From positions 1 through 58,251 of the forward strand of contig DASXUJ010000109.1 in the NCBI GenBank assembly GCA_036504895.1: a stretch of 58,251 nucleotides of DNA, in the 5' to 3' direction. Position numbers and translations under genes: made by a program. The DNA is from Syntrophorhabdaceae bacterium (GTDB lineage Bacteria > Desulfobacterota > Syntrophorhabdia > Syntrophorhabdales > Syntrophorhabdaceae). This document shows, one piece after another, positions 1-58,251 of the stretch. Below the pieces are notes generated by a model, which searched no databases, was not told where the DNA came from, and saw only the letters and a list, made by a program, of their open reading frames with translations. Position 1 is the first letter of the stretch, and each line of letters starts with the position of its first letter.

Positions 1-1
1 G

Positions 2-1255
<1,254 letters not shown>

Positions 1256-1267
1256 AACGGGGAACAG

Positions 1268-1471
1268 ATGGGATGTATTGCGGATAAAAACCCCTCTTTA
1301 TGCACCTGCACCTATGAAGGGTGTGCGAGACGGGGTAAGTGCTGCGAGTGCGTGGCCTATCACAGGGATAAAAAACAGGTCCCGGGATGCTTTTTTACCT
1401 CCGAGGGGGAGAAGACGTACGACAGATCGTTCCGGGCTTTTGTGCGGGAAAATTCCGGATCTGAACCGTAG
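1268..1471 (+). CDS. Small cysteine-rich protein, DUF6485-like
   Basis: A 67-residue protein with eight cysteines (C3, C12, C14, C19, C25, C26, C28, C41), including a CCEC cluster followed by a Y-H-R motif and a conserved EKTYDRS segment. This pattern matches my memory of the DUF6485 family of small, probably metal-binding proteins of anaerobes; the function is unknown. The start 12 bases after the enolase stop suggests one transcript. A longer overlapping frame (1191-1478) lacks the family pattern and was not used. Confidence 0.7.
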   Translation: MGCIADKNPSLCTCTYEGCARRGKCCECVAYHRDKKQVPGCFFTSEGEKTYDRSFRAFVRENSGSEP

Positions 1472-1476
1472 CAGAT

Positions 1477-1517
1477 AAAAGGGGCAGCGTTGGCGAAGCC
1501 TTCGCCTATGGTGCCCC
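1477..1517 (-). terminator. Rho-independent terminator of the leftward gene
   Basis: Two-tier inverted repeat: GGGGCA (1481-1486) pairs with TGCCCC (1512-1517), and GGCGAA (1492-1497) pairs with TTCGCC (1501-1506). On the minus strand the hairpin is followed by TTTT (from AAAA at 1477-1480). It overlaps the stop codon of the leftward gene. It lies between two convergent genes and may also slow rightward transcripts from enolase. Confidence 0.55.
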
Positions 1518-1994
1518 CTTCAATTCCTCCATCAGTTCACCGGCTTTCATGCGGACCTCTTTTGATTTATCGGAAAGGGCCATAATCGACAGCTTTCTCA
1601 GTATATCTTCTTTATGACGTCCCGAGAGTCCCCCGTACACCGATTTGAACCTTTCGAAAACCTTCTCCATGATCTCCGAATCCTTCGCATCCAGAACGAG
1701 GATCAGAGTGGGCACGTCGTCGGGCGGTCCGTATTTTTCAATATAGGCATTTACTGTTTTTCCAAATCTTTCAGACCCATAGGCGTTATGAAGCTTTCGG
1801 TAGGCCTTGTCATGTTCCGGCGTGCCTTTTTCTCCCATAAAGATCCGGTCGAGTGCTTCCTTTACCCGGCCCGCTTTCCATCTATCGGTAAGTCTCTCTT
1901 TTTTCGGCTCTTTACTCCCGCCCCCACCCCCGCTTCGGTCCCTTTTTCTATCTATCTCCCGCCAATCAGGCCTTTCGTCGTCATAGTCACCCAT
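1506..1994 (-). CDS. Hypothetical protein with charged N-terminal linker
   Basis: 162 residues, no family recognised. The first 40 residues are highly charged with a glycine-rich SGGGGG linker. The remainder looks helical, and its C-terminal part (residues about 100-160) resembles a HEAT-like or small helical repeat domain with the pattern 'LSDKSKEVRMKAGELMEEL'. There is no signal peptide or membrane segment, so it is probably cytosolic. A GGGGGG-type ribosome site lies just before the ATG. A candidate promoter lies at 2144-2173 and a hairpin terminator overlaps the stop codon, so it is probably a single-gene unit. Confidence 0.6.
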   Translation of the reverse strand: MGDYDDERPDWREIDRKRDRSGGGGGSKEPKKERLTDRWKAGRVKEALDRIFMGEKGTPEHDKAYRKLHNAYGSERFGKTVNAYIEKYGPPDDVPTLILVLDAKDSEIMEKVFERFKSVYGGLSGRHKEDILRKLSIMALSDKSKEVRMKAGELMEELKGAP

Positions 1995-2405
1995 AAATCC
2001 CCCCCTTGGTGAAAGCCGTGAGGGAGAACTTTTACTCCCTCCGGTCCCACATTAAATTCCCTTTGCAATCCGCTCTGCCCTGAGGGCACAGGACCATTCT
2101 CAAAGCCCGCTCAGCACCGCTCCCGAACGAGTGATGAAATTATGTAATAGAACAGGGTCGGGGCATTTGTCAAGTGAATTCAGGCGGTTGGTCCACGGGA
2201 TCGATTCCGCCGGGCCGGCAAAGGGAACCGAAGATAACCCTTGCAAGAAAGCTCACCTGTCGATGTGGCCAAAAAGATGACAGAAAATATGTCGAAACAC
2301 CCATTGAAAAAGAGAGCGGCCGGGAAAGAGACTATGGAATAAGACAGGCAAGGGCCTGAAACCAGACCCTAACGAAAGAGAAGCCTGCAAGGAGCAATAG
2401 AAAAA
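1995..2405. other. Intergenic region, 411 bases
   Basis: Divergent spacer between two hypothetical genes. It holds the ribosome site and candidate promoter (2144-2173) of the leftward gene, and a ribosome site (AAGGAG) 11 bases before the rightward gene at 2406. A 61-codon open frame at 2174-2359 has no ribosome site and unconvincing composition. I see no RNA gene or strong repeat. Confidence 0.6.
2144..2173 (-). promoter_or_regulatory. Candidate sigma-70 promoter for gene 1506-1994
   Basis: On the minus strand a perfect -35 TTGACA (2173-2168) is followed after 18 bases by TATTAC (2149-2144), a 4/6 match to the -10 box. It would give a leader of about 140 bases to the gene starting at 1994. 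Confidence 0.4.
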
Positions 2406-2993
2406 ATGAAAAAGCTCTTTACCCGATATGGGATCCCTTCTTTTCGCCGCAGTGCCATAGGCCTGATGATGGCCTTGATGCTTGCAGGCTTTTCATACGC
2501 ATACATCCCGATGGTGGAACATCCCCTCTCCTCCCAGGATTGCTTCGTCTCGATTATTTTCTTTCCCTTTGAGGAACAAAGCGGCGAAGACGGAGGGGCA
2601 GACCTGAGGCGGAGGATCGTCTCCCATCTCGGAAAGAGTCCTGCCTTCGAATATATCATTTACTATCCTAATCCCGCAAAGATGGAGATCCTGTCCAACG
2701 TCGCCTTTGCCCGGACAAAGAGCGATCAGGTGTGGCCGAACCCGGAGTTCTGGCACGAAAGTCAGATCCATTATGTCGTCTTCGGGCGATACGTAAGGAC
2801 CGGCGATGAGGTGAGGGCCGAAGTCTTCCTCTATCAAGTAAGGGAAGAGCAGATGCTGATGTTCCATAAATACCGGGCGCCGATCGACCGCTTTCAGGAG
2901 ATGGCGGCAAAGATCGCGAGCCGGATAGAAGAAAGACTCCTCGCCAACGAACCGGATGCCAAACGCAGGCATGACGCGGGCGGGACAAAGTGA
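2406..2993 (+). CDS. Exported or membrane-anchored hypothetical protein
   Basis: 195 residues with a basic N-terminus and a hydrophobic stretch (about residues 17-33) that looks like a signal peptide or anchor. The rest reads as a small alpha/beta domain: 'IIFFPFEEQSG' followed by 'HYVVFGRYVRTGDEVRAEVFLY'. This resembles the N-terminal fold of TolB or of GNA1162/CsgG-type envelope proteins, which carry a 'VVFGRY..' strand. That similarity is my reading of the pattern, not a firm family call. Likely periplasmic. Start chosen at ATG 2406 with AAGGAG 11 bases upstream. Confidence 0.6.
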   Translation: MKKLFTRYGIPSFRRSAIGLMMALMLAGFSYAYIPMVEHPLSSQDCFVSIIFFPFEEQSGEDGGADLRRRIVSHLGKSPAFEYIIYYPNPAKMEILSNVAFARTKSDQVWPNPEFWHESQIHYVVFGRYVRTGDEVRAEVFLYQVREEQMLMFHKYRAPIDRFQEMAAKIASRIEERLLANEPDAKRRHDAGGTK

Positions 2994-3177
2994 AGGACGC
3001 CGGTCGCCCGAACCGCATCTATTCCCTATTGTTCTGGTTTGCAGAACGAAAATAGCAGGCCCGCTCACCCCTGCTTCCAAGCATACTCACCTTTGCCATA
3101 TTTATCGGGATGAAACAGGGGAAACGGAGCGAATCGGTACGTTCACCCCCGGGTCAAGGAAAAAGGCACACCATTCC

Positions 3178-3206
3178 TTGACTAAACAGGATTAAACGTC
3201 TATTCT
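3178..3206 (+). promoter_or_regulatory. Sigma-70 promoter just before the RM-like gene
   Basis: TTGACT (3178-3183), a 17-base spacer and TATTCT (3201-3206). The predicted transcription start (about 3213) is only a few bases before the ATG at 3216, so the mRNA may be nearly leaderless or the protein may start further downstream. Confidence 0.5.
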
Positions 3207-3215
3207 TTCAAAGAA

Positions 3216-5108
3216 ATGTCTTCCTGTGTATTAAGAAATACTTTACTCTCCTCACGAAGCGTGGAGACGGTCGTTTCCCTTCCGGAGAACGCGGAATTAA
3301 GCGCCTCCCTTTTCGATCTACTTACGAAATTCCAGGATATCAAAAAGTTTGCAAGCGAGATCCATACCGAGATTCATCTGGTGAAGCCCATACTCAAGAA
3401 TCTCGGCTATGTATACGAATCGAAACCCAAATTTTTTGAAGAGCAGATAAAGAATCCCGACGTGGCCCTCTTCAGCTCCGAAGAAGAGAGGGTGAAGACG
3501 TCACAGTTATGGGGCACCCGGGAGTATTACACCAGTGCCCTCGGAATAGTGTTGTTGAAGAGATACGGCCGGAACCTTCATGAAGGCATAAGCGGTTTCT
3601 ATCTCGAATTTGAGAACAAAATGCCCCTCTATCAGATGCTCTATCTCCTCAAGAAATCGAGAACGCCGTGGGGCATGCTCACCAACGGGAAACAGTGGAT
3701 CCTGATGAAACGACCGGTTCAATTCGAAACCAGGGTTATCGAGATAGATCTCGAGCGGGCGGTCTTTGAGGAAGATCTGGAGGCCCTTCGCCTCTTTTGC
3801 GGGGCTTTCTCCTGCGGGGGACTTAAAAAACTGCTTCCCCAGGCCCTCGAAGACGAGAGGACCACCCTCATCCGTCAATTAAGCGAGAAAAGACATCTTT
3901 TTCAGGAAAAGCTTCGCGGTCAGAAACGGAAGGTCGATTTTTATCCTACCGCGGTGGATATGTACCAGTCCTTCTTCGGGGGCTGGAAACTCCCTTCCAC
4001 CGAGCTTTATTTGCACGAGAAGAATGTGGATGTGGGGGGAAGGGGTGTAACCGATCGAAGCGTTGCCAACAGCTACGATCATGCGGACATCTTTTCCTAT
4101 GTCTTCAGCAAAACGGGGGGGGATATAAACCCTAACCTCGAGCAGATCATGCTCGCCGACCGGAACAGGAAGCTTACGAAGGAAGACATTTTTTCCCTGA
4201 GGATCCTCGATATCACCCCCGGTTTCGGCAACTTCACCACCCAGCTCGTTGATGCCCTGGCGTATATTTCCTTTATCCTGCCTTACAGGGAGAGAAATAC
4301 CTTCAGGGGGGAATGGGAGGAGGAGAAGAGCCTGAAGAAGCACATTCTCGATACGGTGCTTTACGGCATAGAAAGGTCGCATATTACTTTCGATATCCTT
4401 CAGAACACGATGGAGAACCGTTTCGGCATTTACGCGAGAAACTACAGACTCGGTAATCCCCTGATAGGCATGCCTCTTAAGAATATTTCAAGCATTGTCG
4501 ATACAACCAATCAAATGGCACTTTTCAACAAACATCCCAAGGAGATGATCGCCGAATTCAAAGAGCTTTACGCCCTCTTTTTCTCTCTCTCCGATAAGAT
4601 CAAGGAAGACCTGCAGATAAGGATGGCGACTGAAATACGGCTCAAGACCTTTACCGGGCGGATCAGAGACCTCATGGACGTGATGACTGCCACCTATTTT
4701 ACCAAGACCGTCGAAAACAGACGGATTCAGGATATGATTTTCAGTCTGGACGGTAACGAAGCAGCCTGGGCCGCCATAAAGAGCCAGGACTGGTTCCGGG
4801 AGTCTAAAGAGATTGCAAAGAGAAACGGCTTTTTTCATTTAGAGATAGAATTTCCCTTTCTCCTGACTAACGCCTTTGATTTCATTTTCGTACAGCCCGC
4901 GCTCAATTATGCATGGGAAGAGGAGCTGCCTCTTGCAGAGGCTACGAAAGCCTTTGTTAAAAGAGCCATGCCTTATCTGAAGCAGGAGGGGAAGCTGGTG
5001 ATCATTTCTCCTCACGCCATCGATCAGCTCGTGCCCGAACTGAAGCGCTCGAAGAGATATGAAGTAGAATCGGGCGAAGGCCTCTGCATCCTTAAGAAAA
5101 AAATCTAG
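3216..5108 (+). CDS. Degenerate Eco57I/type IIG-like restriction-methyltransferase homologue
   Basis: 630 residues, co-linear with fused nuclease-methyltransferases (Eco57I, type IIG, PglX-like). N-terminal part: 'PDVALF' (about residue 82), 'LLKRYGRNL' (about 115) and 'WGMLTNGKQWIL' (152-163), the last a hallmark of this nuclease domain. Methyltransferase part: 'LDITPGFGNF' (about 330) in place of DPACGSGNF, 'YGIER', 'GNPLIGM', then 'FHLEIEFP' before 'FDFIFVQPAL' (about 560) in place of NPPY. The glutamate of the nuclease ExK triad and the catalytic NPPY are both lost, yet the frame is intact. It is probably a pseudoenzyme with a retained binding role; that is inference. No specificity subunit or partner nuclease lies nearby. 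The start at 3216 has no clear ribosome site. Confidence 0.75.
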   Translation: MSSCVLRNTLLSSRSVETVVSLPENAELSASLFDLLTKFQDIKKFASEIHTEIHLVKPILKNLGYVYESKPKFFEEQIKNPDVALFSSEEERVKTSQLWGTREYYTSALGIVLLKRYGRNLHEGISGFYLEFENKMPLYQMLYLLKKSRTPWGMLTNGKQWILMKRPVQFETRVIEIDLERAVFEEDLEALRLFCGAFSCGGLKKLLPQALEDERTTLIRQLSEKRHLFQEKLRGQKRKVDFYPTAVDMYQSFFGGWKLPSTELYLHEKNVDVGGRGVTDRSVANSYDHADIFSYVFSKTGGDINPNLEQIMLADRNRKLTKEDIFSLRILDITPGFGNFTTQLVDALAYISFILPYRERNTFRGEWEEEKSLKKHILDTVLYGIERSHITFDILQNTMENRFGIYARNYRLGNPLIGMPLKNISSIVDTTNQMALFNKHPKEMIAEFKELYALFFSLSDKIKEDLQIRMATEIRLKTFTGRIRDLMDVMTATYFTKTVENRRIQDMIFSLDGNEAAWAAIKSQDWFRESKEIAKRNGFFHLEIEFPFLLTNAFDFIFVQPALNYAWEEELPLAEATKAFVKRAMPYLKQEGKLVIISPHAIDQLVPELKRSKRYEVESGEGLCILKKKI

Positions 5109-5110
5109 AA

Positions 5111-5836
5111 TTACAACCTGATCTCCAGCCCGTCCTCGCCGAGAAGAAGAGGGGCGTGGAGTATACCCCTGAAATCATCCCAATCCGGGTAAAGGTGGGT
5201 AAGGATCACCCTTTGCGGCTTTGCCTCGCCCACCACTCTCTTCAGAGTTTCAAGGTTCATATGACCCTTCACCTTTTTTTCGGGAAACGCGCATTCGGCA
5301 ATAAGAAGCTTCGCATCTCTTGCAAGGCTCACGAGATTGGATGAATAATCAGTATCACCCGTAATTACACACCGCGTGCCGTCAACGATCAGGGTCACGC
5401 CTATTGATTCACGGTTATGATTCATCTTTTTAGTCTCAATGCGGAGCCCATCCTCCTCGATTGAGCCGGAAGGCAAGCTTTTTACGGTAAGCAGGTAGTG
5501 CTTTGGCGCAAGCCACGGATAGACCGCTTTTAGGCCCCGGAAAAATTTATGCATCCCCTGCCCTCCGATCAGGGAGAGGGGTTTTTCCCTGGCAGTGAGG
5601 CCGTAATTGCAGGCGAAAAGGAAGGTGGAGAGATCTGCCGTATGGTCGACATGAAAATGGGTAATGATCAGGATATCGATGTCATCGACGACGTACCCGA
5701 ATTCAAGGAGCCTGCGTACCACGGCAGGGCCGGCGTCTATCAGGATTGTCTTTCCCGCCCCATGAACGACGTACGAGGAGGAACCTCTTTTGAGGGAAGG
5801 AATGGAGGTCCCCGTGCCGAGTATCTTAATCCTCAT
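5111..5836 (-). CDS. MBL-fold hydrolase, RNase Z-like
   Basis: Metallo-beta-lactamase-fold protein of 241 residues. It opens with 'IKILGTGTSIPS', typical of the RNase Z/phosphodiesterase branch, and carries the metal motif H60-F-H62-V-D64-H65, a later 'ITGDTDYS' and the C-terminal 'VILTHLYPDW'. It is likely a cytosolic phosphodiesterase or tRNA 3'-processing type enzyme; the lack of an obvious exosite arm makes true RNase Z uncertain. I placed the start at ATG 5836, with GGAAG just upstream, rather than at TTG 5878, because the family begins at this strand. It converges on the RM-like gene with a 2-base gap. Confidence 0.85.
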   Translation of the reverse strand: MRIKILGTGTSIPSLKRGSSSYVVHGAGKTILIDAGPAVVRRLLEFGYVVDDIDILIITHFHVDHTADLSTFLFACNYGLTAREKPLSLIGGQGMHKFFRGLKAVYPWLAPKHYLLTVKSLPSGSIEEDGLRIETKKMNHNRESIGVTLIVDGTRCVITGDTDYSSNLVSLARDAKLLIAECAFPEKKVKGHMNLETLKRVVGEAKPQRVILTHLYPDWDDFRGILHAPLLLGEDGLEIRL

Positions 5837-5897
5837 CCCGTCTTCCCTTCCGTCGCGCACGCTTATGGTCTCGCGCAACCCATTCCGGCTCCGCCTC

Positions 5898-6860
5898 TTA
5901 TCTGCCGTTTCTCTCCAGGTACCAGTCTATTGTCTCCGCTAAACCGCTTTTCAGGTTATAGGACGGGGTCCAGCCGAGTCCTGCTTTTGCCTTCCCCGCA
6001 TTCAGAATGTTCGCCCTTATATCTCCGGGCCTGGCCACATCCCTCAGCGGCTCGTCAAATCCCGATGGGGCAGTATGCCCCTTGCCTCTCAGGACCTCCA
6101 TTATCGCAGTGTAAAGCTCGAGGGTATGGGTGCCCGTTCCCGTGCCTATATTGAAAATACCGGAGCCCTCCGTTGCCGCGGCCAAAAGACTGGCCCGCGC
6201 AATATCCTTGACGTAACAGTAATCACGCACCATGCCTCGACTTTCTTCCGGAAAATGATTTAATGTCGGGTGCACTCCGGTCAGAAGCTGTTCAGTGAAG
6301 ATGGCGACCACCCCCGCTTCTCCATGAGGGATCTGGCGCGGTCCGAATACGTTGCTATACCTCAGGACCGTATAGGGGAGACCGTGCTGATGGAGGAAAA
6401 AATTTATATATTTCTCACTTGCAAATTTCGCGATCGCATAGGGCGAAACCGGCTCGGGACAGTATTCCTCATCCGTCGGTATTCGGTCTGCCTCTCCATA
6501 TATGGCGCCTCCCGTGGATGCGAAAATGAATCTCCCGACACCGTACATCCTTGAGAGTTGGAGCAGCCGCACGGTTCCTTTGATGTTAACTTCCGCATCA
6601 AAAAGCGGCTCTTTCACCGATTGGGGCACGGAGATCTGCGCCGCGTGATGGTCCACGATGTCCGGCCTCTCTTCACGAAATACCTCTTCGATCGCATCAT
6701 CGCAGATGTCACGGACATAGAGCTTCGCCTTCCCGTTCAGATTCTCAATCTTTCCTGAGGATAGATTGTCTATCACCACTACATCATGACCCTCGCGGAC
6801 AAAGGCGTCCACCACATGGGAGCCGATGAATCCGCATCCGCCGCTCACGAGCACTTTCAT
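5898..6860 (-). CDS. NAD-dependent UDP-sugar epimerase, GalE-like
   Basis: 320 residues of the extended short-chain dehydrogenase family. The Rossmann motif G7-x2-G10-x2-G13 is at the N-terminus, S115/T116 with Y141-x3-K145 form the catalytic set, and 'RYSNVFGPRQ' and 'RDYCYVKDIA' are typical of UDP-glucose 4-epimerases. It probably interconverts UDP-glucose/UDP-galactose (or the N-acetyl forms) for envelope polysaccharide. A strong GGGAGG ribosome site precedes ATG 6860. It lies 61 bases upstream of the MBL gene on the same strand, so the two are likely co-transcribed. Exact substrate cannot be told from sequence. Confidence 0.9.
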   Translation of the reverse strand: MKVLVSGGCGFIGSHVVDAFVREGHDVVVIDNLSSGKIENLNGKAKLYVRDICDDAIEEVFREERPDIVDHHAAQISVPQSVKEPLFDAEVNIKGTVRLLQLSRMYGVGRFIFASTGGAIYGEADRIPTDEEYCPEPVSPYAIAKFASEKYINFFLHQHGLPYTVLRYSNVFGPRQIPHGEAGVVAIFTEQLLTGVHPTLNHFPEESRGMVRDYCYVKDIARASLLAAATEGSGIFNIGTGTGTHTLELYTAIMEVLRGKGHTAPSGFDEPLRDVARPGDIRANILNAGKAKAGLGWTPSYNLKSGLAETIDWYLERNGR

Positions 6861-6960
6861 TCTTTTCCTCCCTTACAAAACCTGTTGCTTTTATACCACA
6901 GCTGCAAGTCGTGGGCCTACAAAAAAATAGGAGGGCCAATGGGAGGCTTATTTTTTGGTA

Positions 6961-6989
6961 TTGACAAGGCTAGTATTATATCATATATC
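6961..6989 (+). promoter_or_regulatory. Promoter of tRNA-Met
   Basis: Perfect -35 TTGACA (6961-6966), 17-base spacer, then TATATC (6984-6989). The predicted start is 2-3 bases before the mature tRNA 5' end. Confidence 0.7.
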
Positions 6990-6997
6990 AAATCAGC

Positions 6998-7071
6998 GGC
7001 GGTGTAGCTCAGATGGTTAGAGCATGCGGCTCATATCCGCAGTGTCCGGGGTTCAATTCCCTGCACCGCCA
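6998..7071 (+). tRNA. tRNA-Met (CAT anticodon)
   Basis: A 74-base cloverleaf. The acceptor stem GGCGGTG pairs with CACCGCC, discriminator A is at 7071, and the D arm, a TGCGG/CCGCA anticodon stem with loop CTCATAT, and a TTCAATT T-loop are all present. The CAT anticodon fits elongator tRNA-Met by overall sequence; an Ile2 (lysidine) identity cannot be fully excluded. The 3' CCA is not encoded: the gene runs straight into TTTTTT. HU begins 27 bases later and may share the transcript. Confidence 0.95.
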
Positions 7072-7098
7072 TTTTTTATTCTTCACGGGAGGTAGGGC

Positions 7099-7371
7099 AT
7101 GACCAAATCCGAGCTTATCGCGAACGTGGCAGACAGTTCAGGAATAAAGAAGTCCGTTGCGGAGAAAGTCTTGAATGCCTTTCTCGACAACATCACCGAA
7201 GCCCTCAAGACAAAGGACGGCAAGATCACATTGACCGGTTTCGGCACCTTTTCAGTCGTGGAAAGGGCGGCACGGATAGGGAGAAACCCGAGAACGGGAA
7301 AGGAGATCAAGATACCGGCATGCAAAATCCCGAAATTCAAACCAGGAAACAAACTGAAAGACGCGATATAG
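7099..7371 (+). CDS. HU-family DNA-binding protein
   Basis: 90 residues, the normal HU/IHF length. It starts 'MTKSELIANVADSSG', has the core 'ITLTGFGTF', and the DNA-binding arm 'RIGRNPRTGKEIKIP' with the conserved Arg-Asn-Pro that intercalates in DNA. It is a nucleoid protein that bends DNA, probably as a homodimer. A GGGAGGT ribosome site stands before ATG 7099. It follows tRNA-Met by 27 bases and overlaps the start of the next gene. Confidence 0.96.
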   Translation: MTKSELIANVADSSGIKKSVAEKVLNAFLDNITEALKTKDGKITLTGFGTFSVVERAARIGRNPRTGKEIKIPACKIPKFKPGNKLKDAI

Positions 7372-7952
7372 CCGTACAAGCTCCACAATACAGGAGAAGA
7401 GCGGGCTCTTTCCTCTTTGTCGTGCTCATGGCGTGCATCATTATTGCTGCCGGAACGTCCTCGTGGGCGCAACGGGCGGATAAGAAGCCGAAGAAGCCGG
7501 TAGCGCAGAAGGAATCGGCGATAAACGACGCGACCGTCCAGGATTATCTTAAGAAAACAGAAGAGCAGATGAAAAAAGGGGAGTTCGAGGGTTCTCTTCC
7601 TACACTTATCAGGATCAACGACTATTCGGAAGATGTTCTCAAGACGGTGAAGCTTTTCCGCACCCATTATGAAAAGGTCATCAGCGACTCCTCCGTCTCT
7701 CAAGGCGAGCGGGAAGACCTTGTCATCAAATTGAACAGGATGAATCAGCTTATACCGAAATATACTTCTATCCGGGAGATGTCTTCCTACGATCTCGGCT
7801 ACATGTATGCAAAAAAAGGCGATTCGGACCGGGCAAGAAAATACCTCCTCAAGGTGTTTGAAACTACCCCCTTTTCCACAAAATCGGATTCTCCATGGAT
7901 GAAATCCAAAAAGCTCCTTCTGGCGCTTTACGGTCTGGAAGGCGAATTCTAG
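7320..7952 (+). CDS. Exported TPR-like protein
   Basis: 210 residues if ATG 7320 is used. After a basic stretch comes a hydrophobic segment and 'SSWAQ', a plausible signal peptidase site. The mature part has a lysine-rich start and one clear tetratricopeptide-like motif ('SSYDLGYMYAKKGDSDRARKYLLKVFE'-type, near residues 158-185). Likely a periplasmic scaffold or adaptor; function unknown. The start is uncertain: ATG 7320 gives a 52-base overlap with HU in another frame, but no better start with a basic n-region exists downstream. AAGGAG lies 12 bases before it. Confidence 0.65.
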   Translation: MQNPEIQTRKQTERRDIAVQAPQYRRRAGSFLFVVLMACIIIAAGTSSWAQRADKKPKKPVAQKESAINDATVQDYLKKTEEQMKKGEFEGSLPTLIRINDYSEDVLKTVKLFRTHYEKVISDSSVSQGEREDLVIKLNRMNQLIPKYTSIREMSSYDLGYMYAKKGDSDRARKYLLKVFETTPFSTKSDSPWMKSKKLLLALYGLEGEF

Positions 7953-7956
7953 AAGA

Positions 7957-8847
7957 TTGGATACAATCCGGGGAATTGCGGAAACTGCAATCGATTCACT
8001 CGGAATAGCCCCCTCCATCCGAAGCATATTTGTCGAAAAAACGGATTCACCCTGGAATGAAAAAGCCTTTATCAAAAGAAAAGGCTCTTCTCTCGACGTC
8101 AAGATTACCATCTGGAGCGACGACTCTTTTCTTTTCGGCCGCATATTCCGTCTCTTTATCTACATAAGCGATGTCCTCGACCCCCTGTTCCAATACAATC
8201 CGAAAATTACCCCCCTTGAGGATAAAGAGCCGGGGATCACGGCACGGTATAACCAGATATGGAGCCTCTATGTGGACAGCCGCATGGAAAGAAAAGGGAT
8301 AGAGAGCTTTTTCGATAAGCTCACGCGAAGGAACCTCTTCATCGATATGGAAAAGGAGATCCCATGGGAGGAAGGGGATGCATTGTTTCACCGGTTATGG
8401 CTCAAATCCTCCTTCTCCTATCCTGAGATCATTTACCTGAGTCGCAATCTTGGAAGTCTCCTGCCGGATGGGACATCGTCCGCTCGTGAGGCGCGGGAGG
8501 TAAGGATCGCCGCTTCCATAAAGTCTCCCCATGTCCGGGACCATATCGAGAGGATAGAGCAGGCATCCTACAGGGAGATGGTGAACGAAATCCTGAGCTT
8601 CACCGCATATTACTGCAAGGACTGCTACATTACCGCATCCTATTACGGCATCTATTTCCTTTTTCAGAGAAGGGTCTTCGTGGAATTGGTCCCCGCCGCC
8701 GACGACCTCCTGTACCTTACCTTGCTCAACCCCTCCAACGAAACCTTTGAGACGGAAACGCTCACCCATCCCAAAGAGCTGGAACTCGTACAGGGCAGGA
8801 TAAAAAAGGTCTACGACTCTATTGCGGCCCAGTCCCGGGATCAATAG
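7957..8847 (+). CDS. Hypothetical protein
   Basis: 296 residues from a TTG start, 4 bases after the previous stop, so it is almost certainly translated from the same mRNA. I do not recognise the family. It is soluble, rich in aromatic residues and acidic patches, with a central charged helical region and two close cysteines ('YYCKDCYI', around residue 214) in an otherwise cysteine-poor protein. No signal peptide or membrane span is evident. The partner upstream is an exported TPR protein, but nothing in this sequence shows what they do. Confidence 0.6.
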   Translation: MDTIRGIAETAIDSLGIAPSIRSIFVEKTDSPWNEKAFIKRKGSSLDVKITIWSDDSFLFGRIFRLFIYISDVLDPLFQYNPKITPLEDKEPGITARYNQIWSLYVDSRMERKGIESFFDKLTRRNLFIDMEKEIPWEEGDALFHRLWLKSSFSYPEIIYLSRNLGSLLPDGTSSAREAREVRIAASIKSPHVRDHIERIEQASYREMVNEILSFTAYYCKDCYITASYYGIYFLFQRRVFVELVPAADDLLYLTLLNPSNETFETETLTHPKELELVQGRIKKVYDSIAAQSRDQ

Positions 8848-8857
8848 AGGGGAAGGC

Positions 8858-9397
8858 CTAAAAGAAGAGAAATACCTCTTTCTCGTATCGCGTCATCTGA
8901 TGCAGGATTAAGGTTTCGAGACCGGGAACATTGATATTTCCCGATTGGAGCATATTCTTCACCTCGTCATACGTTGAATCGGGATAGGAGTGGCGGTAAA
9001 ATTTCACATATTCACCGAGGGCAGCCATGCCTTCCTCCCTGCGGCCTTGCCTGAAGGCGATGAGGGATTGAAACCCCTTGATAATTACATACGATTGGGT
9101 CTGCTCCCTCGGGTCGAGCCTCTCGGCCTCCGCCAGATAGCCACGCGCAGCCGCAAGATCGCCAAGCTGATATGCCGCATGTCCGGCCAGGGCAAACGAG
9201 ATCGGCTGGTCCGGCTGCCCCCCGGCCGCTTTCAGGAACTGATCGAGGGCGGTTCGGTACTCCTCTTTCTCGAGTGCCTTCGATCCGTAGAAGAGCCCAT
9301 CCCGATAGGCCTTGAAACCGGGATCGGATGCACACGAAAAAAGGAGGACGATAAAGACCCCCGCACATGCTCCGATACATAATTTCCTCATTTTCAT
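8858..9397 (-). CDS. TPR-containing lipoprotein
   Basis: 179 residues from ATG 9397, preceded by TTGGAGG. A short signal peptide ends in a lipobox ('LLFSC'), so the mature protein should be lipid-anchored at Cys. The rest contains tetratricopeptide-like helices ('YRTALDQFLKAAGGQPDQP', 'AGHAAYQLGDLAAARGYL'). TPR lipoproteins usually act as envelope-assembly or protein-interaction scaffolds; the partner is not evident. It converges with the unknown gene ending at 8847. Confidence 0.75.
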   Translation of the reverse strand: MKMRKLCIGACAGVFIVLLFSCASDPGFKAYRDGLFYGSKALEKEEYRTALDQFLKAAGGQPDQPISFALAGHAAYQLGDLAAARGYLAEAERLDPREQTQSYVIIKGFQSLIAFRQGRREEGMAALGEYVKFYRHSYPDSTYDEVKNMLQSGNINVPGLETLILHQMTRYEKEVFLFF

Positions 9398-9474
9398 AGT
9401 GGCCTCCAATCCATCGGATGATCGCAATCTTTTTCGGGTTCAGGCGCGACGGGAGAAGAACCGGAACAAGGCAT

Positions 9475-10257
9475 CTAGGGTTTGCACCGCGTGCCGTAGC
9501 AGAGCTGGTCCACGAGGTCCCAGTACTGCTCGTAAAGGTGAAGCCCGCTGCTATAGCAGTATATCTCTCCATCGGCGCAATCGAAGCTCAACTGCTCCCG
9601 CACGAATTCCTTGAGAAGTTGCAGTCCGCCAATATTCTGAGGAAATCCGGCGAAGCCGTCCCAGCTCCGAAAAAAGACCGACATCGCGAGCCTTCCTTTA
9701 ATAACGTCAAAGGCTATTACCTTCAGGCAGGGGGGATCGGCCTGAGTTATGGACCCCCTGTCTCCCACAGTGATACACGCCTGGTTGGTGCCTCCCTGGG
9801 ACTCGTTGAGTATCCCTATGGCTGCCTCTATCTGGGGCACTATGAAGCTGCCGTAGGTGTAATCCTCATTCGGTTTTACTATGTCTCCCATCAGATACTC
9901 CACAAAGTATTCCTGAATCGCCTCATCCGTGGTGGGTCCCGGGAGAGAGGGCGGGAGAATGGGCGCAAGGGGACGGACCCAGGGGGTTCTTATTTTGATC
10001 ATTACATTGGAGAATTGTTTCCTCAACTGACCAACGTATGAGCCCTTTTTCACTTCATAGTCGACGCCGTGCTCTACGCAGGCCGCCATCATACTCCTCC
10101 ACGTATCATCGATCGTTGTCCCTTCGATATACATTTTCTCTCCTGTTCCGATATAGTGATTCCCAAGGACCGCCAAAAACGGCTTTCCATATTCTGGCAT
10201 AACCTTCATCGCTCTTGCAAAAGAAAAATGGACTGACGGAACAATCGGTCTCACCAC
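9475..10257 (-). CDS. Thymidylate synthase-family protein, archaeal-like
   Basis: 260 residues. The core 'YTYGS', 'DPPCL' (catalytic Cys about residue 177), 'FFRSWD', 'FPQNIGG' and 'YSSGLHLYEQYW' aligns with thymidylate synthases (dUMP to dTMP with methylenetetrahydrofolate). The canonical bacterial PPCH is PPCL here, and RSxD is RSWD, both as in methanogen-type ThyA. It may be the cell's dTMP synthase, or a relative that modifies another pyrimidine nucleotide. Start is GTG 10257 or 10254; no upstream alternative exists because a stop lies at 10276-10278. It is divergent from the MBL gene at 10359. Confidence 0.82.
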   Translation of the reverse strand: MVRPIVPSVHFSFARAMKVMPEYGKPFLAVLGNHYIGTGEKMYIEGTTIDDTWRSMMAACVEHGVDYEVKKGSYVGQLRKQFSNVMIKIRTPWVRPLAPILPPSLPGPTTDEAIQEYFVEYLMGDIVKPNEDYTYGSFIVPQIEAAIGILNESQGGTNQACITVGDRGSITQADPPCLKVIAFDVIKGRLAMSVFFRSWDGFAGFPQNIGGLQLLKEFVREQLSFDCADGEIYCYSSGLHLYEQYWDLVDQLCYGTRCKP

Positions 10258-10358
10258 GGCGAACGCAGCTTGCCTTCACCGCCATCAGGGCTTTTACGCA
10301 ATCTGTTTGAAAAAGGAGAGGGAAACATATTATGATTATCCATCACACAGGAGGTCCT

Positions 10359-11003
10359 ATGTACGTAAAACAGATTGAAGTCGGGGGATTCGCCGTATTC
10401 GCCTATATTGTGGCATGCAAGAAAACGAATGAGGCGCTCGTGATCGATCCGGCGGCTGATGGCGAAAGACTGCTCAAGGAAGCCACGGATAAAGGCTATA
10501 CCATCAAGTATATCGTCAACACCCATTCCCATGTGGACCACATTATGGGAAACAAGAGGATGAAAGACCTTACGGACGCCAAAATTATCATTCATGAAAT
10601 CGAGGCGATGAGTCTCACGAACCAGTCCCATTCCCTTATGGCGTCTTTCGGGGCGGAGCCGTCACCGCCTGCCGATAAGACCGTAAAAGACGGAGACGAG
10701 ATCATCATCGGCGAGACATCTCTTACCGTATTGCATACACCGGGTCACTCTCCGGGCAGCATCTCCCTCTACCATAACGGGATCGTCTTTACAGGAGATA
10801 CTCTTTTCGTGGGAGGGGTGGGACGGACGGACCTCGCCGGCGGCTCGTGGGAGACGCTCGTGAAATCCGTGCACGGCAAGCTCTTCACCCTTCCGGACGA
10901 GACCGTTGTAGCCTCGGGTCATAATTACGGAGAGACGCCAAAAAGTACGATCGAACACGAAAAGGCCTTCAACCCTTATGTCGGGATCAGGGCGCCCCGC
11001 TAA
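10359..11003 (+). CDS. MBL-fold hydrolase, glyoxalase II-like
   Basis: 214 residues from ATG 10359, chosen because AGGAGGT (10349-10355) sits immediately upstream; an ATG at 10332 has no such site. Metal motif 'THSHVDH', then 'HTPGHSPGSI', 'FTGDTLF' and 'GHNYG' give the full set of ligands of hydroxyacylglutathione hydrolase-like enzymes. The usual glutathione-binding C-terminal domain is absent, as in the many short bacterial glyoxalase II-like hydrolases of unknown substrate. Cytosolic. It overlaps the patatin gene by 26 bases. Confidence 0.88.
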   Translation: MYVKQIEVGGFAVFAYIVACKKTNEALVIDPAADGERLLKEATDKGYTIKYIVNTHSHVDHIMGNKRMKDLTDAKIIIHEIEAMSLTNQSHSLMASFGAEPSPPADKTVKDGDEIIIGETSLTVLHTPGHSPGSISLYHNGIVFTGDTLFVGGVGRTDLAGGSWETLVKSVHGKLFTLPDETVVASGHNYGETPKSTIEHEKAFNPYVGIRAPR

Positions 11004-11871
11004 GTATCTTTCGCTTTCTCTCCTCCTGCTGGCAGCAGCGTTCCTGATTTATTCCTGCCAGTCCGCCCCGGTTGTGCCGCGCCGGGCAGAGCCCAGGATC
11101 GCCCTCGTATTGGGGGGCGGTGCAGCCAAGGGGTTCGCCCACGTGGGCGTGATACGGGTGCTGGAGCAGGAGAAAATCCCCATCTCCATGATCGTGGGGA
11201 CCAGCGTAGGAAGTCTCATCGGAGGTCTTTACGCGGCAAATCCCGACAGTTTCCAGCTCGAATGGATTGCCTTCAAAATCGACAGGAACGACATACTCGA
11301 TATATCCGTCATCAATTCGAAATGGGGGCCCGTACAAGGGGCGCGGCTCGAGGCCTTCGTGGAGCAGACCGCAAAGGTGAAGACGGTCGAAGAGACAAAG
11401 ATCCCCTTCTATCCCGTTGCTACCGACATCAATACAGGCGAGACGGTCACCCTGGAAAAGGGCTCCCTTGCGAAGGCCATTCGGGCATCGTCAGCCATAC
11501 CGGGAATCTTCGTACCAGTGACCTTCGGCAAAAGACTCCTGGTGGATGGAGGCGTCACGGACAATGTCCCCTGCGATATCGCGAAAAATAAGGGCGCGGA
11601 CATCGTGATCGCGGTAAACCTTTCGAAGGATGTGAAAGATTATAATCTGGGCTCTTGCATCGATATGATAGGCCAGTCTGCAAGCATCATGATGCATGAG
11701 AGCAATAAAATAAAGCTCCGCCACGCGGACGTGATAATCGAGCCCGATGCAAGGGGCGTATCGATGTTCGATTTTACGCAGAAAAAGGCAATGATGGAGG
11801 AAGGCATAAAGGCAGCCAAAAAGGCCCTTCCCCGGATCAAAGAGCTCATTGACGCGTATAAGAGTCGGTAG
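10978..11871 (+). CDS. Patatin-like phospholipase, predicted lipoprotein
   Basis: 297 residues. A signal peptide ends in the lipobox 'LIYSC' (Cys27). The patatin core follows: oxyanion loop 'GGGAAKGFAH' (46-55), nucleophile elbow G-T-S76-V-G and the catalytic Asp in 'VDGG' (about residue 189). It belongs to the RssA/NTE type of serine lipid acyl hydrolases, here probably anchored to an envelope membrane and acting on phospholipids. It overlaps the MBL gene upstream by 26 bases and is followed 2 bases later by ydcF-like, implying one operon. Confidence 0.9.
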   Translation: MSGSGRPAKYLSLSLLLLAAAFLIYSCQSAPVVPRRAEPRIALVLGGGAAKGFAHVGVIRVLEQEKIPISMIVGTSVGSLIGGLYAANPDSFQLEWIAFKIDRNDILDISVINSKWGPVQGARLEAFVEQTAKVKTVEETKIPFYPVATDINTGETVTLEKGSLAKAIRASSAIPGIFVPVTFGKRLLVDGGVTDNVPCDIAKNKGADIVIAVNLSKDVKDYNLGSCIDMIGQSASIMMHESNKIKLRHADVIIEPDARGVSMFDFTQKKAMMEEGIKAAKKALPRIKELIDAYKSR

Positions 11872-11873
11872 GG

Positions 11874-12626
11874 ATGATCGTCGCCTTCGTTCTCAAGAAG
11901 CTGATCACCTGCTGTCTCATACCCCCGGGCCTGTTCGTCGTGGCCGCTCTCATCGTCGCATTCTTCGCGCGCAAAAAGGCACGAATTGCCGCTTTCGCGC
12001 TCGCCGCGGCCATTTACCTGACATCCATCGGACCCGTGGGAGACCTGCTCCTCGGCAATCTGGAAAAGGCATATGAGATTCCCGCCCTCGTCAAAATCGC
12101 GCAGTGCGACGTGTATGTCGTATTGGGAGGCGGAGCCAATCCAAGGGCGCCGACCATCGACGGAAAAGGTCTGCCTTCACCGGAAGCCCTTACCAGAGTG
12201 ATGGCCGCCTACCGCCTCTACCTCATCGACCGAAAACCGATCATCCTTTCCGGTGGAGATTACCTTGGCAGAGAGACTGAGGCTGAGATCACGAAACGAT
12301 ATCTCATAAACCTCGGTGTCGATAAAGAACTGATCATTACAGAAACAAGGGCCAGGAATACGTACGAAAACGCCTATTATACCCGCGTCATATGCGAGGA
12401 GCGCGGGTTCAGACGCATACTCCTCGTTACCAGCGCCTTTCACATGAGAAGGTCCGTCATGCTCTTCAATAAACTTTCCGGGCCCGTCACCCCTTTTCCC
12501 GCAGGCTCCAGGGCTTCGGGCGCCGCAGACCCTTTCTCCTGGCTCCCCGACATCGACAACACCGTGAACGTGACCGCAGCGGTGAGGGAATACATCGGCA
12601 TACTCTTTTATAAGATCACACTCTGA
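11874..12626 (+). CDS. YdcF/ElyC (DUF218) membrane protein
   Basis: 250 residues. Two N-terminal transmembrane segments (about 8-27 and 37-55) precede a DUF218 domain with 'VYVVLGGGA', 'PIILSGG', 'ETRARNTYENA' and 'VTSAFHMRRS'. In Escherichia coli, ElyC (same family) affects envelope polysaccharide or peptidoglycan synthesis at the undecaprenyl-phosphate step; the biochemical activity is unresolved. The catalytic-looking domain would lie outside the cytoplasm or at the membrane face. It overlaps the convergent epmA by 11 bases. Confidence 0.88.
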   Translation: MIVAFVLKKLITCCLIPPGLFVVAALIVAFFARKKARIAAFALAAAIYLTSIGPVGDLLLGNLEKAYEIPALVKIAQCDVYVVLGGGANPRAPTIDGKGLPSPEALTRVMAAYRLYLIDRKPIILSGGDYLGRETEAEITKRYLINLGVDKELIITETRARNTYENAYYTRVICEERGFRRILLVTSAFHMRRSVMLFNKLSGPVTPFPAGSRASGAADPFSWLPDIDNTVNVTAAVREYIGILFYKITL

Positions 12627-13566
12627 ACCTATGAATCATCACCTCTTCAATTTTTTTGAGGCCGAGAAGGCTCATAAGAAGTCTGTCCATTCCCAGGGCG
12701 ACCCCCGTGTAAGAACCCGTGAGAGAGGAAAGGTCCTCCAGGAAAGTTTCGTCCGGGGGAAACTCTTTTTTCCCTAGTTTTACCCGCTCCAGGTTGCTTT
12801 TCAGGAATCGCGCCCTCTGTTCCACGGGGTCAATAAGCTCCGTATAGCCATTCGCGATCTCCACCCCATTTATATATAACTCGAACCTCTCCACCTTCCC
12901 CCCCGCCCGGCTCTTTGCCATGGTGGGGATGGCCTGGGGCCAGTCCTTGATAAAATAGGGTCTTTCATCTCTGATGGCGCCTTCCACTTCCTGTATAAGG
13001 AGCTTGAAGAAAAGGTCGCTCCACTCGTCCCTTTCATCGATGCCCCTGAAGCCCCTCTCTCCCATCGCCTTGACGAGAGCGTCTCTGTCGAGCGGGAACG
13101 GGTCGACACCAGTCTTCTCGACGAATAGCCGGTCGAGGTCGTAGACGGCAAAGGGCGGCTCAAACCGGGCCCTGTCGGCCCGGCCGAGGGCATTGGCCGC
13201 AAAACAGACAAGGGCCTCGACCTCTTTCATCGCCTCTTCGTAAGTCCCCTCCCGGTACCATTCGAGCATGGTAAACTCCACATTATGGATCTCCTCCAGC
13301 TCCTCGACCCTGAAGACCTTGCATATCTGGAAAATCCGGTCGCGGCCGAACCCGAGGAGCCGTTTCATGTGTACCTCGGGAGAAGTGTGGAGATAGAAGG
13401 GCCCTTTCTTTCCCACCCATGCCTCAACAGGATCGATGTGAGGGTCGGGCGGAGACGTTTTCACGAGGCTCGGGGTCTCCACCTCCAGGTAATCGCCCTT
13501 GTAAAAAAATTCCCGTATTGCTTTTGTATATTCGTGCCTTATCTCCAGTATCTCTCGTTCTTTCAT
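12616..13566 (-). CDS. epmA: EF-P lysyltransferase-like EpmA
   Basis: 316 residues, a class II lysyl-tRNA synthetase catalytic core without the anticodon-binding domain, the hallmark of EpmA (GenX/PoxA/YjeA). Motif 2 region 'FRVEELEEIHNVEFTMLEWY' and motif 3 'GVALGMDRLLM' are clear, as is 'HTSPEVHMKRLL'. EpmA adds beta-lysine to elongation factor P so that the ribosome passes polyproline. Neither the epmB aminomutase nor efp is in this window. It is 54 bases downstream of the gene at 13621 on the opposite side of its own start. Confidence 0.92.
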   Translation of the reverse strand: MKEREILEIRHEYTKAIREFFYKGDYLEVETPSLVKTSPPDPHIDPVEAWVGKKGPFYLHTSPEVHMKRLLGFGRDRIFQICKVFRVEELEEIHNVEFTMLEWYREGTYEEAMKEVEALVCFAANALGRADRARFEPPFAVYDLDRLFVEKTGVDPFPLDRDALVKAMGERGFRGIDERDEWSDLFFKLLIQEVEGAIRDERPYFIKDWPQAIPTMAKSRAGGKVERFELYINGVEIANGYTELIDPVEQRARFLKSNLERVKLGKKEFPPDETFLEDLSSLTGSYTGVALGMDRLLMSLLGLKKIEEVMIHRFRV

Positions 13567-13620
13567 CCCCCACCCGGTTTTTTATCGTCTGGATCTCTTA
13601 TTGCCCAACCCCTTTCTTCT

Positions 13621-15459
13621 TCAACCCCTGAAAAGCCTCCCGAGCTTCATGAGAAGGGCTACGCTGCCCTCGATCTTATATTTTCCCGCCATAAACGCCT
13701 TCTGCCCGTCTTCATTGCCCTGCGATATGGCAAGCCACAGATCCGCAGGCGCCTTTATGGTCACATCGGGATGAGGATGGGGACCCTCGTGAAAGAGACA
13801 GGCCCCGTCCTTGATTGCAAGGTGGGCGACGAACTCCTCTGAACCCGTGATCTCGAACTGGTAGATCGCCGAAAGATCTCCCGCCTCATCTTTTCTGAGT
13901 CCCCCGGGCATGAGCATGAGAAACTCTCGGCACGATATAACGGATGACGGGCCGCGAGATGGTTCCGGAGACAGGGTAATCACCCTCTCCGCCGACTTCG
14001 ATTCCCTGATGTTTTCCTTCAGCCATTCTTTTCTGAATTCCGGATCAAAATTGGGTGCAGCATATTTCTGTCCCATATAGGCTTCGAAACCTTTTAAGAG
14101 TCCGGCATCCTGCCAGTGACGATAATCATCGCGCATAAACTCCTTCTCCCTCACCACAAGATCCCTCATGAAGAGGTAGAAAGAGAGGTTTTCGTCGGTG
14201 GCCGGGTATTGGCGCTTCTCCTTTATAGCCCGGACAAGATCGAGGGCGAGGTCGCGCGCCCTTGCTTCCACGAGATCTTTACCCATAAAAGTACCGGGTC
14301 CCGTTGCCATGGCGGTCAAAGTCCCCACGGCGAAGGCGCCGAAGACATGGAGAGTGCCGGCCAGATATTGAGCGGTCGCGGTCTCCGATCTACCCGCCGA
14401 CACACTCACGGCAAGACCCGGTTTCCAGCTCGTCCGGGGTTTGTGACCGAACGCGAGGGAGCGGTCGATGAAAGTCTTCATCTGGGCCGTCACATGATTA
14501 AAATAGACGGGAGAGGCGAAAATAATTCCATCGGCGGAAAATAGCTTTTCGGCTATGGCCGCATATTCATCCGGACGCCAGCACTTTCCTTTTTCCAGGC
14601 AGGCGCCGCACCCGATACAATAATCGATCTTTTTGCCTGCCAGATAGATCTCCTCCATCGCCACGCCCTCGCCGGCGAGAACGGACGCGATCATCCCGAG
14701 CATCTGGCTCGTATTGCCGACACCCTCATGGGGTGAGCCGTTAATAGCCACTACTTTTCGTTGATTTTCCATTCCATTCTCCATCCTGTTCTCCTTCGGA
14801 GGTGCCTCACTTAAATGTGCGCCCTTATTGGTATCGCATCCGACAGGTTCCGGTCCGGGCGGCTCTATACCCATCTTGCTCTGGTAGTACGCGGGGTATC
14901 TCCTGTTCATGGGAACGCCTACCCCCAGCATGAAAAGCGCCGGAAGGACGACCTGAAAGAGGAACCCCGTCCCCGGATTGCCCGGCAGATCAAAAAGCAA
15001 CGGCATGGTCGTCACGAAGGCGGACAAAGCGAATATGACAGCCCATGCCCACGTCATGCGGCGATTGATCGTTTTGAAGATATCGGTCTGCCATACCGCT
15101 TCCGGAGATGTCTTCTTCGCGAAATACTCCGTAAAATACCGCCCTGCCAAGGCCGGGAACGCGACGGCGGAAAAGAGGACGGCAAAGAGAATGCCGGTCG
15201 GGAAATCGGCTACTATTCCTGAAATAGAGTAAGGGAAAAACCAGAACAGAGCATTGGCGACGGCTATGTACGCGAAAAAGCCCTTGTCCAGGGCGGTAAG
15301 GCCTTCCCTTCTTCCCTTGGCGTATAGAATCCCCCCCATCAAAAGCAGGGCCGCGAGACTCAGGGGACGCATGACGGAGAGACGGAAAGCCGTCATATTG
15401 CCCGCAGTTATATAGAGAGACACCATGACCGGGGCTCCGGCCGCGAGAAGCCTTCTCAT
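13621..15459 (-). CDS. Membrane / Fe-S flavoprotein / SCP2 fusion
   Basis: 612 residues in three parts. Residues about 5-185 hold some six transmembrane segments. Residues about 233-420 form a flavodoxin-fold NADPH-dependent FMN reductase domain ('VAINGSPHEGVGNTSQML') with the compact cysteine motif C-x2-C-x2-C-x5-C ('CIGCGACLEKGKC') of iron-sulfur flavoproteins. The C-terminal 120 residues look like an SCP2 sterol/lipid-carrier domain ('DVTIKAPADLWLAISQG', 'KYKIEGSVALLMKLG'). This suggests membrane-linked redox chemistry on a lipid or quinone-like ligand, which is inference. It overlaps the upstream MerR gene by four bases (ATGA); GGGGAGG precedes the start. Confidence 0.82.
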   Translation of the reverse strand: MRRLLAAGAPVMVSLYITAGNMTAFRLSVMRPLSLAALLLMGGILYAKGRREGLTALDKGFFAYIAVANALFWFFPYSISGIVADFPTGILFAVLFSAVAFPALAGRYFTEYFAKKTSPEAVWQTDIFKTINRRMTWAWAVIFALSAFVTTMPLLFDLPGNPGTGFLFQVVLPALFMLGVGVPMNRRYPAYYQSKMGIEPPGPEPVGCDTNKGAHLSEAPPKENRMENGMENQRKVVAINGSPHEGVGNTSQMLGMIASVLAGEGVAMEEIYLAGKKIDYCIGCGACLEKGKCWRPDEYAAIAEKLFSADGIIFASPVYFNHVTAQMKTFIDRSLAFGHKPRTSWKPGLAVSVSAGRSETATAQYLAGTLHVFGAFAVGTLTAMATGPGTFMGKDLVEARARDLALDLVRAIKEKRQYPATDENLSFYLFMRDLVVREKEFMRDDYRHWQDAGLLKGFEAYMGQKYAAPNFDPEFRKEWLKENIRESKSAERVITLSPEPSRGPSSVISCREFLMLMPGGLRKDEAGDLSAIYQFEITGSEEFVAHLAIKDGACLFHEGPHPHPDVTIKAPADLWLAISQGNEDGQKAFMAGKYKIEGSVALLMKLGRLFRG

Positions 15460-16178
15460 GCGTCTTCCTCCCCTTTAAAATCCTTCATTGTGCTTACGTA
15501 GGTCTGAAACGAGCGGTCGAGGACATAGGTCCTGATCTGTCGGGCCGCTTGTACCAGCTGGGCAGTAAGGCCCGCGTCCTGATCCTCGGGCAGGCGGGCC
15601 GTCAATTTCTTTCTCAACGCCATCTCCTTGTCCACTATCCTCTTTGCCGCCTCTGCGTAGAAAGACAGGTCCGCCACATGAAGACCCAGTGCGAGCCCTC
15701 TCGCATAATGGGCCCCTATCACCACATCCTGCCCGTTAAAGCTCTCGTCGTCGAGGGGCAGGAGGAGCTTCGCGTCCCTCAAGGCCTTCACCTGCCGCGG
15801 GTCGAGCCCCGTTGCCTCGCAAAAAGCCTTTTTGTCGAAGACGGGCCCCTCATGCCCCTGAAATATGACCTCACACAGCTCGATGATCCTTGCAGGGTCT
15901 TTACCCTCGTCTTTTGAGGCGAGAATTCCCCTGATCTTGTTAAGGGGAAAGGAGTACCGTTCCTGAAGGGACTTTATGAAGGCGATCCTCTCCACGCATT
16001 CAGGTGCATAGTATGCCATGTTCCTGCTGGTCTTTATTGGCTCCGGGAGCAATCCCTGAGCGACATAATGGAGTATGGCCGATTTCGGCAGGCCCGTGGC
16101 CGTGGTCAATTCTTTCATTCTCAAGCCCTCTTCAGGCCTCTTCTTCCTCTCGTCCGCCCCTGTTCCTTTGCCTGCCAT
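15456..16178 (-). CDS. MerR-family transcriptional regulator
   Basis: 240 residues. After about 18 charged residues comes a MerR winged helix-turn-helix: 'MKELTTATGLPKSAILHYVAQGLLPEP' split by the usual wing and 'ERIAFIKSLQERYSFPLNKI'. The C-terminal half is larger than in metal-sensing MerR proteins and has no metal-binding cysteine set, suggesting a bulky organic ligand. It sits between DUF2141 (4 bases upstream) and the fusion gene (four-base overlap), so it probably controls its own operon through the palindrome at 16687-16734. Confidence 0.88.
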   Translation of the reverse strand: MAGKGTGADERKKRPEEGLRMKELTTATGLPKSAILHYVAQGLLPEPIKTSRNMAYYAPECVERIAFIKSLQERYSFPLNKIRGILASKDEGKDPARIIELCEVIFQGHEGPVFDKKAFCEATGLDPRQVKALRDAKLLLPLDDESFNGQDVVIGAHYARGLALGLHVADLSFYAEAAKRIVDKEMALRKKLTARLPEDQDAGLTAQLVQAARQIRTYVLDRSFQTYVSTMKDFKGEEDA

Positions 16179-16182
16179 CGCC

Positions 16183-16623
16183 TCACTCCACGGTGATCGT
16201 TATCGTATTGTTCGTGTTATTGAAAGTGAACGCCACCTGATCGTAACCAGGAGGCCCGAAAGAGCCCCTGGCGTTATTCGAGAAGCCGTATTTCTCTTTC
16301 GGCATGCCGAAGCTGTTCTTGTCGAGTTTTCCGTTGCCATTCTCATCGTGGTATATCTTTATGGCATACGTTCCGTAGGGAAGGCCGGAGAGCACCCATT
16401 CGGCCTTCCCGCCCTTGATCGGCAACACCGCCGCGCGAAAGCCCGTGTCGCCGGCCGCAAAACTCTCTTTTGAATTGAAAATAGATATTTTTGCGTCGCC
16501 TTTGTCATTTTGAAACCCGGACACAGAGACCTTAAGCGTTGCTCCATCCTGGGCCGCGACCTGCCCGATAAGGGCCAACAGAAAAACTGCACACCAGATG
16601 CATGCAATGCCTTTCATCTTCAT
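16183..16623 (-). CDS. Exported DUF2141 protein
   Basis: 146 residues with a clear signal peptide ending near 'QVAAQ'. The mature domain has the DUF2141 pattern: 'VSVSGFQNDKGDAKISIFNS', 'LPYGTYAIKIYHDENGNGKLDKN' and 'GFSNNARG', an immunoglobulin-like beta sandwich with a putative Ca2+ loop (DENGNGKLD). It is periplasmic or outer-envelope located, function unknown. GGAGG precedes ATG 16623. First gene of a three-gene leftward operon with a consensus promoter just upstream. Confidence 0.88.
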   Translation of the reverse strand: MKMKGIACIWCAVFLLALIGQVAAQDGATLKVSVSGFQNDKGDAKISIFNSKESFAAGDTGFRAAVLPIKGGKAEWVLSGLPYGTYAIKIYHDENGNGKLDKNSFGMPKEKYGFSNNARGSFGPPGYDQVAFTFNNTNNTITITVE

Positions 16624-16671
16624 ATGCTCCTCCTTACAATTTTCGATATCTTCACCATCCGTTACAGAACA

Positions 16672-16700
16672 ATTCTATACCATAAAGTGAATTGTGTCAA
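16672..16700 (-). promoter_or_regulatory. Consensus promoter of the DUF2141-MerR-flavoprotein operon
   Basis: On the minus strand, perfect -35 TTGACA (16700-16695), 17-base spacer and -10 TAGAAT (16677-16672, 5/6). It gives a leader of about 40 bases. The -35 lies inside one arm of the palindrome 16687-16734, as expected for repression. Confidence 0.72.
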
Positions 16701-16734
16701 GTGCCACTTTACACTTTGTAACACAATTATTCAC
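16687..16734. promoter_or_regulatory. Interrupted palindrome, candidate MerR operator
   Basis: Left arm GTGAATTGTGT (16687-16697) and right arm ACACAATTATTCAC (16721-16734) are inverted repeats with a 3-base insertion in the right arm. They lie between two divergent promoters and overlap the leftward -35. The spacing is wider than the usual 19-base MerR site, so two half-operators bridged by a looped dimer pair are possible. Confidence 0.5.
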
Positions 16735-16748
16735 GACCGGGTCGCAAA

Positions 16749-16778
16749 TTGACATTTTATGAGAGCAGCACCTACAAT
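16749..16778 (+). promoter_or_regulatory. Divergent promoter for the membrane protein gene
   Basis: TTGACA (16749-16754), 18-base spacer, TACAAT (16773-16778, 5/6). The start point near 16785 gives a 45-base leader to ATG 16830. This rules out the TTG at 16749 as a start codon, since it is the -35 box. Confidence 0.6.
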
Positions 16779-16829
16779 ACTTTAGCGAGTGTCCGGAAAG
16801 GACGGACTTTTCCGACTTACACAAAAACT

Positions 16830-17330
16830 ATGAAGATGATTCCGTGGGAAGAGAGTTTCGAGATAAAGACCGATTTATCAAGGGAGGCTATCCTCATAAT
16901 ATTGAGAAATGCATTGCGCAAGGACCAAGGCGACGCCCGACGGGCCATTTTCCGGGGTGAGCTTACCGGTCGCGGGTTCAATATTAAAGAGGCTAAGGAC
17001 TATATAGGGGGCATTCTACCCCTTTTCCAGGGCACCATCCTTGAGACGGAAGGGGGTTCTCTCATAAAAATAAGGGCCGTGAACGGGGTAAGTACCTTCG
17101 GGGTGGTCTTTGCCTGGTCCGCTGCACTCGTTATGTGGTACCAGGCGTTCTACGATGTGTCCGAAGCGAAACTCGCAACAGCTGCCGCTCTGCCCTTCCT
17201 CTTTGAGGGGTGCTTTTATCTCGGAATGAGTCTCTTCCTTTCCCTCTTCTATATATGTAATGTGCGAAGGGGAGCCCTGATCCTGCGGAGGCTCCTGGAT
17301 GGGAAAAACGAGCAGGGCCCGCCCCTATGA
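16830..17330 (+). CDS. Small membrane protein of unknown function
   Basis: 166 residues if started at ATG 16830 (or 16836). A soluble N-terminal half of about 75 residues ('EAILIILRNALRKDQGDARRAIF') is followed by two transmembrane segments, around 'FGVVFAWSAALVMWYQAF' and 'GCFYLGMSLFLSLFYI', and a short basic tail. No family recognised. The longer frame from TTG 16749 overlaps a promoter and was rejected. Being divergent from the MerR operon and sharing its control region, it may be a co-regulated target. Confidence 0.6.
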   Translation: MKMIPWEESFEIKTDLSREAILIILRNALRKDQGDARRAIFRGELTGRGFNIKEAKDYIGGILPLFQGTILETEGGSLIKIRAVNGVSTFGVVFAWSAALVMWYQAFYDVSEAKLATAAALPFLFEGCFYLGMSLFLSLFYICNVRRGALILRRLLDGKNEQGPPL

Positions 17331-17418
17331 GCGACCCTGCGCTTATTGCCCTTGCCCATCGCCAATTTTAAGGCCCCTTAAGGGATACTCAAACCCGCTA
17401 CAGGGGTCGGTCCGGGCG

Positions 17419-18297
17419 TTACTTGAAACTCACCGATACTTCCACGGGCCCCTTGGGATCGAGACCGAGGTATTTCGCCCTAAGCGCGGCGCCCTGTTTT
17501 GCAGGGATCGGCCTGGTGAGGGATCCGAGGGAAAGGAGATCGCCCCTCTTAAGCCTCTTCCCCTCGGCAGCGAGTGATTGCTTTATCCAGAAGGCTGCAT
17601 TGAGGGGACCTCCGAGCAGGGCAGTGCCTTTCCCCTCGGCCACCATCACTCCCTTTTCATCGAACATCTGGAACGTGAAATTTTTGAGCCTCTCCTGCCA
17701 TTCGGGAGTAGTCGCAAGGGCAATAGGGTTCCCCAATATCCCGTATCGTGCGCCTACGTTGATCGCTACTATCGCGGGGGCGGTCAATTTTACGCCTTTA
17801 CCGAAGACCATGTCGGGGAGTTCGATAAAGGGGATCACCGCATCGAGATACTTCAGGGTCTCCACCGGGGTCTTCGCTTCATTGATCGCTTCGTCTCCCA
17901 CGCGCACGATCAGGTCGCCTTCAGCCACAGGTATGGCGCCGAAATCGGCCGACACCACGGCTCCATTGGGGAGAAGCATCTTCTGTAACAGAGTGCCCCG
18001 TATAGGCTCCGACACACCCAACATCTTCTGCATATTCGGATTGGTGAGACCCGCCTTGTATCCCACCGGCTCCCCGAGCTCTTTGCTGATTGCAGCAATG
18101 AATTCCCCCTGCGCTTTCCGAGCCTGATCGAGGGTCATTGTCGCGTCAAAAGAGGTGATGGGCTTCTTATTGAGAAATTCCTCCGCCACTTGAGCACCTG
18201 TTTGGGCGACTCCGGCGGTCACAAGAGACAATACCGTTGCACAAATCAGGAACAAGACTGCCCCTACCTTACCGATTCTCCACGTATCGATTTTCAT
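17419..18297 (-). CDS. Exported 2-keto-4-pentenoate hydratase/FAH-like protein
   Basis: 292 residues from ATG 18297, with AGGGGAGA just upstream; a longer frame reaches 18351. Residues about 8-33 are a good signal peptide ('VLFLICATVLSLVTAGVAQ'). The mature part matches the MhpD branch of the fumarylacetoacetate hydrolase superfamily: 'GYKAGLTN', 'VAEGDLIVRV', 'AINVGARYGILG' and 'GTALLGGPLNAAFWI'. Known members are cytosolic enzymes of aromatic meta-cleavage pathways, so an exported version is odd. Activity and substrate are unproven. It lies 40 bases after the amidohydrolase gene on the same strand. Confidence 0.82.
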   Translation of the reverse strand: MKIDTWRIGKVGAVLFLICATVLSLVTAGVAQTGAQVAEEFLNKKPITSFDATMTLDQARKAQGEFIAAISKELGEPVGYKAGLTNPNMQKMLGVSEPIRGTLLQKMLLPNGAVVSADFGAIPVAEGDLIVRVGDEAINEAKTPVETLKYLDAVIPFIELPDMVFGKGVKLTAPAIVAINVGARYGILGNPIALATTPEWQERLKNFTFQMFDEKGVMVAEGKGTALLGGPLNAAFWIKQSLAAEGKRLKRGDLLSLGSLTRPIPAKQGAALRAKYLGLDPKGPVEVSVSFK

Positions 18298-18337
18298 AAT
18301 TCTCCCCTTATCGAATGGATTTAATGTTCTTCCCTTA

Positions 18338-19222
18338 TCAACTATCACCACAGCCTTCAGTAGAGTTCACGCTTCTTCCCTGTGACACCTGTCCCTCCTT
18401 CCAGAATCCGAACAGGTCGAAGGCATTCCTAAAGCCGATACGCTCCAGGATTGCCGAGTCCTTGACGAGACCCGCGAGGACTTCAAAATTCCTCCTGATA
18501 CCCGGGACACCCGGAAAATCGGTCCCGTACAGAAATTTTGTCGCACACTTCTTCATGGACGGGAAGTACTGAAGGAGGTTGCCGGGAGGAAGGCCTGATA
18601 TGTCGATATAGACATTCTCGAACCTTTTCACCATGAATTCCGCGATATGATACCAGAACCCTCTCCCTCCGTGACAAAGGACGACCTTCAGGAGAGGAAA
18701 ATCACTCACCACGTCATCGAAGGTGTAGGGATCGGAATAACGCATTTTGGAGCCCTGAAAGACACTGGTCCCTGCATGGAACATTACAATAAGCCCCTCC
18801 TGTTCGCATTTATCGTAAAGGGGGTAGAGCCTTTGATCGTTTGCATAAAAAAAACCGTGAATCGGGTGTATCTTTAGCCCCCGCGCACCGCGGTGTAGCT
18901 GGTCCACGAAAGCGGTCATGGGATCGTCATGATAGTTTGGATTTATATTCGCGAACGGAATCAGCTCCGGATGGAGGGAATTTATCTCGAGGGCCCTCTG
19001 GAAAGGCATCACCCCGGCGGTAAGGGGCGAGTGCTCCGGAATCAGAATCCCGCCTACCACACCTTCCTCTTTTACGGCTTCCCCATATGCGTCGGGCATC
19101 TGCCGCCCTTTTTCATCGAAGATCCGCGGGACATAGGGACCGGTGTCCATCCAGAGCCTTCGGGCGGGCTCCGTCCATTCAAATCTGTGCCCTACATGTA
19201 TATGGACGTCGATGAGTCGCAC
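18338..19222 (-). CDS. Amidohydrolase 2-family protein
   Basis: 294 residues from GTG 19222. 'IDVHIHVG' at the N-terminus, 'GLKIHPIHG', 'VMFHAGTS', 'VVLCHGG' and 'FLYGTDFPG' are the metal-ligand and active-site positions of the amidohydrolase-related (ACMSD/gamma-resorcylate decarboxylase-like) TIM barrels. It is cytosolic, acting on an unknown carboxylate or ester. Its neighbour is a hydratase-like protein that often shares pathways with such enzymes in aromatic-compound breakdown, but that neighbour is exported here, which complicates a joint pathway. Confidence 0.87.
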   Translation of the reverse strand: MRLIDVHIHVGHRFEWTEPARRLWMDTGPYVPRIFDEKGRQMPDAYGEAVKEEGVVGGILIPEHSPLTAGVMPFQRALEINSLHPELIPFANINPNYHDDPMTAFVDQLHRGARGLKIHPIHGFFYANDQRLYPLYDKCEQEGLIVMFHAGTSVFQGSKMRYSDPYTFDDVVSDFPLLKVVLCHGGRGFWYHIAEFMVKRFENVYIDISGLPPGNLLQYFPSMKKCATKFLYGTDFPGVPGIRRNFEVLAGLVKDSAILERIGFRNAFDLFGFWKEGQVSQGRSVNSTEGCGDS

Positions 19223-19231
19223 TTTTCTTCT

Positions 19232-19258
19232 TTTATATCAATGAGAAAAGATTGTCAA
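19232..19258 (-). promoter_or_regulatory. Promoter close to the amidohydrolase start
   Basis: Minus strand: TTGACA (19258-19253) then TATAAA (19237-19232) at 15 bases, or TAAAAG at 17. Either puts the transcript start within a few bases of GTG 19222, so the mRNA may be leaderless. Confidence 0.45.
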
Positions 19259-19277
19259 GGAGCCGCTCTCCGACCGC

Positions 19278-19305
19278 TTGACTTTGGCGAATCCGGCTTT
19301 ATGAT
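19278..19305 (+). promoter_or_regulatory. Promoter of the dodecin gene
   Basis: TTGACT (19278-19283), 16-base spacer and TATGAT (19300-19305). It gives a leader of about 80 bases to ATG 19392. Confidence 0.5.
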
Positions 19306-19391
19306 TCACCATATAGATTCTGTGGCATTGGGGCTTCAGACAAAGGGGTTCAGGCACAGGGCGTAACAGAATCCTAACCAGGAGGTGTAAC

Positions 19392-19607
19392 ATGTCCGGA
19401 AGCATCTACAAAATAATCGAGTTAGTCGGCACCAGCACCACATCATGGGAAGAGGCGGCCCGCAACGCGGTTGAAACCGCGTCCAAGACGCTCAAAGATC
19501 TGAGGGTTGCAGAAATCTCCAAATTGGACCTGACCGTTGAGGATGGAAAGGTGACCAATTACCGGGCCCGGGTAAACATTTCATTCAAATATCACGGAGA
19601 AGATTAA
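19392..19607 (+). CDS. Dodecin (flavin-storage protein)
   Basis: 71 residues, normal for the family. 'YKIIELVGTSTTSWEEAARNAVETASKTL' (start), 'LRVAEI', and 'YRARVNISFKY' give the beta-alpha-beta-beta fold that assembles into a hollow dodecamer binding flavins. The tryptophan in 'TSWEEA' matches the isoalloxazine-stacking residue. A strong AGGAGGT ribosome site precedes ATG 19392. It has its own promoter and a hairpin terminator, so it is a single-gene unit. Confidence 0.95.
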   Translation: MSGSIYKIIELVGTSTTSWEEAARNAVETASKTLKDLRVAEISKLDLTVEDGKVTNYRARVNISFKYHGED

Positions 19608-19614
19608 AGAGCGG

Positions 19615-19646
19615 GCGGGGACGGAAGGACGTCTTCCTGTCCCCGC
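19615..19646 (+). terminator. Terminator after dodecin
   Basis: Strong hairpin just after the stop codon: GCGGGGAC (19615-19622) pairs with GTCCCCGC (19639-19646), extended inward by GGAAG/CTTCC with one bulged T. Only a weak T tract follows. Confidence 0.55.
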
Positions 19647-19755
19647 TTCGGATTTCAGATACCTGCCGAATATTTGCCCTTTTCCCTCTCCCCCGTCGGG
19701 GAGGGCCGGGAGAGACCCTTGACATTTCCCCTGCCGCTACGTTTCATATTGTGGT

Positions 19756-20457
19756 ATGGAAAGATTTGGGAAGGAATCCTATGGGGATGGGCAGTCAAAG
19801 GAGCATGACTTTTTTATGCTCGGCGTGATCCACCGGGCACCCGAAGGTCCCGCCCTTTTGGATCAATGGCTCGATGCGGTCTCACCCGCGGTAGTTACCC
19901 TTGAATTCTCCAATTATGGCAGAAGGTTTCGGGAGGAGAGGGGGCCTGCGTACAGGCAGCGCATCGAGGAGGTCCATAATAGGTTGAAAAGGGACAACCT
20001 GCCATGTTATGACAATGCGGTATCCATGGCCCTGTCTTACGTGGAGATGCCTTTCGAACTCGCGGGGGCACTGCAATATGGCCGGATACATGGGGCTCCC
20101 GTATATTTGATCGACATGGATTTTTTCTCATATCTGAGATTAAGGGAGATCGGAAAGCTTCTCGACCCGGAAAACCTGGAAAGGCTCCTCTGCGAGGAGA
20201 CGAGCGAGCGAAATGGATATGAGCATATCCTGGCACGTCTTTATTTCGAAGAAGGTATAAATACGGCGGCTTATACGGAGGAAATGGCAGTGAGAGACGA
20301 ATACATGTCCCACAAGATCAAGGTCCTCATGGTCCGCCACCGTGGACAAAGGCTCCTCCATATCACGGGCTGGCGGCATCTCGACGACCCGCGCAATTTT
20401 TTTGCTCCCCTAAACCCCGTGAAGGTATTCATCTATGATCAAGCTGTTCGTATTTGA
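19756..20457 (+). CDS. TraB/ChaN-like hypothetical protein
   Basis: 233 residues. The plan 'MLGVIHRAPEGPALLDQWL', 'VVTLEF', 'EMPFELAGAL', then 'RDEYMSHKIKVLM' and 'LLHITGWRHLDD' resembles the TraB/PrgY/GumN or ChaN-type fold, in which conserved E, R and H residues form a putative hydrolase or heme site. This is pattern similarity only. The start is unclear: ATG 19756 follows a TTGACA at 19719 so closely that the message would be leaderless, whereas ATG 19816 has AAAGGAG 11 bases upstream. It overlaps the next gene by 23 bases. Confidence 0.6.
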   Translation: MERFGKESYGDGQSKEHDFFMLGVIHRAPEGPALLDQWLDAVSPAVVTLEFSNYGRRFREERGPAYRQRIEEVHNRLKRDNLPCYDNAVSMALSYVEMPFELAGALQYGRIHGAPVYLIDMDFFSYLRLREIGKLLDPENLERLLCEETSERNGYEHILARLYFEEGINTAAYTEEMAVRDEYMSHKIKVLMVRHRGQRLLHITGWRHLDDPRNFFAPLNPVKVFIYDQAVRI

Positions 20458-21052
20458 CCTCGGCAATGTGATCGTACCTTTTGAGCACCGGCAGATCGTG
20501 GTGAAACTGCTGAAGAAGGTGAAAGACAAAATCGTGCCTTCCCCTCAGGAGTGCTTCTCTTTCATGTTCGATCTCGAAGAAGGTTTCGTAAACCCTTATG
20601 AGGAGGGGCTCATCTCTTCTATTGAATTCTTCTCGACCATCCGGGACCGCTATGGTCTTGAAATGGACTTCGAAGAATTCAAAAGGATCTGGAATCCTAT
20701 TTTCGCACATAATCCCGAAGTAAATGAGATCATTCAGTATCTTAAGAGCAAGGATTACCCCGTCTTTCTTCTGAGCAATACCAATGAGCTTCATTTTGCC
20801 TACATAATCAAACATTTTCCCATTGTCCATACTCTCGACGAATGGATACTCTCCTTTGAAGTAGGTGCAAAAAAACCGAAAAAGAGAATCTTCGACGTCA
20901 TCTTTGAAAAAATGGACGTGGCTCCCCAGGAGGTCTTCTATGTGGACGATATCGGCCAATATGTGGAGGCGGCAAAAAGCTACGGATTTCAGGGCACGGT
21001 CTTCCGGGACGCAGCGGGCCTCTGGGAGAGCATCAGGAGAAGCGGCATTTGA
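20435..21052 (+). CDS. HAD-superfamily phosphatase
   Basis: 205 residues. Motif I is 'VFDLGNVIV': the second aspartate of DxD is replaced by glycine, as in YihX/HAD-IA proteins of the epoxide-hydrolase-like branch. Motif II 'LLSNTNE', the lysine in 'VGAKKPKKRIF' and motif III 'VFYVDDIGQYV' are present. YihX acts on alpha-D-glucose 1-phosphate; this substrate is possible but unproven. The start overlaps the preceding gene by 23 bases and lgt follows by 64 bases, so these are likely one operon. Confidence 0.88.
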   Translation: MIKLFVFDLGNVIVPFEHRQIVVKLLKKVKDKIVPSPQECFSFMFDLEEGFVNPYEEGLISSIEFFSTIRDRYGLEMDFEEFKRIWNPIFAHNPEVNEIIQYLKSKDYPVFLLSNTNELHFAYIIKHFPIVHTLDEWILSFEVGAKKPKKRIFDVIFEKMDVAPQEVFYVDDIGQYVEAAKSYGFQGTVFRDAAGLWESIRRSGI

Positions 21053-21116
21053 CCGTGGAAAGGAATTTCCGCACCCCGAAAGGATGGAACATGAGAGAAG
21101 GTGAGGACGGGCTCCG

Positions 21117-21929
21117 ATGATCGCATACCCGAAAATAGATCCGGTAATCTTTACCATAGGCCCTCTCTCTTTGAGATGGTACGGCCTTATGTATGTGATC
21201 GGCTTTGCAGCGTCGTATCTTCTGGTGATCTATCAGCTCAAAAAAAAGAAGCTCACCGTGAACCGGGCGGTGATAGACGACCTCTTCTTCTATCTCATCC
21301 TCGGCCTTATCCTGGGGGCGCGGCTGGGATATGTGCTCTTCTATAACCTGAGCTTTTATATCGAGCACCCCGCGGAGGCGCTTGTCCTGTGGCACGGGGG
21401 AATGTCCTTCCACGGCGGCCTCATCGGGGCAACTATCGCGGGATATATCGTGATCAGGAAGAAGGGACTCGACTTCTTCGGCATCGGGGACCTCATTATC
21501 CCGACCTGCCCTATCGGCATCGGATTCGGAAGGTTAGGCAATTTCATCAACGGCGAGCTCTTCGGAAAGCCCTCCGACCTTCCCTGGGCGATGGTATTCC
21601 CCCATGGCGGCAATGTGGCGAGACATCCGTCCCAGCTTTACGAGGCGGGCCTCGAGGGGCTTCTCATGTTCCTTATACTTTGGATATACAAGGACAGAAA
21701 GAAAAGAGACGGGGACGTGCTCGCCCTGTTCCTCATCCTTTACGGCGCCTTCAGGATATTCTGCGAGATCTTCAGAGAGCCTGACGTACAGCTGGGCTAC
21801 ATTTTCGGCATCCTCTCCATGGGCCAAATCCTGAGCATCTTCATGATCCTCACGGGCCTGGCCCTAAAATTCCTCTACCTGCCCGCCAGGGAGAAAAGCA
21901 AAGGCATGCGACGGGAGCCCCAGAAATAA
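21117..21929 (+). CDS. lgt: Prolipoprotein diacylglyceryl transferase
   Basis: 270 residues, seven or so transmembrane segments. 'HGGMSFHGGLIGA' and the signature 'GRLGNFINGELFGKP' are diagnostic of Lgt, the inner-membrane enzyme that transfers diacylglycerol from phosphatidylglycerol to the lipobox cysteine. Its substrates in this window include the TPR lipoproteins at 8858 and 50938 and the patatin lipoprotein at 10978. The 3' end reads into an intergenic region with hairpins and a dispersed repeat. Confidence 0.97.
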   Translation: MIAYPKIDPVIFTIGPLSLRWYGLMYVIGFAASYLLVIYQLKKKKLTVNRAVIDDLFFYLILGLILGARLGYVLFYNLSFYIEHPAEALVLWHGGMSFHGGLIGATIAGYIVIRKKGLDFFGIGDLIIPTCPIGIGFGRLGNFINGELFGKPSDLPWAMVFPHGGNVARHPSQLYEAGLEGLLMFLILWIYKDRKKRDGDVLALFLILYGAFRIFCEIFREPDVQLGYIFGILSMGQILSIFMILTGLALKFLYLPAREKSKGMRREPQK

Positions 21930-21984
21930 CGGACCGGTTTTTCGCGCACCGGTATCTCTTGGATAAAGTCGCCAAAGGAGCGAG

Positions 21985-22019
21985 AAAAAGCACGCTCAAC
22001 CGAAACCAATCAAGCGTGC
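21985..22019 (-). terminator. Rho-independent terminator for carbonic anhydrase transcript
   Basis: Minus-strand hairpin: GCACGCT (22019-22013) and AGCGTGC (21996-21990), followed by TTTTT (from AAAAA at 21985-21989). It is downstream of the leftward carbonic anhydrase gene and beyond the repeat copy at 22060-22127. Confidence 0.6.
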
Positions 22020-22059
22020 CCCTTAAGCATCTTACCTACGCAATCTCCCCGCGTGACGT

Positions 22060-22127
22060 AGCTCGCACAGCGAGCGAGACGGGGAGGCTCAGTCGGCTTC
22101 GCCGACTGAGGGGGCGACGTGAGCCCC
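22060..22127 (+). repeat. Dispersed three-hairpin repeat, copy A
   Basis: 68 bases shared, in the opposite orientation, with 33854-33921 and 34003-34092. It has three consecutive small hairpins: GCTCGC-ACA-GCGAGC, then CTCAGTCGGC-TTC-GCCGACTGAG, then GGGGC-GACGTGA-GCCCC. It lies between lgt and the carbonic anhydrase gene, outside coding sequence. Confidence 0.8.
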
Positions 22128-22142
22128 AATAATAGTCCCCTT

Positions 22143-22727
22143 TCAAATGTATTCCACCACCCCGCTCGCAATATCATAATAAGCGCCTGCGACCTTCAGG
22201 TTTCCTTCATCGGCCTTTTTGGCGAGAATGGGTCGGGAGGACCTGATCTGCTCGACTACCAGACCCACATTCGCGCGGATGGTATTGTCCGTAAGATCGC
22301 CCTCGAGCCCCCGGGCCTTGTCGAGGGCAGGTTCGATGGCCTTCACGATATGGGCGATATGTCCATGGGCTTCCCCGCCCTGCACGGTGGCGCCTACGGC
22401 GCCGCATTTCCCGTGGCCCAACACGAGAACGAGGGAGACGCCCAGGTGCTCGACCGCATATTCGATACTTCCCATGCCCAGATCGTCAAGAACATTTCCC
22501 GCTACGCGGATCACAAAGAGGTCTCCAAGCCCCTGGTCGAAGACAATCTCCGGCGGAATACGCGAGTCGGAGCAGCCCACGATCACGGCGAAAGGCGCCT
22601 GCCCTTTCGATACCTCGAGACGCCGCTCGGCCCCCTGGTGAGGATGGGTGAGCTTCGAGGAGACATACCTCCCGTTGCCGTCCGCGAGCTGCCGCAAAGC
22701 CTTTTCAGCATTCGAGCCCTTTGACAT
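22143..22727 (-). CDS. Beta-class carbonic anhydrase
   Basis: 194 residues from ATG 22727, where GGGGGT sits at a proper distance; an ATG at 22739 lacks a ribosome site. Zinc ligands and dyad appear as 'CSDSR' and 'HGKCGA' (C-x-D-x-R and H-x2-C), with 'PPEIVFDQGLGDLFVIRVAGN' between. It hydrates CO2 to bicarbonate in the cytosol, feeding carboxylases. It is a stand-alone leftward gene with the terminator at 21985-22019. Confidence 0.95.
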   Translation of the reverse strand: MSKGSNAEKALRQLADGNGRYVSSKLTHPHQGAERRLEVSKGQAPFAVIVGCSDSRIPPEIVFDQGLGDLFVIRVAGNVLDDLGMGSIEYAVEHLGVSLVLVLGHGKCGAVGATVQGGEAHGHIAHIVKAIEPALDKARGLEGDLTDNTIRANVGLVVEQIRSSRPILAKKADEGNLKVAGAYYDIASGVVEYI

Positions 22728-22933
22728 CGATACCCCCATGAATGATTTTTTTGATTATATTATAAGATAAAGCACGGATCATCAACATTTTTCTGCCTCA
22801 CTCACCGTCCACAGTGGGCAGCCCCGGGAGGGGAAAACTTTGAGCGGTCCCTTCGAGCTATCAACGCCGGGGATTCGATTCCCTGCCGAAACTTCTGGAC
22901 TTTTGAACGAGAATCTTATAAACTGTTTCTCAT

Positions 22934-23007
<74 letters not shown>

Positions 23008-23071
23008 TTTATTTACAACGCACCTTAGTCTCTTCCGGTCCTTCACTCATCAATATCTCAGCAGGTGATCT

Positions 23072-23821
23072 ATGTTAATCCTTTTATCGAATGATGACGG
23101 AGTCCATTCCCACGGACTTCTCGTTCTCAAGGATGTGCTCGGGAAGAACCATGACGTGTACGTGGTGGCGCCCGACAAGGAGCGGACGTGCGTGGCCCAT
23201 GCCATTACCCTCCATAAGCCGCTGCGGATACGGCAGATAGAGGAGAAGGTATTCTGCACGAGCGGGACCCCGGCCGACTGCGTCTATCTGGGCACAAAGG
23301 CCATTCTCCCGGCAACACCCGATTTCATTATCTCCGGCATGAACAGCGGACCCAACATGGGACAGGACGTAAACTATTCGGGCACGGTCGCGGCGGCAAT
23401 GGAAGGCGCGTTTCTCGGAATCCCCTCGATCGCGGTATCTATCTGCGCCCGAAGGGGTTTCCTTTTCAGCGACGCCGCAGAGGTGACCGGAGAGATCCTG
23501 GGGATAATCGGAAACCTGCCCCGGAATAGATCGGTCTTCCTCAACATCAACATACCGAACCTCCCCCGTCAATCGATCCCGGGTTTTATGGTGACAAGGC
23601 TTGGAAAAAGGATATATAATGATAATGTAACTGAAAGAATTGATCCCAGAGGAGGGAAATACTATTGGATCGGCGGAGACGGCGACAAGTACGAGCCGAT
23701 CGAAGGAACCGACTTTACTGCCGTGGAAAAAGGATATGTCTCCATTACCCCTCTGAGTCTCGATAATACGAGCGAAAGCTCTATTGAGATGTATCAAAAA
23801 ACTTTCAGGAGGAGCTTATGA
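23072..23821 (+). CDS. surE: 5'/3'-nucleotidase SurE
   Basis: 249 residues. 'ILLSNDDGVHSHG' supplies the metal-binding Asp pair, 'SGTPADCVYLG' and 'SGMNSGPNMGQDVNYSGTVAAAMEG' are the SurE signatures. The enzyme is a cytosolic, metal-dependent nucleoside monophosphate phosphatase linked to stationary-phase survival. A GCAGGTGAT ribosome site precedes ATG 23072. It overlaps the fbp gene by four bases (ATGA) and opens a run of ten rightward genes. Confidence 0.97.
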   Translation: MLILLSNDDGVHSHGLLVLKDVLGKNHDVYVVAPDKERTCVAHAITLHKPLRIRQIEEKVFCTSGTPADCVYLGTKAILPATPDFIISGMNSGPNMGQDVNYSGTVAAAMEGAFLGIPSIAVSICARRGFLFSDAAEVTGEILGIIGNLPRNRSVFLNINIPNLPRQSIPGFMVTRLGKRIYNDNVTERIDPRGGKYYWIGGDGDKYEPIEGTDFTAVEKGYVSITPLSLDNTSESSIEMYQKTFRRSL

Positions 23822-24918
23822 AGACCACATTATCCGTCATCAAGGCTGATATTGGGAGCATCGGCGGTCATATCAAGCCGAGCGAAAGGCTGCTCAAAAG
23901 GGTATCTGAGTACATCGGAGACGAAGGCAAGGAACTCGCATATGATTTTTTCGTGTGCCACACCGGAGACGATGTGGCGATACTTTTTTCTCATGGCCAC
24001 GGAGTAGGCAACGAAGGTATCCACAAACTCGCCTGGGACGCGTTTATCGCCGGCACGGAGATCGCGAAGGAGCAGGGCCTTTACGGCGCCGGTCAGGACC
24101 TCCTCAAGGATTCCTTTTCCGGAAATGTGAGGGGCATGGGACCCGCAGTGGCGGAGATGGAGTTCGAAGAGAGGCCGAACGAGCCCTTCGTCTTCTTCGC
24201 GGCCGACAAGACCGACCCGGGGGCGTATAACCTCCCCCTGTACCTGGCCTTCGCCGATCCCATGTACAATTCGGGCCTCATGCTCTCACCCAATATGGCG
24301 AAGGGTTTCAAATTCGTGATCATGGACGTGGGCTATACGGAAGGGGACAGGGTGATAGAGCTGCACGCGCCTGAAGAGCTCTACGACATTGCGGCATTGC
24401 TTCGGGACAACGAGCGGTTCGTGGTGGAATCGATCTATTCAAGGGAAACGGGTGAGATCGCCGCGTCGGTAAGCACCACGAGGCTTCACAATATCGCGGG
24501 TAAATATACGGGCAAAGACGATCCCGTCATGCTGGTGCGGGTCCAGGGACCCTTCCCCGCCACGGGCGAGGCACTCGCCCCCTTTAATATCGGCCATTAT
24601 GTAGCGGGTTTTATGAGGGGCAGCCATACAGGACCATTGATGCCGGTCAGGATGAATTCCGCTGTCTCCTATTTTGACGGACCCCCTGTGGTGTCCGCCC
24701 AGGCTTTTTGCGTGCACAAGGGGAAGCTGACGGAACCGGCGGATGCCTTTGACCATCCCTATTGGGATTATATAAGGAATATGGTTTCTCGTAAATCGAC
24801 CGAGCTGAGGCAGCAGGGTTTCTCCGGTTCGGCCATGCTCCCCTATTCGGAGCTCGAGTACGGGGGAATCGTAAAGAAGATGGAAAGGCTGGAGCCCCGG
24901 TTCAAGGTAAGGGGCTGA
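23818..24918 (+). CDS. fbp: Fructose-1,6-bisphosphate aldolase/phosphatase (class V FBPase)
   Basis: 366 residues, close to family length. The N-terminus 'TLSVIKADIGSIGGH' carries metal ligands, and 'YTGKDDP' gives Y230-x2-K233, the spacing of the Tyr and Schiff-base Lys known in archaeal enzymes. One active site both condenses triose phosphates and dephosphorylates the product, making gluconeogenesis one-way. It is found mainly in archaea and deep-branching or anaerobic bacteria. Translationally coupled to surE by an ATGA overlap. A separate DhnA-type aldolase is at 51667. Confidence 0.95.
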   Translation: MKTTLSVIKADIGSIGGHIKPSERLLKRVSEYIGDEGKELAYDFFVCHTGDDVAILFSHGHGVGNEGIHKLAWDAFIAGTEIAKEQGLYGAGQDLLKDSFSGNVRGMGPAVAEMEFEERPNEPFVFFAADKTDPGAYNLPLYLAFADPMYNSGLMLSPNMAKGFKFVIMDVGYTEGDRVIELHAPEELYDIAALLRDNERFVVESIYSRETGEIAASVSTTRLHNIAGKYTGKDDPVMLVRVQGPFPATGEALAPFNIGHYVAGFMRGSHTGPLMPVRMNSAVSYFDGPPVVSAQAFCVHKGKLTEPADAFDHPYWDYIRNMVSRKSTELRQQGFSGSAMLPYSELEYGGIVKKMERLEPRFKVRG

Positions 24919-24941
24919 ATAAGGAATAAAAATAAAAGAAC

Positions 24942-24978
24942 GACAAGTGGTGAGGCGGCTTTTCCCTCACCACTTGTC
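24942..24978 (+). promoter_or_regulatory. Perfect 14-base-pair hairpin upstream of miaB
   Basis: Arms 24942-24955 and 24965-24978 (core CAAGTGGTGAGG / CCTCACCACTTG) with a 9-base loop. No T tract follows, so a classic terminator is unlikely. It ends 16 bases before the miaB start and could be an RNase processing site, an mRNA stabiliser or a control hairpin. Confidence 0.65.
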
Positions 24979-24994
24979 ACATTCGGGAAAGAAC

Positions 24995-26317
24995 ATGCGA
25001 TTTTACATTGAGTCCTTCGGTTGCCAGATGAACGACCACGATATGGAAAAAATGGCCGCCCTTCTGGGGGAAGAAGGCTATGAACAGGCTACGGGACTCC
25101 ACGATGCGGACGTGGTGATCGTGAACACCTGTGCGGTACGCGAAAAAGCGGAACAGAAGTTTTACAGCTTCATGGGCAGATTGCGGCTGGTGAAGAAGAG
25201 ACGGAAACTTCTTCTCGGCGTCACGGGATGCATCGCCCAGCTTGAAAAAGAGGGCATCACGGAGCGCCTGCCCTTCATCGACTTTTCCCTCGGCCCCTCG
25301 AGTATCCATAAGGTGGCCGAAGCCATTGATGAGGCCCGGAAGAAAAGGCCCTTTTTCGAATTCTCCGACAACGGATGCGCTGCTCCCCTTTTTATACGGC
25401 CTGCCCGCGCAAAAGAGGAGTTAAAGTCATATATTACCATCATGAAAGGGTGCAATAATTTCTGCAGCTATTGCGTGGTCCCCTACGTACGGGGCCGGGA
25501 GACAAGCAGGCCGAGCGCGGATATCGTCGAAGAGGCGAAGGTGCTCGCCGGGCAGGGCGTCAAGGAGATCACCCTTCTCGGCCAAAACGTAAATTCATAC
25601 AACAGAGGCTCGACAGATCTCTCCTTTCCCTCTCTTCTGCGATCGATCAACAGGGTCGACGGCCTCGAAAGGATCAGGTTTATCACGTCCCATCCGAAAG
25701 ACCTCTCTCACGAGCTTATCGACTCTTTTGGAAAGCTGGAAAAACTCTGCGAGCATATCCATCTCCCTTTCCAGTCAGGCTCCGACAAAATATTGGGCCT
25801 CATGAACCGCGGCTACACGGTATCCGATTATATGGATAAGGTGAGGCGCATCAGGGAGCAATGTCCGGGTATATCCCTCACCGCCGATTGCATCGTCGGT
25901 TTTCCGGGAGAAGATGACGAGGCTTTCGCGTCCACCATGGATATGGTGAAGGAGATCGGATTTGACGGGATATTTTCCTTCGTCTATTCGCCGCGAAAAT
26001 TTACCGCCGCGTCGGCTCTCCCTGATGTAGTGCCGAGACAGACCGCCCTCGAAAGGCTCACGGCCTTGCAAAGTCTGCAAAAGGCGATTACCGTTGCCGC
26101 GAACCGGAGCATGGAAGGCAGCTCCGTCGAAGTATTGGTGGAGGATATGAGCAAGAACTCCGACGAAGAGCTGATGGGGAGAACGAGAACAAATAAGATA
26201 GTCAATTTCAGAGGCGGCAGGGAAATGATCGGAACCCTTGTCACGGTGAATGTCGTAAAGGGCTATGCAAATTCCCTGAAAGGCGAAAAAGTAGAAATTG
26301 AAGGAGGTGCCGGATGA
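24995..26317 (+). CDS. miaB: tRNA methylthiotransferase MiaB
   Basis: 440 residues from ATG 24995 (GGGAAAG upstream); an in-frame GTG at 24947 lies inside the hairpin and was rejected. The N-terminal cluster cysteines are in 'SFGCQMND' and 'VNTCAVREKAE', the radical-SAM motif C-x3-C-x2-C is in 'GCNNFCSYCVVPYVRGRE', and a C-terminal TRAM domain ends in 'GYANSLKGEKVEI'. It adds the 2-methylthio group to i6A37 of tRNAs reading UNN codons. It overlaps the next gene by four bases. Confidence 0.95.
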   Translation: MRFYIESFGCQMNDHDMEKMAALLGEEGYEQATGLHDADVVIVNTCAVREKAEQKFYSFMGRLRLVKKRRKLLLGVTGCIAQLEKEGITERLPFIDFSLGPSSIHKVAEAIDEARKKRPFFEFSDNGCAAPLFIRPARAKEELKSYITIMKGCNNFCSYCVVPYVRGRETSRPSADIVEEAKVLAGQGVKEITLLGQNVNSYNRGSTDLSFPSLLRSINRVDGLERIRFITSHPKDLSHELIDSFGKLEKLCEHIHLPFQSGSDKILGLMNRGYTVSDYMDKVRRIREQCPGISLTADCIVGFPGEDDEAFASTMDMVKEIGFDGIFSFVYSPRKFTAASALPDVVPRQTALERLTALQSLQKAITVAANRSMEGSSVEVLVEDMSKNSDEELMGRTRTNKIVNFRGGREMIGTLVTVNVVKGYANSLKGEKVEIEGGAG

Positions 26318-26811
26318 TGAAGGAGATGAGAGTTGCGGGTATTACCGTGGATCCTTTCACCAATACACCCATCGTGATCCTCAAGGATCTCGATGACAAC
26401 GAAGCCCTGCCTATTTGGATAGGCCTTCTTGAAGCGTCGAGCATCGCGACCGCCATCGAGCACATTCAGACCCCGCGGCCCATGACCCACGACCTTCTCA
26501 AGAATCTTCTCGACAAATTGAAGGCGGAGGTAGTCAAGATAGAGGTGAACGACCTGAAGGAGAATACCTTTTACGCGGTGCTCCATGTCAAGGCTGAGGG
26601 AGAAAAATTCACAATGGACTCCCGGCCGAGTGACGCCATCGCAATCGCCCTGAGGACGGGGGCGCCGATCTTTGTCGAAGAGAGCGTAATAAAGAGGGCG
26701 GCTAAAGTGGAGTTTACCCAAAAAGGCGACAAGGTGGTGACGGATACGACGGAATGGGAGGATCTCCTCGAAGGGCTCTCCCAGGATGATTTCGGCAAAT
26801 ATAAGATGTAG
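26314..26811 (+). CDS. Bifunctional nuclease-family (DUF151) protein
   Basis: 165 residues. 'VDPFTNTPIVILKDLDDNEALPIWIGLLEASSIATAIE' at the start and 'SRPSDAIAIALRTGAPIFVEESV' in the centre are the conserved DUF151 blocks. Plant and bacterial relatives have been described as bifunctional nucleases acting on DNA and RNA; the cellular role here is unknown. Cytosolic. An ATGA overlap with miaB and a 2-base gap to the PHP gene indicate tight co-translation. Confidence 0.92.
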   Translation: MMKEMRVAGITVDPFTNTPIVILKDLDDNEALPIWIGLLEASSIATAIEHIQTPRPMTHDLLKNLLDKLKAEVVKIEVNDLKENTFYAVLHVKAEGEKFTMDSRPSDAIAIALRTGAPIFVEESVIKRAAKVEFTQKGDKVVTDTTEWEDLLEGLSQDDFGKYKM

Positions 26812-26813
26812 CC

Positions 26814-27473
26814 ATGATAGACCTCCATACCCACTCACTGCTGAGCGACGGCGAGCTTCTGCCTTCGGAACTTATAAGGAGGGCGAAGGTCAAGGGATAT
26901 CGGATGATCGGCATCTCCGATCACGTGGACATCTCGAATATCGAGAAGGTCGTGGCCTCGGTCCTGAAATTGACCGAGAAAATAGAAGGATATGACGACA
27001 TCACTGTCCTGCCCGGGGTCGAGATTACCCACGTGCCGAGAAAACTGGTAAAAGAGACTATAGCTTTTGCGAGGAGACTTGGTATATTCTACGTAGTAGT
27101 CCACGGGGAGACCATCGCGGAGCCGGTGGAGGAAGGAACGAACCGGGAGGCCATCGAAGGCGGCGCGGACATACTTGCCCATCCGGGGATCATCTCCGAA
27201 GAAGAGGTGGCCCTCGCGAGGCAGCAGAACGTCCTTCTCGAAATAAGCGGGAGGAAAGGCCATTCCCTTTCGAACGGTCACGTGGCCAAGCTCGCGAAAA
27301 AGATAGGGGCAAGGCTTATTTTCAATACCGATACCCATAGCCCGTCCGATCTGGTAAGCGAGGAACAGGCACGGAGGGTCGTGATGGGCGCGGGGCTTTC
27401 AGCGGATGATTTTTACGACATGCAGGCGAATGCAGTCGAACTGGTAAAAAGGGCGATCGGGAAAAAGGCATGA
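26814..27473 (+). CDS. PHP-domain phosphoesterase
   Basis: 219 residues. The N-terminal 'IDLHTHSLLSDGELLPSELI' and the C-terminal 'NTDTHSPSDLV' with 'VVVHGE' and 'ILAHPG' are the metal-ligand histidines and aspartates of PHP enzymes. Close relatives are annotated as histidinol-phosphate phosphatases, and the next gene is hisC, which uses the preceding step's product. A role in histidine synthesis is therefore attractive but unproven; other PHP enzymes act on nucleic-acid phosphates. Overlaps hisC by four bases. Confidence 0.88.
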   Translation: MIDLHTHSLLSDGELLPSELIRRAKVKGYRMIGISDHVDISNIEKVVASVLKLTEKIEGYDDITVLPGVEITHVPRKLVKETIAFARRLGIFYVVVHGETIAEPVEEGTNREAIEGGADILAHPGIISEEEVALARQQNVLLEISGRKGHSLSNGHVAKLAKKIGARLIFNTDTHSPSDLVSEEQARRVVMGAGLSADDFYDMQANAVELVKRAIGKKA

Positions 27474-28546
27474 CTCTTACTGTTGATGAACGGATAAAAC
27501 AAATCCCCCATTATCCGGGGGCTATGATGTACGGGATTGAAGAAGGATGGACCAGACTCGCATCGAACGAGAACCCGCTGCCTCCTTCGGAGGCGGTGCT
27601 TTCTCACATTATGGATGCCCTCTTCGACCTCAACCGTTACCCCGGGGGCGAGGGTGAGTTAAAAAGCGCCCTGGGGGGACTCTACGGACTCGCTCCCGAT
27701 CATTTCGTGCTGGGCGACGGCTCGGATGAGCTGATCGAGATGGTGTTGAGGGCCATGAAACATGGGGAGAAAAACGGGGTGATCGTATCGGAGCCCTCCT
27801 TTCCCTTCTATGCCATTGCCGCAGCCATATATGACTACGAAGTCAAGAAGGTGCCTGTCGTGGATATGAGAGTAGATCTTGCCTCTATCCGGCAGGCGGT
27901 TGACCGGAATACGCGGGTCATATTTCTCAACAATCCCCTGAACCCCACGGGCACCGTCTTCGACGACGAGTCGTGTCGTGCCTTTCTTCGCGACCTGCCG
28001 CCCGAAGTGCTGGTGGTCCTTGACGAGGCATATGCGGAGTTTTCGGAGAGCCCCCAATTCCCCCGGGCCTTCTCCTACGTAGATGATCACCCCGTCCTCG
28101 TGCTCAGGACCTTCTCGAAGGCCTATGCCCTCGCCGGTCTGCGGATCGGCTACGGCGTGGGAGAAGCATCACTCATCTCCTACCTGGAACGGACCAGGCA
28201 GCCCTTCAGCGTGAATGTGCTCGCCCTCATCGGCGCCCACGCGGCCCTGATCGATACAGGGTACCTTCAAAAAGTCCTGGCGAACAACCGAAAGGGAAAA
28301 GACTTTCTCTATTCTTCCTTAAAAAGCCTTTCTCTCGAATATGTACCCACGGAGGCAAACTTTATTCTCTTCAGGTTCGGCAATCAGGCGGAGGCCGCCG
28401 TAAAGAGACTTTTTGAAGAGAAGATCCTCGTCCGTTGGATGGGTGCGTACAAACTTCCCGATTATATAAGGGTTTCCGTAGGCAGACCCGACGAGAACAT
28501 ACGGTTCATCGAAGCGTTGAGCCGGGTGAGGGATACACTCAGGTAG
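27470..28546 (+). CDS. hisC: Histidinol-phosphate aminotransferase
   Basis: 358 residues, class I/II PLP-dependent fold. 'LASNENPLPPSEAV' and 'DGSDELIEM' in the N-terminal part, 'NNPLNPTGT', 'LDEAYAEF' and the PLP lysine in 'RTFSKAYALAGLRIGY' match HisC. It makes L-histidinol phosphate from imidazole-acetol phosphate; some HisC proteins also serve phenylalanine and tyrosine synthesis. The stop is followed by a 92-base gap before cmk-ispH. No other his genes lie in the window. Confidence 0.93.
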   Translation: MTLTVDERIKQIPHYPGAMMYGIEEGWTRLASNENPLPPSEAVLSHIMDALFDLNRYPGGEGELKSALGGLYGLAPDHFVLGDGSDELIEMVLRAMKHGEKNGVIVSEPSFPFYAIAAAIYDYEVKKVPVVDMRVDLASIRQAVDRNTRVIFLNNPLNPTGTVFDDESCRAFLRDLPPEVLVVLDEAYAEFSESPQFPRAFSYVDDHPVLVLRTFSKAYALAGLRIGYGVGEASLISYLERTRQPFSVNVLALIGAHAALIDTGYLQKVLANNRKGKDFLYSSLKSLSLEYVPTEANFILFRFGNQAEAAVKRLFEEKILVRWMGAYKLPDYIRVSVGRPDENIRFIEALSRVRDTLR

Positions 28547-28638
28547 GCAGGAGGAGCAGGGGCGAACCCGTGCGTCGAACCATGGGCGCCCATTCAATCC
28601 CTATCCGCTATCTCCCCCGTTCTCGTGGAGGTATCCTT

Positions 28639-30183
28639 ATGGGGCAGGGAAACGATCCTTGGGAGAACCATATGAAGAACGATCTTATCATTACCATAGA
28701 CGGACCGAGCGGTGCGGGAAAGAGCACGGTGGCCAGGATGCTTGCAAGGGCGCTGGGCTACACCTATATCGATACGGGAGCGATGTACCGGGGAGTGGCG
28801 CTCGCCTATGTGAAAGCCGGCAAGCCCAGGGATATGGCTCGATTTATCGGAGAAGTCTCTTTGGAATTTGAGTTTGTCAACGGAACAAAGGTAACCCTGG
28901 AGAGAAAGGACATCACCCCTGAAATCAGGACTCCCGAGATATCCCTGCTCGCTTCGAAGCTCTCTCAAAATAAAGAAGTGAGAGAATATCTATGGGGCAT
29001 CCAGCGGGAGATGGGGAAGAGAGGCGGGATCGTCCTCGAGGGGCGGGACACGGGAAGCGTGGTTTTCCCCGATGCCCATATTAAATTTTTCCTGGACGCA
29101 AAGCCGGAGGAACGGGCGAAACGCAGACACATGGAGCTTTCCGCAAAAGGACCGGCACCGGACTTTGCGGTTGTCCTGGCGGAAATGGTCGAGAGAGACC
29201 GAAGCGACTCCGAGCGCGATCTTGCCCCTCTTATAGTACCTGAAGGTGCGGTAAGAATCGACACTACGGGTATAGATGCCCGGGGGGTGGTCGATCTCAT
29301 GGTCCGCCGCGTGGTTTCCGGAGACGACAAGCCTATGGAGATCATAAAAACCGCCCACGCAGGGTTCTGCTTCGGGGTAAAACGGGCAATCAACATGGTG
29401 CTTCGGGAGCGCGAAAAGACCGGGGAGCCCATCTATACCATAGGTCCCATCATTCATAACCCCCAGATGGTAAGGATGCTCCAGGAAAAAGGCATCTCTC
29501 CGGTGGACGACGTGACCCGGATAAAGGACGGCATAGTCGTCTTCCGCACCCACGGGATAAAGAAGGAAGAGAAGGCATATATCAGGGAGAAAAACCTGAG
29601 GGTCATAGACGCTACGTGCCCCTTTGTGAAGCGGGTGCGCAACCACGCTCTCGGTCTCGAGAAAGAGGGCTATACTGTCGTAATCGTTGGGGATGAAAAG
29701 CATCCGGAAGTGAAAAGTGTATTGAGTTATTTACGTAATGGTGGTATTGTATTGCAAAAATCGGCACCTGTTCGCGCAAAAAAGATCGGGGTCGTGAGCC
29801 AAACCACCCTTGACACCGATACTTTTACCGGCGTGGCGAGGGGACTCATGGAAGGGGCCCAGGAAATAAGAATTTACAACACGATCTGCGAGAGCACACA
29901 GGTCAGGCAAAAGGAGGCCGCGGCGCTCTCCTCCACGGTCGATGTGATGCTGATCGTGGGCGGCAAGAACAGTTCAAACACGACAAAACTTTATACCATA
30001 GTAAAGAAGATACAGCCCGGTTCTTACCACATCGAAACCGAAGAAGACCTGAGGCCCGAGTGGTTTACCGGCGCGAAGAGAGTAGGGATAACGGGGGGAG
30101 CATCAACCCCCGATCTTATTATAGATTTGGTGGAGAGGCGCGTAAATTCATTTAGGGGGTCGTCAAATGGTAGAGACTGTTGA
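28639..30183 (+). CDS. cmk-ispH: Cytidylate kinase-IspH fusion
   Basis: One 514-residue frame with two enzymes. Residues about 12-225 are CMP kinase (P-loop 'TIDGPSGAGKSTVARM', 'YIDTGAMYRG', 'GRDTGSVVFPDA'). From about residue 233 it is 4-hydroxy-3-methylbut-2-enyl diphosphate reductase with all three [4Fe-4S] cysteines in 'AGFCFGVKRA', 'DATCPFVK' and 'NTICEST', and 'FRTHGIK'. So nucleotide salvage and the last isoprenoid (MEP) step share one chain. ATG 28639 has GGAGGT at ideal spacing; ATG 28672 (GGGAG upstream) is an alternative that removes 11 residues. It overlaps rpsA by 17 bases. Confidence 0.94.
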   Translation: MGQGNDPWENHMKNDLIITIDGPSGAGKSTVARMLARALGYTYIDTGAMYRGVALAYVKAGKPRDMARFIGEVSLEFEFVNGTKVTLERKDITPEIRTPEISLLASKLSQNKEVREYLWGIQREMGKRGGIVLEGRDTGSVVFPDAHIKFFLDAKPEERAKRRHMELSAKGPAPDFAVVLAEMVERDRSDSERDLAPLIVPEGAVRIDTTGIDARGVVDLMVRRVVSGDDKPMEIIKTAHAGFCFGVKRAINMVLREREKTGEPIYTIGPIIHNPQMVRMLQEKGISPVDDVTRIKDGIVVFRTHGIKKEEKAYIREKNLRVIDATCPFVKRVRNHALGLEKEGYTVVIVGDEKHPEVKSVLSYLRNGGIVLQKSAPVRAKKIGVVSQTTLDTDTFTGVARGLMEGAQEIRIYNTICESTQVRQKEAAALSSTVDVMLIVGGKNSSNTTKLYTIVKKIQPGSYHIETEEDLRPEWFTGAKRVGITGGASTPDLIIDLVERRVNSFRGSSNGRDC

Positions 30184-31882
30184 TACATCAGCACAAAAAG
30201 AAAACACCGTAGAAGAGATGAAGGAGCTCTACGAGACTTCCCTTAGGAGTCTGCAAGACGGTAACATCCTGAAAGGAAAAATCATTGATATAAATGGCGA
30301 TGCAGTCATCGTTGACGTGGGGCTCAAATCGGAAGGCAAGGTCTCTCTTTCCGAATTCGGCGGCAAACCTGGTGAGCCCGAGATACAAGTCGGGGATGAG
30401 GTCGAGGTCATGGTAGTGGGCAGGGAAAGGGAGTTCGGTCTCCTTCTCCTGTCAAAGCAAAAGGTGGACGGCATCAGGGTCTGGACCAACCTCGATAAGG
30501 CCGTTGAAGACGGCTCCGCCGTGGAGGGAGACATCATATCCGAGGTCAAAAGCGGATTCATGGTGGACCTTGGAGGAGTCCATGCATTCCTGCCTATCTC
30601 TCAAGTCGATGTCAAGCCCGTAAAGAACCCCGCCTCTTTCATAGGAAGACGGCTCAAATTCAAAGTCCTGAAGGTAAACAAACGAAAGGGCAATGTCATC
30701 GTCTCCCGAAGAATCCTCATGGAAGAGGAGAGGGAGAAGAAGAAACAGGAATTCTGGAAGAACATCAAAGACGGCCAGATCGTCTATGGGTTCGTCAGAA
30801 ATATCACCGACTATGGGGCCTTTGTAGATTTAGGCGGAGTAGACGGACTTCTTTACCTCAATGACATTACCTGGGGAAGAATCACCCATCCAAAGGAATA
30901 TCTGAGGGTAGGCGACGAGGTCAAAGTAAAGGTCCTCGCCATCGATTATGAAAAAGAAAGAATATCGGTGGGCATAAAGCAGCTCAAGGCAGACCCCTGG
31001 CTCAAGATAGAGGAAAAGTACCCTGAGGAGACAAAGGTAAAGGGCAAGGTGGTAGGAATCGTCGATTACGGCGTCTTTGTGGAGCTCGAGCAGGGCGTGG
31101 AAGGACTCCTTCATGTGAGCGAGATGAGCTGGGACAGGAAATTGAAGAACCCCGGTAAACTGGTGAATAAGGGAGATTGGGTGGATGTGGTGGTCCTCGG
31201 GTTCGATAAGGAAAAAAAGAGGATCTCACTCGGAATGAAACAACTATTGCCCGACCCGTGGGAGGAGCTGGCATCGGAATACCCGCCCGGCTCGATCGCA
31301 AAGGGGAAGGTGAAGAATTTCACCGAATTCGGCATGTTCGTGGGCATAGGGAACGGCATCGACGGACTGATCCATGTGTCCGAAATCTCCTGGTCACGGC
31401 GGAAGAAAGTGGTATCGGAAACCTATAAGAAGGGTATGCCGGTAGAAGCCCTTGTTCTCAATGTCGACAAAGAAGCCAAGAAGTTCTCCCTCAGCATCAA
31501 GCGTCTCAAAGACGATCCCTGGAAAGGACTCGTCTCCAGGTATCACTCCGGGGATGTGGTCGAGGGGTTCGTGACGAGTATTACCGATTTCGGCATATTC
31601 GTGGAGATCGAAGAGGGAGTGGAGGGGCTCATACACCTCTCGGAAATAGAGGATCTCCAGGGAAAAAATGTAGCCGACCTCTTCAAGCTCGATGATCCCG
31701 TGACTGCGGCTATATTAAGCATCGACGAGAAGAACAAGAGAATCGGCCTCTCCATCAAAGCACTGAGGAGGCCCGAAGATAACAAACCCGCAGAGACATC
31801 TTACACCAGGGACGAATCTGCTTTTTCGACTCTCGGCGACGCCTTTGAAAGGGCTATGAACCGGGAGAATCACGACAATTAG
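30167..31882 (+). CDS. rpsA: 30S ribosomal protein S1
   Basis: 571 residues with six S1 RNA-binding repeats in the bacterial order. The repeats show the typical 'GxVxxIxDYGxFVxL..GVxGLLHxSEM' pattern, for instance 'VVGIVDYGVFVELEQGVEG'. It binds mRNA leaders on the 30S subunit and aids initiation. The gene starts inside the 3' end of cmk-ispH, with an AGGGGG ribosome site. In Firmicutes ispH is often fused to S1; here ispH is fused to cmk and S1 is separate but overlapping. Confidence 0.96.
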   Translation: MVETVDTSAQKENTVEEMKELYETSLRSLQDGNILKGKIIDINGDAVIVDVGLKSEGKVSLSEFGGKPGEPEIQVGDEVEVMVVGREREFGLLLLSKQKVDGIRVWTNLDKAVEDGSAVEGDIISEVKSGFMVDLGGVHAFLPISQVDVKPVKNPASFIGRRLKFKVLKVNKRKGNVIVSRRILMEEEREKKKQEFWKNIKDGQIVYGFVRNITDYGAFVDLGGVDGLLYLNDITWGRITHPKEYLRVGDEVKVKVLAIDYEKERISVGIKQLKADPWLKIEEKYPEETKVKGKVVGIVDYGVFVELEQGVEGLLHVSEMSWDRKLKNPGKLVNKGDWVDVVVLGFDKEKKRISLGMKQLLPDPWEELASEYPPGSIAKGKVKNFTEFGMFVGIGNGIDGLIHVSEISWSRRKKVVSETYKKGMPVEALVLNVDKEAKKFSLSIKRLKDDPWKGLVSRYHSGDVVEGFVTSITDFGIFVEIEEGVEGLIHLSEIEDLQGKNVADLFKLDDPVTAAILSIDEKNKRIGLSIKALRRPEDNKPAETSYTRDESAFSTLGDAFERAMNRENHDN

Positions 31883-31901
31883 GCGCGGTGGGGGTGATTT
31901 T

Positions 31902-32078
31902 ATGTCCGTAAGTAAAGAGTTGCTCGACATACTCTGTTGTCCGAAATGCAAAGGCGACATTCGGCTCAATGAATCGAAGGACGGCCTCGTCTGCGATTCA
32001 TGCAAGCTCATGTATCCCATTAAAGATGATATACCCGTCATGCTTGTAGACGAGGCGAAGCCTATTGATACAAAGTAG
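31902..32078 (+). CDS. Trm112-like zinc-ribbon small protein
   Basis: 58 residues: ATG 31902 to TAG 32076-32078. The pattern 'LLDILCCPKCKGDIRL' then 'LVCDSCKLMYPIKDDIPVML' is the Trm112/YcaR family with four zinc-type cysteines (C13, C16, C31, C34). Eukaryotic and archaeal Trm112 activates methyltransferases; in bacteria YcaR is often next to lipid A genes such as lpxK/kdsB, and here the next gene is an LpxL-like acyltransferase. A GGTGGGGG ribosome site precedes it. Confidence 0.9.
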   Translation: MSVSKELLDILCCPKCKGDIRLNESKDGLVCDSCKLMYPIKDDIPVMLVDEAKPIDTK

Positions 32079-32084
32079 CTTCAT

Positions 32085-32966
32085 GTGATTGTAGATCCTT
32101 TTCTTATCATTGCCGTCAAATCCTTTCAGCAGGCTCTCCGCTTCCTGCCTGAAAAGATTCAGCGGTCCATCGGCGCCGCTTTCGGACGGGGAGCATATCT
32201 TGCGCTGCGCGAGAGACGACGGGTCGCGGTTTCCAATCTTCTGGAAGCCCTCCCATCTCTCGGGAAAGCAGGGGCTACAGCCGTCGCCCGCAAATGCCTC
32301 GAAAACCTCGGTATTAATTTCGTGGAATCCATGGTCCTGCCCTTTATACCCCCCAACGACCTCACCCGTCGCTTTACTATCGAGAACAGGCATTATGCGG
32401 ATGATGCCCTGGCTGCCGGTAAAGGTCTGGTGGCGCTCGTGTTTCACTATGCAAATTGGGAGATTATGGGAGTCGCCTCCCGTCTGCTCCACCATGAAAT
32501 AGTCGTTCTGGCCCGGCCTCTGAAGCGGCACCGCCGGATAAACGAATTTCTCAACAGCATGAGGGCAGAGACGGGACTCACTATCATACCGAACGCCAAT
32601 TCCGCGAGGGACGTGATGCGATATCTCAAAGAAGGCAGGATAGTGGCAATCCTGGGAGACCAGCGGGAAAAACGCTCGAAGGCAGTCTACGTCGATTTTT
32701 TCGGCAGGAAAGCGCCCACTTCGAGAGGCATCGCCATGATAGGCATGAAGACCGGCGCTCCGGTAGTTCCCTTTTACTTCAGAAGAGAAGGTTTTCTCCG
32801 GTATACCATCGTCTGCTGTCCACCGCTTCTCATGGAAAGAAAAGGCAATATCGAGGAGCTTGTCGCCCGTAATATGCGGAGAGTAAATGAATGCCTCGAA
32901 TCGATCGTACGGGAGCGTCCTGAGGAATGGTTCTGGGTTCACCGTCGTTGGGCAAGGAAAGGCTGA
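32085..32966 (+). CDS. Lipid A-type acyltransferase (LpxL/HtrB family)
   Basis: 293 residues from GTG 32085. 'FHYANWE' supplies the H-x4-E catalytic motif, then 'VLARPLKRHRRINEFLN', 'ILGDQ' and 'FFGRKAPTSRGIAMIGMKTGAPVVPFYF', and 'WFWVHRRW' at the end, all LpxL/LpxM landmarks. It should transfer a secondary fatty acyl chain to lipid A at the inner membrane. It ends a ten-gene run that includes Trm112-like just upstream; the Kdo-kinase-like gene is convergent downstream. Confidence 0.93.
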   Translation: MIVDPFLIIAVKSFQQALRFLPEKIQRSIGAAFGRGAYLALRERRRVAVSNLLEALPSLGKAGATAVARKCLENLGINFVESMVLPFIPPNDLTRRFTIENRHYADDALAAGKGLVALVFHYANWEIMGVASRLLHHEIVVLARPLKRHRRINEFLNSMRAETGLTIIPNANSARDVMRYLKEGRIVAILGDQREKRSKAVYVDFFGRKAPTSRGIAMIGMKTGAPVVPFYFRREGFLRYTIVCCPPLLMERKGNIEELVARNMRRVNECLESIVRERPEEWFWVHRRWARKG

Positions 32967-33009
32967 AGAGACACACCGGCAAAGGCTTTACCGGTAAACC
33001 GGGAACGCC

Positions 33010-33801
33010 TTACCAGCCATAAAGGAGCCGTTCCACGAGCCATCCCACCCTGCTGAGCAACTTCTTCGAGCCCGCCTTACGCTCCATCTCCGGATAAAGG
33101 TCCCGGCCTGAAATCCTATGATACGCCCTCAAGAACATTGCCCTTTCCTGCTGCGTGAAGGCAGCTGCGCCTTTCTTCTCCATCTTTTCAGCATGCCTGT
33201 TGAGCCTGAAGATCATGCGGATCGTGTCCCTGCCGGTAAATATTCCCCTCCCACATTTATCGAAATCAAGGAAGACCAGCTGACGGTCCCGGGTCACGAG
33301 GACATTATTGAGGTGGAGGTCGGGATGACGGACACCGAGCTTCTCCATCTTATAGAGAAGCTCGGCGAACCTCTTTATGGTCCTCAGCCTCCTCATTTTG
33401 CTTGAAGAGACGAGAAATTGGAGCAGGTCAACGGCCCCTTCCATATAGACGGTCAGGATATAGAGACGCTTCGTGAGAAGCTTCTTCTCCGCGATAACGG
33501 CAAAAGGCACCACCACGGGAAAACCATTGTCTCTCAGGTAACCGGTGATCCCAAGCTCCGAGAGGGCCCTCCGGTCGGAGAAGAATATATCTCTTGTGAC
33601 GGCTCTCAGAAGTCCGCCATGGGTATATTTCCTGCAGGCCAGCATTTGCCCGTTAAGCCGGACGAGCGCTATACCGCCCCTGCCCTTCCCCTCTATGAGC
33701 TCCCCTCTTCCGATACACTGAATCATGGGCAACGGGTCCGCGGGCTCTCCCGCGAAATAGATGAGATAGTGGCCATAAATGAGTGGAGTGAGGAGATTCA
33801 T
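33010..33801 (-). CDS. Kdo kinase/WaaP-type LPS kinase
   Basis: 263 residues of the lipopolysaccharide-kinase group of protein-kinase-like folds. 'GRGGIALVRLNGQMLACRKYTHGGLLR' holds the glycine-rich loop and lysine, 'HPDLHLNNVLV' the catalytic loop and 'VFLDFDKCG' the metal-binding aspartate, as in KdkA/WaaP. It likely phosphorylates Kdo or a heptose in the inner LPS core on the cytosolic side. Together with the LpxL-like gene opposite, it gives evidence for LPS in this organism. Ribosome site weak; start at ATG 33801. Confidence 0.9.
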   Translation of the reverse strand: MNLLTPLIYGHYLIYFAGEPADPLPMIQCIGRGELIEGKGRGGIALVRLNGQMLACRKYTHGGLLRAVTRDIFFSDRRALSELGITGYLRDNGFPVVVPFAVIAEKKLLTKRLYILTVYMEGAVDLLQFLVSSSKMRRLRTIKRFAELLYKMEKLGVRHPDLHLNNVLVTRDRQLVFLDFDKCGRGIFTGRDTIRMIFRLNRHAEKMEKKGAAAFTQQERAMFLRAYHRISGRDLYPEMERKAGSKKLLSRVGWLVERLLYGW

Positions 33802-33853
33802 GGGTGTCGTTTATGAGTTTAAACGATACAAATGCTTTTTTAAACAGTTAAAT

Positions 33854-33921
33854 GGGGCTTGCGTCGCCCCCTCATCCGGCAAAGCCTGATGAGCCTCCCC
33901 CTCTCGCTCGCTGTGCGAGCT
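33854..33921 (-). repeat. Dispersed three-hairpin repeat, copy B
   Basis: Reverse complement of copy A, with the inner stem changed: CTCATCAGGC-TTT-GCCGGATGAG against CTCAGTCGGC-TTC-GCCGACTGAG. Two of the three altered pairs change on both sides so pairing is kept. The flanking GCTCGC/GCGAGC and GGGGC/GCCCC stems are conserved. Confidence 0.8.
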
Positions 33922-33923
33922 AG

Positions 33924-33967
33924 GGGCCGTCGGAAGGATTTTTCTCAATCATTCCTTCCGGCGGCCC
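33924..33967. repeat. Long inverted repeat between repeat copies
   Basis: Arms 33924-33938 (GGGCCGTCGGAAGGA) and 33953-33967 pair over 15 bases with one G-T wobble, 14-base loop containing a T run. It is not part of copy A. It could be an insulating terminator for the leftward kinase gene or part of an extended repeat unit. Confidence 0.65.
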
Positions 33968-34002
33968 GCATGACGGCCTGGAGGGATCAGTTTGTTTTTA
34001 AT

Positions 34003-34092
34003 GGGGCTTGCGTCGCCCCCTCATCCGGCAAAGCCTGATGAGCCTCCCCCCGCCTGAGGCGCCTACTGTTGGTCTCGCTCGCTGTGCGAGCT
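34003..34092 (-). repeat. Dispersed three-hairpin repeat, copy C with 22-base insert
   Basis: Identical to copy B over its first part and last 21 bases, but with about 22 extra bases (CGCCTGAGGC... ) inserted between the second and third blocks. The insert itself begins with a GCCT-GAGGC palindrome. B and C are in direct repeat 149 bases apart. Confidence 0.75.
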
Positions 34093-34293
34093 AGGGGCCG
34101 CAGCAGGGGATGTTTATTTCTTCGTAACACGTGGCGGCCTCGCAATTCAGGAAATCTTTGAGCCATTTTAGTTGACTCCCGGTAGTGAGAATACTTATTC
34201 ATTATTTTATGAACGGGCATGTAGACGATCATGTTCCTTAAGTATTTCAGTATTCGTGAGACCCGTTAAGATCGATACCGTCGGGGTGAATGA

Positions 34294-35226
34294 ATGAAAT
34301 GGAGAGGGATCGTAGAATTATTCAAAGATACGTTTCAGGAATGGCGGCATGACGATGCGTCGACACTTTCCGCTGCCCTTGCCTACTATACAATCATCTC
34401 GCTTGCGCCGCTTCTGGTGATAATCATCGGGCTAGTTGCCTTTATTTTTGGAAAAGAAGCGGCCCAGGGACAGGTCATGCAGCAGCTCGCGAGTATCCTC
34501 GGACCTCAAAGCGCGAACACGCTGCGAGAAATAGTGGAGCATTCACCACAGCGCTCCGTGGGTATCGTCGCGACGGCAATAAGTGTGGTGGTACTGGCGT
34601 TCAGCGCGGCAGGGGTCTTTTACCAGCTACAGACATCGCTTAACACGGTATGGGAGGTGACACCCAAATCATCGCAGGGTTTCTGGAGCATCATCAGGTC
34701 GAGGCTGCCTTCTCTTTCCATCATACCCGTCATAGGGTTCCTTCTCATTGTTTCACTCGCCGCGAGTACCGCGGTCGCTGCCTTCGGCACGTTCATGGGC
34801 GGTCTTTTTCCGGGTATAACCGTTCTTCTGCAGATTGCCGAGTTCGTGATCTCTTTTGGGGTTATAGCGATACTTTTCTCGCTCATCTATAAAATATTGC
34901 CCGATGTCAGGGTAAGATGGCGCGATGTATGGCTCGGCGGGGCCTTCACCTCCCTTCTCTTCACCCTCGGTAAATTCTGCATCGGCCTGTACTTGGGGAA
35001 GAGCAGCATGGCGTCAGGTTACGGGGCAGCAGGCTCTCTCGTGGTCCTCCTTGTCTGGGTCTACTATTCGGCGCAGATCTTCTTTTTTGGGGCTGAATTT
35101 ACGCAGTTGTATACTAACAGATACGGTTCCCGTATGAAGCCCACGACAGAGGCTGCTTCACTTCCGGGCGAGGACCCGGGAGACAAAAGACATCCCTCCC
35201 ATCCTGAACAAAAAGAACCCATCTAA
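34294..35226 (+). CDS. YihY/BrkB-family inner membrane protein
   Basis: 310 residues with about six transmembrane segments. 'DDASTLSAALAYYTIISLAPLLVI' at the start, 'FSAAGVFYQLQTSLNTVWEV', and 'PDVRVRWRDVWLGGAFTSLLFTLGKFCIGLYLG' near the end are the family signatures. The family was once mis-assigned as RNase BN; its function remains unclear (virulence factor BrkB in Bordetella). The C-terminal 40 residues are hydrophilic. Downstream the two-component genes run in the opposite direction. Confidence 0.9.
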   Translation: MKWRGIVELFKDTFQEWRHDDASTLSAALAYYTIISLAPLLVIIIGLVAFIFGKEAAQGQVMQQLASILGPQSANTLREIVEHSPQRSVGIVATAISVVVLAFSAAGVFYQLQTSLNTVWEVTPKSSQGFWSIIRSRLPSLSIIPVIGFLLIVSLAASTAVAAFGTFMGGLFPGITVLLQIAEFVISFGVIAILFSLIYKILPDVRVRWRDVWLGGAFTSLLFTLGKFCIGLYLGKSSMASGYGAAGSLVVLLVWVYYSAQIFFFGAEFTQLYTNRYGSRMKPTTEAASLPGEDPGDKRHPSHPEQKEPI

Positions 35227-35272
35227 CGGGAAAGAGGGGGCGACGATTGACGCACTCCCCATTTCCACTCAA

Positions 35273-35674
35273 TTAGCGGTCGCCCGGAGTACTGCCTGCA
35301 CTGAGCACAATGGCGAGGGTATCGCTCAGCTCCTGAAGGGTATATGGCTTCGTCAGCACACCCTTGAATCCATGTTCCCCCGATGAGGCGAGGATCGGAT
35401 CGTTGGAGTACCCGCTTAGTACCACGGCTTTTACCCCAGGCTCGACCTCGCGAAGTCGTTTCAGGACCTCAGCGCCCCCCACGTTTCCGGGTATCGTGAG
35501 ATCGAGTAGCACCACGTCAAATGGCCTGTTCTCACCCCGGGCTTTGATGAAGAGCGACATCGCCTCTTCTCCATCGGCAGCGAAAGATACGTTATACCCG
35601 ATGCTTCCCAACATTTCACCGGTAATATCCCGGATCATCTCTTCATCGTCCATGAGAAGGACCCGGCCCAGCAT
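35273..35674 (-). CDS. Response-regulator receiver domain, likely severed kinase C-terminus
   Basis: 133 residues of a CheY-like domain: 'VLLMDDEEMIRD' acidic pocket, phospho-acceptor Asp in 'VVLLDLTIPG', 'VLSGYS' and lysine in 'GVLTKPY'. There is no output domain. The frame continues upstream of its ATG as 'LPASAADPTETDGTAKEGD', which is the natural continuation of the upstream kinase ATPase domain ('FTIF' + 'LPAS'). It is therefore probably the receiver domain of a hybrid kinase separated by a one-base deletion near 35737; it could still be expressed alone because the ATG overlaps the kinase end. Confidence 0.85.
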   Translation of the reverse strand: MLGRVLLMDDEEMIRDITGEMLGSIGYNVSFAADGEEAMSLFIKARGENRPFDVVLLDLTIPGNVGGAEVLKRLREVEPGVKAVVLSGYSNDPILASSGEHGFKGVLTKPYTLQELSDTLAIVLSAGSTPGDR

Positions 35675-38418
35675 TTCCGTATCGCCTTCTTTGGCCGTTC
35701 CGTCCGTCTCGGTCGGATCTGCCGCGGAGGCGGGCAGAAAATGGTGAAAACCGAGCCTTCGCCGCTTTCAGATTCGGCGGTTATATACCCGTCATGGTTT
35801 TTGACAATGGAATGGGCCATCGCCAGCCCGAGGCCGCTCCCTTTTTTCTTTGTGGTAAAATAGGGTTCGAATATTTTGGCGAGATGTTCTTTAGGGACTC
35901 CCCCGCCCTGGTCTGAGACCGAAATTTTCATATATCTTCCGGCAGCCAGGGGAAAACCATGCCGCCTTCTCTCCTCTTCCCATACCGCATTCTCCGCTTT
36001 TATGGTTATCACGCCCCCCTGGGGCATGGCCTGATCGGCGTTGATGACGAGGTTGGATATTACCTGGCTTATCTGGCCCTGGTCCACCTCCACAGGGCTG
36101 AGATACTCGGAGAGCTCGAACTCGCAGCGGGTCGGTGAGCCTGTAAGGGCAAACTGTGCCGACTCTCGCAGTATGTCCGATATGGTCGACTTTTGCTTCA
36201 CGGGTGAGCCGCCTTTGGCAAAAGTCAGGAGCTGTTGGGTAAGGTCCTTTGCCCGGCTGACCGCCGCCTCGGCATCCTTGCACTTGGCCACAGCCTTCTC
36301 TTCATCCCTTCCGATATAGGTGCGGGCAAGAGAGATGCTGCCCAGGAGGATAGAGAGGATATTGTTGAAGTCATGGGCGATGCCCCCTGCCAATACGCTG
36401 ATCGATTCGAGCCTGCTGATCCTGGAGAGCTCTTCGTCCGTCTTCCTCTTCTCCGTCTGATCCCGGAATACGAGCACCACGCCGATCACTGTGCCGTCGG
36501 ATCTCGTGATAGGGGCGCCGCTGTCCGCGATGATGAACTCCCTCCCGTCTCTCGAGACCAGGACCGTATGATTCGCAAGTCCCACCACTTTCCCGGTCTT
36601 GAGCACCTTCGTCGCGGGGCTTTCGCAAGTCTCCCCGGTTTTTTCGTTGATTATATGAAAGACTTCCGCGAGGGGCTTTCCTGCCGCCTCCTCATGGGGC
36701 CAGCCCGTCAATTGCTCGGCAACCGCATTGAGAAGGATTATCCGCCCCTCGGTATCCGTGGCGATCACCCCGTCTCCGATAGACCCCAAAGTGACTGCAA
36801 GCCGCTCCTTCTCCATATGGAGCGCCTCTTCCCCTTTCTTCCGTTCCGTGATGTCGCGGACAAAAAAGAGGACATAGTTCCGTCCGCGGAAGTGCACGTA
36901 ATTCGCCGTGATCTCCACGGGAAAGACCTTCCCGTCCTTTGCCCTGAACCGGGACTCAAAGGCCATCGATCCGTGTTCCTTAACCCTCTTCCAGAGGCGT
37001 CCGCCCTCTTCCGCCGGATGATCGACATCGACCTGAAAGAAGGACAGGTCAAGGAGTTCGTCGGGCGTGTACCCGAGCATCCTGCGTGATGCCTCGTTTA
37101 CGTAAAGAAAGCGGGAGCTGGGCTTTATCCAGAAAATCGCATCGGAGGCGTGGTCGATGGAAAATTGGGTGAGAAGGAGGGTTTCCTCCTTTTTCTGCTT
37201 CTCCGTCACGTCCTCGAAACTCACGATAAACGAGCCGGTCTCCAGCTTGACCGTCACGAGATTGAGAAACTTTTGAGCGCTGTCCTTGCACCGGATTGAA
37301 AATATCTTTCCTTCCCTTTCTCCGGCGCCTTTGTTCCTCATATCCATCATCCACGCGGAGACCGCGTTTCTCCGCTGCTCCGGGTCGGGGAACGCCAGGA
37401 CAAACCATTCCTGCCCCGAGGGGATGTCGGCGAGGGTGTAGCCGGTAATCTCGCTGAACTTATGGTTCACGTAGAGATAGGCCCCTTCTTCGGAGATGAG
37501 GGCCGCGCCGTGAGGAAAATTGTCGAGGATGGTGAGGAAGGTCTCTCTTTCTTTGCGAAGGGCCTCCTGCGACTTCTTCCGTTCCGTGATGTCCCGGGTA
37601 AGGCCCTCAAAATAAAGGGCTTCCCCTTCCCCGTCCTCCACCACGCGGGCGTCGGTAGATACCCAGATGACGGTGCCGTCTTTCCGCAGGAACTGCGCTT
37701 CAAAGCCTTCCACATGACCATCTTTTTCAAGAAGGTTCATAAGCCGTGCCCGGGCCTCCGGCTTCATGAATACCTGTTCGCGGATACTCGTGATTTCATG
37801 AATCATGCCTTCCGGACTCTCATAGCCCATAATTCGGGCGAGGGCCGGGTTTACCTGCATATATCGCCCCTCCGGCGTGGACTGGAACATGCCTTCCGTG
37901 GCATAATCGAAAATATCCCGGTATCTCGCCGCCGCCTCGGAGAGGGATCTCTCCCTTGCTTTACGCTCCGTAATATCCCGTATCGTCCCTGCAAGGATCT
38001 TTTCGCCCGTCCCGTCAATGACATGGAGCGTTACTTCGGCATCGAAGGCCGTCCCGTCGCACCGGAGGAACGTCCATTCGAAACGCTGCACCTCACCATT
38101 AAAGGCCTGCTCCACTATACGGACGGCTTTATCGCGGGATTCCTCCCCGCTTGGTTGGACGGCAGGGCCAAGGTCTGCAAGGGACTTTCCGATGATATCC
38201 TCCCGGCTGCCCCCAAGAGCGAACCTTAAGGATTCATTAAAGTCCGCAATAAACCCTTCTTTGAGAACAAATATCCCGTCATAGGCCGTCTCAAAAATGA
38301 GGCGGCAGATTCCTTCTTCCCGTGCGCCCCTCGCTCTCCTGTTGCGGTCGGAACCCCCCTTTTTCCCGCCCTCACGCAACGTGGCTACTTTGCCATTCTC
38401 TTCCCGCACTCCCTCCAT
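35635..38418 (-). CDS. Five-PAS hybrid histidine kinase, frameshifted near C-terminus
   Basis: 927 residues, no transmembrane segment, so a cytosolic sensor. About five PAS/PAC units precede a HisKA domain (phospho-accepting His682 in 'GGIAHDFNN') and an HATPase domain with 'NLVINADQAMPQGG', 'SDQGGGVP' and 'KGSGLGLAMAHSIV'. The last 30 residues ('CPPPRQIRPRR...') are out of frame: a single missing base at about 35737 explains both this tail and the detached receiver at 35273-35674. The ligand is unknown. A sigma-28 promoter with perfect -35 and -10 boxes lies 110 bases upstream, suggesting control with flagellar genes. Confidence 0.9.
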   Translation of the reverse strand: MEGVREENGKVATLREGGKKGGSDRNRRARGAREEGICRLIFETAYDGIFVLKEGFIADFNESLRFALGGSREDIIGKSLADLGPAVQPSGEESRDKAVRIVEQAFNGEVQRFEWTFLRCDGTAFDAEVTLHVIDGTGEKILAGTIRDITERKARERSLSEAAARYRDIFDYATEGMFQSTPEGRYMQVNPALARIMGYESPEGMIHEITSIREQVFMKPEARARLMNLLEKDGHVEGFEAQFLRKDGTVIWVSTDARVVEDGEGEALYFEGLTRDITERKKSQEALRKERETFLTILDNFPHGAALISEEGAYLYVNHKFSEITGYTLADIPSGQEWFVLAFPDPEQRRNAVSAWMMDMRNKGAGEREGKIFSIRCKDSAQKFLNLVTVKLETGSFIVSFEDVTEKQKKEETLLLTQFSIDHASDAIFWIKPSSRFLYVNEASRRMLGYTPDELLDLSFFQVDVDHPAEEGGRLWKRVKEHGSMAFESRFRAKDGKVFPVEITANYVHFRGRNYVLFFVRDITERKKGEEALHMEKERLAVTLGSIGDGVIATDTEGRIILLNAVAEQLTGWPHEEAAGKPLAEVFHIINEKTGETCESPATKVLKTGKVVGLANHTVLVSRDGREFIIADSGAPITRSDGTVIGVVLVFRDQTEKRKTDEELSRISRLESISVLAGGIAHDFNNILSILLGSISLARTYIGRDEEKAVAKCKDAEAAVSRAKDLTQQLLTFAKGGSPVKQKSTISDILRESAQFALTGSPTRCEFELSEYLSPVEVDQGQISQVISNLVINADQAMPQGGVITIKAENAVWEEERRRHGFPLAAGRYMKISVSDQGGGVPKEHLAKIFEPYFTTKKKGSGLGLAMAHSIVKNHDGYITAESESGEGSVFTIFCPPPRQIRPRRTERPKKAIRKCWAGSFSWTMKR

Positions 38419-38529
38419 GCTGTTTGCCCCCTCGTAACAACCAGTTATGCTGCAGTTATTTTGTTACGGGACGGCCCTTTCCCCCTTAAGGCCCGCTCGC
38501 ACATCGTGAAAAACCATTTTCCCACTCGG

Positions 38530-38557
38530 TTATCGGCAGCCGGTCCGCAAAACTTTA
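38530..38557 (-). promoter_or_regulatory. Sigma-28 (FliA) promoter of the histidine kinase
   Basis: Minus strand: TAAAGTTT (38557-38550) and GCCGATAA (38537-38530) both match the Escherichia coli FliA consensus at all eight positions; the spacer is 12 bases instead of 11. The predicted start is about 38521, leaving a leader of roughly 100 bases. Confidence 0.68.
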
Positions 38558-38697
38558 GGATTTTTTTCACATTTCCGATTTACTCTCTCTTCAAAGATTC
38601 GTTATTAAATCAGCAGGGATCGGTGATATCGTTACCTCTTTATCCATGCCATTGCGAACTATTGTCGTTCCCGCCCTTGATGTGGTAAAGCTAAGGG

Positions 38698-39627
38698 ATG
38701 AAGGGAGACAAGGAATACAGAATAATCGAGCCGGTGGTCAATCTCAGGAGAACTCCTGAAACTGGGAAAATCTCCTATTATCACGATGAACAGCTGGTAA
38801 CCCAGCTCCTTTTCAATGAGAGGGTGAGCGTGAAAGGGCATCAGGGTAAATGGGCGCTCGTCGAAGCCCTCGAGCAGAAAACATTCAGAAGTCACGGTTT
38901 TTGGGAGGGGTATCCGGGATGGGTGGAAAAAGAATGCCTCGAGCCCGCACGGCAAGAAACTCTTGCAGATATAAGGGTGGTAAAAAGCGCTATCGTGCCC
39001 GTACTCCTCACGCCTGACGAAGGCAGCGCCGCACTCTTCACCCTCTCATTGGGCACTCGTGTCAATCTCGATCACACTTATGAACCGAGAGGATATTTTT
39101 CTCCTATTCAGGCAGGGAAGGCACGTTGCGGCTGGATCGATTCGCGACATCTCAGGTCCGCGGCGCCTGCTCATGACGAAGAGAGGCAGAGAGAGGAAGT
39201 AGTGGCGGCGGCGCGGCTCTTTCTCGGGACCCCTTACCTGTGGGGCGGCAGGAGCATGCAAATGCCCGGTCTTGCGTCGATTGCGACGGGGGTCGATTGT
39301 TCGGGCCTCGTAAATCTGGTTTTCCGTATCTCAGGTATTGATCTTCCCAGGGACGCCCATGAGCAATGGATGAAAGCAAGCCGCCTGACCGCCGATTCCA
39401 TAATGACAGGTGATCTTATATTTATTGCCCCTTCCCCGGAAGAAGTGAACCACGTCATGCTCTATATGGGCGGAGAACATTTCATAGAGGCGGTCGAGTC
39501 GGGGACCGCAGTGGGAATGAATACCTTTGAAAATAGGTTCGGCGTACGCCGTGCGGCCTTTCCGGATTCCGGAAGGGTCCGGGGTCAATCAGCCGTATTC
39601 TTCGGGAGGGCGCCCCTGTGGCCGTAG
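38698..39627 (+). CDS. SH3b-NlpC/P60 (C40) peptidase
   Basis: 309 residues without signal peptide. Two SH3-like segments (about residues 10-80 and 90-155) precede an NlpC/P60 domain with the catalytic Cys in 'GVDCSGLV', His in 'VNHVMLYMG' and a third polar residue further on. Cytosolic enzymes with this plan (YkfC type) cut murein peptides between gamma-D-Glu and diaminopimelate after L-Ala has been exposed. The next gene, a dipeptide epimerase overlapping by 10 bases, uses the released L-Ala-D-Glu, so the pair is a peptidoglycan-recycling unit. Confidence 0.9.
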   Translation: MKGDKEYRIIEPVVNLRRTPETGKISYYHDEQLVTQLLFNERVSVKGHQGKWALVEALEQKTFRSHGFWEGYPGWVEKECLEPARQETLADIRVVKSAIVPVLLTPDEGSAALFTLSLGTRVNLDHTYEPRGYFSPIQAGKARCGWIDSRHLRSAAPAHDEERQREEVVAAARLFLGTPYLWGGRSMQMPGLASIATGVDCSGLVNLVFRISGIDLPRDAHEQWMKASRLTADSIMTGDLIFIAPSPEEVNHVMLYMGGEHFIEAVESGTAVGMNTFENRFGVRRAAFPDSGRVRGQSAVFFGRAPLWP

Positions 39628-40676
39628 ACCGGATAACACACATCCGCATGAAAGAAGTCTCGAGACCGCTCAAGGTATTCTTCGCCACCTCACTGGGCGG
39701 CAAGAGCATGATGCGAAGCCTCATTGTGACGGTAATTCTGGAAGGCGGCGCCTCAGGCTCCGGTGAATGTCCGACGAGTGCGGCCTTTCCCGGAGATACT
39801 ATGGCTGCCATGAAACTTCGTCTCGCCGGATGGGCAAGGGATTTGAAAGGCATGCCGATCGAGGGGTGGGAAGACAGGGTCCGCACCATCCGCCGCAGGC
39901 ACGCCTCTTTCCCCATGGCTGTCTCGGGCCTTGAAACGGCACTTTTCAGGGCCTTCCTCAACCACAGGGGCTTACGCGAGGTTGCGTGGCATGGGGGGAA
40001 ACTGAGGGAGATAGAGACGGATATCACCATTCCCTTCATACCCGAAGACCCCGGTCTTTTCCCATGGGTCGATCATGCGGTAAAGCAGGGGTTCAGGATT
40101 TTCAAAATAAAAGTGAGCGGTCATGTGGAGGAGGACAAGAAGTTCCTCTCCGCCATTTTCGGTCATCCGGGCCTCAGGACCGGGGACTTTACGTTCCGGC
40201 TCGATGGGAACCAGGGCTACACGCCCCGAAGTTATTTTCAAATGATTGATTTTCTTGAGAAGACCGGCATAAGGACGGAGCTTTTTGAACAACCCCTCCC
40301 TGCGGATGACTATAGGGGTTTGAGAGAGATCAGGAGGCACTCTCCCATACCCGTGATACTCGACGAGACCGTGGTCGGAAGGGAGCAGTTAAAGCGTGTG
40401 ATCAGCGAGAACCTTGCCGGAGGAGTTAACATAAAGATCGCAAAAAGCGGGATCCTGGAATCCCTCGATCTCCTTGCGATGGCGAAAGAGGCGGGATTGA
40501 AGCTCATGATAGGGTGCATGACCGAAACAATGGTGGGTCTCTCCGCGGGGATATCGCTTGCAGCAGGCACAGGCGCTTTTGATTATATCGATCTCGACGG
40601 TATTTATTTTCTCCATCACCTGAAAAAATATGGCGCTATAGAGATAAGACCTCCCTGCTTCTTTATCGGAGAGTGA
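39618..40676 (+). CDS. L-Ala-D/L-Glu dipeptide epimerase
   Basis: 352 residues of the enolase superfamily, muconate-lactonizing subgroup. 'FKIKVSG' gives the K-x-K acid/base pair, 'LDGNQGY', 'EQPLP' and 'LDETVV' the metal ligands, and 'INIKIAKSGI'-like the opposing lysine. 'FPGDT' in the mobile loop is typical of dipeptide epimerases. It turns L-Ala-D-Glu into L-Ala-L-Glu for peptidases. Start is GTG 39618 (overlapping the peptidase gene), or ATG 39648. Confidence 0.9.
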   Translation: MAVDRITHIRMKEVSRPLKVFFATSLGGKSMMRSLIVTVILEGGASGSGECPTSAAFPGDTMAAMKLRLAGWARDLKGMPIEGWEDRVRTIRRRHASFPMAVSGLETALFRAFLNHRGLREVAWHGGKLREIETDITIPFIPEDPGLFPWVDHAVKQGFRIFKIKVSGHVEEDKKFLSAIFGHPGLRTGDFTFRLDGNQGYTPRSYFQMIDFLEKTGIRTELFEQPLPADDYRGLREIRRHSPIPVILDETVVGREQLKRVISENLAGGVNIKIAKSGILESLDLLAMAKEAGLKLMIGCMTETMVGLSAGISLAAGTGAFDYIDLDGIYFLHHLKKYGAIEIRPPCFFIGE

Positions 40677-40703
40677 GCGATTTTCGTTTTGGGCAGGAAG
40701 AGC

Positions 40704-41654
40704 TCAGGGTTTCCTGATATCCCTTTCCATGAGAGAAGGCCTGAATAATGCGTTCCTATCCGCAAGGGCCGGTACCCGTCCGGGGCTCGCAACCTTACAG
40801 ATACCCCCGTCTTCCGTTATGGTCCCCGTGGTAATCGTATCCGACATGATCGCCGTGGATGTGGCGGCCCTGTAGAGGTTAACACCGGTCAGATTCGCCC
40901 TGGTGAGATCGGTAAAGTAAAGATCGGCGCCCGTCAGGTTGGCGCCCGTCAGATTGGCGCCCGAAAGGTCGGCCCTGTTGAGATCGGCGCTTTTCAAGTC
41001 CGCACTGTGAAGGATGGCATTTGAAATTTGAGCCAAATGCAGATCCGCGCAAAAGAGGTTTGCCTTGGCCATATATGCCCCTCTGAGATCAGTCCTTATG
41101 AGGTCCGCACCGGTGAAATTGGTGCCCGCAAGAGTTGCGCTGTAAAGGTTCGCATCCCTGAGTACTGCCCGTGCCGCATTTGCGCCCGAAAGGATCGCCC
41201 CCACCATGTTGGCCTTTGTCATATTCGCCCTTGTAAGATTTGCCCGCGAGAGATTGGCCGCGCCGAGATCAGCGCCGGAAAGGTTTGCGCCCGAGAGATC
41301 AGCGCCGTAGAAATCGGCGCCAAAGAGATGGGCCCCGGCCAGGTTGGCGCCTTCCAGGTTTGCCCCTTTCAGGTTTGCCCTGTAAAGGTTCGAAGTGTCA
41401 AGGCGGACCCCTGGCATATTTGCGAAGTAGAGGTCTGCCTGCGCCAGATCGATATCGTGCAGGTTTGCCTTTGCAAGATCGGCATTCATCAAGTCCTTGC
41501 CTGAAAGGTCGATACGGGTAAGGTCGCAGCCACGGCATTCGTTGGTGGTCATGAGCCGGTAGTAGTCGTCTTTATTAAATGCCTGTGCGCCCGTGGCGAG
41601 ATATATGAAAGAAATGATTATTAAACCCATAGTGACGGCGATTTTTTCTCTCAT
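40704..41654 (-). CDS. Exported pentapeptide-repeat protein
   Basis: 316 residues. A signal peptide ends near 'GAQAF'. From residue about 40 to 270 there are roughly 45 tandem A(D/N)Lxx pentapeptides ('ANLEGANLAGAHLFGADFYG'), which fold into a right-handed square beta-helix. A pair of cysteines ('CRGC') caps the start and one lies in the C-terminal tail. Cytosolic relatives mimic DNA and protect gyrase, but an exported one cannot, so a structural or adhesion role outside the cytoplasm is more likely. Ribosome site AAGGGGG precedes ATG 41654. Confidence 0.88.
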   Translation of the reverse strand: MREKIAVTMGLIIISFIYLATGAQAFNKDDYYRLMTTNECRGCDLTRIDLSGKDLMNADLAKANLHDIDLAQADLYFANMPGVRLDTSNLYRANLKGANLEGANLAGAHLFGADFYGADLSGANLSGADLGAANLSRANLTRANMTKANMVGAILSGANAARAVLRDANLYSATLAGTNFTGADLIRTDLRGAYMAKANLFCADLHLAQISNAILHSADLKSADLNRADLSGANLTGANLTGADLYFTDLTRANLTGVNLYRAATSTAIMSDTITTGTITEDGGICKVASPGRVPALADRNALFRPSLMERDIRKP

Positions 41655-41947
41655 TTCCCATACCCCCTTGGCTTATTAGGCTCACCTTTTGCCTGGCCCA
41701 TCCTCCGGAAGGGATGGTGTAGCCCGATTCTAAGGTGAGAATAAACTTTTATATCACAAAATGCCAGTATTTTCCTTATAAACCGAATTCCACCGATAGG
41801 TACATCGGTCATTTGCGTGCTCGCAAGGGTGTCCGGTGGGGGAATGACTGATTGCAAGGCAGGTAGATTTTTCGATAGAGAGAGATTGGCATGGCAAGCC
41901 CGGCACATCGGCGTGACGGGCTTAAACATCACATTTTGCAGGTCAGG

Positions 41948-42907
41948 CTATTTCTCCTCCTGCCGTCTTTTTTCGACCAGTTCTTTCATAAAGAGCATGA
42001 GCTGCATGTCCGGTTTTGCGAACTGACCATCCGCGCCCACTGCTTCTCCCTTGTGGGCAAGCTTTTCGGTGATGAGGGAAGAGAAGAGCACTACGGGGAT
42101 GGCCTTAAGCTCCGGGTCCTCTTTGATGCGTTTACAGAGATGGTATCCGTCCATGCCGGGCATCTCAATGTCGGTGAGCACGATATCGAGCTCGTCAGTA
42201 AGTTCAGTTCCTGCTTCGTGGCATCTGTTCTTGACACCCACCATATATTCCCATGCATCATCACCGTTGGTGGCCGATTTCACGGAAAAGACCTTTTGTT
42301 CCTCCAATTGCTTTCTCACGGTGGTACGGATTACCCCTGAGTCGTCGGCGTGGAGTACCTTGATGGGTACATCCATGAATGTCGATGATTGGAGCGAGGC
42401 GAGAGAGGTGGCTTGTATGGCCAGATCGGGGTTCAGATCGGCCATCGCTTTTTCAAGGTCCAAAAGGAAGACGAGTTTATCTTCGAGCTCTATAACACTG
42501 GTGATCGTATCGCTCAAGCCATCCATATAGCCGTCGAGAGGCTTGATATCTCCCCATGTGACCCGGTGGATACGGGTGACTCCCGAGACCAGAAAGGCAT
42601 TTACCACGTTATTAAATTCCGTAATGAGGACTTTGGGAGGCGTATGCTCTACCCTGGTCCTTCCGAGCCAGGATCCCAGATCGAAGAGGGCGATAATCTT
42701 GTCCCTGTGGTTGAACATGCCGAATGCAAAGGACCCTTTGAGGTGAGGGGGCCGCATTATTTTTGAAGGCATGGGGATGATTTCGAGAACTTTCGCCACG
42801 TTGACCCCGTAATAGCCCTTGTACTCCTCTTCTTCGATGAAAAGCTCCAGGATTTCGACTTCATTCGTGCCTGATTCAAGAAGAATGTTTGACTGGCTCG
42901 TTCCCAT
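41948..42907 (-). CDS. cheV: Chemotaxis coupling protein CheV
   Basis: 319 residues from ATG 42907, with AAGGGGC upstream. An N-terminal CheW-like coupling domain ('ILELFIEEEEYKGYYGVNVAKVLEIIPMP' split by usual loops, then 'FNVVNAFLVSG') is followed by a receiver domain with 'VLHADDSGVIR', phospho-acceptor Asp in 'IVLTDIEMPGMDG' and lysine in 'FAKPD'. CheV couples chemoreceptors to CheA and adapts through phosphorylation. No other che genes are in the window. It is divergent from a GGDEF gene with facing sigma-28 promoters. Confidence 0.93.
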   Translation of the reverse strand: MGTSQSNILLESGTNEVEILELFIEEEEYKGYYGVNVAKVLEIIPMPSKIMRPPHLKGSFAFGMFNHRDKIIALFDLGSWLGRTRVEHTPPKVLITEFNNVVNAFLVSGVTRIHRVTWGDIKPLDGYMDGLSDTITSVIELEDKLVFLLDLEKAMADLNPDLAIQATSLASLQSSTFMDVPIKVLHADDSGVIRTTVRKQLEEQKVFSVKSATNGDDAWEYMVGVKNRCHEAGTELTDELDIVLTDIEMPGMDGYHLCKRIKEDPELKAIPVVLFSSLITEKLAHKGEAVGADGQFAKPDMQLMLFMKELVEKRRQEEK

Positions 42908-42998
42908 GACCGCCCCTTTTGCATAACGATTATCTATCGGACTTATGCCCGAAGAGACCCGATCTTCCCACACCGCAGGGTCTATGCGGTTACATCAC

Positions 42999-43025
42999 TT
43001 ATCGGCCTGAAAAATAGATACTTAA
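42999..43025 (-). promoter_or_regulatory. Sigma-28 promoter of cheV
   Basis: Minus strand: TTAAGTAT (43025-43018), an 11-base spacer and GCCGATAA (43006-42999). Match to the FliA consensus TAAAGTTT-N11-GCCGATAA is 14 of 16. It is oriented towards cheV with a leader of about 83 bases. Confidence 0.72.
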
Positions 43026-43069
43026 GCAATGTTACGAAGCCATGGGAGAGACCGCCCTGGAGCCGCTTT

Positions 43070-43096
43070 TAAGGTAACATTCAATTTTGCCGATAA
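43070..43096 (+). promoter_or_regulatory. Sigma-28-like promoter of the GGDEF gene
   Basis: TAAGGTAA (43070-43077), an 11-base spacer and a perfect GCCGATAA (43089-43096). The -35 element matches 5 of 8. The start point would be near 43103, only about 7 bases before ATG 43110, so the message would be almost leaderless or the coding start lies further down. Confidence 0.55.
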
Positions 43097-43109
43097 ACCC
43101 TAGACGAAT

Positions 43110-45374
43110 ATGGCCGATCAATTACGTCATAAAGATATTGCGAAGACAGTCGCTCCCTCCCGCGAAACCGGGTCTGCCGCCACAAAGGAAGGCAAAAACG
43201 GAAGAACCGAAGAGTTGCTGAGATTGATTCTCGCCCTATCCACAAACTTTATCGCCCTTCCCGCCGATGAGATAGATGAAGGCATAAAAGATGTGCTCGG
43301 TGCGGTGGGAAATTTCGCGTCTGCCGACAGGTCCTATGTTTTTCAGTTCGACAAAAATGGCAGGGTGGTAAGCAATACGCATGAATGGTGCGCCCACGGA
43401 ATTTCCTCCCTCATCAGCCGGGTAAAGGGACTCACCGAAGAAGATCTCCCCTGGCTTTTTGAAAGGCTCCGGGGACTCGGAGTGATACATGCCCCCGATA
43501 CGGGCCTCCTTCCCTCCAAGGCAAGGGCCGAGAAGACGAAGATCCTGGGTGAAGACGTGCAGTCTCTTATCGCAGTGCCCATGGTGTATGGCGATTCCCT
43601 CATAGGCTTCCTTGGTCTCGACAGCATTCTCAGAAAAAAGGCATGGGACGAGGAAATAACGTCTCTCCTTAAGATAGTGGGCGAAATCTTTGCCAATGCC
43701 CTGGCACGAAAGAAGGCTTTCGAAGCCATGCAGGCGGGCGAGGAAAGATACAGGAGCATAGTGGAAAACGCCATGGAGGGAATCTTTCAAGCCGCCCCTT
43801 CAGGCCGGCTCCTGAACATAAACCCGGCAATGGCAAAAATGTATGGATACCATACCATAGAAGAGATGATGGAGAAGGTAACTTCGATCGGCGCCCAACT
43901 CTATGTTGATTCCATGAAGCAGGATGAATTCCGTTGCCTTATGGAGCGAGACGGCCGGATCGAGGGATTCAGGGCGGAGCAGCGCAGAAAGGACGGAAGT
44001 ACCTTCTGGGTCTCCATGAATGGCCGGGCGGTACGCGCAGAAAACGGCAAAATACTCTATTACGAAGGCACCTATGAGGATATCACTGCTCAAAAATTCA
44101 TGGAGGAAATGCTCCATAAGGAGCGGGAGACTTTTAGAGAGATCCTCGAAAAAACCCCTTATGGCGTAGTCCTCGGCGACTCCGGCGGCCTTTATCTTTA
44201 TGTAAACCCCGAATATACGAACATTACAGGATATACCCTCGACGATGCCGTTTCATATGCTGACTGGCTGGATAAGGCGTACCCCGAACCAGTCGAAAGG
44301 GAAAAGGCCATCTTGTTTCTGAGCGAGAACGGTCCTCATGCGACACGGGAGAAAGTTTTCAGCGTAGCCTGCAAAAATGGCTCAAGAAAAGAGATCTCCT
44401 TTACAAAGACCTTCCTCGACGACGGCAGAACCATTATCTTCCTCTCCGATATTACGGAGAAGAAAAAGGCTGAAGAGGCCCTGCGCGAAAGTGAGGAAAA
44501 GTTCAGGACCCTTTTTGAAGATTCAAATGATGCAATCTATATCGCCTCCGTGGATGGCCGCTTTGTCGACTGCAACAGGTCTTTCCTCAATCTTTTCGGC
44601 CATATAAAAGAAGAGGTGCTTTCCATGAAGGCGAGAGATACTTACCGGAACACAGAGGACCGGCACGCCGTGATAAGATCGCTCAGGGAGTTCGGCACGG
44701 TACGGGATTTCGAGGTAAAGCTGAAGAAAAAGGACGGCATCGAAATGGACTGCCTCCTTACCGTCTCTGAAAAGAAGGCCCGTGACGGCTCGGTAGCTGG
44801 ATATCAGGGAATTGTGCGCGATGTAACGGCATTTAAAAAAGCCGAAGAGACTATCAGGCATATGGCCTACCATGATTCTCTGACGGGGTTGCCGAACCGC
44901 ACACTTTTCGGAGACCGTCTTTCAGTGGCCATGGCGAAAGTACGGCGCAAAGGCGACAAGTTGGCCGTGGCGGTTCTCGATATGGATCAGTTCAAAAGGG
45001 TGAATGATTTATTGGGTCATAAGGCGGGAGATTTTGTGCTCAAGGCCGCCGCGAACCGCCTCCTGTCGGTGCTCCGCAAGAGCGATACGGTCGCCCGGAT
45101 GGGTGGCGATGAGTTCATGCTTATTCTGAACGAGATAAACGGAGCAGAGGACGTTCAGGCGGTGGTAGAAAAAATCGTCCATGCCTTCAGAAAATCATTT
45201 GTCGTCGATTCCAATCACTTCTTTGTCACCGTCAGCATCGGCGGAGCGCTCTATCCCGATGACGGGGAAAGCGCGGAATCCCTGATACGAAAGGCTGACG
45301 TCGCCATGTACCGGGCAAAACGGGGCGGCAAGAACCAGTACAGCCGCTATACCCCCGAATTGGACAGTGGATAG
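43110..45374 (+). CDS. GAF-PAS-GGDEF diguanylate cyclase
   Basis: 754 residues, cytosolic. A GAF domain (about 35-205) is followed by three PAS/PAC units (about 210-330, 345-450, 460-580) and a GGDEF domain. The active-site GGDEF is at 665-669 and the inhibitory RxxD site (R656-D659) stands five residues before it, so product feedback is expected. No EAL domain. It should make cyclic di-GMP from GTP in response to a signal sensed by the N-terminal domains. Its location opposite cheV, with sigma-28 boxes facing both ways, suggests a role in the switch between swimming and surface growth. Confidence 0.94.
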   Translation: MADQLRHKDIAKTVAPSRETGSAATKEGKNGRTEELLRLILALSTNFIALPADEIDEGIKDVLGAVGNFASADRSYVFQFDKNGRVVSNTHEWCAHGISSLISRVKGLTEEDLPWLFERLRGLGVIHAPDTGLLPSKARAEKTKILGEDVQSLIAVPMVYGDSLIGFLGLDSILRKKAWDEEITSLLKIVGEIFANALARKKAFEAMQAGEERYRSIVENAMEGIFQAAPSGRLLNINPAMAKMYGYHTIEEMMEKVTSIGAQLYVDSMKQDEFRCLMERDGRIEGFRAEQRRKDGSTFWVSMNGRAVRAENGKILYYEGTYEDITAQKFMEEMLHKERETFREILEKTPYGVVLGDSGGLYLYVNPEYTNITGYTLDDAVSYADWLDKAYPEPVEREKAILFLSENGPHATREKVFSVACKNGSRKEISFTKTFLDDGRTIIFLSDITEKKKAEEALRESEEKFRTLFEDSNDAIYIASVDGRFVDCNRSFLNLFGHIKEEVLSMKARDTYRNTEDRHAVIRSLREFGTVRDFEVKLKKKDGIEMDCLLTVSEKKARDGSVAGYQGIVRDVTAFKKAEETIRHMAYHDSLTGLPNRTLFGDRLSVAMAKVRRKGDKLAVAVLDMDQFKRVNDLLGHKAGDFVLKAAANRLLSVLRKSDTVARMGGDEFMLILNEINGAEDVQAVVEKIVHAFRKSFVVDSNHFFVTVSIGGALYPDDGESAESLIRKADVAMYRAKRGGKNQYSRYTPELDSG

Positions 45375-45755
45375 AAATGAATCCACAGAATGAGATACCT
45401 TCCGTAATCAACACTTCTATGTCAAAATCAATTTCATCTGAGAAATAGAGCTGTTTAGTACCGCATTTTAGAAAAGAGCGTACAAGAAAAAATAATTACC
45501 AATCGGATCCCTCCAGGAACGGCAGATGATCCTTTTACAATTCATGAATGAACAACCGAACCGGTCAAATCAGCCAACGAGCCTAAGGTCCTTTTGCATG
45601 CATTCTTTGCTTCTCTTGAGTAGTGGCAAAGAAACCGAAGTTAAATTCGCCCGGCACTCTTGATCATTGTTGATCGGCAGGTGAGATAGCTATTCAAGAA
45701 AGATTCGATCTTCCTTAGAGCCCGCGTACGATCTTTTAAGATAAGTCAAAGACAG

Positions 45756-45776
45756 ATTAACCATTGCCTGGTTAAT
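45756..45776. promoter_or_regulatory. Palindrome upstream of the MBOAT promoter
   Basis: ATTAACC-N7-GGTTAAT, perfect seven-base arms (45756-45762 and 45770-45776), about 100 bases upstream of the -35 box. It looks like a dimeric regulator site, but no candidate regulator gene is adjacent. Confidence 0.5.
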
Positions 45777-45878
45777 TAGAGGCTGCATTGGCGATCAAGA
45801 GGTATTTTCATTCCATGGGATGTTATTGCTTGGGCCCCATGGGGCTTCTTGCAGCCTTTTCCGGATATCTGAAAAAAC

Positions 45879-45907
45879 TTGACATTCATACCGTATATTT
45901 ATATAAG
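45879..45907 (+). promoter_or_regulatory. Promoter of the MBOAT operon
   Basis: TTGACA (45879-45884), 17-base spacer, TATAAG (45902-45907). The leader to ATG 46039 is about 125 bases. Confidence 0.65.
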
Positions 45908-46038
45908 GTACATATTTTGGCACAAACCTCCTATGAATCTCCATAACGGGAATAATCCCTGCTTTGGCCTTTTATTCCACATGAAGGCAAAAATTAACAG
46001 ATCGTATCACACAAATCATCCTCTTCCCCGGACCTTGC

Positions 46039-47511
46039 ATGTTATTTAATTCCTTACAATTCGCCATTTTTTTCCCAAGTGTTGCGGTCCTCTATTTTTT
46101 TATGCCCCACAGATACCGCTGGATTTTATTGCTTGCTGCAAGCTCAATTTTTTACATGACTTTCATCCCGGCGTACCTCGGTGTTATCTTTGCAATTATT
46201 GTCATCGATTATGCGGTGGGTCTCCTGCTGCAGGAACAAAGGGGCCGGAGTAGAAAATGGATTCTTGTCGCCGGCATTGTCCTCACGTGCTCTATTCTAT
46301 TTTTTTTCAAATATCTGGGTTTCCTCGACCATACCATCACCGCGGCTGCCCGGTTCTTTCATTGGAATTATTCCCCCCATGTACTGAATATACTGCTGCC
46401 CGTGGGCCTTTCCTTTCACAGTTTCCAGAGCATCAGTTACATAATAGAGGTTTACAAAGGGGCCCAAAAGCCCGAAAGACATTTTGGCTATTATTGCCTT
46501 TTTATCATGTTTTTCCCTCAGTTGGTGGCAGGTCCCATTGAGAGGCCGCAACATATGCTTCGCCAGTTCCGCGAGAAGCATGAATTCTCTTATGACTTGG
46601 CAACAAATGGCATTAAGTTGATGGCATGGGGACTTTTCAAAAAGGTGGTGGTCGCGGATAGGCTAGGCATGCTCGTGTCAACGGTTTATGCAAATCCAAG
46701 GGAGTTTTCCGGTCCTTTTCTGGTTCTCTCGACCTTCTTTTTCGCGTTCCAAATCTATTGCGACTTCTCCGGGTATTCCGACATTGCGATTGGTTCCGCT
46801 CAAGTGATAGGGTTTCGTCTGGTGGACAATTTCAAAAGGCCCTATTACGCTATATCCATCACCGAGTTTTGGCGGCGATGGCACATTTCCCTTTCCACCT
46901 GGTTTCGGGATTATCTTTACCGTCCCCTCGGCGGTAATCGAGTGACACGGCTAAGGTGGTGTGCCAATATTCTTGTCACTTTCGCCATAAGTGGCCTGTG
47001 GCACGGTGCTAACTGGACGTTTGTTGTCTGGGGGCTGCTCCATGGCTTCTATTACCTCCTTTCCCGTTGGACTCAGGATCTGAGAAAAAGATTTGTCATC
47101 ACCTTCGAGTTAGAGAAGCATGTGCTCCTCCACAAGGCCATGAAGGTGGGTATTACCTTCTGCATAGTCTCTTTCGCCTGGATTTTCTTCGTTTCTAAGA
47201 ATTTGGAAGATGCATTTTATGTGGCTTCTCACCTCTTTACGGGTTACCGGGAGGCTCTTCATCCTGCTCAGTTAAAAGAGATGCTGCCTCTGAATAAGCT
47301 GGGTCTGGATCATATCCAGCTTCCGCTGGCCTTATTGGGCATCCTTCTCGTGCAACTTGTCGAGGGACTCGTATCACAGGAAGAGATGCGTTCCATGCTC
47401 TCAGCCAGGCCGGCACCTTTTCGGTGGACGATTTACTATGCCCTTGCCATGGGGATACTTATCTTTGGGGTTTTTGATAATATGAAGAACTTCATCTACT
47501 TCCAGTTTTGA
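46039..47511 (+). CDS. MBOAT O-acyltransferase, AlgI-like
   Basis: 490 residues, many transmembrane segments. 'MLFNSLQFAIFFPSVAVLYF' at the start, 'QLVAGPIERP', 'YCDFSGYSDIAIGSAQVIGF', 'WRRWHISLSTWFRDYLYRPLGGNR' and catalytic His in 'GLWHGANWTFVVWGLLHG' are AlgI/DltB-family signatures. Such proteins pass acetyl groups across the inner membrane to a periplasmic transferase acting on an exopolysaccharide. The following gene is likely that partner. Base composition is more A+T-rich than neighbours (26 of 60 G+C in bases 46801-46860), suggesting later acquisition. Confidence 0.93.
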   Translation: MLFNSLQFAIFFPSVAVLYFFMPHRYRWILLLAASSIFYMTFIPAYLGVIFAIIVIDYAVGLLLQEQRGRSRKWILVAGIVLTCSILFFFKYLGFLDHTITAAARFFHWNYSPHVLNILLPVGLSFHSFQSISYIIEVYKGAQKPERHFGYYCLFIMFFPQLVAGPIERPQHMLRQFREKHEFSYDLATNGIKLMAWGLFKKVVVADRLGMLVSTVYANPREFSGPFLVLSTFFFAFQIYCDFSGYSDIAIGSAQVIGFRLVDNFKRPYYAISITEFWRRWHISLSTWFRDYLYRPLGGNRVTRLRWCANILVTFAISGLWHGANWTFVVWGLLHGFYYLLSRWTQDLRKRFVITFELEKHVLLHKAMKVGITFCIVSFAWIFFVSKNLEDAFYVASHLFTGYREALHPAQLKEMLPLNKLGLDHIQLPLALLGILLVQLVEGLVSQEEMRSMLSARPAPFRWTIYYALAMGILIFGVFDNMKNFIYFQF

Positions 47512-47524
47512 AGAGAGTAGGCAT

Positions 47525-48511
47525 ATGAAAAACTTCTTCATGAAAGTGGTATTCTTTTCGGTTCTGGTAGCCCTGAGTTTTTTCCTTCTTAGCGTCGCGC
47601 CTCTCCGGTATGGTTATCATTTCGCGTCCATTATAAATAAAAATGATATGGTAAGTGAATTCGCGATACGTCAGGAGCGCCTGATCGTTTTCTCCGGCGG
47701 GAGTGGCCTTTGGTCGGGACTCGACAGTTCATATGTTCAAAAAGAGACCGAGTATAATGTCGCGAATATAGGACTTTTTGCCGGATTCGGCTTGACCTTT
47801 GCTCCTATGGAAGCAATGCGCTTTATGAGAGCGAAGGATGTACTGGTACTTGTGCCCGAATATGGACTCCTCTATGATGCTTCAATTTATCCCAACAAAG
47901 ATGTGAGAAAATGGTGTTTTGCCATGTCGCCACGTAATGCCCTTAAATACCTTTATAAAGGGTGGTTAGACATAGGTGAGCTTTTGCCCGATGTGGCAAG
48001 TCTCTGCCAATATAAAATTGTGGGACTTGCGCGTGCCATGTTCACGCGGCCTTTTCAGAGCCCTTTTGGGAGAGGCTACATTAATTATTCCCTCAGGGCC
48101 AACAAATTCGGCGATAGTAAGAATCAAGAATTTATTTCACTGGCAAAGGAACGGATCTCGGGATATGGTTCTATCTTCCCCGCAGATGGGATTGATCCCG
48201 CGGTTTACATGCGCCTGAATGATCTTGCCGCCACTGCCAGGGCGAGAGGGATTACAGTTATTTTATGTTTTTGCGCAATTCCTTCGGAAGAATATAGGCG
48301 TAATCAGATCCAATTGGACCGACTTTACATATCTCTCAAGAAGAATCTTAATATGCCGATACTGGGCACCCCTCATGATTTCACACTGGATTACCGGTAT
48401 TTTTCCAATACTATTTATCATCTGACGGCGGAGGGAAAGTCCGTCAGGACGGAAAAGCTGACAGGCCTCCTGAATCGGTATCTTAAAAATTCTCACGCCG
48501 GGGCTCGGTAG
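47525..48511 (+). CDS. SGNH-like partner of the MBOAT protein
   Basis: 328 residues with an N-terminal signal-anchor ('VVFFSVLVALSFFLLSVAP'). 'IVFSGGSGLWSGLDSSYV' resembles the G-S nucleophile turn of SGNH/GDSL-like transferases, and 'IYHLTAEGKSVRTEKL' near the end resembles the D-x2-H block with its catalytic His, though the expected Asp is not clear. Likely the periplasmic transferase or a helper that receives acetyl groups from the MBOAT protein, as AlgJ/AlgX or DltD do. It starts 13 bases after the MBOAT stop. Assignment by context and weak motifs. Confidence 0.65.
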   Translation: MKNFFMKVVFFSVLVALSFFLLSVAPLRYGYHFASIINKNDMVSEFAIRQERLIVFSGGSGLWSGLDSSYVQKETEYNVANIGLFAGFGLTFAPMEAMRFMRAKDVLVLVPEYGLLYDASIYPNKDVRKWCFAMSPRNALKYLYKGWLDIGELLPDVASLCQYKIVGLARAMFTRPFQSPFGRGYINYSLRANKFGDSKNQEFISLAKERISGYGSIFPADGIDPAVYMRLNDLAATARARGITVILCFCAIPSEEYRRNQIQLDRLYISLKKNLNMPILGTPHDFTLDYRYFSNTIYHLTAEGKSVRTEKLTGLLNRYLKNSHAGAR

Positions 48512-48572
48512 AGGAGGATGGATGGACGGATGGTGACACTTCCCTGAGGTTGCGAAAGAAGCCTTAATCGAC

Positions 48573-49307
48573 TCACAAGCCGGGGCGCACCACAATGATT
48601 CCCGGCTTGCGGGAAACATAGTCTTCGAATGGTTGGTCGACGACCTTTCTCGACTCGTAAGAAGAGGACGCATGCCTCAGCCGGCCCGTATTTTCCCTCC
48701 CCACGAATATACCCACATGGGAAACGTCAAGACCCTCCTCAAAAGTGTAGATGCCGATATAATCCCCCTCCCTGATCCTCTTTTCCAGAACGCTGTCAAT
48801 CGATTCGCCCGGAATATAGGTGATCTCCCTTTCCGTCACCTCGATTCCGGGAAGGAAGAGAGAACCGTCTTTCTTCAGGTTGAGCCGTTTGACTGCGCTG
48901 CGGCATTCAACCCCGCCGATCTCGCGAGTTACATCTGCCACAGGATTACGGGGAGAGTATAGCCAGTCGGTAAAAAAGTGATTCCGCCCTTTAAAGGAAA
49001 CCCTGCCTTCGCGGTACCTCACCCGGATCAGGGCATCCCTGAAACCGGGCAGGGAGCGGGAAAGCCGCATGGCCTCCACATAATCAATAAGAGTGAAACA
49101 ATCTACCCCTTCCAGATCGATCACCAGCCTTTCGGGTATTCGGTCACTCCCGATGAGAGTGGAAGCCCGGTAAGGGGTGCCCAAAAGCATGCCTGATATT
49201 CTTTCTATCCTCGGACCCGTTTCGGGAAGGGAGGATGCCTCTTCCATAAGGCGCTCCAGCTCCCCCACGGACCATTTGCCAAGTTTTATTATCCCATCTT
49301 CAGACAT
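48573..49307 (-). CDS. DUF1460 amidase-like protein
   Basis: 244 residues. 'LEGVDCFTLIDYVEAMRL' with the catalytic-type Cys, 'RNHFFTDWLY', and 'DVSHVGIFVG' with the His match DUF1460, a branch of the NlpC/P60 fold with N-acetylmuramoyl-L-alanine amidase activity in some members. No signal peptide is visible, so it may work on imported cell-wall fragments. GAGGAGA stands 10 bases before ATG 49307. Together with the genes at 38698, 39618, 49436 and 56253 it adds to a scattered cell-wall recycling set. Confidence 0.85.
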   Translation of the reverse strand: MSEDGIIKLGKWSVGELERLMEEASSLPETGPRIERISGMLLGTPYRASTLIGSDRIPERLVIDLEGVDCFTLIDYVEAMRLSRSLPGFRDALIRVRYREGRVSFKGRNHFFTDWLYSPRNPVADVTREIGGVECRSAVKRLNLKKDGSLFLPGIEVTEREITYIPGESIDSVLEKRIREGDYIGIYTFEEGLDVSHVGIFVGRENTGRLRHASSSYESRKVVDQPFEDYVSRKPGIIVVRPGL

Positions 49308-49435
49308 GGCAATGAATTCTCCTCAACACTTTTGAGGCCCCTTCGGCCTCCGAATATCACTCATTATAGCACCCCTGCCCAACCGTTCTCTATATGCTTT
49401 TATCCCGGCCGGTTCTCTGGTATGATTGTGGGAAA

Positions 49436-50308
49436 ATGAAAACGATAGATATTCATACCCACGGGATCGGCGGGTACGACACGCACACAAAAGATCCCGA
49501 GGAGATATTAGCCATGGCCAGTATTCACGGCTCCTCGGACGTATCCGCCATCGTTCCCACCATATATTCCGGCACCCTTGAAGAGATGCGAAGTCAACTG
49601 GCGACGATAAAGAGGGCGATGGAGGCGCAGGCAGAACACCGCTCATCCGACGCCGGGGCTGCCGTAATACTCGGGGCTCACCTGGAAGGACCCTTCCTCA
49701 ACCCGATTCGTGCGGGTGCACTCGATCCTGCTACGTTTATTGAGCCCGGCGAGTACCCACTCAGGTCCCTCGTGGAAGGCTTCGAGGACGTGATAAAGAT
49801 CATCACCGTCGCGCCGGAGCTTTCCGGAGGCCCCGAGCTCATTACCCGCTGTGCGAAGGCAGGGATCAGCGTGAGCATGGGCCATACGGACGCCACCTTT
49901 CACGAAGCGGAAGCAGGCTTTCATCACGGGGCAAAGGGGATTACCCATTTTATGAACGCAGCAAGGCCTTTTCACCAGAGGGAGCCGGGTATCATCGGGT
50001 TCGGCCTCCTCAATCCCCATATCTTTGTAGAGCTGATCGCAGACCCCTTTCACCTTCACCCCAGAAGCATCGAGCTTGTTTTCAGGCTAAAGGACCCTTC
50101 AAAAATTATGATCGTTTCGGATACGGTGAAAGAAACGCCCGTCATGGTCCGGGACCGCAGAAAAGAAGCAATAATTGATGGGAACGGCGCGCTCAAGGGA
50201 GGCTCCATGACCGTCACGGAGGCCGCTCAAAGGCTTATGAGCCTGGATTTTGATAAAGATGCCGTGACCCGGGCCGCCGGCACGAATCAGGCGGTTTATC
50301 TCGGATAG
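49436..50308 (+). CDS. N-acetylglucosamine-6-phosphate deacetylase-like amidohydrolase
   Basis: 290 residues from ATG 49436 (GTGGGAAA upstream); the frame runs further up to 49394. 'DIHTHGIGGYDT', 'LGAHLEGPFLNPIRAGA', 'VSMGHTDATFHEAEAGFHHGA' and 'THFMNAARPFHQREPG' are the NagA active-site blocks, including E of 'HLEGPF' and metal ligands H of 'GHT' and 'THF'. The normal NagA beta-sandwich at the N-terminus is missing, making it shorter than the usual 380 residues. It would deacetylate GlcNAc-6-P from cell-wall turnover. Confidence 0.85.
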   Translation: MKTIDIHTHGIGGYDTHTKDPEEILAMASIHGSSDVSAIVPTIYSGTLEEMRSQLATIKRAMEAQAEHRSSDAGAAVILGAHLEGPFLNPIRAGALDPATFIEPGEYPLRSLVEGFEDVIKIITVAPELSGGPELITRCAKAGISVSMGHTDATFHEAEAGFHHGAKGITHFMNAARPFHQREPGIIGFGLLNPHIFVELIADPFHLHPRSIELVFRLKDPSKIMIVSDTVKETPVMVRDRRKEAIIDGNGALKGGSMTVTEAAQRLMSLDFDKDAVTRAAGTNQAVYLG

Positions 50309-50348
50309 CCATCCCTACTCCGGAATAGAAGGAAGGTCCGCCGGCTCT

Positions 50349-50909
50349 TCAGAGACCCAGTTTATCGCTTATCTCCTTCATCGCCGTAAGGGAGAGGTCC
50401 ACAAATTCATCGAGGGGGATGCCGATCATTTCGCACTCCCTGATATTCTCGCGGCTGACCGAGGCGGCGAAGGCCTTCTCTTTCATCCTCTTCGTTATTG
50501 ACTTCGCTTTGACACTCGCCAGCAACTTATCAGGGTAAACCATGGCGGTGGCCACGACGAGGCCCGTGATCGTCTCCCCCGCGGCCAGGGCATGCTGGAA
50601 CTCCGTATCCCTCTTTGCGCCTTTCGCCATTTCATTGTGGGCCACTATCGCGCCGACCACTTCAGGGTCCACCCCGAGCTCGTTCAGTATGCGCCCGGCT
50701 TGAAGACCATGGACGCTGAGATCGCCCCCCACAAGTTCTATATCCAGATCGTGGAGAAGTCCCGCCATTGCCCATTTCTCTTCATCCCTGCCCAGCCTTC
50801 GCGCCAGAGCCCGCATAACCGCGGCAGCAGCATAACAATGATTAACCATTCTTTCGTTCTTCACATACTGATGAAGCAAGGAAACGATGTCATCCTGTGA
50901 AAGGGACAT
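50349..50909 (-). CDS. HD-domain phosphohydrolase
   Basis: 186 residues from ATG 50909, with AAGGAGAGG upstream. Metal ligands of the HD fold are seen as 'VNHCYAAAAVMRALA', 'GLLHDLDIE' (HD pair) and 'AIVAHNE'. Family members with this short form hydrolyse nucleotides or unknown phosphate esters. It lies 28 bases after the TPR lipoprotein gene on the same strand. No substrate can be named from the sequence. Confidence 0.88.
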   Translation of the reverse strand: MSLSQDDIVSLLHQYVKNERMVNHCYAAAAVMRALARRLGRDEEKWAMAGLLHDLDIELVGGDLSVHGLQAGRILNELGVDPEVVGAIVAHNEMAKGAKRDTEFQHALAAGETITGLVVATAMVYPDKLLASVKAKSITKRMKEKAFAASVSRENIRECEMIGIPLDEFVDLSLTAMKEISDKLGL

Positions 50910-50937
50910 ATCCTCTCTCCTTTCTCTCAATGAATAT

Positions 50938-51474
50938 TTACCAGCCCATTCCCCTTGACCTCAAGATATTCTGAGATTCCACGTGTCCAAGGCGGGCCGC
51001 GGTTCTATAGTTCTCAAAGGCTTTTTCAGTATCGCCCAGGCTCATGGAGGCATTCCCCCGGTGAAAGAAGGCATTCCCATTGGTGGGATCGAGTTGACAT
51101 GCCATAGTATAGTCATCAAGGGCCAATCTGTAACTGCCCATAATTTCATGGAGAAGGCCGCGATCGAGCAGCGCACCCGCGTCTTTCGGCAGGAGAATGA
51201 CGGCGGCATTAAAATCGTCGAGGGCCTTATCAAAGCGTCCCAGTTCCTCCCAGGCCGTGGCACGGCCGAGATAAGCCATGGCGTTGCCCGAATTGAGGTT
51301 TATGGCGTGAGTGTAGACATCGATTGCTTTATAGTAATCGCCCGATACGAGATAGTACTCGCCGTCCCTGGTCATATTGATCACGGGGTCGCAGCCCAAA
51401 AGGGCAAGGGCCAGAAAGAGGGTGCAGAGAAAAGGTATTAGTGGTTTTGCGTATGCGCGCGTATCGGATACCAT
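50938..51474 (-). CDS. TPR lipoprotein
   Basis: 178 residues. A signal peptide with lipobox 'LALLGC' is followed by four TPR motifs ('YYKAIDVYTHAINLNSGNAM', 'GRFDKALDDFNAAVILLPKD' and so on). GGGAGGATCC precedes ATG 51474. Likely an envelope scaffold protein. It forms a unit with the HD gene downstream, though nothing shows a joint function. Confidence 0.85.
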   Translation of the reverse strand: MVSDTRAYAKPLIPFLCTLFLALALLGCDPVINMTRDGEYYLVSGDYYKAIDVYTHAINLNSGNAMAYLGRATAWEELGRFDKALDDFNAAVILLPKDAGALLDRGLLHEIMGSYRLALDDYTMACQLDPTNGNAFFHRGNASMSLGDTEKAFENYRTAARLGHVESQNILRSRGMGW

Positions 51475-51601
51475 GGATCCTCCCGTTCGTTCATTTGACT
51501 GATATTATCATACTATCAGGACCTTTCCCACAGGTTTTGTCCTCTAAGACAACCGGTTCCCTCCTCCGAACGCCGCGTCTTCGGCCACATATTACGGAGT
51601 G

Positions 51602-51627
51602 AAAAGGGTCCCGCCTTCGCGAGACCC
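51602..51627 (-). terminator. Terminator of the aldolase gene
   Basis: Minus-strand hairpin: GGGTCTCGC (51627-51619) pairs with GCGGGACCC (51614-51606), loop GAAG, followed by TTTT (51605-51602). Confidence 0.6.
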
Positions 51628-51666
51628 CGGGGCCCCCTGTTCATCGATACTATTTGCGGATAAGTA

Positions 51667-52587
51667 TCAGCCTTTATATATTTTTACCGCCTCGTCGACA
51701 CTTGCATCCTCAACGGTAATTGCATATACCGCATTACACATGCGGACCGCCTCATCGAGAGACTTCTGGTGAATATTTCTTCCCGTGGCGTTTCCCGCCG
51801 CGCCGCTCACATGGATCTGGTCGTAGAGTTGACCGAGGAACTTCTCCGCGGATTCACTTCCACCGCCCGCGCAGACCACCCTGGTCCTTCCGGCTGCGAG
51901 AATCGCCTCTTTGAAAATCTCACGGGACTCCTCTCCTGCCTTTGTGGGATAATTTACTTTGGCAAAATCGGTGCCGAGGCATGCGGCCGCTCCCGCTGCA
52001 CCCGCTATCAAGTGAGGGTCTTTCTCGTCCTTTACCGCTTTACCGCGGGGATACATCCACAGGACGGTGACAAGACCGTTCAGATGGGCGTAATAGACGA
52101 GCTGGGCGGCCTGCACCAGGAGATCGCTTTCATATTCGCTGCCGAGGTAAACGGTAAACCCCACCCCGAGAATATTGAGGCCGCTGTTCTCCTTGAATTC
52201 GACCACCTGCTCCACGTCAAACCACTGGTGGCTCACGGGGTCATCCTGGGCCGTAGGCACCAGGGGGGTCTTGGAGTTCACCTTCACCAGATAGGGCACA
52301 TCTCGATAATCCATACCAAACCTTGCGATAAGGCCGAGCTGGGCTGCGAATACGCCGATTTTCGATTGAGCGGCAATTTTAAAAAGGTGTTCCGGTCCGT
52401 TATCATCGGGATGGATCCCTTTTCCATAGAAATCATCATTCAGGTGCTCCATCTTCTGGTCTCCCGCAAAGAGCATCAATCTTCCGCTCGACCTTGTGAT
52501 CGCCAAATAGTTCTCGATATAGGTATCGCGCATTACCCTCGGCACGTCCAAGGGCACCATTATGTTATCTCTGGTAATAACGGGCAT
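51667..52587 (-). CDS. DhnA-type class I aldolase
   Basis: 306 residues, DeoC/LacD/DhnA TIM-barrel. 'LMLFAGDQKMEHLNDDFYG' at the N-terminus and 'DFAKVNYPTKAGEESREIF' with the probable Schiff-base lysine in the centre, then 'RVVCAGGGS' and 'GRNIHQKSLDEAVRM' (phosphate-binding loop) are typical. Likely fructose-bisphosphate aldolase or a related enzyme on ketose phosphates. Strong GGGAGGAG ribosome site at ATG 52587 and its own terminator. The bifunctional aldolase/phosphatase at 23818 could split the same sugar in the other direction. Confidence 0.88.
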   Translation of the reverse strand: MPVITRDNIMVPLDVPRVMRDTYIENYLAITRSSGRLMLFAGDQKMEHLNDDFYGKGIHPDDNGPEHLFKIAAQSKIGVFAAQLGLIARFGMDYRDVPYLVKVNSKTPLVPTAQDDPVSHQWFDVEQVVEFKENSGLNILGVGFTVYLGSEYESDLLVQAAQLVYYAHLNGLVTVLWMYPRGKAVKDEKDPHLIAGAAGAAACLGTDFAKVNYPTKAGEESREIFKEAILAAGRTRVVCAGGGSESAEKFLGQLYDQIHVSGAAGNATGRNIHQKSLDEAVRMCNAVYAITVEDASVDEAVKIYKG

Positions 52588-52683
52588 CTTCTCCTCCCTT
52601 TCTTAAATTTATTTCACCAGTTTACGGCATGAGATGGATAATTTGCAAGAATTCTGTTTTACAGTGAATGGAGATTCGAGCTT

Positions 52684-53601
52684 TCAGGCGTCCCGCTGCC
52701 TCTGGAGGAAACGGTGGGCCTGGAGCGCCGCTTTCGCGCCTTCACCCGCAGCGACGACGATTTGCTTCTCAGGGACGTTCGTCACGTCCCCCGCCGCAAA
52801 AAGTCCCGGAATTATGGTTTCATTCGCACAGCTCACTTCGATCTCGCCCAAGCTATTCAGGGGAACCAGGTCCCCTATCAGGCCTGAGTTAGGGGAGAGG
52901 CCGATCTCCACAAATACCCCTTCCACTTCAAGGGTTACTTCCCTGTTCTTAATTAGATCCCGGACCACGAGACCGCCTACCAACTCTTCCCCGATAATAC
53001 TCAAAGTCTCATGTCCCGTAAGGATGGTAGTGTTCGGAGAATCTCCCAGTTTCTTCACCAGCACGTGGTCAGCAGTCAATACGGTGAGGGAGATGAGATA
53101 TACATGTTTTGCCACTTTCACAAGGTCCAGGGCGGCCCCTACCGCGGAGTTGCCCCCGCCGACCACCGCCACGTCGCGGCCTCGAAAAAATGGCGCATCA
53201 CAGGTGGCGCAATAGCTTACACCCCGTCCTATCAGACTTTTCTCGCCCGGCACGTTGAGGGTCCGTGGACTCTTGCCCGTTGCCGCAATTATAGTGAGGC
53301 CTTCATAGGATATCTCTCCTTCGGTTGCGAGTGTAAATATCCCCTTATGAAGGGAGATGGCCCTGGCGGTTTCCCCCACCCTTACATCAATCGGAAATTG
53401 CCGCGCCTGGTCCAGAAATTTCCGCATCAGTTCCGGTCCTTCTATAAACTGGTAACCCATGTAATTTTCGACGCCAAGGGTCCAGTTCGGCTGACCGCCC
53501 ATATCTTTGCTCACAAGGAGAGTCCTCCGTTGTTTTCTGGCGGAATAGACCGCAGCCGTAAGGCCGGCGGGACCTGCTCCCGCGATGATGACATCATACA
53601 T
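52684..53601 (-). CDS. Thioredoxin reductase-like flavoprotein
   Basis: 305 residues from ATG 53601 with GGAGAG upstream. 'VIIAGAGPAGLTAAVYSARK' is the FAD dinucleotide fold, 'YCATCDAPFFRGRDVAVVGGGNSA' holds the redox C-A-T-C pair and the NAD(P)H fold, and 'GLFAAGDVTNVPEKQIVVAAGEGAKAA' the FAD C-terminal block. It is 305 residues, as for TrxB and the reductase part of AhpF; the exact partner (thioredoxin, glutaredoxin-like or peroxiredoxin) is open. No thioredoxin lies nearby. Confidence 0.9.
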   Translation of the reverse strand: MYDVIIAGAGPAGLTAAVYSARKQRRTLLVSKDMGGQPNWTLGVENYMGYQFIEGPELMRKFLDQARQFPIDVRVGETARAISLHKGIFTLATEGEISYEGLTIIAATGKSPRTLNVPGEKSLIGRGVSYCATCDAPFFRGRDVAVVGGGNSAVGAALDLVKVAKHVYLISLTVLTADHVLVKKLGDSPNTTILTGHETLSIIGEELVGGLVVRDLIKNREVTLEVEGVFVEIGLSPNSGLIGDLVPLNSLGEIEVSCANETIIPGLFAAGDVTNVPEKQIVVAAGEGAKAALQAHRFLQRQRDA

Positions 53602-53689
53602 GGGACTCTCCATCGGCAGTCAATAGGGTCAGGGGCTTGTTTCTCGCGTGTGACCGGAAAAGTCACGTCCTTACTGCCCCCAATACCCG

Positions 53690-53718
53690 ATTATCAGCAC
53701 CAGCCCTGTTATTGTCAA
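53690..53718 (-). promoter_or_regulatory. Promoter of the thioredoxin reductase-like gene
   Basis: Minus strand: TTGACA (53718-53713), 17-base spacer, GATAAT (53695-53690, 5/6). Leader about 80 bases. Confidence 0.62.
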
Positions 53719-53829
53719 TAATTAGCGTAAGGTAATAGGGTCCGGCTCTTTATTTTCTCCACATTCGGTTGATCTGAGGTTACACTAGGGAAGCCATTTC
53801 TTGGCAAAATGTATACTAGGGAGAATCTG

Positions 53830-55500
53830 ATGGGATTCCGTCTCAGACCGGCTGTCCTGGCCCTCATTATTCTTTTATTTTTTTCATCTCTCGCAGCCGC
53901 CGCAGGCCAACATGGGAACCGTTTCAGAAACGTGATCATAATGGTGCCCGATGGGTGCAGCCCGGCTCAGGTTACCGTTGCACGATGGTATAAAGGCGCT
54001 CCCCTCGCCCTCGATCGGATGTATCTCGGGGGCGTGCGAACCTATGGCGCGAACTCCCTGATCACCGATTCCGCCCCGGCCGCCACTGCCTTTGCCACAG
54101 GACATAAGACTGCCGATAAATTTATCGGAATTCTTCCCGATTCGGTAACCACACCGGGCGCCGCACCCATACCGGAGGAGCGGAGGTATAAGCCGGTGCC
54201 AAGCGTCCTCGAAGGGGCAAAGCTTATAGGGAAGTCGGTAGGTCTCGTGGCCACGTCGAATATTCAGCATGCCACCCCGGCGGCCTTTTCCGCTCACTGG
54301 CCGGATCGGAATAATTATAACGAAATCGGGAAGCATCAGGTATATCAAGGCATGGATGTGGTACTGGGCGGCGGGAAACAATACCTTGTACCGAAGGAAA
54401 AGGGCGGTGCCCGGACGGACGGAGAGGATCTGACTGAAGTGCTCAGGGCAAAGGGCTATCTCATTGTCCACACGAGAGAAGAGCTGGAAAAGGCAAGGGG
54501 CAACAGGGTCTGGGGGGCCTTTGCCGATGACGCCATGGCAAATGAGTTCGATCGCCCCCATTTGAGGCCGGAGGAGCCTGCCCTCGCCGAAATGACCAAA
54601 AAGGCGCTTACGATCCTCTCGAAGAACAAGAAGGGTTTCTTTCTTATGGTGGAAGGGAGTAAAGTCGACTGGGCAGCCCATGCGAATGATCCCATCGGCG
54701 TGGTCAGCGAGGTCCTCGCCTTTGACGAAGCCGTAAAGGTGGCCCTCGATTTCGCGAAGAAGGATGGCAAGACCCTCGTCCTTGCCTTCGCGGACCATGG
54801 CACGGGCGGCATGTCCCTTGGAAGCGACGGGGTGAATAAGAGCTACTCCACCCTCCCCTTCGAAAAAGTATTCGGTCCTCTGAAAAAAGCCGTTCTTACC
54901 GCTGAAGGAGTGGAGCAGAAGTTGGAAAAGGACGGCTCGGAAGAAAAGATCCGGAACATAGTAGGCGAATTTTATGGGATTAAGGATTTAACCGCCGGCG
55001 AGATAAAAACCCTGCGCAATGCGTCACAAGGTCCCCGCCGGGCTTTGGGTCCCATGATGAGCGCGAGATCGGGAATCGGCTGGACCACGAAAGGTCACAC
55101 GGGCGAGGACGTGTTCCTTTACCATTACGGGCTTAACCGTCCTTTGGGTTTGATCGAGAACACCGAGATCGCCGGAATGACCGCCAAGGCACTTGGATTC
55201 GATTTGAGCATGGTGGAGAGCCGTCTATTCGTCCCCGCCCGTGAGGTTTTCAGTGCTCCGGGCGTCATCTTCTCATTGGAAGGGGCCGGGACGGGCAAGG
55301 CTGTACTCACGGTGCGAAAGGGGGAGGCCCGTGCCGATTTTCCCCTTGGGACCAATCTGATGTATATTAAATCTCAGGGAAAAACATATGAGATGGAGGG
55401 CATCTCAGTGCTCGCGCCCCACACAGGTAAGATTTATCTGCCAGGGGAAAGTGCAAGACTGTTGGAACGTTCAATCAAAAATATTCCCGTTGGCAGGTGA
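53830..55500 (+). CDS. Alkaline phosphatase (PhoA family)
   Basis: 556 residues from ATG 53830 (GGGAGA upstream; the frame runs up to 53809). A signal peptide ends near 'LAAAAGQ'. 'NVIIMVPDGCSPAQVTVAR' holds the first metal ligand, 'ITDSAPAATAFATGHKT' the nucleophile serine, and 'MVEGSKVDWAAHAND' and 'AFADHGTGG' further metal ligands. The enzyme frees phosphate from organic esters outside the cytoplasm. A later 'TKGHTGEDV' gives the third Zn ligand. Complete domain set. Confidence 0.94.
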   Translation: MGFRLRPAVLALIILLFFSSLAAAAGQHGNRFRNVIIMVPDGCSPAQVTVARWYKGAPLALDRMYLGGVRTYGANSLITDSAPAATAFATGHKTADKFIGILPDSVTTPGAAPIPEERRYKPVPSVLEGAKLIGKSVGLVATSNIQHATPAAFSAHWPDRNNYNEIGKHQVYQGMDVVLGGGKQYLVPKEKGGARTDGEDLTEVLRAKGYLIVHTREELEKARGNRVWGAFADDAMANEFDRPHLRPEEPALAEMTKKALTILSKNKKGFFLMVEGSKVDWAAHANDPIGVVSEVLAFDEAVKVALDFAKKDGKTLVLAFADHGTGGMSLGSDGVNKSYSTLPFEKVFGPLKKAVLTAEGVEQKLEKDGSEEKIRNIVGEFYGIKDLTAGEIKTLRNASQGPRRALGPMMSARSGIGWTTKGHTGEDVFLYHYGLNRPLGLIENTEIAGMTAKALGFDLSMVESRLFVPAREVFSAPGVIFSLEGAGTGKAVLTVRKGEARADFPLGTNLMYIKSQGKTYEMEGISVLAPHTGKIYLPGESARLLERSIKNIPVGR

Positions 55501-55510
55501 GGCAAAGCGG

Positions 55511-55972
55511 CTAATGGCGCCTCCAGGCGATCCAGGCAGGAAATCCGTTTTCATCCCGAAGTCTCATAATATTGTCGCCTTTTATTAATTCCGAGGCTAT
55601 CAGGGCTGGTTGAGCGCGAAAAAAAACTTTTGAGCCTTTTACCTCAACCTGGTCTTTTGGGTGAATCATCAGGTCCTGATTTTCAATGAACCACTCCGGC
55701 CCCAGGTGGACGTCCATCACATCGATGCCGACCCTCACCAGAATACGCACCCCCGCCGACATGCCCCTGCCGGGGATAAACCTCTGAACAGCCGTCACCA
55801 TGCCCCGCACGGTTTCCACTGTCTTTACATTGTAGAGCCGCACATAAGGCGCCTCAGCGCCCCACCCGCGGCTGCCTGTCCAGTTTTTGAGCCTGGGCGC
55901 GGCGACTCCCTGCGAGACAGACAGGAAGACTGCGGGTAATAGCAATCCGAGAATGATAATCAGCCGTTTCAT
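55511..55972 (-). CDS. Exported hypothetical protein
   Basis: 153 residues from ATG 55972, where AGGGGGG stands at good spacing; an upstream frame start (56062) was rejected. A signal peptide ends near 'GVAAP'. The mature domain ('VRLYNVKTVETVRGMVTAVQ...', 'VEVKGSKVFF') looks like a small beta-barrel of OB-fold type, as in periplasmic YgiW/DUF5666-like proteins. Function unknown. It converges with the alkaline phosphatase gene 10 bases away. Confidence 0.7.
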   Translation of the reverse strand: MKRLIIILGLLLPAVFLSVSQGVAAPRLKNWTGSRGWGAEAPYVRLYNVKTVETVRGMVTAVQRFIPGRGMSAGVRILVRVGIDVMDVHLGPEWFIENQDLMIHPKDQVEVKGSKVFFRAQPALIASELIKGDNIMRLRDENGFPAWIAWRRH

Positions 55973-56075
55973 GGTCCCCCCTGAGTGACCGGTTCCCCGA
56001 AGCAGAGGAACCTTGAGTAGATTAGATGGTAAGGAAGCCGAGGGAATTCCGCGCCCTCTCATATATGGACGTCTA

Positions 56076-56105
56076 TTTATATACCTTCGGATGCGCTGTC
56101 GTCAA
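56076..56105 (-). promoter_or_regulatory. Promoter of the exported hypothetical gene
   Basis: Minus strand: TTGACG (56105-56100), 18-base spacer, TATAAA (56081-56076). Leader about 100 bases. Confidence 0.5.
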
Positions 56106-56252
56106 CTCTTGTCCCGGGCCGTCGGCTTCGATCAATTATAGAGAAGGAAACTATTGAATCCGCCCGGTAAAAAGAATAGTATATCTTGCACTACCTGCGG
56201 CCATTCCGCTGCAAGAACCTTACATTCAGCGAGACAGTCAGGATCAGAAACA

Positions 56253-57221
56253 ATGGGTTTATTGACGAAGATAAAGAAACCTCTTTCCCGCACCGCCCTC
56301 ACGGTCCTGGGCATTTTTTTAAGCCCTGCCTTTCTTGCGGTCTTCCTCGCCGTCAACGTTTCAGCCGCGCCGTCTCCAATAAAAGAACTGTCTCCCCTTA
56401 TTGACGAGCTGGGCAGACGGTGTGCCGCATACGGCTGGAATGACATTAAAATAGAGGATATCCCATGGCAGTCATACCGGACAAGCCACCTCAAGAGGCC
56501 GATGATCTTTGCCCGGTTCGGCGATTCCCCCTCCGACTGCACCCTCTTTCTCGGAGGGATCCACGGAGATGAGATCCCCACCGTATACATCATGCTGAAA
56601 CTTTCCCACTATATCGAGAGCAACCCGTCAATGTTTAAAGACAGATGTATAATCGTCGCACCCCTCGTGAACCCGGATGGTTTTTTCTCCCTACCCCCTA
56701 CCCGCACGAATGCACGCGGCGTGGACGTAAACAGGAATTTCCCCACAAAAGAATGGTCGATGAGGGCGCTTCGCGATTGGGAGCGGAAGCACGGCCGGAA
56801 TAAACGGTACTATCCTGGAAAGAGAGGGGGCTCCGAGAAGGAGACCATGTTCCAGATGGCGCTGATTAAACGATACAAGCCGAAAAAAATCCTGGCCGTC
56901 CATTCTCCCCTGAATGCCTATGATTTCGACGGGCCCTCTTCGGAGCTCGGATCGTTTTCAAACTGGGTTGAGAGGATCAGTCAGGAGACCGGTCACCCTC
57001 TTAAGCGTTTTGGATTTTTCCCGGGTTCCCTTGGGAATTATGCAGGCCAGGAAAGGGATATCTTTACCCTTACCCTCGAGCTTCCCACTTCCGACCCCGC
57101 GAAAGGGAGCGAGTATTTCAGACAGTTCCAGCCCGCTCTCGTCAAGTTTCTGAACCTGCCTATTTTTATAAAGCCTCCCTTATTGAGAAAATCAGCATAT
57201 AAAACAGAGGCGGCAGGATAG
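56253..57221 (+). CDS. M14 zinc carboxypeptidase, MpaA-like
   Basis: 322 residues from ATG 56253; the frame extends to 56154 without a ribosome site. A signal peptide or anchor ('LTVLGIFLSPAFLAVFLAVNVSAAP') leads to an M14 domain: Zn ligands in 'GGIHGDEIPT' and 'LAVHSPLN', 'LVNPDGFF', 'RGVDVNRNFPTKEW' for substrate binding, and 'FTLTLELP' with the catalytic Glu. Closest in type to MpaA, which cuts the gamma-D-Glu-Dap bond of murein tripeptide; MpaA is cytosolic, this one appears exported. Confidence 0.85.
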   Translation: MGLLTKIKKPLSRTALTVLGIFLSPAFLAVFLAVNVSAAPSPIKELSPLIDELGRRCAAYGWNDIKIEDIPWQSYRTSHLKRPMIFARFGDSPSDCTLFLGGIHGDEIPTVYIMLKLSHYIESNPSMFKDRCIIVAPLVNPDGFFSLPPTRTNARGVDVNRNFPTKEWSMRALRDWERKHGRNKRYYPGKRGGSEKETMFQMALIKRYKPKKILAVHSPLNAYDFDGPSSELGSFSNWVERISQETGHPLKRFGFFPGSLGNYAGQERDIFTLTLELPTSDPAKGSEYFRQFQPALVKFLNLPIFIKPPLLRKSAYKTEAAG

Positions 57222-57245
57222 AGGCATAATTCGGATAATAAACCT

Positions 57246-57497
57246 TTATCCCCCCGAAAGCATGGTGAAGCGGGGGGCCTCGAGCATCTCTACCTCTTCT
57301 ATACCCCTCATCGCTTTCTCATAAAGGAGGCGCACCAACTGTTCGTAACTCGTCACCTGCCAACCGTTCACCACTCTCCATATCTCCGGATTCTTCCAAT
57401 CCCATGTCTCGGCCTCTTCCGGCCCGCAAATCCGCGTAGTACCGGTTTCCCCATCAAGTACTTTCAACCTGATTGAGAATTCCTTTGTTTCCGACAT
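57246..57497 (-). CDS. Small hypothetical protein
   Basis: 83 residues from ATG 57497 (AGGAGGAG just upstream); the frame also runs to 57536. It begins 'MSETKEFSIRLKVLDGETGTTRI' and has an acidic middle and helical C-terminus. No signal, no membrane span, no family recognised. Converges with the MpaA-like gene; a small inverted repeat GGATAA/TTTATCC in the 24-base gap may end both transcripts. Confidence 0.65.
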   Translation of the reverse strand: MSETKEFSIRLKVLDGETGTTRICGPEEAETWDWKNPEIWRVVNGWQVTSYEQLVRLLYEKAMRGIEEVEMLEAPRFTMLSGG

Positions 57498-57626
57498 TTC
57501 GCTCCTCCTGGTCGCACCTTTGAAACTATCTATCATATACTATTACTACAGAGATAGTATAGAATCTACGATACCCGATGTCAACGTTCCCGGGATGTCC
57601 CGCTTCTTCCCCATTGATGAATATAA

Positions 57627-57655
57627 TTTACTTTCAGACCCTAAATCAGTATACT
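57627..57655 (+). promoter_or_regulatory. Promoter of tRNA-Ser
   Basis: TTTACT (57627-57632), 17-base spacer, TATACT (57650-57655). Start predicted about 3 bases before the mature tRNA. Confidence 0.6.
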
Positions 57656-57664
57656 TTGTCCTGT

Positions 57665-57756
57665 GGAGAGGTGACCGAGAGGCCGAAGGTGCTCGCCTGC
57701 TAAGCGAGTGTACGGGTTAAACCGTACCCAGGGTTCAAATCCCTGCCTCTCCGCCA
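57665..57756 (+). tRNA. tRNA-Ser (GCT anticodon), CCA encoded
   Basis: A class II tRNA of 92 bases including CCA. Acceptor GGAGAGG pairs with CCTCTCC, discriminator G is at 57753, and CCA is at 57754-57756. The anticodon stem CTCGC/GCGAG encloses loop CTGCTAA (anticodon GCT at 57699-57701). A long variable arm (TACGGGT...ACCGTA) identifies serine. Unlike the Met and Pro tRNAs in this window, the CCA is in the gene. Confidence 0.96.
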
Positions 57757-57810
57757 TTTCAACAAATTTATCCTTCCTTTTTATGTATCAAGAGAAATAA
57801 ATCCCTGAAT

Positions 57811-57915
57811 ATGTTAAAATATTTTATGAGCAAAGAGTGCAGCACCAATCTGGTTGCAACCATATTGAGAAAAGTAATCGGGATGTGCCCGGGTCCAAAA
57901 AGTGAGCTGATATGA
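57811..57915 (+). CDS. Possible 34-residue leader peptide before rnr
   Basis: Small frame from ATG 57811 (or ATG 57826) to TGA 57913-57915, overlapping the rnr start as ATGA, the arrangement of translational coupling. The peptide ends 'VIGMCPGPKSELI' and contains two cysteines. No strong ribosome site precedes it, and a frame this short can occur by chance; no homologue comes to mind. Confidence 0.25.
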   Translation: MLKYFMSKECSTNLVATILRKVIGMCPGPKSELI

Positions 57916-58251
57916 GAAAACAAAAGAAAATAGCCACCCTTTCCCTGACGAAGGAAAACCTGTTCAAAATATTCAAGCAGGAAAGCCGGCCCCTCGCGTT
58001 CGGAGACCTGCAAAAAGTTTTTACCCTCTACAAACAGGACAAAAGATCCCTTCGAAGGTTCCTGAGGGAGCTAATCCATGAAGGGGCAATTGTACGGCTC
58101 AGGAACAACCGCTTCGGAATTCCTCATGAAATGAACCTCGAGACAGGGACCCTCTGGTGCACCCGAAGCGGCAACGGCTTCGTCATACCTGACAGGGAGA
58201 GTGAGAGGGATATTTTCATACCCTCGAAATTCATCGGCCACGCCTTTCATG
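57912..58251 (+). CDS. rnr: Ribonuclease R, 3' end cut by window edge
   Basis: The first 113 codons of a gene that continues past the window. The N-terminal winged-helix region ('LAFGDLQKVFTLYKQDKRSLRRFLRELIHEGAI') is followed by the first cold-shock OB fold, 'GTLWCTRSGNGFVIPDRESERDIFIP', a clear RNase R/VacB signature. RNase R is a cytosolic 3'-5' exoribonuclease that degrades structured RNA and acts with SmpB-tmRNA. Start ATG 57912 has a weak GTGAG upstream site and overlaps the small frame before it. Confidence 0.9.
   Translation, partial: MRKQKKIATLSLTKENLFKIFKQESRPLAFGDLQKVFTLYKQDKRSLRRFLRELIHEGAIVRLRNNRFGIPHEMNLETGTLWCTRSGNGFVIPDRESERDIFIPSKFIGHAFH

Follow-up and report, generated by a model that had tools for sequence, protein, structure and literature searches.

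The gene at positions 3216–5108 (+ strand) of the window, by which we mean the whole 58,251-nucleotide stretch of Syntrophorhabdaceae DNA analysed here, encodes a 630-residue protein that is a class-wide conserved derivative of a type IIG/DrmMI-type protein. Judged from the alignments, the adenine-methylation motif has been replaced throughout the family, the replacement is fixed, and the target-recognition domain (TRD) is absent. In the view that we favour, with a probability of about 0.5, the front two thirds of a type IIG/DrmMI restriction-methyltransferase have been exapted as a non-mobile housekeeping protein, which acts via its nuclease-fold domain.

A single-copy gene under strong purifying selection

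The open reading frame starts with ATG and contains no internal stops. The assignment of the start codon is supported by an N-terminal 'RNTL' that is conserved among the homologues in an alignment of 34 sequences. A homologue (45–69% identical) is encoded in 42 of the 46 genomes of the class (Syntrophorhabdus-type bacteria), so the ORF is real and not a chance frame; the gene is also present in 41 of the 60 relatives searched. Deep sampling covered this one class, in which the named records of the clade are Syntrophorhabdus, 'Syntrophus sp.' and 'Deltaproteobacteria' MAGs. Outside the class no family members were found and the matches were to canonical-type relatives only. Literature searches did not find the family described. 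Each carrier genome has a single copy, full length wherever the contig allows, except in G027. Three of the four class genomes that lack the gene belong to a sister family (f3); the fourth is G009, where the absence is likely an assembly gap, since the flanking cytochrome b gene is missing too and there is no close metallo-β-lactamase-fold (MBL) gene.

The gene is single-copy, vertically inherited and under strong purifying selection. Pairwise dN/dS has a median of 0.12 and a maximum of 0.18 (31 pairs with dS < 1.5). By region, the N-terminal nuclease-like domain is the most constrained (median 0.066), with 0.175 for the linker and 0.116 for the methyltransferase-like domain. The gene tree and the rpoB tree of 24 genomes have 18 of 21 splits in common and show no strong conflict (patristic r 0.92), the family evolving at about 3.6 times the rate of rpoB. 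The initial annotation had taken the stop-free 630-codon frame as a sign of continuing selection and the protein as a repurposed Eco57I-type derivative. Both claims hold up, as dN/dS is about 0.12, not near 1, and the motif losses described below are fixed. Recent decay in the window genome alone is ruled out by the family-wide motif changes and the same ratio. A slowly decaying restriction-modification (R-M) pseudogene, to which the lost catalytic residues, a faster copy with K560 in G004 and a frame broken close to the 3′ end in G027 might point, is extremely improbable; only one of the complete copies lacks an intact frame, dN/dS is 0.12 and 76 positions are invariant across the 34 sequences, and for the family these selection data refute it. 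In the G027 copy (L018, contig C31) the frame breaks near residue 598 and the last 75 residues lie in another frame, the result of either a sequencing error or early decay. The faster-evolving G004 copy (L042) has K560 for Q560 and new neighbours, in a genome with no cytochrome b gene, and may possibly be under relaxed constraint.

As a rule R-M genes are mobile and occur patchily, and defence genes are usually patchy and horizontally mixed in their distribution. Among viral contigs, 308 pattern matches included no relatives; phage records held no homologue, and plasmids no close homologue, the matches there being distant full-length N-6 methylases, mainly haloarchaeal, at about 24% identity. 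It seems unlikely that the protein is a stand-alone sensor of phage or DNA damage that has retained the DrmMI/IIG role but no longer methylates. Defence proteins are its nearest relatives and its nuclease-fold domain is strongly conserved, but the gene is single-copy, congruent with rpoB and at a fixed locus, in most cases downstream of a respiratory operon; it adjoins no defence genes and has no phage or viral homologues. For the same reasons, and given the lack of a close plasmid homologue, the earlier proposal of an anti-phage sensor is not supported. Its companion proposal, that the protein inhibits related modification enzymes, is disfavoured by the lack of a strong Eco57I match in 23 of the 42 carrier genomes, the window genome among them (PF07669 at E 1e-10, a threshold of our choosing; weaker matches are mostly shorter ORFs and maybe unrelated methyltransferases).

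Fold and domain layout

The family profile (34 homologues) aligns over residues 4–600 with a profile of the larger relatives (hhalign 99.8%, E 5e-29), the latter built from four proteins, two complete (1363–1368 residues) and two partial. In full-length Eco57I-type IIG/DrmMI proteins, the region homologous to it is thereby the N-terminal two thirds. PADLOC gave a weak match to type IIG restriction-methyltransferases (E 4e-9). Searches of the protein returned no Pfam family at E 1 and no NCBIfam family, the Pfam Eco57I model matched none of the 34 family members at E 0.1, and a sequence search of the PDB produced spurious matches only. The AlphaFold2 model of the whole protein (pLDDT 87.9, pTM 0.89) has PglX/BrxX (top, E 2e-5) and DrdV as its best Foldseek matches. 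In VIA-align, residues 24–630 of the model superpose on DrdV 1–579 with Z 15.2 and an rmsd of 14.0 over 391 residues, the large value presumably reflecting a different placement of the domains in the model; over the methyltransferase part, LlaGI, MmeI, PglX and CamA match.

The N-terminal PD-(D/E)XK-fold (nuclease-like) domain comprises residues ~28–205 (3297–3830, + strand, as all features below unless stated). Modelled alone (pLDDT 89.6), it matches the DrdV nuclease (Z 11.7, 2.7 Å over 133 residues), an HsdR fragment (Z 11.5) and BpuSI (Z 10.9). Further matches of this model are two human mitoribosomal proteins (chains 5 and s; Z 8–10, up to 172 residues), possibly another domesticated nuclease fold. 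A helical linker, residues 206–320 (3831–4175), contains no invariant positions and replaces the far longer central region of full-length relatives. The methyltransferase-fold domain, residues 321–630 (4176–5105), ends at the equivalent of DrdV 579, PglX 612 or MmeI 591, about 70 residues beyond motif IV, with no TRD after it. Everything past motif VI is missing, including the TaqI-like specificity domain, which occupies residues 1022–1139 and 1062–1227 in full-length relatives. By alignment and model, the protein has kept the nuclease fold and the methyltransferase core and has lost the TRD. The initial annotation had overlooked both this truncation and the strong shortening of the central helical region. 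Its recognition of the part order and landmarks of Eco57I/IIG/PglX proteins agrees with the profile alignment and with the fold matches to PglX and DrdV; its label of a 'DNA-recognition' pseudoenzyme is unsupported, because the TRD is absent in both sequence and fold alignments.

With type IIG/IIL enzymes (Eco57I, DrdV, MmeI, BpuSI) the family shares a PD-(D/E)XK-fold domain, a helical linker and a gamma-class methyltransferase fold in the same order. The profile alignment and the fold matches show common descent and the same fold for both domains. It differs from them in lacking a C-terminal TRD, NPP[Y/F/W], the Glu of PD...ExK (PD and K are kept) and any Pfam Eco57I match, in its changed motif I, and in being a vertical core gene whereas theirs are mobile R-M genes. 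A DrmMI model (class 1 DISARM, PADLOC) is matched by 27 of the 34 family members and, at E 1e-98 to 1e-114, by full-length relatives; unlike DrmMI, the family is about half as long and has no specificity domain, and no DISARM genes were seen alongside. PglX of BREX has the same methyltransferase fold, with NPPY, GSG and a C-terminal specificity region, and has no nuclease domain (PMC11341690). The family, in contrast, has a nuclease-fold domain and altered GxG and NPPY motifs, with no BREX neighbours seen.

The methyltransferase and nuclease sites

Residues were checked in the 34-sequence alignment and by comparison with full-length IIG/DrmMI proteins. The landmarks WGMLTNG (residues 152–158, 3669–3689), GNPLIGM (4452–4472, the counterpart of canonical GNSLIGA) and FFHLEIEFP are conserved in the family, each with a homologous stretch in the canonical proteins. 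The position of NPPY/NPPW is occupied by Q560-P561-A562-L563, which is followed by the family-specific invariant residues W567 and P572 (4893–4931). Q and P are each found in 33 of 34 sequences, the remaining first residue is K, and N, D or S never occurs at the first place among the 34 aligned homologues. The SAM motif I (ILDITPGFGNF, residues 330–340, 4203–4235) reads L-D-[M/I]-T-P-[G/N]-F-G in the family in place of DPAMGSGHF; T334, P335 and G338 are invariant, the first glycine of GxG is changed in 13 of 34 sequences and a Phe fills the loop in 30. The motif II acid E386, in GIERSH (4365–4382), is invariant. Segments predicted to line the SAM site are richer in invariant residues than the remainder (9/31 versus 67/599, p 0.007). 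Both changes had been noted in the window gene, as NPPY to QPAL and as an altered SAM loop DITPGFGNF; the first proves to be QPxL-type family-wide, with NPPY in no homologue, and the second aligns on DPAMGSGHF.

From these residues the site has almost surely lost the ability to methylate adenine at N6, and SAM binding may still be compatible with the retained E386 and G338. The aromatic residue of the motif in gamma-class enzymes holds the flipped base. We think it quite unlikely that the protein is an active methyltransferase of other specificity, with the QPxL motif serving RNA or protein instead of adenine in DNA. The invariant motif II acid and G338 and the conserved GNPL segment would fit such an enzyme; the changed GxG glycine, the Phe in the loop and a QP[A/S]L motif without the base-holding aromatic residue would not.

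The nuclease-like domain presents a different picture. E52, the helix acid of the nuclease signature (3369–3371), is conserved in every one of the 32 sequences that are not gapped at this position, and D82 of the 'PD' half-motif (3459–3461) is invariant (33/33). The former ExK (canonical EAK) is L113-L114-K115 (3552–3560): none of 34 sequences has D or E at the Glu position, where L, V, M, Q, I, S, F or A is found instead, and all 34 keep the Lys. The loss of this Glu was correctly recognised before, and no homologue retains it; it may have left the nuclease dead. K115 opens a family-specific segment that runs to Q140 (KRYGRNLxEGIxGFYLEFENRIPxYQ, 3558–3635), in which 13 of 26 positions are invariant, among them Q140 and E133 (codon 3612–3614; 34/34). 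E133 lies four residues before the Pro that opens the next helix, and its position is D or E in 8 of 9 canonical relatives. At the canonical nuclease positions (E53, D88, E118, K120, D136 and Q143 in the relatives), the family keeps an invariant E, D, K or Q at five of six, which is the fair count, as E133 was chosen with its invariance already known. Residues 126–133 are poorly modelled (pLDDT < 50 in the N-domain model), so that E133 adjoins a loop that might become ordered upon binding.

Cfr10I and NgoMIV lack the strand acid, for which an acid further along the chain substitutes, an arrangement termed 'PD-XXK-E' (PMC551604, PMC6344858). The present family is similar in that the Lys is in place, the strand acid is gone (L113) and an invariant acid follows later in the sequence; the proteins differ overall, and the likeness is one read from sequence. 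The sequence features of a permuted PD-XXK-E site are present, and by analogy with these enzymes E133 could possibly take the place of the lost Glu. The initial annotation, which omitted the invariance of D82, K115, Q140 and E133, had called the protein 'doubly degenerate'. For the methyltransferase half, with NPPY replaced, this stands; for the nuclease half we do not accept it, because the remaining signature residues (E52, D82, K115 and Q140) and the candidate substitute acid E133 are invariant.

Genomic context and proposed function

Of 35 loci, 28 have the gene downstream of those for a Rieske protein, cytochrome b and an 81-residue membrane protein, which belong to a respiratory operon that in full also has succinate dehydrogenase-type subunits. 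The gap to the preceding genes is 30–41 bp in 26 loci, 221 bp in L016 and 1.35 kb in L043 of the second family. Neighbours searched in Pfam (11 loci compared) were respiratory, MBL-fold, TPR or unassigned proteins, and no DISARM or BREX genes were seen beside the gene in these loci. An empty site is found in two f3 genomes (G038 and G040; loci L114 and L115), which have the same operon and the MBL and epimerase genes with nothing between; here the gene of the 81-residue membrane protein abuts the MBL gene directly. The rpoB tree (FastTree) places f3 outside with weak support (0.77), which bears on whether the gene was gained after the f3 split or lost in f3.

The window itself retains the right border (MBL, epimerase), and the gene follows an unrelated ORF, weakly matched to TolB_N, and 222 bp to which no gene is assigned. 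This ORF (2406–2993), whose match is below threshold and whose product is probably secreted, sits where most relatives have the respiratory operon. The convergent MBL-fold gene (5111–5878, − strand) is a conserved border of the site and is not proposed as a functional partner; it matches the anti-Pycsar Apyc1 family below threshold and is a neighbour kept in many relatives. No cytochrome b match was obtained anywhere in the window genome (G000), G001 or G004, all of which retain the gene. For these three genomes this is an apparent lineage loss of the respiratory module that most relatives have.

The location raises the possibility, which we hold to be real though on balance rather unlikely, of a catalytically dead scaffold or regulator that would sense SAM or another small ligand in the altered methyltransferase pocket and signal to the respiratory module, with which the gene is usually co-oriented and probably co-transcribed. 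The close spacing behind the Rieske, cytochrome b and 81-residue protein genes and the enrichment of invariant residues along the SAM-lining segments are consistent with this. Against it, three genomes keep an intact gene without cytochrome b, sister-family genomes have the operon without the gene, and the invariance of D82 and K115 is hard to account for if the nuclease site is idle. An obligate functional tie to the respiratory operon is weakened by these genomes with the gene or the operon alone.

The near-universal presence of an intact gene in the class and its inheritance from parent to offspring suggest an everyday function, in line with the housekeeping protein that we favour. Such a protein would be unable to methylate adenine in DNA and would not recognise DNA sequence as its relatives do. 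The N-terminal nuclease-fold domain would be the working part, predicted to bind nucleic acid without sequence specificity at the remodelled invariant site (E52, D82, K115, E133, Q140 and the segment 115–140), and it may cut nucleic acid, the active site then being a permuted PD-XXK-E one. Docking or ligand sensing would fall to the former SAM domain. A more specific version, which we put forward with low confidence, is a core housekeeping nuclease or sensor with a permuted PD-XXK-E site, not aimed by a TRD and gated by a ligand via the former SAM pocket, whose gene was captured at the end of the respiratory operon in the ancestor of the carrier families.

If upheld, the housekeeping reading would give a clear example of how a defence enzyme became domesticated as a core gene throughout a bacterial class. 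The family, which no Pfam or NCBIfam model covers, would then be a warning against labelling such genes as defence systems, and its defined empty site and invariant residues make the new role directly testable.
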